Shown in pieces: positions 1-32,017 of a DNA stretch of 32,017 bases (its first letter is position 1; each line of letters begins with the position of its first letter). The position numbers and the translations under genes were made by a program. Below the pieces are notes generated by a model. It did no database searches, was not told the origin of the DNA, and saw only the letters and a program-made list of their open reading frames with translations. The stretch spans positions 1-32,017 of the forward strand of contig CALVSP010000012.1 of the NCBI GenBank assembly GCA_944359065.1. Reading direction: 5' to 3'. The stretch is from an uncultured Bacilli bacterium (GTDB lineage Bacteria; Bacillota_I; Bacilli_A; RF39; UBA660).

Positions 1-147
1 GTTCTGCCTCCCGTTTTTAATAATTGATACTATAATAGTAAAGTTGTCATCATTCTCTTTGCTTTTTAATTTATTTAACATAATATGCTTGTTGTCAAAC
101 TTTCCTTTAAAATAAAGCAATTTTACTATTTTTTCATTTCGTGTCAT
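1..147 (-). CDS. Unidentified open reading frame, partial (runs off the window start)
   Basis: An ATG at 147 overlaps the TGA stop of the RhuM-like gene in an ATGA arrangement, and the frame stays open for 49 codons to the window edge. The translation begins MTRNEKIVKLLYFKGKF and is lysine-rich. No Shine-Dalgarno sequence is visible in front of this ATG, although the frame is also open for 11 codons further upstream, in frame with a TAA. It does not resemble the usual RhuM C-terminus. It may be a coupled small gene, the remnant of a gene whose 5' end was replaced, or a chance frame. I do not recognise it. Confidence 0.3.
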   Translation of the reverse strand, partial: MTRNEKIVKLLYFKGKFDNKHIMLNKLKSKENDDNFTIIVSIIKNGRQN

Positions 148-815
148 TTGGTACAATTTAGCCAAGTTTGAAGTCCCATATTATCTTTTTTAGAATCAGC
201 TCTATTGTATATAATTTCAGGAGCAGTCATTCCAGTAATTGCAAAATGCAATTTATTTTGAACATTTTTATAAAATTCTTTTGTTATTTCACTATTTTTA
301 TCATAATCATAACTACACTCTTTATAAATATCAGTGATTTTTTGATAAAATCTTCTTTCACTAGCCCGAATCTCTTTTATTTTAACTAATAATTCATCAA
401 AATAATCTTTTCCAAACCTTGGACCATTTTTCAAAAATTCACTATTCAATACAAAGCCTTTTTTTATATATTCTTTTAATGTATTAGTTGCCCATATTCT
501 AAAAGCAGTTGCTTCCTTTGAATTAACGCGATATCCAACAGCAATAATAGCATCTAAACTATAGAAATTTGTATTATAATTCTTGCCATCAGTGGCAGTT
601 ACTCTAATTTTTTGAGTAACTGAATTTTTATCTAATTCACCACTTTTAAAAATATTTTGCAAATGATATGTAATGTTGTTTTCAGCAACATTAAATAATT
701 CAGCCATTGTTTTTTGCGTAAGCCAAAAATCTTCATTGTCATATAAAACTTCAACTTGGACATTGCCATTTTCACTTTGATACAAAATTAAATCTTTTAA
801 TGTATTTAAATTCAT
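144..815 (-). CDS. RhuM-family (virulence RhuM-like) protein, C-terminally truncated
   Basis: The 223-residue product matches the RhuM family in its N-terminal part: a DNA-binding-like segment with WLTQKTMAELFNVAENNITY, then a segment with YSLDAIIAVGYRVNSKEATAFRIWA, then the helical part ending at NMGLQTW. Family members I know are usually about 320-345 residues and continue for roughly 100 more residues; here the frame stops four codons after the conserved Trp. The ATG at 815 is chosen because AAGGAGGG lies eight bases upstream; an in-frame ATG eight codons earlier has no such site. RhuM proteins are common in accessory regions and their biochemical role is not settled. This copy is probably a truncated remnant, or less likely a short functional variant. 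Family assignment is firm; function is not. Confidence 0.8.
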   Translation of the reverse strand: MNLNTLKDLILYQSENGNVQVEVLYDNEDFWLTQKTMAELFNVAENNITYHLQNIFKSGELDKNSVTQKIRVTATDGKNYNTNFYSLDAIIAVGYRVNSKEATAFRIWATNTLKEYIKKGFVLNSEFLKNGPRFGKDYFDELLVKIKEIRASERRFYQKITDIYKECSYDYDKNSEITKEFYKNVQNKLHFAITGMTAPEIIYNRADSKKDNMGLQTWLNCTK

Positions 816-885
816 AAACTTAACCCTCCTTCTATACATTAACTATTTTACATAATATTATTTTTAAAACTACATATATGGATTT

Positions 886-894
886 ATTATAACA
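886..894 (-). promoter_or_regulatory. Possible extended -10 promoter for the RhuM-like gene
   Basis: On the minus strand TGTTATAAT is a perfect extended -10 element about 70 bases upstream of the RhuM start. No good -35 hexamer lies 17 bases further up. Other AT-rich -10 look-alikes occur nearby, so this is only a candidate. Confidence 0.3.
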
Positions 895-990
895 TTTTTT
901 ACTATTATATTTACATATTTTGATATTTTTTTATAAGAAAAATTAGAAAGTTAAGCATAAATGTGTTATTATAATTATAGGAGGTAAAAT

Positions 991-2025
991 ATGAAAGAAA
1001 CAGTTATGCTAAGTGAAATCAAAGCCCAACCAGAATTAATCAAAAGATGTATGAATACTAATCGTGAATTAATTAAAGAAATCGGACAAAAAATTAAAGA
1101 ATTTAAACCAAATAATATTTTAATTGCTGCTCGTGGTACTTCTCTACATAGTGGTATGTTAGCAAGATACCTATTTGAATTATATTATCATATTCCAGTA
1201 AGTATCGCTGCACCATCAGTATTCACAGTTTATGATGGTGAGGTTGATTTAAGTAAAACTTTAGTTATCGCTATAAGTCAATCAGGAAAAGGAAAGGATA
1301 TTTGTAAAGTTGTTGAAAAAGCTAATAAATGTAATGCTTTTACTTTAGGTATTACTAATACAAAAGGTTCTATTATTGCTAATGAATGTAAATATAATTT
1401 ATGGAATGATGTCGATGAAGCAGTATCTTATGCTGCTACTAAAACATATACTTCATCATTATATTTATTAATTTCATTAATCTATGAATTAACTGGTAAT
1501 GACGATTTAAAATTAGAAGATGAAAAAGTAATTAATGCTTTAAATGAAGGCTTAAGTCATTATGAAGAAATTAAACAATTAGTACCTGTTTTAAAAGACG
1601 CAGAAAACACTTTAGTAATGGCTAGAGGTAAGGATTTATCGCTTGCTATGGAATTAGCATTAAAACTAAAAGAAACTTCACATTATCCAGTTCATGCTTA
1701 TCCTTGTAGTGAATTTTATCACGGACCAATCGTAATGGTTAGCGAAAAAACACCAACTATTTTATTTGGTATTGATAAAGTTACTAATGATAACATCATA
1801 AAAATGATTAAAGACTTAAAATATTTAAATGCAAAAACAATTGCTTTCACTAACAATGAAGAAATTAAAAATGAAGCTGATTATGCATTATATTATGATG
1901 TAGAAGATAAATATGCTATATTTACTTCTGCTATAATGCTACAATTATTCACTAATGAATTATCAGTTTTAAGAGGAAATAACCCTGATTTCCACAAAGT
2001 TTTAGAACATATTGAAACTATATAA
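991..2025 (+). CDS. Two-SIS-domain aminosugar-phosphate isomerase/deaminase (GlmS C-terminal-like, NagB-II/AgaS type)
   Basis: The 344-residue protein consists of two SIS (sugar isomerase) domains, roughly residues 30-160 and 195-330, with no glutaminase domain. Visible hallmarks are RGTSLHSGM and ISQSGKGKD in the first domain, TKTYTSS after it, and LKLKETSHYP, SEFYHGP and the C-terminal HKVLEHIE in the second. These correspond to the Glu, His and Lys region used by the isomerase half of GlmS. Without the glutaminase domain it is more likely a catabolic aminosugar-6-phosphate deaminase/isomerase or a fructosamine deglycase than a GlmS. It converges on a mannose-family PTS operon, which suggests it acts on the imported sugar phosphate. 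Start supported by AGGAGG seven bases upstream. The exact substrate cannot be read from the sequence. Confidence 0.85.
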   Translation: MKETVMLSEIKAQPELIKRCMNTNRELIKEIGQKIKEFKPNNILIAARGTSLHSGMLARYLFELYYHIPVSIAAPSVFTVYDGEVDLSKTLVIAISQSGKGKDICKVVEKANKCNAFTLGITNTKGSIIANECKYNLWNDVDEAVSYAATKTYTSSLYLLISLIYELTGNDDLKLEDEKVINALNEGLSHYEEIKQLVPVLKDAENTLVMARGKDLSLAMELALKLKETSHYPVHAYPCSEFYHGPIVMVSEKTPTILFGIDKVTNDNIIKMIKDLKYLNAKTIAFTNNEEIKNEADYALYYDVEDKYAIFTSAIMLQLFTNELSVLRGNNPDFHKVLEHIETI

Positions 2026-2049
2026 GAAAAGTTAATCTTTTCTTTTTTT
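2025..2049 (+). terminator. Rho-independent terminator of the SIS gene
   Basis: AGAAAAG, loop TTAAT, CTTTTCT form a seven-base-pair stem directly at the stop codon, followed by a run of T. Confidence 0.75.
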
Positions 2050-2052
2050 ATA

Positions 2053-2079
2053 CAAAAATAACAGGTTACCCTGTTATTT
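2053..2079 (-). terminator. Terminator of the PTS operon, overlapping the HAD stop codon
   Basis: On the minus strand AAATAACAGG and CCTGTTATTT form a perfect ten-base-pair stem whose four-base loop GTAA contains the TAA stop codon of the HAD gene, followed by TTTTT (counting the last stem bases). The preceding plus-strand terminator lies immediately beside it, so the convergent units end back to back. Confidence 0.7.
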
Positions 2080-2680
2080 CATCTATACTCTTTAAATAAT
2101 AATCACATTTAACTTCACTTACTGCTCCCCAACCTGCTAAACCAAATTTAATACCATAACTATAAGCACATTTACTGTCATTAACACTATCACCAATAAA
2201 TATTGTATCTTGTTTTTCCCAATTAGATAAACTAAATAATTTTTCTAAACATTCTTTATTTGGTTTAGGATTAACGACATCACTAGCCGTTATAATATAA
2301 TCAAAATAGGGTAATAAAGGTTGAAGTTTTGGTTCATTAATTACTTCATCTTTAGTTCTTGAAGTAATAATCGCTAAATTATGATTAAGATGTAACTGTT
2401 TTATTTTATCTAACATTTTAGGAAAAATAGTAATTTCTTTAGCAAAATCATTATAATATTGATTTTCTTTTTTTACTATTTCTTTACCTAAACTAGAATA
2501 AACATCAACGCCACATAATTCCAAAGATTTTAAAGAAGTAGAAGCAAATCCTAAATCGATTAATTCTTTAGTATAAGGAATATTATATTCTTTTAAAACT
2601 TTCTCTTTAGCACGATAAGCGACACTATAAGTATCTAATAAAGTACCATCGACATCAAAAATATAATTTTTAAATTCCAT
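2066..2680 (-). CDS. HAD-superfamily phosphatase (beta-phosphoglucomutase/phosphatase-like)
   Basis: The 204-residue protein shows all four HAD motifs. Motif I is FDVDGTLLD, with nucleophile Asp9 and acid/base Asp11; motif II is the TSRT segment; motif III is the Lys in NPKPNKE; motif IV is IGDSVND. The helical cap between motifs I and II (about residues 15-85) is of the small C1 type found in phosphoglycolate phosphatase and beta-phosphoglucomutase relatives. Asp11 fits either a phosphatase or a mutase. It is the last gene of the PTS operon, overlapping the IIA gene by 11 bases, so it probably removes the phosphate from, or rearranges, the imported sugar phosphate or a derivative. Specific substrate unknown. 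Confidence 0.85.
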   Translation of the reverse strand: MEFKNYIFDVDGTLLDTYSVAYRAKEKVLKEYNIPYTKELIDLGFASTSLKSLELCGVDVYSSLGKEIVKKENQYYNDFAKEITIFPKMLDKIKQLHLNHNLAIITSRTKDEVINEPKLQPLLPYFDYIITASDVVNPKPNKECLEKLFSLSNWEKQDTIFIGDSVNDSKCAYSYGIKFGLAGWGAVSEVKCDYYLKSIDEITG

Positions 2681-3074
2681 CAGTTACTTCCTCTTCTTTA
2701 ATTTGTAAATTTTTAATATTTACCAAACTTTTTAAACTTGCTTCTTTTAAATTACTAGCCAATTCATTTAAAGATAATTTATCGATTTTAAATACTGTGT
2801 CAAGTAAACCACCTAAATTTGTTCCTATCAAAATTTCTTTATTTAAATCTAACCTTGATACTACTTTATAAGGTGTTCCACCCATTAAATCACAAGCAAA
2901 TAGATAGTTATTTTTTTTATCTAAATCTTTAAATTTTAAACTAAATTGTTCTTCACTTTCTTCTTTCAAAAAATCAAAGGCTAAAACATTATCTTTAGGA
3001 CCAGCAATTAATTCTAAAGCACTTTTCATACCAGTTGCATAGTTTCCGTGTCCTGTTATAACAATATAATTCAT
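2670..3074 (-). CDS. PTS mannose-family transporter subunit IIA
   Basis: A 134-residue single-domain EIIA of the Man family. The phosphorylated histidine is His9 in ITGHGNYATGM, and the DLMGGTP segment is typical of the fold. It would accept phosphate from HPr and pass it to the IIB protein encoded in the same operon. The ATG shares one base with the TAA stop of the IID gene (TAATG), so translation is probably coupled. IIA and IIB are separate polypeptides here, unlike the fused ManX of Escherichia coli. Confidence 0.93.
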   Translation of the reverse strand: MNYIVITGHGNYATGMKSALELIAGPKDNVLAFDFLKEESEEQFSLKFKDLDKKNNYLFACDLMGGTPYKVVSRLDLNKEILIGTNLGGLLDTVFKIDKLSLNELASNLKEASLKSLVNIKNLQIKEEEVTDGI

Positions 3075-3874
3075 TATAAAATTCCAAAGAATGCTAATAA
3101 AACTGATACTGCTAAAGTAGCAAGTATTAAAATAGTTGGATTAACTTTCTTCTTAAGTAAATAGTAAATTAAGAATGTAAATGCAAATGGTAATAAGTTA
3201 GGTATAATTTTATCAACAAAGTCAGTTTGTAAACTAATAAATGTACCATCACTAATTTCAATTTGTGGTAATAAAGTAATAGATACATAACTTGCTATTA
3301 ATCCACCTAAAATTGTTATACCTAAAATTGAAGCAGCATTACCAACTTTTTCAGTATTGGCTTGAATTTTCTCTAATGCTCCAACACCAGCATTATAACC
3401 CATATGTGCAAGTGGGAATCTTAAGAAGAATACTGCTAAGAATACTAAGAAATATAAAATTGGACCTAAAACATTACCTTCACTAGCTAATGAAGCACAG
3501 ATACCTGACATAATAGGCATTACTGTAAACCAGAATATTGCATCACCGATACCAGCTAACGGACCGAATAATGAAATTTTAATCTTTTTAACTGTTTCTG
3601 GATCTTCATTACCTTCATATAAAGATACCATTAATCCTTCCAAAAATGGTACTAATACATTGTGAGTATTAATGAATTCCAAGTTATCTTTAGTAACTTC
3701 CGCCATTTTTTTCTTATCATCTTTATAAATTTTTTTAATACATGGATTTAAAGTAGCAGTGAATCCGATGTTTTGCATTCTTTCATAATTGAAGATTGCT
3801 TGATTTAATAAAGATCTATAACCTAAAGCAGTTATATCCTTTTTATTTACTTTTTTGTATTTTTTAGATGCCAT
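3074..3874 (-). CDS. PTS mannose-family transporter subunit IID
   Basis: A 266-residue membrane protein of the EIID-Man family. The N-terminus carries the conserved LLNQAIFNYERMQNIGF segment, followed by a middle motif (SLFGPLAGIGDAIFW) and several hydrophobic helices in the second half. It forms the membrane channel together with IIC. The start is preceded by GGAGG and lies 11 bases inside the end of the IIC gene. The IID subunit exists only in the Man family, which fixes the transporter class; the sugar is not determined. Confidence 0.93.
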   Translation of the reverse strand: MASKKYKKVNKKDITALGYRSLLNQAIFNYERMQNIGFTATLNPCIKKIYKDDKKKMAEVTKDNLEFINTHNVLVPFLEGLMVSLYEGNEDPETVKKIKISLFGPLAGIGDAIFWFTVMPIMSGICASLASEGNVLGPILYFLVFLAVFFLRFPLAHMGYNAGVGALEKIQANTEKVGNAASILGITILGGLIASYVSITLLPQIEISDGTFISLQTDFVDKIIPNLLPFAFTFLIYYLLKKKVNPTILILATLAVSVLLAFFGIL

Positions 3875-4628
3875 CAGATTCGCCTCCTTTATTTACAGTA
3901 TTAACACGATAATATTCTAATAAAGCAAATGCTAAACCCATAATAGCTACAGGTAAAATATTAGGCATATCAATAAATGTAGCAAATAAGAAACCTGCTA
4001 ATAAATAAGGTACATATTTTGCTTTTAAAGTAACTCTTAATAACATAGCAAATCCAATTGCAGGTAATAATCCACCAGCAACAGAGAATCCGTGTGTTAA
4101 CCATTCTGGCATAATTTCAACTAATTTTACTAAACCATCTTGAGCTACATAAACTGAAGCAAATGTTAAGATACCATAAATTGCTATAGTTAAAAATATA
4201 CCAAAATAACATAATCTCATAATACCTTGTAAATTGCATTCTTCAGCATATCTATCAGCAGTTTTGTTGAATAATGATAATAAAGTACATTTGATATTTC
4301 CGATAAATTGAGCTAATAAACCAAATGGTACAGCTAAGGCAAATGCTGCAGCTACAGGTTGTCCAGTAGTTTTAGCTAAAACAACTGTCATAATACTTGT
4401 CATAACTGCATCTGGTGGAATAACTCCTCCTACTGCTGTAATACCAGCAAATGCAAGTTCAACAATACCAGCAGCAAGTAATCCAGTTTCTAAATCGCCT
4501 ACTGCTAAACCAATTAAAGGACATACTATAATTGGACGAAAGATAAAAAATCCTTCTAATGAACTATCAATGGCAACAACCATTGCGATTAAGGTAATAA
4601 CAATACCTACCATTAAAGTAATTTCCAT
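3864..4628 (-). CDS. PTS mannose-family transporter subunit IIC
   Basis: A 254-residue, very hydrophobic protein of the EIIC-Man/Sor/Aga family with about seven membrane segments. The family-typical segment FRPIIVCPLIGLAVGDLETG lies near residues 30-50, followed by the glycine- and alanine-rich ELAFAGITAVGG region. It is the sugar-translocating partner of IID. RBS AGGAGG lies directly upstream; there are nine bases between it and the IIB gene and an 11-base overlap with IID. Confidence 0.93.
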   Translation of the reverse strand: MEITLMVGIVITLIAMVVAIDSSLEGFFIFRPIIVCPLIGLAVGDLETGLLAAGIVELAFAGITAVGGVIPPDAVMTSIMTVVLAKTTGQPVAAAFALAVPFGLLAQFIGNIKCTLLSLFNKTADRYAEECNLQGIMRLCYFGIFLTIAIYGILTFASVYVAQDGLVKLVEIMPEWLTHGFSVAGGLLPAIGFAMLLRVTLKAKYVPYLLAGFLFATFIDMPNILPVAIMGLAFALLEYYRVNTVNKGGESDGI

Positions 4629-4637
4629 AAAATCCTC

Positions 4638-5108
4638 CTAAAACTCTTCCTTTTTAAAATCAGGCGTATCCTGAATATAAATTTCATCAACTTTACTCTT
4701 AATGAAATTTAAATCGTCCATCTCTTTGTCATTAACGTAAACTTTATCGGATATTTTCTTTTTCCCATCAGAAAAATGCATATTACCGATGTTTACTTTT
4801 TTTATCTCGACACCTCCTTCAATTAATTTTCTTAATGTTTCTGGTGTTTTACATACTAACAATATCTTTTGGTCATCACTAGCTTTTGCAATAACATCGA
4901 TAGTATGTTGAACTGTGAAAAATCTTGAATCGAATCCTAATGATGAAGCCGCTAATTTCATAATGTTTTTTTCTGTTTCACTATTAGCAGTTTCATCATC
5001 AACTACAACTATAAGATTTGCCCCAACAGTTCCTGCCCAGTTACACACAACTTGACCGTGAATTAATCGGTTATCAATTCTTGTTAATAAAATATTATTC
5101 TTTGCCAT
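4638..5108 (-). CDS. PTS mannose-family transporter subunit IIB
   Basis: A 156-residue cytoplasmic EIIB of the Man/Sor/Aga family. The phosphorylated residue is His17 in RIDNRLIHGQV, a near-invariant signature. It takes phosphate from IIA and phosphorylates the sugar as it passes through IIC/IID. The gene follows ptsI by eight bases and has a good AGGAGG site. Family members serve mannose, fructose, sorbose, N-acetylgalactosamine or galactosamine, and the sequence alone does not separate these. Confidence 0.93.
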   Translation of the reverse strand: MAKNNILLTRIDNRLIHGQVVCNWAGTVGANLIVVVDDETANSETEKNIMKLAASSLGFDSRFFTVQHTIDVIAKASDDQKILLVCKTPETLRKLIEGGVEIKKVNIGNMHFSDGKKKISDKVYVNDKEMDDLNFIKSKVDEIYIQDTPDFKKEEF

Positions 5109-5116
5109 ATTTCCTC

Positions 5117-6826
5117 CTAATAAAATTTTCCATAATTTTCTTTAGCATATTTATTTAATTTATCTTCAATTTCTTTTGCAGTCGTAAGAGTTAATAAACT
5201 TTCGACAAATTTAGTTGTCTCTTCTTTATTTAATAAAGAAATATATTTTTTAGTCCTTTTAACCATATTCATATTGACACTAAATTCATCTAATCCTAAA
5301 CCAACTAATAAAATAATACCCAATGGATCAGCAGCCATTTCACCACACATACCAACAAATTTATCATCATATTCTTTAGTTGCATCGATAGTGTTTTTAA
5401 TTAATCTAATTACACCTGGATTAAACCAATTATATAAACTAGTTATTTGTGTATTGCCTCTATCAACAGCCGTTGTATATTGAACTAAATCATTAGTTCC
5501 AATACTAAAGAAATCTACTTCTTCAATTAACATATCAGCAATTACTGCCGTAGCTGGTATTTCCACCATAATTCCAACTTTGATATCTTTTTTAAATTTA
5601 ATTTTTTCTTTAATTAATTCTTGTTTAGCTTCTTCTAAAATTTCATTAGCTTTAGATATTTCTTCTTTTGAAGAAATCATTGGATACATAATTGCAATAT
5701 TACCAAAAGCACTTGCTCTTAAAATTGCTTTTAAAGATGTCTTAAAGAAATCTTTATGATCTAAACAATACCTAATTGCACGATATCCTAAAAATGGATT
5801 AGCCTCCTCTTTAATATCGATATAAGGACATTTTTTATCGCCACCAATATCAAGAGTTCTTATTATCATTAATTTGTTATCTAATTTAGTAACAAAACTT
5901 TTATATACTTCAAACAAATAATCTTCCGTAGGTGGCGTTGTTTTATTTAAATATAAAAATTCTGTTCTAAATAAACCGACACCATCTAAAGGAATAGAAT
6001 TAATTTTTTCTAATTCTGTTAAATCACCAGCATTCGCACTTACTTCAAACTTATAACCATCTAAAGTTTTAGCCTCTTTAACATTATCTAGTTCTTTATT
6101 TAACTCTATTTCAATTTTGATTTTTTCTTTTATTTTTTTAATTTCATCTTCTTTTAAATTAGTTTTAACAAAACCTTTATTACCATCGATAAAAATTAAA
6201 TCATCATTAGAAATATTTTTAACTTCGATTCCAAATACTGATGGTATACCTAAAGACGTTGTTAAAATACCAATATGACTTGTTTTACCACCTAATAAAG
6301 ATACGACACCTTTAATATGCTCTAAATTATCAGTTAATAAAACATTAGCTGTCATTTCATTAGATACTAAAATAACATCTTCCTTTAATAAATTTGGATT
6401 AAATTCTTTAATGCCATAATATTTAGCTAAAACCTTATGCCTTATATCTTTGACATCTTTAGCCCGTTCTTTTAAATAATTATTATCTAAATTTTCTAAT
6501 TGTTTTATTTTATTTGCAAAATAAATATCAATTGCTACATCGCCATAACATTGTTGTTCATTAATTATTTTTTCTAATTCCGTTTTAATACTTGGTGAAA
6601 TTAAAACATTTTTATTAAATTCGGTTAATGATTTTAAATCATCATCTTTTAATACTTTAATTATATCTTCATAATCGATAATTGATTCATCGATTGCTTT
6701 AAAAACTTTTTTTATCTCTTTTTTAGAATCCGCTGTACCTTTAGTTAATTCTGGTAATTTTGTATCAATTATTAGAGCCTTACCTAACCCTAATCCATTA
6801 CCAACTTTAATACCTAATAATTTCAT
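5117..6826 (-). CDS. ptsI: Phosphoenolpyruvate-protein phosphotransferase (PTS Enzyme I)
   Basis: The 569-residue protein has the normal Enzyme I length and order: an N-terminal HPr-binding and phosphohistidine domain, then the PEP-binding TIM barrel. The active histidine is His184 in GGKTSHIGIL. Barrel motifs include GVGLFRTEFLY, DIGGDK, GIMVEIPA, the FFSIGTNDLVQYT segment and the catalytic-Cys motif GMCGEMAADP. It transfers phosphate from PEP to HPr. Its ATG overlaps the ptsH stop as ATGA, so the two general PTS proteins are coupled and co-transcribed with one sugar-specific permease. Confidence 0.97.
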   Translation of the reverse strand: MKLLGIKVGNGLGLGKALIIDTKLPELTKGTADSKKEIKKVFKAIDESIIDYEDIIKVLKDDDLKSLTEFNKNVLISPSIKTELEKIINEQQCYGDVAIDIYFANKIKQLENLDNNYLKERAKDVKDIRHKVLAKYYGIKEFNPNLLKEDVILVSNEMTANVLLTDNLEHIKGVVSLLGGKTSHIGILTTSLGIPSVFGIEVKNISNDDLIFIDGNKGFVKTNLKEDEIKKIKEKIKIEIELNKELDNVKEAKTLDGYKFEVSANAGDLTELEKINSIPLDGVGLFRTEFLYLNKTTPPTEDYLFEVYKSFVTKLDNKLMIIRTLDIGGDKKCPYIDIKEEANPFLGYRAIRYCLDHKDFFKTSLKAILRASAFGNIAIMYPMISSKEEISKANEILEEAKQELIKEKIKFKKDIKVGIMVEIPATAVIADMLIEEVDFFSIGTNDLVQYTTAVDRGNTQITSLYNWFNPGVIRLIKNTIDATKEYDDKFVGMCGEMAADPLGIILLVGLGLDEFSVNMNMVKRTKKYISLLNKEETTKFVESLLTLTTAKEIEDKLNKYAKENYGKFY

Positions 6827-7074
6827 TTTGTTATATATTCTTCTAATGTTTTTAAAGCTTCTTTTTCGTCTTCACCATTAACTTCAATAGTTATTTCATC
6901 ATTAAAATTAATATCTGCTGATAATATTTCTAATACCTCTTTAGCGTTTACCCTATTATTACCTTTTAATAAAAATATATCAGATTTAAACTCCATCGCT
7001 AAATCAACTAACTCACTACCAGGACGAGCGTGTAAACCAGATTCTTTTTTCACAACAACTTTTTTGCTTATCAT
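6823..7074 (-). CDS. ptsH: Phosphocarrier protein HPr with Glu at the regulatory position 46
   Basis: The 83-residue HPr carries phosphate from Enzyme I to the IIA protein. The ATG at 7074 is preferred over an in-frame ATG at 7089 because a GGGAGAGGG site lies in front of it, and it places the active histidine at exactly position 15 (SGLHARPGSELV). With this numbering the site where Gram-positive HPr normally has the regulatory Ser46 (VNLKSIMG in Bacillus subtilis) reads VNAKEVLE, with Glu46. HPr kinase/phosphorylase would therefore have no target serine. It could be a dedicated HPr for this operon, with a second, ordinary HPr elsewhere in the genome. First gene of the PTS operon. Confidence 0.95.
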   Translation of the reverse strand: MISKKVVVKKESGLHARPGSELVDLAMEFKSDIFLLKGNNRVNAKEVLEILSADINFNDEITIEVNGEDEKEALKTLEEYITK

Positions 7075-7096
7075 AATACCCTCTCCCATTATCTTA

Positions 7097-7125
7097 ATAA
7101 TATCATTTTTTTTATAATTTGAAAA
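7097..7125 (-). promoter_or_regulatory. Probable promoter of the ptsH-ptsI-PTS operon
   Basis: On the minus strand TTTTCA and TATTAT are separated by 17 bases, and the -10 element lies about 20 bases upstream of the ptsH ribosome binding site. The -35 match is only moderate. No CcpA-like operator was recognised. Confidence 0.45.
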
Positions 7126-7135
7126 GTTTTTTTGT

Positions 7136-7161
7136 AAAAAAAAAGTAAATATTTTTACTTT
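7136..7161 (-). terminator. Terminator of the EamA-type permease gene
   Basis: On the minus strand AAAGTAAA and TTTACTTT form an eight-base-pair stem with a four-base loop, overlapping the stop codon of the permease gene and followed by a long T run. It separates that gene from the PTS operon downstream. Confidence 0.75.
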
Positions 7162-8017
7162 AAAAACTATTTTTAATTAAAATAACCCCCACAACTGTTA
7201 AAATACCAGCTATTAATTTTTGAATAAATCGATCTTTATTTTTATAAAATATAAGCTCGATTAATGAATTAATAATAGTTGTAATTGAAAATAAAGAAGC
7301 AATAATAGCCATATTGCCTAATTGATATGCACGAACTGAAGATACTAACATAACACACCATAAAAATGCTGAAGTAATTAAACCTTTTTTATCATATAAA
7401 TTATACTCTTCTTTTAAATATTTAAAATTATTTTTACTAAATAAAATTAAATAGATTGCAGGAAATAAAACTGTACAAATAGTATATACACCTAAATTAA
7501 AATTATTAGAAATATTTACATTTATAAGCATACCGATAGCAAATAAAAAATTAGCTAAAAAAGAAATAAAATAATATTTATTAAATTGTAATTTACCCTT
7601 TTCATAAAAAATAATGATATTAGCTAATACAATAATAGAAGTACCAATTATTTTGTTTATTCCAAAAGATTCGTGAAAAAATATAAAACTAAATATAATT
7701 AAATAAACTGATGATGTTTGCTTAAACATACTAAAAATAGATGGATCTAATCCGTATCTCGCCTCAATATTTAATCTATCAGTTACCGCATACAAAACTG
7801 TAACGATAAATAAAGTTATATATATATTAATGTTATCAGGTAATTTAAATTCAAATAACGGAATAAATAATATAGCAAAAAATGCTGTTAAAACTTCTAA
7901 TAAAATTGTTAATTTAGTTGCATCTTTCATATTGCGATTAGCCTTCTTAAAAGTATGAGCAAATAAAATTGAAGCAATCAAATAAATGATTACCCAGAAA
8001 TACCAAGTATTTATCAT
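7160..8017 (-). CDS. EamA/DMT-superfamily permease
   Basis: A 285-residue integral membrane protein with about ten hydrophobic helices in two repeated halves, as in drug/metabolite transporters of the EamA type. The segment around GLDPSIFSMFKQTSSVY and the closing LIAGILTVVGVILIK helix are typical. The substrate is not identifiable. The ATG at 8017 is chosen because AGGTGG lies six bases upstream; a GTG three codons earlier overlaps that site. It is transcribed alone, with its own promoter and terminator, divergently from uvsE. Confidence 0.75.
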   Translation of the reverse strand: MINTWYFWVIIYLIASILFAHTFKKANRNMKDATKLTILLEVLTAFFAILFIPLFEFKLPDNINIYITLFIVTVLYAVTDRLNIEARYGLDPSIFSMFKQTSSVYLIIFSFIFFHESFGINKIIGTSIIVLANIIIFYEKGKLQFNKYYFISFLANFLFAIGMLINVNISNNFNLGVYTICTVLFPAIYLILFSKNNFKYLKEEYNLYDKKGLITSAFLWCVMLVSSVRAYQLGNMAIIASLFSITTIINSLIELIFYKNKDRFIQKLIAGILTVVGVILIKNSF

Positions 8018-8034
8018 TTTTACCACCTTTTATT

Positions 8035-8063
8035 ATTATACTAAAAAATAATACATTTATAAA
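8035..8063 (-). promoter_or_regulatory. Probable sigma-A promoter of the EamA-type permease gene
   Basis: On the minus strand TTTATA and a perfect TATAAT are separated by 17 bases, just upstream of the ribosome binding site. Confidence 0.5.
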
Positions 8064-8095
8064 GTTTTTTTTACCATATTATTAATGGTGATAAA

Positions 8096-9016
8096 ATGAT
8101 AAGATTAGGATATGTTTTTATTTCAAATACATTAGGTATAACTTGCTCAAAAACAATTACTTACACAGAATATAATAAAAATAAAAATTTAGATAAAATA
8201 GACAAAATAATATTAGAAAATTTAGATAACTTAAATAAAATAATCGATTACAATATCAAGAATAATATTCATTTTTATAGATTAACATCCAAACTAATAC
8301 CACTTGCTACTAAAGAAGATGTTGTATTTGATTATATTGATAAATATAAAGATAAATATAATGAAATAGGTTATAAAATCAAAAAAAATAATATGCGTGT
8401 TGACGTTCATCCTGATCAATTTTGTGTTTTAAACAGTACAAAAAAAGAAGTATTAGAAAATACTTTTAAAATACTAGAATATCATTATAAAATATTAGAT
8501 GCTTTAGATATTGAAAATAAAATAATCATTTTACACGTTGGTAGTAGTGTTTTAGGAAAACAAAATAGTATTAAAAGATTCATTAATAATTTTTATAAAT
8601 TACCTAAATATATTCAAGAATGTATTGCTATTGAAAATGATGATAAAATATATAACATTTTAGATTGTTTATACATTTGCAATAAATTAAATATACCATT
8701 AGTTTTAGATTATCATCATCATATTTGTAATAATGTTTGTGATATTGATAAATATTTAGAAGATATCTTCAAAACTTGGAAAACAACACCTAAAATACAT
8801 TTTTCTTCTCCTAAAAATAATACTAAGAAAGATTTTAGATCACATCACGATTATATTAATATAGATGACTTTATTAACTTTTTAAATAAAATTAAAAATG
8901 TCAATTTAGATATTATGTTAGAGGCTAAAGCTAAAGATGAAGCCTTATTTAAATTAGTTAGATTATTAAAATATTATGATTATAAATTTATTGATGATAC
9001 AACATTTATTAATTAA
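8096..9016 (+). CDS. uvsE: UV-damage endonuclease (UvsE/UVDE)
   Basis: The 306-residue protein has the TIM-barrel UVDE fold and its signatures: an N-terminal RLGYVFISNTL, then FYRLTSKLIPL, the metal-binding VDVHPDQFCVL, IILHVGS, the CIAIEND segment, LVLDYHHHICN, KIHFSSPK and a C-terminal DIMLEAKAKD. These supply the His, Glu and Asp ligands of the metal cluster. The enzyme nicks DNA 5' to UV photoproducts, giving an alternative to nucleotide excision repair. It is common in endospore formers, which fits the ger and cot genes here. Its last eight bases overlap the end of the convergent ferredoxin gene. Start supported by a modest GGTG site. Confidence 0.95.
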   Translation: MIRLGYVFISNTLGITCSKTITYTEYNKNKNLDKIDKIILENLDNLNKIIDYNIKNNIHFYRLTSKLIPLATKEDVVFDYIDKYKDKYNEIGYKIKKNNMRVDVHPDQFCVLNSTKKEVLENTFKILEYHYKILDALDIENKIIILHVGSSVLGKQNSIKRFINNFYKLPKYIQECIAIENDDKIYNILDCLYICNKLNIPLVLDYHHHICNNVCDIDKYLEDIFKTWKTTPKIHFSSPKNNTKKDFRSHHDYINIDDFINFLNKIKNVNLDIMLEAKAKDEALFKLVRLLKYYDYKFIDDTTFIN

Positions 9017-9494
9017 AATCTAATAACTTTAATAATTTTTCAATATCTTCTTTATTAGTTTTATCTTTTTCCAATAAGTCTTCTAAAAATTTTTTCGTAT
9101 TATTACTTTGTGGTAACATATAGCCAGCTTCACGATATAAATCTTCAGCAATTAATCTATTAGATTTCATTATAATTTTCGCTAACAATTTTTCTTTATC
9201 AGCTCCATTTTCATAAATGTATTTAGCAATTTGTTCTTGTTCCACTTTACTACTTATTATTTTTTTTAATCTTTCCGTTACTTCGTTATCTTTTTCTTGT
9301 TGCTTTGGATATTTATAAGGTACCATTGAAATAGCACCTGATGGGCAAGCTTTACTACAAGCACCACAACCAATACATTTTTCAAAATCAATTTGACCTG
9401 TTTCTGTATCAGCAGCACCAGTTGGACATACAAATAAACATAGACAATCTTTACTACAAATTCTTAAATTACGAACTGCTCTTAATTCACTCAT
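9009..9494 (-). CDS. 2[4Fe-4S] ferredoxin-domain protein with a helical C-terminal extension
   Basis: A 161-residue protein. The N-terminal ~60 residues hold two iron-sulfur motifs: a classical C-x2-C-x2-C-x3-CP (Cys40, 43, 46, 50) and an unusual first motif, C-x3-C-x1-C-x3-CP (Cys13, 17, 19, 23). The remaining ~100 residues are charged and helical and lack cysteines; I do not recognise this part. The start codon overlaps the stop of the rubredoxin/rubrerythrin-like gene as ATGA, so the two are coupled and probably exchange electrons. A role in oxidative-stress or oxygen-reduction electron transfer is inference from that partner. Confidence 0.8.
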
Positions 9495-10084
9495 CTTACT
9501 ACCTCCACTAATTTAAAATTAGGAACTTTACATACTGGACATATATCTGGTTTTTCATCTCCGATATAAACAAATCCACAAACTTCACAAACATATATTT
9601 TTTTATCAGTTGGAATATCTTCATTAATTAATGATTTTAAAATCATCGTAACTTTTTCACCCCAAGTAATAACACGAAGAGCTCCTCTATCTTTTTTTTC
9701 AGTAGCTATTTCTCTTGCTTTTTTATAATTCAAATCTAAATCTTTATTAATTTTATTAATCAAATCTTCAAAATTGCCTTTTAATTTAGATTTACTATTA
9801 TAATAATCAGCTAACTTTTTAAATAATTTAGCTTCCTCTTCTAAATATTGTTTTTCACAACTACTTGCTAAACTACTGCATAAAGCACTAACTTCACCAT
9901 AGTTCATTTCTCTTAATTCTTCTTCATCTTCTTCAATTATAACTTCTACAGCTTCTGCTTTAAATAAACTTTTAGGAGCACCACATAATGGACATTTCCA
10001 ATCATTTGGTAAATCTTCAAATTTTACTCCTTCTTTTTCTTCATCATAAACATATCCACAAATTGGACAAATATATTTTTTCAT
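9491..10084 (-). CDS. Rubredoxin plus degenerate rubrerythrin-like fusion protein
   Basis: The 197-residue protein has three parts. The first is an N-terminal short-loop rubredoxin domain (Cys6, 9, 31, 34; [11 protein letters not shown] and CPLCGAPKS). The second is a helical middle (about 55-155) that aligns with the ferritin-like domain of rubrerythrin. The third is a C-terminal rubredoxin-like knuckle (Cys166, 169, 182, 185, with the 12-residue spacing of rubrerythrin). In the middle part the usual ExxH diiron ligands look lost: the rubrerythrin AENEKEH position reads ADYYNSK, and KVEKIHA reads KVTMILK. It may therefore move electrons without peroxidase chemistry. RBS AAAGGATG supports the start. 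The ferredoxin gene follows with an ATGA overlap. Confidence 0.8.
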
Positions 10085-10106
10085 TACTCACATCCTTTAC
10101 AACAAA

Positions 10107-10115
10107 ATTATAACA
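10107..10115 (-). promoter_or_regulatory. Extended -10 promoter of the rubredoxin/ferredoxin operon
   Basis: On the minus strand TGTTATAAT gives a perfect extended -10 about 20 bases upstream of the start codon. The -35 region is just T-rich and lies within the preceding terminator. Confidence 0.5.
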
Positions 10116-10123
10116 TACTTATT

Positions 10124-10149
10124 AAAAAAAAGTATAGATTCCCTATACT
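10124..10149 (-). terminator. Terminator after the tandem paralogs
   Basis: On the minus strand AGTATAG, loop GGAAT, CTATACT, then seven T. The stem overlaps the stop codon of the second paralog. Confidence 0.85.
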
Positions 10150-10895
10150 AATTTTTTCTGTTTTCCTTTTAATTCATTTAATTTTTCTTTTAATTGTTGT
10201 TCTAGTTGTAATTTTAATTCATTTGTTTCATTATTAGCAATCTTTACATTTAATAATGATTCAATTGCTCTAATTAATAATTCCTCATTAATATTATTAT
10301 TTGATAAATGTAAAATTGAACTAGCATACATTAACCAAAAAAATAAACTTAATTCATTTGTTCTCAAACTATAAATTATTTTTTCAATAAATTCTATACT
10401 TTGCTTATATGCTGAATCTTTTTTCAATTTTATATATTCAATTTTTGTATTAATGTCTTTAAGCGCTAAATTAAATTTTTTAACTAAATTTTCTATTTCT
10501 AATTCTCGTCGTACAATTTCAAAAAACAAACTATCTCTCTTATGATAACTTTCAGCATATTCCTTCTTTTCTTCTTTTAGTTTTAATTTTTCTAATTCAA
10601 TCAATTTTTCCAATTGAAGGATTTGATTAATAGATAATTTTTTTACATTATAATCATCAATAATTTCTTTTACTATCCAGTTTCCATTTTCATAAACTAA
10701 ATTAACTAAATTTCCTTGATAAGAACATTTATTGGTACTAATAAAAATACTATCTAATCTACCATTTTGATTGAATAAATCAACACTAATATATCCAATT
10801 GAATCCCTAAGGCTTGGATAATCACTGAAATCATTATAGAATTTTTTAATCCTTTCACTTTTAAAATGTCTATTTGTAACAACACCTAAATACAT
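10143..10895 (-). CDS. Uncharacterised protein, tandem paralog A (MYLGVV family)
   Basis: A 250-residue soluble-looking protein with no signal peptide or membrane helix. It starts MYLGVVTN and has a beta-rich N-terminal ~70 residues, then long charged helices with coiled-coil character. The C-terminal ~56 residues (from LSNNNINEELLIRAIESLL to the KKLV end) are nearly identical to those of the gene upstream, as are the first six residues and the leader. The middles of the two proteins share little. RBS AAGGGG precedes the ATG, 18 bases after the upstream paralog. I recognise no family. Duplication with retained ends suggests shared partners at the ends and a diverged middle; that is inference. 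Confidence 0.7.
   Translation of the reverse strand: MYLGVVTNRHFKSERIKKFYNDFSDYPSLRDSIGYISVDLFNQNGRLDSIFISTNKCSYQGNLVNLVYENGNWIVKEIIDDYNVKKLSINQILQLEKLIELEKLKLKEEKKEYAESYHKRDSLFFEIVRRELEIENLVKKFNLALKDINTKIEYIKLKKDSAYKQSIEFIEKIIYSLRTNELSLFFWLMYASSILHLSNNNINEELLIRAIESLLNVKIANNETNELKLQLEQQLKEKLNELKGKQKKLV
10147..10317 (-). repeat. Duplicated 3' gene segment, copy A
   Basis: This ~171-base segment, encoding the C-terminus of paralog A, matches 10918-11091 with about 14 mismatches and one codon indel by eye, far more similar than the sequences between the copies. Confidence 0.85.
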
Positions 10896-10902
10896 ATTAA
10901 TT
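10879..10902 (-). repeat. Duplicated leader and start segment, copy A
   Basis: These 24 bases spanning the start codon and the leader of paralog A are identical to 11620-11643 at paralog B. Confidence 0.85.
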
Positions 10903-10913
10903 GCCCCTTAAAA

Positions 10914-11636
10914 TCATACTAATTTTTTCCGTTTTCCTTTTATTTCATTTAATTTTTCTTCTAATTGTTGTTCTAATTGTAATTTTAATTCATTTGTTTC
11001 ATTATTAACAATTTTTACATTCAATAATGCTTCAATTGCTCTAGTTAATAATTCTTCATCAATGTCATTATTATTTGATAAATATAAAATTAATGTAACA
11101 CTATTTAACCAATTTTCAAAATTAAAAGATGATGATTGTGTTTCTATAATTATTTTCATACATTGTATTTCGAGATATTTTTTTATATCATTTAAATCTA
11201 ATTTAATATTTTTAGCATAACAAATAAAATTGTGTCTCAATGTTTCTATTATAAATTCTCTAAACGTAAAATTACCAAATAAACTAGATAAGACTTTGAA
11301 AATTAATTCATCTTGTTTTGATTCTTGATACATTTTTTCTTTTTCTTTTTTTAAAGTTTTAGTTTCTTCATCTATCAGATTAAAAAACTGAAATAAAAAG
11401 ATTTCGTCTAATCTACTATCTTTATCAAAAACTAAATCTGGTACTTTTTCAAAATTATATACCCCATCTTCATCAATTTTTACAAATAATAGATCACCTA
11501 TTTTAAATTCTTTAGCATTTTTTAAAGTAATTTTTGTTAATTTATTTGCTCTATCACATAAACTGATTGATACATACCTTTCTAAAGTTTGTTCATTTTG
11601 TTTTATTACAGTATTGCTTACAACACCTAAATACAT
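10914..11636 (-). CDS. Uncharacterised protein, tandem paralog B (MYLGVV family)
   Basis: A 240-residue soluble-looking protein starting MYLGVVSN. The first ~70 residues are beta-rich (KEFKIGDLLFVKIDEDG looks like a small barrel or SH3-like stretch), followed by mostly helical sequence. The C-terminal ~57 residues (LSNNNDIDEELLTRAIEAL onward) closely match paralog A, while the centre does not. It is the first gene of a two-gene unit behind a near-consensus sigma-A promoter, with RBS AAGGGGG. No known domain recognised, and no mobile-element or phage gene adjoins it. It could be a lineage-specific family; function unknown. Confidence 0.7.
   Translation of the reverse strand: MYLGVVSNTVIKQNEQTLERYVSISLCDRANKLTKITLKNAKEFKIGDLLFVKIDEDGVYNFEKVPDLVFDKDSRLDEIFLFQFFNLIDEETKTLKKEKEKMYQESKQDELIFKVLSSLFGNFTFREFIIETLRHNFICYAKNIKLDLNDIKKYLEIQCMKIIIETQSSSFNFENWLNSVTLILYLSNNNDIDEELLTRAIEALLNVKIVNNETNELKLQLEQQLEEKLNEIKGKRKKLV
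10918..11091 (-). repeat. Duplicated 3' gene segment, copy B
   Basis: Partner of 10147-10317; encodes the C-terminus of paralog B. Confidence 0.85.
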
Positions 11637-11643
11637 ATTAATT
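11620..11643 (-). repeat. Duplicated leader and start segment, copy B
   Basis: Identical over 24 bases to 10879-10902; it covers the first codons and part of the leader. Confidence 0.85.
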
Positions 11644-11661
11644 CCCCCTTAAGTGCTATGT

Positions 11662-11690
11662 ATAATAACACAATTCCATTAATAAGTCAA
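11662..11690 (-). promoter_or_regulatory. Sigma-A promoter of the tandem paralog operon
   Basis: On the minus strand TTGACT and TATTAT are separated by exactly 17 bases. The -35 hexamer ends two bases from the ATPase stop codon, so the promoter fills the short gap between the two units. Confidence 0.8.
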
Positions 11691-11691
11691 A

Positions 11692-14250
11692 TTACACGCC
11701 ACCAATAATTCCTTTTTTTCTTAAGTAAATTTTTCTCAAAAAATCTACTGGAACAACTGTAAAACTTAACCAAAACATAATTTGAAATTCAAAAAATGTC
11801 AAGCCATAAGTTCTAAATAAATTACCGCCAAAATAAATTAGTAACACTTGAACTATAAAAATAAAACTAATTATAAAAATAAACATTTTATTTTTAAATA
11901 TATTGGCTAATAAGTTTAATCTATGAGTTCTTGCATTAAAACTATTAAAAATACTTACAAATATAAATAACCCAAAGAAAGCCGTTAAAATATATTGATC
12001 GCCACTTCTGAATAAATGATGGAAAAATGGTAACTTTAAAAATAATATACATAATATTGTCGAATAGGCACCTGTAAAAAATATTTCATGTTTCATATAT
12101 TCATTAATTATATTTTCATCTCTTTTTTTTGGTAATTCATACATATATTCTTTTAATGGTGATTCAAAGGAAAATGCTAAAGCGGCTAAAGTATCCATAA
12201 CCATATTTATCCACAGCATTTGAATAACTGTCACAGGTGTATCAACGCCAATAAATGGTCCAATAATCGACAAACTTACAGCACATATATTGACAGTTAA
12301 TTGAAATATAATGAACTTCCTAATACTTTTAAATATTGTCCGACCATATAATATAGCCTTAGTTATCGATAAAAAATTATTATCTAAAATAACGATTTCA
12401 CTTGCTTCTTTTGCCACTTCTGTTCCCGACCCAAAGGCAAATCCAACATCTGCTTTCTTTAAAGCAGGAGCATCATTTACACCATCACCAGTCATACCAA
12501 CTACTAAATCTAATTCTTGACTTATTCTTACCAATCTACTTTTATCTTGAGGAATAGCCCTTGCCACTACTTTTAATTTAGGTAATATTTTTTTTAATTC
12601 TTCATCAGACATATTTTTCATTTCATCACTAGTTAAAATTAAATCTCCATCTTTATATAACCCTACTTCACGAGCTATGGCTAATGCTGTTAATTTATTA
12701 TCACCAGTTACCATAACTGTTTGAATAGATGCCTTTTTTACTAAATCAATCCCTTCATAAGCTTCTTTTCTAATTTCATCTTTAATTAATACAAATCCAA
12801 CCAAAGTTAATTGTTTACTATTTTCTTTAGAAGAAGCAAAAGCAATTATGCGATTTCCTTCTTTAGTTAATTTTTTTAAATTATCTTCAATAATTAATCT
12901 TTTTCTTAAAAATTTTTTATTGCCTAAAGTATCATAATAAAACTCACATTTTTTTAATATAACTTCAGGAGCACCTTTAATTAAATATATATTTTCATTT
13001 TTATATTTTATTGTAGTAGAAGAATATTTATTTTTACTATCAAATGGAACATTATCAATTATTTGATATTGATTTTTTTCTTTAACATTAGTAAATTTTA
13101 ATATAGCACGATCTGTAATATTACCGCCAATTATTTTATTATCATAATAACTAGCATTGTTATACACTAACGATATTAAAACAATATCTTTTAAATTATT
13201 TTCTATTTTATCGATACTATCATATTTTTTTAAATCACCGTTTAAAAAATGCGTTACTTCTAAATTGCCTTTAGTTATCGTTCCTGTTTTATCACTAAAT
13301 AAAATATTAATGCTCCCTGCAGTTTCGATACCGTGTAGTTTTCTAACTAAAACATTATCTTTTAACATTCTTTTAACATTAGAAGATAATACTAAAGTAA
13401 TCATCATTGGTAAACCTTCTGGCACTGCTACTACTATTACCGTAACACATAAAGTTAAAGCATATAAAATATGACCACTTATTAAAGGAAAATTAGTAAC
13501 TGTTTCTTTAATTAAATTAAAATCAAAATTATTTTTAATAAATATTACGGAAAATAAATAAGAAAAGAAAACTAAAAAAGCTCCAATATATCCTATTCTA
13601 CTAATTACTTCGGCTAATTTCCTTAACCTTAATTTTAATGGACTTTCTGGTTGATTCTCTTGTAATTCTTTAGATATAGATCCATAGAAAGTATTATCCC
13701 CTACTTTAGTAACAATCATTTTAGCCTGTTTAGAATAAACGATAGTTCCTCTAAATAAAGGTTTATTTTCTATATTTTTATATATTTCTTTTGCTTCCCC
13801 AGTAATACTAGATTCATCAACTGTTATCTCCCCTTCTATAATTTCGCCATCAGCAGGTATTCGATCGCCTGATTCCAATAAAACTATATCTCCTACTACT
13901 ACATCTTCAATATTAACCTCCACTACTTTATTATTTCTTAAAACTTTACACTTTATTTTTGATGATTCTTCTTGTAATTTTTCAAATGCTTTCTCACTAC
14001 CATATTCACTTACAGTAGATATAAATGAAGCTAGAAATATGGCAATTACAATACCAACCGTTTCATACCAATCAAAATGTTTAATTAAAAATACTGTTTT
14101 TATACCTAATGCTATTAATAATATTCTAATTATAGGATCACCTAAAGTGGCTATATATTGTTTGATAAAACTATTTTTTTTAGTACTATTAATTACATTA
14201 GAGCCAAATTTTTTTCTTGATTCGATTACTTCATTATCCGTTAATCCCAT
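11692..14250 (-). CDS. P-type Ca2+-translocating ATPase (type IIB-like)
   Basis: The 852-residue pump has the full P-type order: N-terminal cation ATPase segment, actuator loop with the TGE motif (about 150-152), TM4 with VAVPEGLP (274-281), phosphorylated Asp320 in SDKTGTITKG, the nucleotide-binding domain, MVTGDN, the hinge TGDGVNDAPALKKAD, and a C-terminal set of helices including LWINMVMDTLAALAFSFE. The VPEGLP and NxxMD residues match the single-site calcium pumps of the PMCA type. It would export Ca2+ (possibly Mn2+) at the cost of ATP. RBS AGGTGAT supports the start. It is transcribed alone, divergently from the ger operon. Confidence 0.9.
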   Translation of the reverse strand: MGLTDNEVIESRKKFGSNVINSTKKNSFIKQYIATLGDPIIRILLIALGIKTVFLIKHFDWYETVGIVIAIFLASFISTVSEYGSEKAFEKLQEESSKIKCKVLRNNKVVEVNIEDVVVGDIVLLESGDRIPADGEIIEGEITVDESSITGEAKEIYKNIENKPLFRGTIVYSKQAKMIVTKVGDNTFYGSISKELQENQPESPLKLRLRKLAEVISRIGYIGAFLVFFSYLFSVIFIKNNFDFNLIKETVTNFPLISGHILYALTLCVTVIVVAVPEGLPMMITLVLSSNVKRMLKDNVLVRKLHGIETAGSINILFSDKTGTITKGNLEVTHFLNGDLKKYDSIDKIENNLKDIVLISLVYNNASYYDNKIIGGNITDRAILKFTNVKEKNQYQIIDNVPFDSKNKYSSTTIKYKNENIYLIKGAPEVILKKCEFYYDTLGNKKFLRKRLIIEDNLKKLTKEGNRIIAFASSKENSKQLTLVGFVLIKDEIRKEAYEGIDLVKKASIQTVMVTGDNKLTALAIAREVGLYKDGDLILTSDEMKNMSDEELKKILPKLKVVARAIPQDKSRLVRISQELDLVVGMTGDGVNDAPALKKADVGFAFGSGTEVAKEASEIVILDNNFLSITKAILYGRTIFKSIRKFIIFQLTVNICAVSLSIIGPFIGVDTPVTVIQMLWINMVMDTLAALAFSFESPLKEYMYELPKKRDENIINEYMKHEIFFTGAYSTILCILFLKLPFFHHLFRSGDQYILTAFFGLFIFVSIFNSFNARTHRLNLLANIFKNKMFIFIISFIFIVQVLLIYFGGNLFRTYGLTFFEFQIMFWLSFTVVPVDFLRKIYLRKKGIIGGV

Positions 14251-14270
14251 AAATATATCACCTAATAAAA

Positions 14271-14295
14271 AATATTAAAAAAATTTTTTAATATT
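14271..14295. repeat. 25-base AT-only palindrome in the ATPase leader
   Basis: Two 12-base arms (AATATTAAAAAA and TTTTTTAATATT) flank one central base. It overlaps the last bases of the ATPase -10 element and its start-point region, a position typical of an operator. It could also be an AT-rich chance palindrome or a weak hairpin. Confidence 0.5.
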
Positions 14296-14322
14296 ATAGT
14301 TTTAATTCGACAAAATTAACAA
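14293..14322 (-). promoter_or_regulatory. Probable sigma-A promoter of the ATPase gene
   Basis: On the minus strand TTGTTA and a perfect TATAAT are separated by 18 bases, about 45 bases upstream of the ATPase start codon. Confidence 0.55.
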
Positions 14323-14326
14323 TTTA

Positions 14327-14356
14327 GTATTATTTAATTTATATTTATCCATAATA
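14327..14356 (+). promoter_or_regulatory. Probable forespore sigma-G promoter of the ger operon
   Basis: GTATT and CATAATA are separated by 18 bases. The -10 fits the sigma-G pattern CATNNTA and the -35 fits the known G-A-T pattern at four of five positions. Germinant receptor operons in Bacillus are sigma-G controlled, which agrees with this reading. The AGGTG ribosome binding site follows about 10 bases later. Confidence 0.55.
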
Positions 14357-14376
14357 ATTATAAAGTAGGTGAAACT

Positions 14377-15834
14377 ATGGATAAAGAGTTAGATAAAATA
14401 ATTAATCATATTAAAGAAATGAATGGTAATAGTAGTGACATTAATGTTAGATACTTTAATATTCATAAAGAAAAAGTAGCTTTCATGTTTTTAGAAAGTG
14501 TTGCTAGTGATGATAAAATAAGTAATTTTTTAGGGAAAAGTTTAAGTATTAATGTAAGAAGTAAAAAAAATATATTTGAAAATTTATTTGATAATATTAA
14601 TAATACAATTCCTAATAGTAAAGTTAAGATAATAGATAACTATGACGATATTTTTTATCATTTAGCAAGCGGTTTTACTTGTGTTTTTGTCGATGGTTAT
14701 AATAAAGCAATCACTTTAGAAACTAAAGCTTTATTAGATAGAAGTGTTACTGAAGCTACTAGTGAACCTGTTTTAAAAGGTCCTAAAGATTGTTTTATTG
14801 AAAATATTTTAGCCAATATGGGATTAATTAGGAAAAGAATTAAAGATCCCAATCTTTATTTTGAAGAAACAAAAATTGGAAGAAGGACAAAAACAAAAGT
14901 TATAATTGGTTATATTAAAGATATTGCTGATGAAGAAAAAGTAAATTTATTAAAGAAAAAACTAGAAAAAATTAATATTGATGGAATCATCGATTCAAAT
15001 TATATAAAAGAATTATTAACCGATAATCAAAAATCTTTTTTACCAAGAGTAATATCTACAGAAAGACCTGATTTAACCGCCATGGGATTATTAGACGGTA
15101 AAATAGCTATCATCGTAGAAAACACTCCTTATGTTTTATTACTTCCTACCGTATTTGCTGATTTTTTCAAATCATCTGAAGACTATTATACAAAACCATT
15201 TAATGCCTCTTTTACAAGAATTTTAAGATATATTGCATTCTTTATTGCTATTTTAGTGCCAGCTTTTTATATTGCCGTAACAACATTTAATATGGAAATT
15301 GTTCCTAGTTCTTTATTAATATCATTTTCCATTCAAAGGGAAAGTGTTCCCTTTCCCACCATAATAGAGGTTCTAATACTAGTAATTTCTTATGAGATAT
15401 TAAGAGAAGCCGATACAAGAAAACCACAAATCATGGGCGCATCCATCAGCATTGTCGGTGCTTTAATTTTAGGTGAAGCAGCTGTTTCTGCCGGCGTTAT
15501 ATCGCCAATTGTTGTTATTGTTATTTCTATTTCAGCTGTTTCAGGAATGGGTTTCAATGACCCAGACATAACAAATGCAATTAGAACATGGAGAATATTA
15601 TTTATGTTAGCAGCTTGTATGTTTGGAATTGTTGGAATCGTCATTTTATTCATTATTTTTATAACTAAATTAAATAGTATTGAAGTATTGGGTACACCTT
15701 ATCTTTCCCCTTTATCTCCTTTTAGTTTAAAAGATTTTAAAAATTCTTTGACAAGATTCCCTCAACAAAAAATAAAAACAAGATCATCTTATTTTAATAA
15801 AAAAAACATTAATAGAATAGGAAGTGACAAATGA
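14377..15834 (+). CDS. gerA: Spore germination receptor subunit A (GerA/GerKA family)
   Basis: The 485-residue protein has the GerA family layout: a hydrophilic N-terminal half (about 1-280) containing the conserved TSEPVLKGPKDCFIENI and ISTERPDLTAMGLLDGKIAI segments, then a membrane half with about five helices including FPTIIEVLILVISYEILREA. It sits in the inner spore membrane and, with the B and C subunits, senses small-molecule germinants and starts ion release. Gene order is A-C-B, and its stop overlaps the gerC start as ATGA. The germinant cannot be told from sequence. The symbol is family-level; the name gerK would be equally possible. Confidence 0.93.
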   Translation: MDKELDKIINHIKEMNGNSSDINVRYFNIHKEKVAFMFLESVASDDKISNFLGKSLSINVRSKKNIFENLFDNINNTIPNSKVKIIDNYDDIFYHLASGFTCVFVDGYNKAITLETKALLDRSVTEATSEPVLKGPKDCFIENILANMGLIRKRIKDPNLYFEETKIGRRTKTKVIIGYIKDIADEEKVNLLKKKLEKINIDGIIDSNYIKELLTDNQKSFLPRVISTERPDLTAMGLLDGKIAIIVENTPYVLLLPTVFADFFKSSEDYYTKPFNASFTRILRYIAFFIAILVPAFYIAVTTFNMEIVPSSLLISFSIQRESVPFPTIIEVLILVISYEILREADTRKPQIMGASISIVGALILGEAAVSAGVISPIVVIVISISAVSGMGFNDPDITNAIRTWRILFMLAACMFGIVGIVILFIIFITKLNSIEVLGTPYLSPLSPFSLKDFKNSLTRFPQQKIKTRSSYFNKKNINRIGSDK

Positions 15835-16991
15835 AAAAATTATTAATCATTCCATTAATATTCCTATTAACTGGTTGTTGGAATTATCGCGAACTTAATC
15901 AATTAGCTATAACAACTGGGATTGCAGTAGATAAAGAAAATGATAATTATAAAATAACTATTATGATAGCTAATTCTAAAAAAAGCAGTAGTTCAGATGA
16001 TAGTATAACGCCATCAGCTGCTGTTTATGATGGAACAGGTCAGACAATTTATGAAGCCTTTAAAGACACTTCTTTAAGTGTATCTAAACAAATTTATTTA
16101 AGTCATGTTGATGTATTAGTATTATCTGAAGAAGTTGCAAAAAATAATTTAACTGATGTAATTGATTTTCTATTTCGTTATCCCCAAACAAGAAATAATT
16201 TTTATTTAGTTTTAGCAAAAGATAAAAAAGCTAGCGACATCTTAAAAGTAACTACGCCATTAGAGACATTTCCCTCTCAAAATCTAGCTAAAAATCTTGA
16301 AATAACTGATAAATTACAAGGATTTACTTATACAGTCGATTTTACTGATTTTACAAAATCACTTGTATCAGAAGGAATAAATCCTATTCTTCCATCAGTA
16401 ACAGTCATCGGAAATAGTGAAGAAGGAAATAAAGAAGAAAACGCACAACAAAATGAACCATCTACTTATTTAAAATTAGATATGTTAGGATTATTTAAAA
16501 AAGATAAATTTGTTGTATGGGCTAATCCTAATCAAAGCAAAGGAATCAATATAATCAATAATAAAATATACATATTAGGAGTTATCATTAATTACCAAAA
16601 TGAAAAAATAGTAACAGAAATAACCGAAATGAAAACTGATTTTAAAGTTGAAAATAATAAAGTGAAAATAACTATTGATACAACAGGAGCAATTCAAGAA
16701 GTAAATGCTAATGTTGATCTATATAATCTTAAAACTATTGAAGAAATTCAAAATTCAGATGTTGAAAAAATTAAAGAATATGTTAATGATGCTATTAATT
16801 TAGCCAAAGATAATAAAACGGATATTTTTGGTTTTGGAAACTATGTTTATAAGAATAATCCTAAAAAATGGAATGAAATAAAGGATAAATGGGACGATGA
16901 AATATTCCCTAGTTTAGAAGTAGAAATAGAAGTCAATCTAAAACTTCAGGCCAAAGGTTCAATAAATAATATCGTCGAGGTGAGAGAATGA
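15831..16991 (+). CDS. gerC: Spore germination lipoprotein, subunit C (Ger(x)C family)
   Basis: The 386-residue protein begins with a lipoprotein signal (hydrophobic stretch, then LTGC with Cys16), followed directly by WNYRELNQLAITTGIAVD, the hallmark of Ger(x)C proteins. It would be diacylglycerylated and held on the outer face of the inner spore membrane as part of the receptor. The C-terminal part (FGFGNYVYKNNPKKWNEI) is also typical. A short low-complexity insert rich in Glu, Asn and Gln lies near residues 198-210. ATGA overlaps occur on both sides, so all three receptor subunits are coupled. Confidence 0.93.
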   Translation: MKKLLIIPLIFLLTGCWNYRELNQLAITTGIAVDKENDNYKITIMIANSKKSSSSDDSITPSAAVYDGTGQTIYEAFKDTSLSVSKQIYLSHVDVLVLSEEVAKNNLTDVIDFLFRYPQTRNNFYLVLAKDKKASDILKVTTPLETFPSQNLAKNLEITDKLQGFTYTVDFTDFTKSLVSEGINPILPSVTVIGNSEEGNKEENAQQNEPSTYLKLDMLGLFKKDKFVVWANPNQSKGINIINNKIYILGVIINYQNEKIVTEITEMKTDFKVENNKVKITIDTTGAIQEVNANVDLYNLKTIEEIQNSDVEKIKEYVNDAINLAKDNKTDIFGFGNYVYKNNPKKWNEIKDKWDDEIFPSLEVEIEVNLKLQAKGSINNIVEVRE

Positions 16992-18061
16992 AAGTAACTA
17001 ATTCAGAATATGCTTGTTTATCATCTTTTTTAATAAGATCATTATTTTTTGGACCAGCTATTTATAGTATCTTACATTTTGCTTTGCAAGATGGCTGGAT
17101 AAGTATCATCGTTTCATTTATTTTAAGTTTTATTCCTTTAATTATTTATTATAAGCTACTAAATTGTAATCCTAATGATAATATTGTCAGCTTAAATAAC
17201 AAATTAGGATTAATAGGAAAAATAATTAATACAATTCTAACTGTTTTTGTTATTTTTCACGCCAGTCTAATTCTATGGAACTTAACTAACTTCATATATT
17301 CACAATTTCTATTTCAAACGCCATTAATTGTTATTGCTATTATTATTTCCTTTGGTATATTTTATGTCGGTATTAAAAACCTAACAACTATTGCTAGAAC
17401 AGGAACTGTTTTCTTTATTATTAGCACTATACTATATTTTATAGCAGCTTTATCTTTAATTAGTAAATGCGATTTAAATGGTCTTAAACCCATTTTCAAC
17501 TCAGGTATTATGCCAATTTTAAAGGGAAGTTTTTCTTCTTTAGGACTTAATATATTCCCTTTATTTATAATTTTAATAATACCGAAAAATAACATCAAAA
17601 ATAATAACAAAATTATATCATCTTTCTTTAAAGTTTATATTTTCAGATATTTGTGCATGCTATCAGTATTAGTAATTTGTGTAGCTATTTTGGGAATAGA
17701 ATTAACTAACCTTTATCAATATCCGGAATATCACATTTTAAAAACTATTAATATTGCTAACTTTTTTCAAAGAGTCGAATCAGTTTTATCAGTTCAGTGG
17801 ATATTTGATGCTGTCATGTCAATAGTATTATGCCTTTATTATGTTAAAGAAAGTATAACCAAAACATTTAATTTAAAAAACAAATTTAATTTAATAAATA
17901 TTATTTGCATTATTAGTATTTTAATTATCGCAAATTATATCTTTACTAGTAATACGGTAGCAGAAACATTTTATAAAAATATTTATCCTTTTCTAACTTC
18001 AATCTTTTTCTTAATTATTCCTTTGATAATATTAATAATAGTTAAAGTTAAGAAAACTTAA
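16988..18061 (+). CDS. gerB: Spore germination receptor permease, subunit B (GerAB/GerKB family)
   Basis: The 357-residue membrane protein has about ten hydrophobic helices and belongs to the endospore germination permease branch of the APC superfamily. It is the germinant-binding subunit in known receptors. The ATG overlaps the gerC stop as ATGA. Its TAA stop directly abuts the stop codon of the convergent popT gene, with no base between, so the transcription terminator of the operon has to lie inside popT (see the hairpin at 18112-18145). Confidence 0.92.
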   Translation: MKVTNSEYACLSSFLIRSLFFGPAIYSILHFALQDGWISIIVSFILSFIPLIIYYKLLNCNPNDNIVSLNNKLGLIGKIINTILTVFVIFHASLILWNLTNFIYSQFLFQTPLIVIAIIISFGIFYVGIKNLTTIARTGTVFFIISTILYFIAALSLISKCDLNGLKPIFNSGIMPILKGSFSSLGLNIFPLFIILIIPKNNIKNNNKIISSFFKVYIFRYLCMLSVLVICVAILGIELTNLYQYPEYHILKTINIANFFQRVESVLSVQWIFDAVMSIVLCLYYVKESITKTFNLKNKFNLINIICIISILIIANYIFTSNTVAETFYKNIYPFLTSIFFLIIPLIILIIVKVKKT

Positions 18062-18889
18062 TTATTCTAATTTTCTCGCTATATTATATCCAACAACTAG
18101 CAATACAAGGGCAACTATAGTTTCTAAAATGCTATAGTTGTTTTTAAATGTTTCAAAAAATAAACTCAACACCGAACTTAAAGTAAATCCAAGAATTCCA
18201 CAGTACATATACTCCTTTTTTTTATCAAATAAATATGTCATCACTTTAGATAATATAATAACACATAAAACAATACCTAATAAATAAGGGATAACTTTAA
18301 AAATATTAGTAAAAATAGCTGCCACACTAGTTAGAGAACTTAAAAAATTTAATAACAAATTATAACAACCTAAAATCATCATCACTGCTGTTCCGCTAAT
18401 ACCAGGAATTATCATAGTTAAAGCATCAATAAAACCAATAATAAAAAATAATAAAAAATTAATTAATTCATTGGATGTCTCAACAAAAAAATGTTGACCA
18501 TTCACTAAAAAAATCAAAAAAACTGTGGAAAAACTTAAAGTTAAAATCAAAATATGTATAAATTTCACTTTTTTAATATTAATATTATCGATCAAAGAAG
18601 GAATTCCTCCCATTATTAAACCTATAAATAAAAGAATAGTTGGAAAATAATAATTATTAATAAAATAAAGAATCAAACCACTAGTCAAAGAAATAGATAG
18701 TAATACTCCTAATCCGATAGGAAATAAAAATAAAAAATTATTAATTGGATTTTCAAAAAAATTACTAATTGCTTTAATAGCCTTTTCGTAAATTCCAAAA
18801 CTAATTGCAATTAAAGCTCCACTAACACCAGGAATTATTTTGGCTATTCCTATTATAAATCCTTTTAATAACAAAGTTAAAAAATTCAT
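18062..18889 (-). CDS. popT: DUF368 polyprenyl-phosphate transporter (PopT-like)
   Basis: The 275-residue membrane protein shows the two pseudo-symmetric DUF368 motifs, IPGVSGALIAISFG near residue 20 and IPGISGTAVMMILG near residue 160, each followed by hydrophobic helices. DUF368 proteins such as PopT recycle undecaprenyl phosphate back across the membrane for peptidoglycan and teichoic acid synthesis. RBS AGGTGA lies eight bases upstream of the ATG. It follows trpS by 32 bases with a terminator hairpin in between and no room for a full promoter, so expression probably depends on read-through. Confidence 0.88.
   Translation of the reverse strand: MNFLTLLLKGFIIGIAKIIPGVSGALIAISFGIYEKAIKAISNFFENPINNFLFLFPIGLGVLLSISLTSGLILYFINNYYFPTILLFIGLIMGGIPSLIDNINIKKVKFIHILILTLSFSTVFLIFLVNGQHFFVETSNELINFLLFFIIGFIDALTMIIPGISGTAVMMILGCYNLLLNFLSSLTSVAAIFTNIFKVIPYLLGIVLCVIILSKVMTYLFDKKKEYMYCGILGFTLSSVLSLFFETFKNNYSILETIVALVLLVVGYNIARKLE
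18112..18145 (+). terminator. Terminator of the ger operon located inside popT
   Basis: On the plus strand CAACTATAG, an 11-base loop and CTATAGTTG form a perfect nine-base-pair stem followed by TTTTT. It lies about 50 bases past the gerB stop, antisense within the popT coding region, and is the only convincing stop signal for the ger transcript. Confidence 0.65.
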
Positions 18890-18899
18890 AAATCACCTC

Positions 18900-18923
18900 A
18901 AAAAAAAGATGTTACTACATCTT
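18900..18923 (-). terminator. Terminator after trpS, in the leader of popT
   Basis: On the minus strand AAGATGT, loop AGTA, ACATCTT, then a T run that leads directly into the popT ribosome binding site. The stem includes part of the trpS stop codon. Confidence 0.75.
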
Positions 18924-19923
18924 ATTCGAAATAATCTATTTTCATACTTTTTCTTACTAATTTCATTTTATTATTAGCATATTTTCGAGCATTATTAGTA
19001 CCATCTTTTAATATTTTTTCAACTAATTCCATATTATTTTCATATTCTTTTCTTCTATCCTGAATTGGTTTTAAAAATTCCATCATTTTATTAATAAGTT
19101 CTTTTTTACAAGCTACACATCCACGACTACCATTTTTACATTCGTTACAAACAACATCCAAATTATCTTTGTTAACCAATTTATGATAATAATAAACCAT
19201 ACAAACATCCGGATTAGCTTTGTCATCTCTTTTTATTTTATTAGGATCAGTTACAGCTGACATAATTTTTTTAGAAACAGTATCAACATCATCAATCAAA
19301 TATATCGCATTACCTAAACTTTTACCCATTTTTTCATTACCATCTAAACCTTTAATTCTAGTATTTTTAGTTAATAATTGAACTGGTTCAATTAATGTAT
19401 CACCATATATAGAATTAAATTTACGAACAATTTCACGACATTGTTCTAATAAAGGCAATTGATCTTCGCCAACTGGAACTAGTTCGCCATCAAACATCGT
19501 AATATCTGCCGCTTGACTAACCGGATAACCTAAAAAACCATAAGTAACACTTTCGACATTACCAAATAATTCTTTTTTTTGTTTAATTTCAGTTTTAACA
19601 GTTGGATTACGATATAATCTTGAAATTGTAACTAAATTAGAATAATAAACTGTTGCTTCCGCTATTTCTGGTATCATAGATTGAACAAATATAGTTGCTT
19701 TATTAGGATCAATTCCGCAAGCTAACAAATCCAAAGTTAACTCTTTTACATTTTTTCTAACTTTATCAGGATTGTTAAAATTGTCGGTTAATGCTTGAAC
19801 ATCAGCAATTTCAATAAATGTATTATATTTATCTTGTAATTCAACCCAATTAGAAACAGCCCCAAAATAATGACCTAAATGTAAATTGCCAGTTGGTCTA
19901 ATTCCTGTTAAAATATTTTTCAT
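18922..19923 (-). CDS. trpS: Tryptophanyl-tRNA synthetase
   Basis: The 333-residue class I synthetase charges tRNA-Trp. The HIGH motif is HLGH in RPTGNLHLGHYFG and the KMSKS motif is KMGKS in GNEKMGKSLGN. The C-terminal helical part carries a CNECKNGSRGCVACK segment that could bind a metal. AGGAGG precedes the ATG, which overlaps the patatin stop as ATGA. It is the third gene of a unit beginning at 22316. No T-box leader is present upstream of the unit. Confidence 0.97.
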   Translation of the reverse strand: MKNILTGIRPTGNLHLGHYFGAVSNWVELQDKYNTFIEIADVQALTDNFNNPDKVRKNVKELTLDLLACGIDPNKATIFVQSMIPEIAEATVYYSNLVTISRLYRNPTVKTEIKQKKELFGNVESVTYGFLGYPVSQAADITMFDGELVPVGEDQLPLLEQCREIVRKFNSIYGDTLIEPVQLLTKNTRIKGLDGNEKMGKSLGNAIYLIDDVDTVSKKIMSAVTDPNKIKRDDKANPDVCMVYYYHKLVNKDNLDVVCNECKNGSRGCVACKKELINKMMEFLKPIQDRRKEYENNMELVEKILKDGTNNARKYANNKMKLVRKSMKIDYFE

Positions 19924-21080
19924 AAATTACCTCCTACTGCTAATAAATAAATTGCTGTTGTATACTCTTTTGGAAAAAAAGTAAATATAGGATTTATTTT
20001 ATCACATTTTTTCAATTTTAAATATATATATTTAGCAATTACTTCCCTATTTAATATTTTTTTTAATTCGTCGATATTAAATTTATCAAAATTTATTTCA
20101 TCAGTTAATTCCAATTTCATAAATAATTGTTTATTTACCTCATTAGAATTATATATTTTATCAATAGCAATATCAAATATTTCTAAACTATCTTCAATTA
20201 TTTTATAAAAATTTTTTTGCTTCAAATTTTTAAAATTACCTATATAATCTAGTTTTTTACTTAAGTCATTTATTTTATTAATACATCTAAAATATAGATT
20301 ATCAATCGTTCCTCTTTTAAAAGTATATAAGTCACCTTCTAATTTATTAAATTTTTTCAAAGTATCATTATATCCTAATTTTATCATTCGTTTAGTTACA
20401 TTAGAATCAAACATTAAAAACGAATCTAATTTGTTATTTGGAGAAATGTATGTTATTTTAACTTCTTTATTACGAATTTTTTGTCTAATCCCAACAGCTC
20501 TTAAATCAACAGCAATAATTTCTGTTGCTCCTAATTCAACAGCCAAATTTATTGGTAAATTATCATAATATCCGCCATCTACCAAAACATCTGTTCCGAT
20601 TTTAGTAGGCTTAAAAAAAGGAAAGCAAGTTGCAGAAGCTAATATATATTTTTTTAATTTATCTGGTCTAGTATTTTTTTTAGTTGAATAAACTACTTTT
20701 CTTGTTGATAAATTAAAAGAAACTACACCAAAACCAATTTTTGAATTATATAATTTATTTGGTTTATAATGTTCATTTATAATTTGCTCTATTTTATTAG
20801 TATCTATTCCACCATCAAAAATTTTATTTAAATACTCTAAATACATTTCTTTAGAACTTGTTATTTTTTTAAAATCATCATATAAAACATCATAATTTAT
20901 ATTTTTCCATAAACGAATACATCTATAGAATTCGTTTTGTGTCATCATCATACCATTTAAGGCACCTATTGAAGTGCCCGTTATAATATCATATTTTATA
21001 TGCATTTTTCGTAAAGCTTTCCAAACTCCTACTTCATAAGCGCCTTTAGCGCCTCCTCCAGACAATACAACTGCTAGCAT
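19920..21080 (-). CDS. Patatin-like phospholipase
   Basis: The 386-residue protein has an N-terminal patatin domain (about 1-210): oxyanion-hole glycines in LSGGGAKGAYEVG, the nucleophile serine in GTSIG, and the catalytic Asp in DGGYYDNLP. No signal peptide is present, so it is probably cytoplasmic or membrane-associated. The C-terminal ~170 residues are charged and helical and I do not recognise them. It would hydrolyse acyl esters of phospholipids or related lipids. It lies 12 bases downstream of an anchored hypothetical protein and overlaps trpS by four bases. Confidence 0.9.
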   Translation of the reverse strand: MLAVVLSGGGAKGAYEVGVWKALRKMHIKYDIITGTSIGALNGMMMTQNEFYRCIRLWKNINYDVLYDDFKKITSSKEMYLEYLNKIFDGGIDTNKIEQIINEHYKPNKLYNSKIGFGVVSFNLSTRKVVYSTKKNTRPDKLKKYILASATCFPFFKPTKIGTDVLVDGGYYDNLPINLAVELGATEIIAVDLRAVGIRQKIRNKEVKITYISPNNKLDSFLMFDSNVTKRMIKLGYNDTLKKFNKLEGDLYTFKRGTIDNLYFRCINKINDLSKKLDYIGNFKNLKQKNFYKIIEDSLEIFDIAIDKIYNSNEVNKQLFMKLELTDEINFDKFNIDELKKILNREVIAKYIYLKLKKCDKINPIFTFFPKEYTTAIYLLAVGGNL

Positions 21081-21092
21081 TTTTCATCACCA

Positions 21093-22316
21093 TTATCCTG
21101 CGTAAACATTAAATTTAATATTTTTATTAAATTCTATTTCTTTATAATCAATTATCTTTTTAATACCAATAGCATCATTGAAAACATTTATAATATTATC
21201 TTCAATAAAATATACATAATTGTCTACATAATTAATTAAATCTAAAGAAGTTGTACTAAATAAATATATTAATCCTGATTTATTTTGTTTATTGATACGA
21301 TAACAATCATATTTATTATTATTTTTCTTATATAGATAATAATAATTATCAGTTTGGTCTATTTTAACATAATTGGAATCTTCATAATCTACTTTTGTTG
21401 TAACAAATTTTTTTTCATCTTTGGCATCTTTTACACTCATTGTAGACCACTCACCATCATAATATTTAATTTCACTACTTAATTTAATTATTCTTTCTTC
21501 TTTAGGATCAATTTCATATTGAATGTTATTATCTTTATCATATAAATATAATTTATGTTCGACAATTCCTTGAATATAACTATCTAAAGATATGGCTTTA
21601 TCAGATACTATTGTACTAGATTTTAAAGTTACTAAATTTATTACATTTATTTTATTAAAACTATCTTTTTCATTATAATCTGCAACAATATAGTAATTAT
21701 TAACAAAACTACCTAATTTTTGATTATAAACATCTTTGCTAAACAAACTAATATTATACACTAATGAATTAAAAGTTTTGCTTACATTATAAAGTCCTTT
21801 ATAATTGGTTAATCCAATATAATGTTTATCAATCAAATTACCTCTATATATATTTATACCTTCTTTTGTTTCATATTGAGCATTATCAATAAAATTATTT
21901 TTATCATATAATGATATGCTAGAAGCAAATTCAGCTATCTTATCATTATTTAAATTTTGATAATAAGTTAAATAACCATTATTCATACACATTATGTCAG
22001 TAAATATTTTTTCATCTTTAAAAATTGGTAAAATACATTCATATTCATCATCTTTATAATAATATATATCCGTTAGTACTTTTGAATTTTTATTATAATC
22101 ATTAAATATTTGAAAAGAAAATAAAGTTTCTTTTATTTTTACTTCATACAAATAATTATTGTTATCAAAATCAGATATTTCTTTTATTTCAAAAGTATTG
22201 TTATCTTTTTTAATTTTATATTCATTTTCTTGGCCATCACTAAACCAATAAAAAGCAAATTGAATACCTAAATATAATAAAAATAATACTAACAACATAA
22301 AAAATAATCTTTTCAT
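21093..22316 (-). CDS. Membrane-anchored extracytoplasmic protein of unknown function
   Basis: The 407-residue protein starts with one hydrophobic helix (about residues 3-24) with no lipobox, so it is probably anchored and faces outward. The rest is rich in Tyr, Asn, Asp and Lys and looks like repeated beta-strands with turns (for example YLYDKDNNIQYEID and YVYFIEDNIINVF), suggestive of a beta-propeller-like fold, though no motif is clear enough to name a family. RBS AGGTGAGG supports the start. It is the first gene of the patatin-trpS unit, directly behind a near-consensus promoter. Function unknown. Confidence 0.7.
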   Translation of the reverse strand: MKRLFFMLLVLFLLYLGIQFAFYWFSDGQENEYKIKKDNNTFEIKEISDFDNNNYLYEVKIKETLFSFQIFNDYNKNSKVLTDIYYYKDDEYECILPIFKDEKIFTDIMCMNNGYLTYYQNLNNDKIAEFASSISLYDKNNFIDNAQYETKEGINIYRGNLIDKHYIGLTNYKGLYNVSKTFNSLVYNISLFSKDVYNQKLGSFVNNYYIVADYNEKDSFNKINVINLVTLKSSTIVSDKAISLDSYIQGIVEHKLYLYDKDNNIQYEIDPKEERIIKLSSEIKYYDGEWSTMSVKDAKDEKKFVTTKVDYEDSNYVKIDQTDNYYYLYKKNNNKYDCYRINKQNKSGLIYLFSTTSLDLINYVDNYVYFIEDNIINVFNDAIGIKKIIDYKEIEFNKNIKFNVYAG

Positions 22317-22332
22317 ATCCTCACCTATATTT

Positions 22333-22361
22333 ATTATATATGATTTTTAAATAATTATCAA
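22333..22361 (-). promoter_or_regulatory. Sigma-A promoter of the hypothetical-patatin-trpS unit
   Basis: On the minus strand TTGATA and a perfect TATAAT are separated by exactly 17 bases, about 16 bases upstream of the start codon of the first gene. Confidence 0.8.
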
Positions 22362-22395
22362 TATGTAATATTTAAAAATATAGGTATTTAATTCA

Positions 22396-22443
22396 CACCC
22401 TTTTGTCATAGTTGAATATGCTATATTAGAAAATGAAAGGGTG
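22396..22443 (+). promoter_or_regulatory. Inverted repeat that could mask the cot ribosome binding site
   Basis: CACCCTTT at 22396-22403 is fully complementary to AAAGGGTG at 22436-22443, which is the ribosome binding site of the coat gene. A second small pairing (ATAG with CTAT) lies inside the 32-base loop. It matters only if transcription starts upstream of 22396, which is unknown. Confidence 0.3.
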
Positions 22444-22449
22444 GATTTT

Positions 22450-22896
22450 ATGTGTAATAATGAAAACGAATCTTGCAAATGCATTGCTGAAATATTAACT
22501 GTTATCTGTATTTTACAACAAAACGCAAATTGTTCTGATTCTTGTTTAGATACATGTGATCGTGGATTTTTAGGTTGTGGCACAACTACTTATACTTGTA
22601 ACACTAGACCAATAATGTTATATACTTGTTGTGGTAATGGTACACCTTGGAGTATGCCAACTACTAAAGATACAACAGATTGTAATCAAACAGTAGTTCC
22701 AGCTAATTGTTCAAATGTATTTAGAATTGAAAAAATCGATGGATGCTGCGCGACATTTAGAGTATTAGCAAGTAATACCGATCCAACTACACAAGCTGCA
22801 ATTCCATATGTAGCTACTAATTCTTTCTTCACTATGAACTTAAATTGTGTTTGTAGTTTAAGATGTTTACAAGATACATATGTAGAATGCTTATAA
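22450..22896 (+). CDS. Spore coat protein of the CotY/CotZ family
   Basis: The 148-residue protein has 19 cysteines (about 13%), with N-terminal pairs and a C-terminal CVCSLRC segment, matching the CotY/CotZ family of outer-coat and crust proteins that form disulfide-linked lattices on spores. The ATG at 22450 is preferred over an in-frame GTG at 22441, because that GTG lies within the AAAGGGTGG ribosome binding site. It is monocistronic, flanked by genes on the other strand, with its own terminator. I could not assign a sigma-E or sigma-K promoter with confidence: CATAGTTGA at 22407 resembles a -10 but no good -35 goes with it. Confidence 0.85.
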   Translation: MCNNENESCKCIAEILTVICILQQNANCSDSCLDTCDRGFLGCGTTTYTCNTRPIMLYTCCGNGTPWSMPTTKDTTDCNQTVVPANCSNVFRIEKIDGCCATFRVLASNTDPTTQAAIPYVATNSFFTMNLNCVCSLRCLQDTYVECL

Positions 22897-22897
22897 A

Positions 22898-22925
22898 AAC
22901 AACGAAACTAATCGTTGTTTTTTTT
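22898..22925. terminator. Bidirectional terminator between the cot gene and the convergent hypothetical gene
   Basis: AACAACGA, loop of six, TCGTTGTT, then eight T on the plus strand; on the minus strand the same stem is followed by five T counting the last stem bases. The stop codon of the convergent gene lies within the hairpin. Confidence 0.8.
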
Positions 22926-23234
22926 AAACTCAATATCTAATATATCATTAATATTTATAACTTCATTATCCATTGTAATTAATTCATTTCTATTTCTACC
23001 AATTATTCTTTTATTTAATTTACCATTTTTAGTAGTTATTACAACATCTGCTTTATAAACATATCTAGCCGAAGAAAAAATTTGATTTATTTTTTGATTA
23101 ACTGTCAAGATAGAAGATAAAGGATCTTTTTCTTCTATTTTTCTTTCTTCATTTTTATTGTAATAAACTGTCTTATTATTTTTTAATTCTTTATCGATTT
23201 TATTAGCAAAAACTTTCGGTAATTTTTTTTCCAT
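22908..23234 (-). CDS. Small hypothetical protein
   Basis: A 108-residue lysine-rich soluble protein with no signal or membrane segment. The N-terminal half is charged and helical; the C-terminal half reads like short beta-strands (KADVVITTKNGKLNKRIIG, then ELITMDNEVININDILDIEF). It has a good AGGTG ribosome binding site and lies downstream of the polC terminator on the same strand. I recognise no family. Conservation cannot be judged here. Confidence 0.6.
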   Translation of the reverse strand: MEKKLPKVFANKIDKELKNNKTVYYNKNEERKIEEKDPLSSILTVNQKINQIFSSARYVYKADVVITTKNGKLNKRIIGRNRNELITMDNEVININDILDIEFKKNND

Positions 23235-23279
23235 AGAAACACCTCTTAATTAAATATATTATTTATATTTTTAAATATG

Positions 23280-23309
23280 AAAAAAATCAATTAAAATAAA
23301 CTTAATTGA
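23280..23309 (-). terminator. Terminator of polC
   Basis: On the minus strand TCAATTAA, a seven-base loop and TTAATTGA form an eight-base-pair stem over the polC stop codon, followed by seven T. Confidence 0.8.
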
Positions 23310-26300
23310 CTTGATTCATCTAAATTATCTAATATATGCATACTACGCATTTTTTCAATTAATGTACTTGAAACTTTACCTCTTTTTTGTAAATCTTCGA
23401 TACTTAAAAATTCACCTTTATTTCTTTCTTCTACTATCGTTTTAGCAACAGTATCACCTAAGCCATCAATACTACTAAAAGGAGGAATTAAATTATTATC
23501 TTCATCTAAACAAAATGTCGTTGCTTGACTTTTATTTAAGTCGATATTTTTAAATTTTAATCCTCTAGCTGTCATTTCTAAAGCAAGTTTTAAACATTCT
23601 AAAATACCACTTTCTTTATTTGATGCATCAAAACCTTTATTTGATATTTCAAGCATTCTATTTTTAATAGCATCGTATCCTTTTATCATTGTTTCGATAT
23701 CAAAATCAGTTGCTTTAGTTGAAAACCAAGAAGCATAAAAGTAACTTGGATAATGAACTTTATAGTAAGCAATTCTAAATGCACTTGTAACATAAGCCGT
23801 AGCGTGGGCTTTCGGGAACATATATTTTATCTTACGACAAGAATCAATATACCAATCTTCTATGCCTGCTTCTTTCATTTCAGTTTCAAATTCAACCCAT
23901 TTATCTGGTTCTTTACTAGCTTTTCCTTTTCTTACAAATTCCATTATTTTAAATGCTTTAATTGGTTTCATTCCCTTTTGCATTAAATATACCATAATAT
24001 CATCACGACAACCGATTACTTCTTTAAATGGTACGATATTGTTTTTAATTAATTCTTGAGCATTACCTAACCATACATCAGTTCCGTGTGATAAACCTGA
24101 TATTTTAATTAATTCAGCAAATGTAGTTGGTTTTGTTTCCGCTACTAACCCAATTGTAAAAGGTGTTCCAAATTCTGGTATTCCTAAAGTACCTGTTTCG
24201 TTTAATATTTGTTCTTTTGTAACACCTAATGGTTCTGGTGATAGAAAAATTCCCATTGTTTTTTTATCATCTAGTGGAACTTTTGTTATATCGTGTCCAG
24301 ATAAATCTTGAATCATTCTTAATTGTGTTGGATCGGAATGACCTAAAATATCTAGTTTTAGAACATCTTGATCAATAGCGTGGTAATCAAAGTGAGTTGT
24401 TCGCCAAGCACTATTTGGATCATCTGCTGGATATTGGAAAGGCGTAAAATCAAAAACATCCATATATCCTGGTATTACGACTATTCCTCCCGGATGTTGA
24501 CCAGTCGTCCTTTTAACACCAGTACAACCGATAGCTAATCTTTCTATTTCCGCAGATTTTTTAGTTATTCCTTTATCTTCACAATAGCCTTTTACAAAAC
24601 CATAAGCTGTTTTATCGGCAACTGTTCCAATAGTACCAGCGCGATATACATTATCTTCACCAAATAAAACTTTAGTATATTCGTGAGCAGATGCTTGATT
24701 CAAATCGGAAAAGTTTAAATCAATATCAGGTACTTTATCAGCATTAAATCCTAAAAAGGTAGCGAAAGGCATATCATTACCATCTTTTAACATTTTAGTT
24801 TGACATTTTGGGCATTCCATATCAGGTAAATCAAAACCAGAAGAATAAGTATTGGCTAGTGGTACACCATCTATCTCAAAGACACTATGCTTACAATTTG
24901 GGCAACGATAATGAGCAGGTAATGGATTTACTTCAGTTATTCCCATCATTGTTGCAACGAATGACGAACCAACCGAACCACGCGAACCTACTAAGAAACC
25001 ATCATCATTAGATTTTTTAACTAATTTTTGGGCGATTAAATAAATAACATCAAAGCCTCCACCAATAATACCACCTAATGTTTTCTTTAATTTTTTTTCA
25101 GTTTCTTCTTCATTTAACTCAGGCTCAGTTATTTTAATTTCATTTCTAATTTTATCTTTAACAGCATCAAAACCTTGTAATATTGTTTCGTGTAGTATTT
25201 TAAATCCTTCTTCTTCAATATTAGAAATATTATTTCTTTTTAATTCTTCTTTAATACTATTAAATATACCATCACCATATAATTCTTTAGCAATTCGCTC
25301 TTCAATATTATAAGGTAATGGATCACCATACCAATCTTTAGCTTTTGTATAAACCAAATCTGTAACAGTTTCAACTGACTTATCGATTTTAGGCGAAAAA
25401 GGAACACCACCTGTTTCGATAATAACCTCAATAATTTCAACCATATCCGCTATTTTATTAGGATTGGTTATAACAATTTCTTTTCTTGTTTCTTCATCTA
25501 AAAACTCAAAATTTTCTAACATTTCATCGGTTGTTCTAAAATGTTGACTAGGTATTTCAGTAATATTATTTTTAGCTAAAGGATGTCTTCCCCCACCTGG
25601 TACTTTTTGGTTAACGATGATTTCCCTATATATTTTATCTTCTTTAAATAAATGATGCACATCACCAGTAGCAACTATTATTTTACCAGAATCTTTAGTT
25701 ACCCTAATTATTTTTCTAATTTGTTCCATTATTTCAATATTAGAGCCAAAATCATTAGTTTGTAATAAATGACTATAAACATCAACTGGTTGTACTTCAA
25801 CATAGTCATAAAAATTTATAATATTGGCTAATTCTTCATCAGATTTACTTTTTGCTTCAATAAAAACTTCACTTTCATAACAACCACTACCGATTAATAA
25901 ACCTTCTCTTAATTCATTTAAAACACTTCTTAAGATTCGAGGTGTCTTATATAAATAAACAGTATTGGCTAAAGAAATTATTTTAAATAGATTTTTTAAT
26001 CCGACTTTATTTTTAACTAATACATTAACGTGATAACTTCTTCCATATTTATGAATTTCACTTTTATCGATCATCTTATTTAATTGTGATACCTTTTCGA
26101 TATTTTGACTTGATAATTTTTGCATCATTTTATGAAATACTAAAGCAGTCCCTTCCGCATCATAATCAGCTCTATGATGAGCATCTTCATCCCAAGGAAC
26201 ATCATATCTTTTTACCAAAGCAGTTAAATTATGTCTAGCATAATTACTATCTAATACTCTTGATAATTCTAAGGTATCGATAACGGTATTTTTATATTCA

Positions 26301-27808
26301 CCTAAATTATATTTTTTATAACACATTTCTAGAAAAGATGTATCGAATTTAGCATTATGAGCAATCATTGGTAAATCGCCATACCAAGCAATAAATCTTT
26401 TAATAGCATTTTCTTCGTTATCTTTTCCTTCTAACATTTCATCAGTTATATTAGTAACTTCAGTTATTTTAGGAGGTAATTTTCTTCCCGGATTTATTAA
26501 CTCATCAAATCTATCGATTATTTCGCCATTATGTATTTTAACAGCGCCTATTTCGATAATAGTATCCCCACCACCAGCATTAAAACCAGTTGTTTCAAAG
26601 TCGAATACGACATATGTATTATCTAATAAAACAGAATCATTTTCTCTTACTACGATATTAACACTATCATCGATTAAAGTTAACTCCGTTCCATATATCG
26701 CTTTAAATTTATCTTTATCTTCTTTTCCTTTATTTAAATCACATACTAAGTGATAAACATCAGGATAAGCTTGAGCACCATTATGATCAGTTATAGCAAT
26801 AGCTTTATGGCCCCATTTATAAGCTTGTTTAACCAATGTTTTAGCATCCACAACACCATCCATTTGACTCATCATCGTATGAGCGTGCAATTCAACTCTT
26901 TTTTCTAAAGCTTCATCTTTAGGTGTTTCAATAACTTTATCACTTTTATTAACATCTCTTAAATTTAAAACAATTTCATTCGAATATTTATCAAATTTAG
27001 TATATCCGCGAAATTTATACCAAGTATTATTTTTGATATTTTTCTTATAAAAATCAAAATCACTTTGTTCTTTAACAAATAATTTCGCATACATACTATC
27101 AGTAAAATCAGTTATTTTTAAAGTAAATATTTTAAAATTAGTTTTACTTGATTCAAATACATCAATACCAAAAACATAAGCTTCGATACTAACATTATCT
27201 TCTTCAGCAAATATTCCACTTATTTCGTGAGTTACTTTTGGTATAAAACTACCCATTATTTCAATAATTTCTTTTTTTTCTGTTGGTACTTCAACTACTT
27301 TCGCTTCTTCGATTTCTTTCCTTATTTCTTTACTTTTTTCCTCATCAATTACAATATTTATATTTATATCATCAAAACCAATACTATTTAATAAATCAAT
27401 TAATTTAACTTCAATTGATTTAAATTTCATCTCTTCTGCTTTATTAGCTACTTTAATAGTAATTACATTTTCATTTATATCTAAGTTATCAGTTATAAAA
27501 GTTTCTAATAATGGATATTCTTTTAAGTTTTGATTTAATAAATAATTGTAATAATCTTTTATATATTCATTATTTTTATCTTCTACTTTAAATGAAACAC
27601 TTACTTTATAGTTTTTAAAATTATTTTTTAAACATTTTAAAAATTCTATATAAGTAGTAAGTGGTAAAGTATTTTTTAAAGTAATAAAAAAATGATAACA
27701 AGTTTTATCTTTATTGCCTACTATTTTATCTAATTTTCCTTCATTAAAAAAATTAAATAAGTTTTCATCTAATTTAATTTGATTTAATAATAAGACAAGT
27801 TTTTCCAT
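23291..27808 (-). CDS. polC: DNA polymerase III alpha subunit, PolC type
   Basis: The 1505-residue replicative polymerase has the PolC order: N-terminal domain, OB fold (about 190-285), PHP domain beginning near ELHAHTMMSQMDG (His308-His310) and interrupted by a DEDDh 3'-5' exonuclease (VFDFETTGFNAGG, 403-408), then the polymerase core with zinc-binding CPNC and CPKC pairs, PDIDLNFS and DILGHSDPT, and a C-terminal helix-hairpin-helix region. PolC is confined to low-GC Gram-positives and relatives. The ATG at 27808 has a GGGTGG site; an in-frame ATG 18 codons upstream lacks one. A terminator separates it from prmC, so it should have its own promoter, which I could not locate clearly. Confidence 0.97.
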   Translation of the reverse strand: MEKLVLLLNQIKLDENLFNFFNEGKLDKIVGNKDKTCYHFFITLKNTLPLTTYIEFLKCLKNNFKNYKVSVSFKVEDKNNEYIKDYYNYLLNQNLKEYPLLETFITDNLDINENVITIKVANKAEEMKFKSIEVKLIDLLNSIGFDDININIVIDEEKSKEIRKEIEEAKVVEVPTEKKEIIEIMGSFIPKVTHEISGIFAEEDNVSIEAYVFGIDVFESSKTNFKIFTLKITDFTDSMYAKLFVKEQSDFDFYKKNIKNNTWYKFRGYTKFDKYSNEIVLNLRDVNKSDKVIETPKDEALEKRVELHAHTMMSQMDGVVDAKTLVKQAYKWGHKAIAITDHNGAQAYPDVYHLVCDLNKGKEDKDKFKAIYGTELTLIDDSVNIVVRENDSVLLDNTYVVFDFETTGFNAGGGDTIIEIGAVKIHNGEIIDRFDELINPGRKLPPKITEVTNITDEMLEGKDNEENAIKRFIAWYGDLPMIAHNAKFDTSFLEMCYKKYNLGEYKNTVIDTLELSRVLDSNYARHNLTALVKRYDVPWDEDAHHRADYDAEGTALVFHKMMQKLSSQNIEKVSQLNKMIDKSEIHKYGRSYHVNVLVKNKVGLKNLFKIISLANTVYLYKTPRILRSVLNELREGLLIGSGCYESEVFIEAKSKSDEELANIINFYDYVEVQPVDVYSHLLQTNDFGSNIEIMEQIRKIIRVTKDSGKIIVATGDVHHLFKEDKIYREIIVNQKVPGGGRHPLAKNNITEIPSQHFRTTDEMLENFEFLDEETRKEIVITNPNKIADMVEIIEVIIETGGVPFSPKIDKSVETVTDLVYTKAKDWYGDPLPYNIEERIAKELYGDGIFNSIKEELKRNNISNIEEEGFKILHETILQGFDAVKDKIRNEIKITEPELNEEETEKKLKKTLGGIIGGGFDVIYLIAQKLVKKSNDDGFLVGSRGSVGSSFVATMMGITEVNPLPAHYRCPNCKHSVFEIDGVPLANTYSSGFDLPDMECPKCQTKMLKDGNDMPFATFLGFNADKVPDIDLNFSDLNQASAHEYTKVLFGEDNVYRAGTIGTVADKTAYGFVKGYCEDKGITKKSAEIERLAIGCTGVKRTTGQHPGGIVVIPGYMDVFDFTPFQYPADDPNSAWRTTHFDYHAIDQDVLKLDILGHSDPTQLRMIQDLSGHDITKVPLDDKKTMGIFLSPEPLGVTKEQILNETGTLGIPEFGTPFTIGLVAETKPTTFAELIKISGLSHGTDVWLGNAQELIKNNIVPFKEVIGCRDDIMVYLMQKGMKPIKAFKIMEFVRKGKASKEPDKWVEFETEMKEAGIEDWYIDSCRKIKYMFPKAHATAYVTSAFRIAYYKVHYPSYFYASWFSTKATDFDIETMIKGYDAIKNRMLEISNKGFDASNKESGILECLKLALEMTARGLKFKNIDLNKSQATTFCLDEDNNLIPPFSSIDGLGDTVAKTIVEERNKGEFLSIEDLQKRGKVSSTLIEKMRSMHILDNLDESSQLSLF

Positions 27809-27860
27809 TTTTACCACCCAATATATTGTATCAAATTTCATAATTTTTTTAAATAGTTTC

Positions 27861-27887
27861 ATTAAAAAAACTCTATTTAAGAGTTTT
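27861..27887 (-). terminator. Terminator after prmC
   Basis: On the minus strand AAAACTCT, a five-base loop and AGAGTTTT form an eight-base-pair stem, followed by TTT. It overlaps the prmC stop codon region and ends before polC. Confidence 0.7.
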
Positions 27888-28581
27888 CGATAAATATATA
27901 TCTATCTTTACCAGATAAATCTTTTTCAATAGTAACATTACATTTTAAATATTGATGAACTAAAGACTCTATTTTTTTTGCTTGTTTATATCCTATTTCA
28001 AAAGCAATTAAATAATCTTTTTTTAAATAATTTTTAGCATTTTTTAATATTTGTTCGTAATAATATAAACCATTATTATCTGCATATAAAGCAAGATGTG
28101 GTTCGTTATTTTTAACTACATCCATAATTTCTTCATCATAAGCAATATATGGTGGATTACTTATAATAACATCATATTTTTTATTTAATGGTTTTAGCAT
28201 ATCCCCTAAATAAAAATTTATATTAACCTTATTATTAATAGCATTTTTTTTAGCCACTTCTAAAGCATCATTAGAAATATCCACAGCATCAACATTGCTA
28301 TTTAAATTTTTAGCTAAAGAAATCGCAATACATCCACTTCCTGTACCTAAATCAACTATATTTAAATTATTTTTATTTTTTAATCTTTTTATTACCCGAT
28401 CAACTAATTCTTCTGTTTCAAATCTAGGTATTAAAACATTTTCATTAACTTCAATAATACTACCATAAAATTCAACATCACCAACTATATATTGAACTGG
28501 CATTCCTTGATTTAATTTATTAATACCTTCTTCTAATTTATCAGAATCTAAATATTTTTTTAAATATTCAATATCAGTCAA
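27877..28581 (-). CDS. prmC: Release factor glutamine methyltransferase, short N-terminus
   Basis: The 234-residue enzyme methylates the Gln of the GGQ motif in release factors. The SAM-binding Rossmann motif is IVDLGTGSGCIAISLA and the catalytic NPPY is in IISNPPYIAYD. Compared with E. coli PrmC (277 residues) the N-terminal recognition domain is about 40 residues shorter: the conserved PVQYIVGDVEFYG begins near residue 28 rather than 68. The start is TTG, with AGAGGAG, inside the end of prfA, six to seven bases upstream; one base separates the prfA stop from this TTG. prmC directly after prfA is a common arrangement, and its substrate is the product of that gene. Confidence 0.92.
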   Translation of the reverse strand: MTDIEYLKKYLDSDKLEEGINKLNQGMPVQYIVGDVEFYGSIIEVNENVLIPRFETEELVDRVIKRLKNKNNLNIVDLGTGSGCIAISLAKNLNSNVDAVDISNDALEVAKKNAINNKVNINFYLGDMLKPLNKKYDVIISNPPYIAYDEEIMDVVKNNEPHLALYADNNGLYYYEQILKNAKNYLKKDYLIAFEIGYKQAKKIESLVHQYLKCNVTIEKDLSGKDRYIFIENS

Positions 28582-28582
28582 A

Positions 28583-29638
28583 TTATTCTCCTCTTAATTT
28601 TCTATTTTGATCTTCAATTATTAATGCATCGATTACTTTATCAATATCCCCCTGCATTACTCTATCTAATGTATTTAAGGTAAAACCAATACGATGATCA
28701 GTTACACGATTTTGTGGATAATTGTATGTTCTTATTTTTTCTGATCTATCACCAGTACCAATTTTACTTCTTCTTTCTTCCCCCATTTCTTTTTCTCTTT
28801 CTTGCATTTTTAAATCATATAAACGAGTTTGTAATATTTTAATGGCTTTTTCTTTATTTTTAATTTGACTTCTTTCAGTTTGTGAATAAACTACAATTCC
28901 GGTTGGGATATGCGTTAATCTAACGGCTGAATCAGTTGTATTAACGCCTTGACCACCACAACCACTACTTCTTGTTATATCAACCCTAACATCGTTCATA
29001 TCTAAATCACAATCTAATTCTTCAGCTTCTGGCATAACTAAAACTGTAGCAGTTGATGTATGAACTCGTCCTTGTGTTTCAGTAACTGGTACTCTTTGAA
29101 CACGATGGGCCCCAGATTCATATTTTAATTTGGAATAAACATTTTCACCTCTTACAATAAAACTAATCAAAGTGTATCCGCCAGCTTCAGATTTTTCTTC
29201 TTCGACTATCTCAATTTTCCAACCATTTCTTTCTGCTAATTTTTTATACATGTCAAATAAATCACCAGCAAAAATATTGCCTTCATCACCACCAGCTGCT
29301 CCCCTAATTTCAACAATAACATCTTTGCCGTCATTTGGATCTTTTGGTAATAACATTACTTCAATATCTTTAACTAACTTATCTAATTTGTTTTGATTAC
29401 TTTCTAATTCCTCTTTAGCAAATTCTCCTAATTCTGGATCTTTTACCATCTCTTTAGCAGCTTCAATATCATTAGTTATTTTTTTATATTCTTGATAAGC
29501 ATCATAAGCATCTTTTAAGCTTGCTTGCTCTTTAGATAAACTAGTAGCTTTTTTAATATCTGATATATTTTCTGGTTTCATCAACTCTTCAGTTATTTCG
29601 TTATATCTTTTTTCAATAGCAGTTAATCTTTCTATCAT
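28583..29638 (-). CDS. prfA: Peptide chain release factor 1
   Basis: The 351-residue class I release factor recognises UAA and UAG. It has the PVT tripeptide anticodon (PxT, release factor 1 type) in [17 protein letters not shown] and the GGQ motif in [16 protein letters not shown], whose Gln is modified by PrmC. The ATG at 29638 follows a GGGTGA site; a GTG three codons earlier lies within that site. It has its own sigma-A promoter and is transcribed with prmC. Confidence 0.96.
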
Positions 29639-29664
29639 AATATTCACCCATTTCTCAATATAAG

Positions 29665-29693
29665 ATTATACTATATAATTTAATATTTTACAA
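29665..29693 (-). promoter_or_regulatory. Sigma-A promoter of prfA-prmC
   Basis: On the minus strand TTGTAA and a perfect TATAAT are separated by exactly 17 bases, about 27 bases upstream of the prfA start. Confidence 0.75.
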
Positions 29694-29720
29694 ATAAAAA
29701 CTTACTCAAACAGAATAAGT
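29694..29720 (-). terminator. Terminator after the phosphohexomutase gene
   Basis: On the minus strand ACTTATTC, a five-base loop and GAGTAAGT (one G-U pair), then a T run; it overlaps the stop codon and immediately precedes the prfA promoter. Confidence 0.7.
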
Positions 29721-31058
29721 ATTTATTATTTTCATAAATTCATCATTAATTTCTTGTAATCTTTGTTTAGTATTGGCTTCAAATCTAGCGCTTATAATAG
29801 GACCTGTATTAGAAAATCTAATCAATGCCCAACCATCTTCAAATTCGACTCTTATTCCATCGATATCATTATATCTATATTTTTTATTAATAGCATATTT
29901 CTTTACTTCCTCAACTGTTTGATATTTTTTCTCTTCGGTCGTATTTATTTTTAATTCATCAGTTGCATAATATAAATTTATATCATTATATAATTCATCT
30001 AAATTTTTATTACTATTTGATAATAACTCAACCATACGTAATCCAGCATACAATCCATCATCAAAACCATAGAATTTATCTCCAAACCACATATGACCAG
30101 AATATTCTCCTGCAAACTCTATTTTTTCTTCATGCATTTTACGATACATATAAGAATTACCTGTACGATACATAATATGTTCGTAATTTAATTTATTTAA
30201 CTCATCTATCAAAGATTTAGAACATTTAACATCATATAATGCTTTATTAACTATTTTGTCTTTTAAATAACGATACATCATTATCATATAAACATCTGAA
30301 TTAATAATATTTCCTTTATTATCAATTATTCTTACTCGATCACCATCAGCATCCATAGCAATACCAATATCATAACCTAGTTCCACTACTCTTTTTTGAA
30401 TATCAACTAAATTAGAACTTATTGATGGATCAGGATGATGATTAGGGAAAGTTGGATCACTATCACAATATAATAAATCATAAGTTATATTTAATTTGTC
30501 TAATATTTCTTTTATAATAACTGATACAGTTCCATTACCACAATCGAATACTGCTTTAATATTTTTATTTATTTTTAAATTATTGACTATTAAATCAATA
30601 TATTCATTTTTAATATCATAATTTGATAAAATACCATTTCCTTTTACAAAATCATTTTTATTAGTAAAGTCCCTAAATGCAATTATTTCCTCGCCTGCAG
30701 CATTACCATTTTCATCAAACGAAATTTTAAATCCATTATGATTACTTGGATTATGAGAAGCTGTAATCATAATTGCTGCCCATTTATTTAAATGTTGTCT
30801 TGCATAATAGTACATTGGCGTTGTAACCAAACCTAAATTAGTCACATTAACACCTGTTTCTAATAATCCTTTAATAAGATTATTAGCTAAATTAGGAGAT
30901 GATAACCTATTATCATATCCAACTAAAACTTCTTTTTTTCCTCTCAACTTTACATAACTACCAAAACTTTTACCTAATATATAAGCCGTTTCATCAGTTA
31001 TTTGTTCATTATAAATTCCTCTTATATCATATGCTCTAAAAATTGTTTGATTAATCAT
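29706..31058 (-). CDS. Phosphomannomutase/phosphoglucomutase (alpha-D-phosphohexomutase)
   Basis: The 450-residue enzyme interconverts hexose 1- and 6-phosphates. It has the four phosphohexomutase signatures: the phosphoserine loop ITASHNPSN (Ser101), the metal-binding DADGDRV, the sugar-binding EYSGHMWF, and the C-terminal phosphate-binding RFSNTGP. Its length matches the PMM/PGM bifunctional type rather than the ~570-residue Bacillus PgcA type. Substrate preference is not resolved. The ATG at 31058 has GGAGG upstream and overlaps the dgkA stop as ATGA; an ATG four codons earlier overlaps the ribosome binding site. It supplies precursors for cell-envelope sugars. Confidence 0.93.
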   Translation of the reverse strand: MINQTIFRAYDIRGIYNEQITDETAYILGKSFGSYVKLRGKKEVLVGYDNRLSSPNLANNLIKGLLETGVNVTNLGLVTTPMYYYARQHLNKWAAIMITASHNPSNHNGFKISFDENGNAAGEEIIAFRDFTNKNDFVKGNGILSNYDIKNEYIDLIVNNLKINKNIKAVFDCGNGTVSVIIKEILDKLNITYDLLYCDSDPTFPNHHPDPSISSNLVDIQKRVVELGYDIGIAMDADGDRVRIIDNKGNIINSDVYMIMMYRYLKDKIVNKALYDVKCSKSLIDELNKLNYEHIMYRTGNSYMYRKMHEEKIEFAGEYSGHMWFGDKFYGFDDGLYAGLRMVELLSNSNKNLDELYNDINLYYATDELKINTTEEKKYQTVEEVKKYAINKKYRYNDIDGIRVEFEDGWALIRFSNTGPIISARFEANTKQRLQEINDEFMKIINTYSV

Positions 31059-31447
31059 AAATTCCTCCATATTTCTAATAATTTTGGTCCAAAAATCATA
31101 ATACCAATTACTACTGATACCATAGCAACTACTAATACCGCACCGGCTGATGTATCTTTTGCTAACTTAGCTTTGGGATTAATTTCTGGCATACAAATAT
31201 CGATTGCTGTTTCAATAGCAGTATTCATTAATTCTAAAGTTATAACAAAACCAAATAGCAATATACATATTAGCCATTCTGTTTTACTTATATTTAAAAT
31301 AAATCCAAAAGCTATTACTAATAACATTACCATAAAATGAATACATAAATTTCTTTCATTTAATATATTTACTCTTATACCTTCAAAAGCATAATAAAAA
31401 CTTTTAAATAAAGATGGTTTTGTTTTTTTAAATTTTTTTTTGAACAT
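31055..31447 (-). CDS. dgkA: Diacylglycerol/undecaprenol kinase (DgkA family)
   Basis: The 130-residue membrane protein has the DgkA family layout: an amphipathic N-terminus (SFYYAFEGIRVNILNERN), three hydrophobic helices, and the signatures ELMNTAIETAID and KLAKDTSAGAVLV that hold the active-site Glu and Asp residues. In Gram-positives this family phosphorylates undecaprenol to feed the carrier-lipid pool. The ATG at 31447 is preceded by AGGTGAG; the frame extends 18 codons upstream without a ribosome binding site. No PAP2 fusion. It is the first gene of a two-gene unit with the phosphohexomutase. Confidence 0.93.
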   Translation of the reverse strand: MFKKKFKKTKPSLFKSFYYAFEGIRVNILNERNLCIHFMVMLLVIAFGFILNISKTEWLICILLFGFVITLELMNTAIETAIDICMPEINPKAKLAKDTSAGAVLVVAMVSVVIGIMIFGPKLLEIWRNL

Positions 31448-31466
31448 ATACTCACCTACTAATATA

Positions 31467-31495
31467 AGTATACACATTAATTTTTTAAAAATCAA
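31467..31495 (-). promoter_or_regulatory. Sigma-A promoter of dgkA and the phosphohexomutase gene
   Basis: On the minus strand TTGATT and TATACT are separated by exactly 17 bases, about 20 bases upstream of the dgkA start. Confidence 0.7.
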
Positions 31496-31504
31496 TTGCA
31501 CTTT

Positions 31505-31531
31505 ACAAAAAAATCTAAATTGTCTTAGATT
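31505..31531 (-). terminator. Terminator after the Fic gene
   Basis: On the minus strand AATCTAA, a six-base loop and TTAGATT form a seven-base-pair stem over the stop codon, followed by six T. Confidence 0.75.
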
Positions 31532-32017
31532 CTTTTTTTTCTTTTATCAACGCCTTCTCAAATTGCATAATTAATAATGTTTTCGAATAACGAGCATTCT
31601 TCATTGCTTCCTCTAAATCTTTTTTTTTCATTTTTGACCAATCCAACGTATAATCTGGAATATTAGCTTCAACAAATTCTCGCATAAATTCTCTTATTGT
31701 TCTACCATTACCTTCTCTAAATGGATGAATTGTCAATAAATCATAATAAAATTGCGCTAAAAAAATAGAATAATCTTGCAAATTATGACAATTTTTAAAA
31801 TCGTCTTGCATTTCTTTTAAAACAAGATCTAAATGGTAATCAATTTCTTTTTCACTTACAAAATAAGATCCTGGCTTTGTCATATAAACAGTTCTATATT
31901 TACCAGCAAAAGGATATAAATCACCAAAAAGATATTTATGAATGTCACATAAATGTTTTTTATCAAATGTTCCTGAAATTGGTTTTTCATACAATTCTAC
32001 TAATCTCTCAAAAGTTA
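31515..32017 (-). CDS. Fic/DOC-family protein, N-terminus beyond the window
   Basis: At least 167 residues are encoded here and the frame remains open to the window edge, so the true start is not visible. The Fic core is intact: the GTFDKKHLCDIHKYLFGDLYPFAG region, the flap segment around MTKPGSYF, and the active-site motif HPFREGNGR with catalytic His. Fic enzymes transfer AMP (or another nucleotide moiety) from a nucleotide to target proteins and often act as toxins or regulators. The inhibitory S/T-x3-E-G/N helix is not seen in this part; it may lie in the missing N-terminus or in a separate antitoxin gene upstream. Confidence 0.9.
   Translation of the reverse strand, partial: TFERLVELYEKPISGTFDKKHLCDIHKYLFGDLYPFAGKYRTVYMTKPGSYFVSEKEIDYHLDLVLKEMQDDFKNCHNLQDYSIFLAQFYYDLLTIHPFREGNGRTIREFMREFVEANIPDYTLDWSKMKKKDLEEAMKNARYSKTLLIMQFEKALIKEKKESKTI

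Follow-up and report, generated by a model that had tools for sequence, protein, structure and literature searches.

A tandem pair of single-gene cassettes with conserved ends and divergent bodies in an uncultured Candidatus Faecisoma genome

Results

The window analyzed here (32,017 nucleotides) is one whole contig of the source genome (G000; 1.43 Mb in 104 contigs, 85% complete). Two open reading frames, P2 and P1, lie on its minus strand with 18 bp between them (Table 1). An exact 24-nt run, AATTAATATGTATTTAGGTGTTGT, is common to the leader and start of both genes, and their 3′ ends form a repeat of 157 nt at 92% identity. About the same value is found across 56 aligned codons, and 86% is obtained when 171 nt are compared without gaps. 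Between these ends, the encoded proteins are only 17% (residues 7–85), 36% (residues 86–165) and 21% (residues 166–194) identical. Since BLASTP aligns the two proteins with an overall E value of 4e-28, the middles are genuinely, if weakly, related. The original prediction of an identical 24-base start segment, a 3′ segment of about 171 bases matching at roughly nine positions in ten and barely alignable middles is therefore an accurate description of this pair. The GC content of the cassette is 20%, compared with 25% for the window.

Table 1. Coordinates of the tandem cassettes and their signals in the window
Feature	Position	Strand	Description
Cassette promoter	11662–11690	−	TTGACT (−35), 17-nt spacer, TG-extended TATTAT (−10); from consensus scan
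Leader/start segment of P2	11620–11643	−	24 nt; identical to 10879–10902; few differences in other copies
P2	10914–11636	−	240 aa; upstream gene; body of B type, 3′ end of A type
3′ conserved segment of P2	10916–11072	−	C-terminal ~52 codons
Putative fusion junction	10896–10913	−	18 nt; P2 terminator stem and P1 promoter gone, ribosome-binding site retained
Leader/start segment of P1	10879–10902	−	24 nt
P1	10143–10895	−	250 aa; downstream gene; A-type allele
3′ conserved segment of P1	10145–10301	−	from repeat and alignment comparison
Intrinsic terminator	10124–10149	−	AGTATAG-GGAAT-CTATACT-T7; 5′ arm is the ORF end (Leu-Val-stop) and holds the TAG stop

The promoter of the pair starts directly 3′ of the stop codon of a P-type Ca-ATPase gene. 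In the consensus scan, the match TTGACT-N17-TATTAT taken alone occurs no more often than the chance count. The promoter is kept, though, in 12 of 13 aligned upstream regions and is missing only before P1: every other copy is preceded by TTGACA-like and TG-extended TATTAT-like elements spaced by 17 nt. A palindromic operator overlapping the −10 element was dropped from consideration because its right arm is not conserved. At the other end of the cassette, the last codons of P1, AAAAAATTAGTATAG (KKLV-stop), also serve as the A-tract and 5′ arm of a terminator (AGTATAG-loop-CTATACT-TTTTTT). Apart from P2, in-group copies have the same 7-nt stem arms, which enclose a longer loop in G006. G008b, an extra copy with its own promoter, has a different stem that likewise overlaps the ORF end, and the terminator is still present after the truncated copy G009b. 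From these alignments, the unit typically consists of promoter, leader, ORF and terminator, self-contained for each copy, with the stem overlapping the last codons. These signals help to account for the conservation of the ends, with promoter and leader on one side and a terminator overlapping the last codons on the other. The rest of the C-terminal conservation is at the protein level, aided by recombination.

The pair in the window departs from this arrangement. The 3′ end of P2 reads AGTATGA, as opposed to the AGTATAG...CTATACT of an intact stem, and the junction AGTATGATTTTAAGGGGC differs from both the intact terminator and the intact leader. Without a terminator after P2 or a promoter before P1, and with a gap of 18 bp, the two genes are well described as an operon behind a near-consensus promoter, as had been proposed. 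We infer that two cassettes were fused here into a single bicistronic transcription unit. Weak matches to promoter and leader elsewhere lead to an unrelated ORF of 51 codons (MSNYEFQYNLDIDSAIIIANIKQ...; L103:1741–1950 on contig C43 of G000) that adjoins genes resembling sporulation genes YqfC/YqfD by eye. Its promoter and leader are 75% identical over 57 nt to those of the cassette, and similar matches occur in G015 (contig C9), G008 (C6) and G006 (C22). This ORF and the cassette possibly share a common strong promoter type.

Our comparison of the locus took in 18 Candidatus Faecisoma genomes (Mycoplasmatota), one locus of which carries the name Candidatus Faecisoma merdavium in its record. 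The family is present in 10 of these genomes, which make up the whole of one subclade, and is absent from the other eight. The carriers are exactly the genomes with a Ca-ATPase at least 94% identical to that of the window; the ATPases of the non-carriers are 75–90% identical. The family adjoins the Ca-ATPase gene in all ten carriers, and in nine it lies between this gene and a rubredoxin/ferredoxin-like Fe-S operon; in the tenth (G006), the contig ends earlier. Wherever the position is readable in non-carriers, other genes follow the ATPase, and in three outgroup genomes the ATPase gene has its own terminator-like hairpin at the position of the cassette. Most in-group genomes contain one copy, and two (G000 and G008) contain two in tandem. 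G009 carries, 2.3 kb away, the truncated second copy G009b with a promoter of its own, and the copy in G006 has two in-frame stops. The closest relatives of P1 (90% identical in G017, 68% in G012) and of P2 (91% in G006) all sit at the same slot. The comparison of copy number and allele swaps across genomes that had been suggested for this locus thus yields one or two copies, with alleles exchanged between species (see below).

Two further genera of the family contain distant relatives, whose proteins start MTIGIVR, MSVGIVR or MEGKEVFGVVR, and in one of these genera they also form a tandem pair (G293). Near a distant homologue in G133, two neighboring small ORFs of like length and pattern (L091:6450–7276) are possibly another tandem pair of paralogues. 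A profile search of a sample of the phylum gave no convincing relative, and we judged a single match in G668 (E 9e-4, four stops) to be due to chance. No relatives were found in collections of viral contigs, phages and plasmids. Two further observations concern the neighborhood. Relative to the rubredoxin/Fe-S operon, a UvdE-type UV endonuclease gene (window 8096–9016) is found on one side in the in-group and on the other in outgroup genomes (L060, L063, L064), so the cassette slot may have arisen with a local rearrangement. G006 has two ATPase regions, one of in-group and one of outgroup type (L031 and L067, on contigs C64 and C8); the bin may be mixed, or a second locus may have been introgressed.

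Comparison with the flanking genes demonstrates that species of the genus exchange these alleles. Flanking genes mostly differ between these species by a pS of 0.2–0.5. The cassettes of G009 and G016 are separated by a dS of 0.022, compared with 0.637 for the ATPase and 0.515 for the rubredoxin gene. The same holds for P1 and its relative in G017 (0.172 against 0.591 for the ATPase) and for P2 and its relative in G006 (0.155 against 0.622). Conversely, the ATPases of G000 and G016 are close (dS 0.216), yet identity between their cassette proteins is no more than about 47% for P1 and 36% for P2. G009 and G016 have in common a tract that starts near +60 of the gene, contains two differences and stops at about +679, inside the conserved 3′ segment. 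Because cassette dS falls so far below flank dS, P1 and P2 represent allelic lineages A and B, both old, that were brought together. The pair consists of pre-existing lineages in tandem and is not the product of a recent duplication or of divergence in place. The expectation that simple duplication would not suffice was therefore correct, and recombination is involved. Recombination is not confined to the cassette. The spore-germination genes (gerA/gerC/gerB-like, window 14377–18061) upstream of the ATPase differ between G000 and G017 by a pS of 0.10–0.18, compared with 0.41 for the ATPase. Since recombination is common across the whole region, allele exchange alone is no proof of selection for exchange. 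The ger proteins are 96–99% identical even to those of the outgroup-type contig L067, GerA is 96% identical in L061, and a recombination boundary lies between the ger operon and the ATPase.

The 3′ end of P2 has a history different from that of its body. The body groups with B-type alleles of G014, G015 and G008, and the last ~55 codons are A-type-like. P2 resembles P1 at 32 of 33 informative sites in the 3′ end, compared with 71 of 197 before it. A maximum-chi-square permutation test on triplets returns p = 1/2001 with P1, G017, G012 or G009a as the A parent; the divergent G001 allele in this role gives no signal. Unequal rates would not by themselves cause the signal in P2 to change direction. 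The synonymous differences point the same way, with a pS between P1 and P2 of 0.16 in the C end compared with 0.57 (residues 7–85) and 0.62 (residues 86–165), and of 0.42 in the C end between P2 and G015. In tree comparisons, the body data reject the C-end topology; the 165-nt C-end data favor their own tree, and the body tree is not rejected by them (AU p = 0.126). The C ends of P1 and P2 are 92% identical at the nucleotide level, and those of P1–G012 (94%), P1–G017 (92%), P2–G017 (89%) and P2–G012 (89%) are similar. C ends are thus no more alike within the genome than between species, and conversion within the genome is not needed to explain them. The 3′ end is a segment common to many alleles across species, and P2 is a mosaic.

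The ratio dN/dS is about 0.24–0.25 for close pairs, about 0.35 for P1 and G012 and about 0.05 for the ATPase. No pairwise value exceeds 1, and hence no positive selection was detected by this measure. These ratios describe a gene that is, by its substitution pattern, functional and loosely constrained. The original prediction had invoked gene conversion at the ends or diversification of the middle. Its recombination component stands, but the ends are not specially homogenized in this genome (92% compared with 89–94% between species), and in place of diversifying selection on the middle the close pairs show purifying selection. The divergence of the bodies, for which pS is unreliable at 17–36% identity, is high for the age of the flanks and points to old alleles or to import.

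AlphaFold2 models of P1 (mean pLDDT 82) and P2 (84), which are not fully independent because their input alignments overlap, both have five strands followed by six helices. The strands span residues 2–79 and the helices residues 89–242 in P1, compared with 2–64 and 78–233 in P2. The proposed check for a common fold thus returned two like predictions of an OB-like β domain followed by six helices. Of the anticipated architecture, the β-rich N-terminus is found in both models, and the supposed coiled-coil C-terminus is better described as a six-helix bundle. The product appears to be a soluble, cytoplasmic protein. The best Foldseek match of the P1 N-domain is EutN/CcmL (E 2.5e-3, about 20% identity, 82 columns). 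The same family ranks 18th for P2 (E 0.69) among weak matches to various OB folds, and the VIA comparison with EutN/CcmL (Z 7.7, rmsd 3.8, 74 aligned residues) is within the noise range. Neither protein matches PF03319 at E values up to 10, this family is not among the 16 listed for 15 relatives, and a sample of 97 genomes from the order contains no member of it. EutN/CcmL proteins form the vertices of bacterial microcompartments (BMC-P); for P1 and P2, the safe reading of the models is a general OB-like β barrel.

Searches of Pfam, PHROGs, PADLOC, NCBIfam and PDB sequences found no family for P1 and P2, in agreement with the initial impression that they belong to none that is recognized. The PHROGs search gave no convincing match (best E 0.11), PADLOC returned zero families for P1, P2 and three distant relatives, and Foldseek against BFVD gave nothing at E ≤ 0.001. 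Low-scoring matches to HEPN (0.078), TYA (0.01) and Hha (0.41) were found for one member each and dropped. VIA also matched 14-3-3, STAT3 and cohesin STAG, but at Z 7–8, values that helical bundles reach by noise, and we disregarded these matches.

Several occupants of the slot and its surroundings are candidate defense genes. RhuM (PADLOC candidate PDC-S05) lies beside the cassette in 4 of 10 genomes, an Abi_2/AbiD gene follows the ATPase in the sister species G007, and a PDC-S01-type AAA_14/DUF4143 gene precedes the ATPase in G016. RhuM is abundant in the genus, with up to seven copies per genome, and finding it in the slot therefore argues only weakly for defense; variable Abi_2 copies are few in the genus. 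The two ends of the contig carry a RhuM gene with an in-frame TGA (PADLOC PDC-S05; window 144–839) and a gene for a Fic-domain protein (PDC-S04; 31515–31994). A small cysteine-rich protein of 151 aa encoded at 22441–22896 is CotY/CotZ spore-coat-like by eye only.

Discussion

We propose that a single-gene cassette, fast-evolving and specific to this clade, occupies the slot between the Ca-ATPase gene and the rubredoxin/Fe-S operon, and that P1 and P2 represent two of its alleles. The near-constant ends of the cassette would act as homology arms, through which species of the genus would trade whole or partial alleles by homologous recombination. Exchange through such arms leaves the ends alike and the bodies different. 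In G000, two alleles would have come into tandem, and loss of the P2 terminator and the P1 promoter would have placed them on one transcript. We hold this evolutionary part of the explanation with high confidence. The product, probably well expressed to judge from its promoter, may be an accessory protein whose body binds a variable partner and whose C-terminal tail binds a constant one, most likely in phage defense. With this possible role in recognition or defense included, the explanation as a whole is evenly poised between right and wrong. Because the slot also takes RhuM and an Abi_2 gene, phage defense is our best single guess for the role of the protein, but a tentative one: a loosely constrained orphan gene with no defense role is about as likely.

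The strongest competing account, only a little less credible than our own, is precisely such an ordinary fast-evolving orphan in a highly recombining genus, shaped by old duplication and differential loss and serving neither recognition nor defense. Weak purifying selection (dN/dS about 0.24–0.25, compared with about 0.05 for the ATPase) suffices for fast divergence, loss is tolerated (two nonsense codons in the G006 copy, truncation of G009b), and neighboring genes also recombine. On the other hand, the gene is kept at its slot in ten of ten in-group genomes with conserved promoter and terminator, and differential loss would not produce the three species pairs in which alleles have a much lower dS than the flanks. 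The in-genome gene conversion favored by the original prediction, which would keep the ends of a local duplicate pair alike, could explain why the ends are 92% identical and the middles are not, and why pS is low in the C end. This idea is largely countered by the equal similarity of 3′ ends between single-copy species (94% for P1–G012, 89% for P2–G012) and by G006, which shares the mosaic end of P2 and in which no second copy was found; we regard it as very unlikely.

A phage- or mobile-element-derived moron, that is, a leftover promoter–gene–terminator unit with an accessory role, for example in superinfection, would be compatible with the stand-alone, AT-rich character of the unit (20% GC compared with 25% in the window) and with its position just after a host gene whose own terminator sits there in outgroups. 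No relative was found in viral contigs, phages or plasmids (best PHROGs E 0.11), however, and no prophage gene was noticed beside the cassette, which makes this origin unlikely. Least probable is an assembly artefact in which alleles of two strains were misjoined in a metagenome contig. Such an error would be conceivable in a genome of 104 contigs at 85% completeness where two divergent alleles of one slot adjoin, but the junction matches neither intact end, as a join at a common word would, the identical run at the two starts is just 24 nt long, and two copies occur independently in G008 and, in another genus, in G293.

The recombining cassette resembles several documented systems. Flagellin (fliC) type loci have conserved ends and a variable center, and they share with the cassette constant termini, a variable middle and allele exchange through the ends. 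The cassette protein differs by an N-terminal β domain in place of the flagellin helix, with no Pfam flagellin match and no export signal seen. The specificity genes of type I restriction systems (hsdS) carry exchangeable target recognition domains (PMC3077401). In hsdS, as in the cassette, conserved segments flank variable parts, and recombination there reshuffles alleles at one locus. In contrast to hsdS, the cassette has one variable body instead of two target recognition domains and no sequence or Pfam match, including to the Methylase_S domain; no hsdM, hsdR, methylase or restriction gene was noticed among the ORFs around the slot. Morons are accessory prophage loci that are often expressed in lysogeny (PMC7067206). 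At the sequence level, the cassette likewise places one AT-rich gene, equipped with a promoter and a terminator, between other genes, but its slot is chromosomal, filled in ten of ten subclade genomes and without a phage relative found. The core defense hotspots of Pseudomonas aeruginosa (PMC10250203) resemble the slot in lying beside conserved genes and in having varying accessory occupants, some of them defense candidates. The cassette slot is very small by comparison (one or two genes), and its main occupant has no known defense homology. The mode of evolution is of a known kind (compare domain exchange in hsdS, PMC3077401, and moron-like units, PMC7067206).

The exchangeable single-gene cassettes are real and constitute a well-defined, undescribed protein family. 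It is rather doubtful, but conceivable, that this family comprises exchangeable recognition proteins and serves Faecisoma and related Mycoplasmatota as a single-gene immune locus, in which transcription signals and a constant tail would be the recombination arms for swapping specificities. If the protein is a defense factor, it would represent a new family without homologue in present defense libraries, and further such genes could be sought in the slot. If it is not, the cassette would be a good case of a fast-evolving orphan whose divergence can be measured directly against conserved flanks. In these uncultured gut bacteria with reduced genomes, the locus cleanly illustrates how, in nature, conserved ends let species swap variable bodies.
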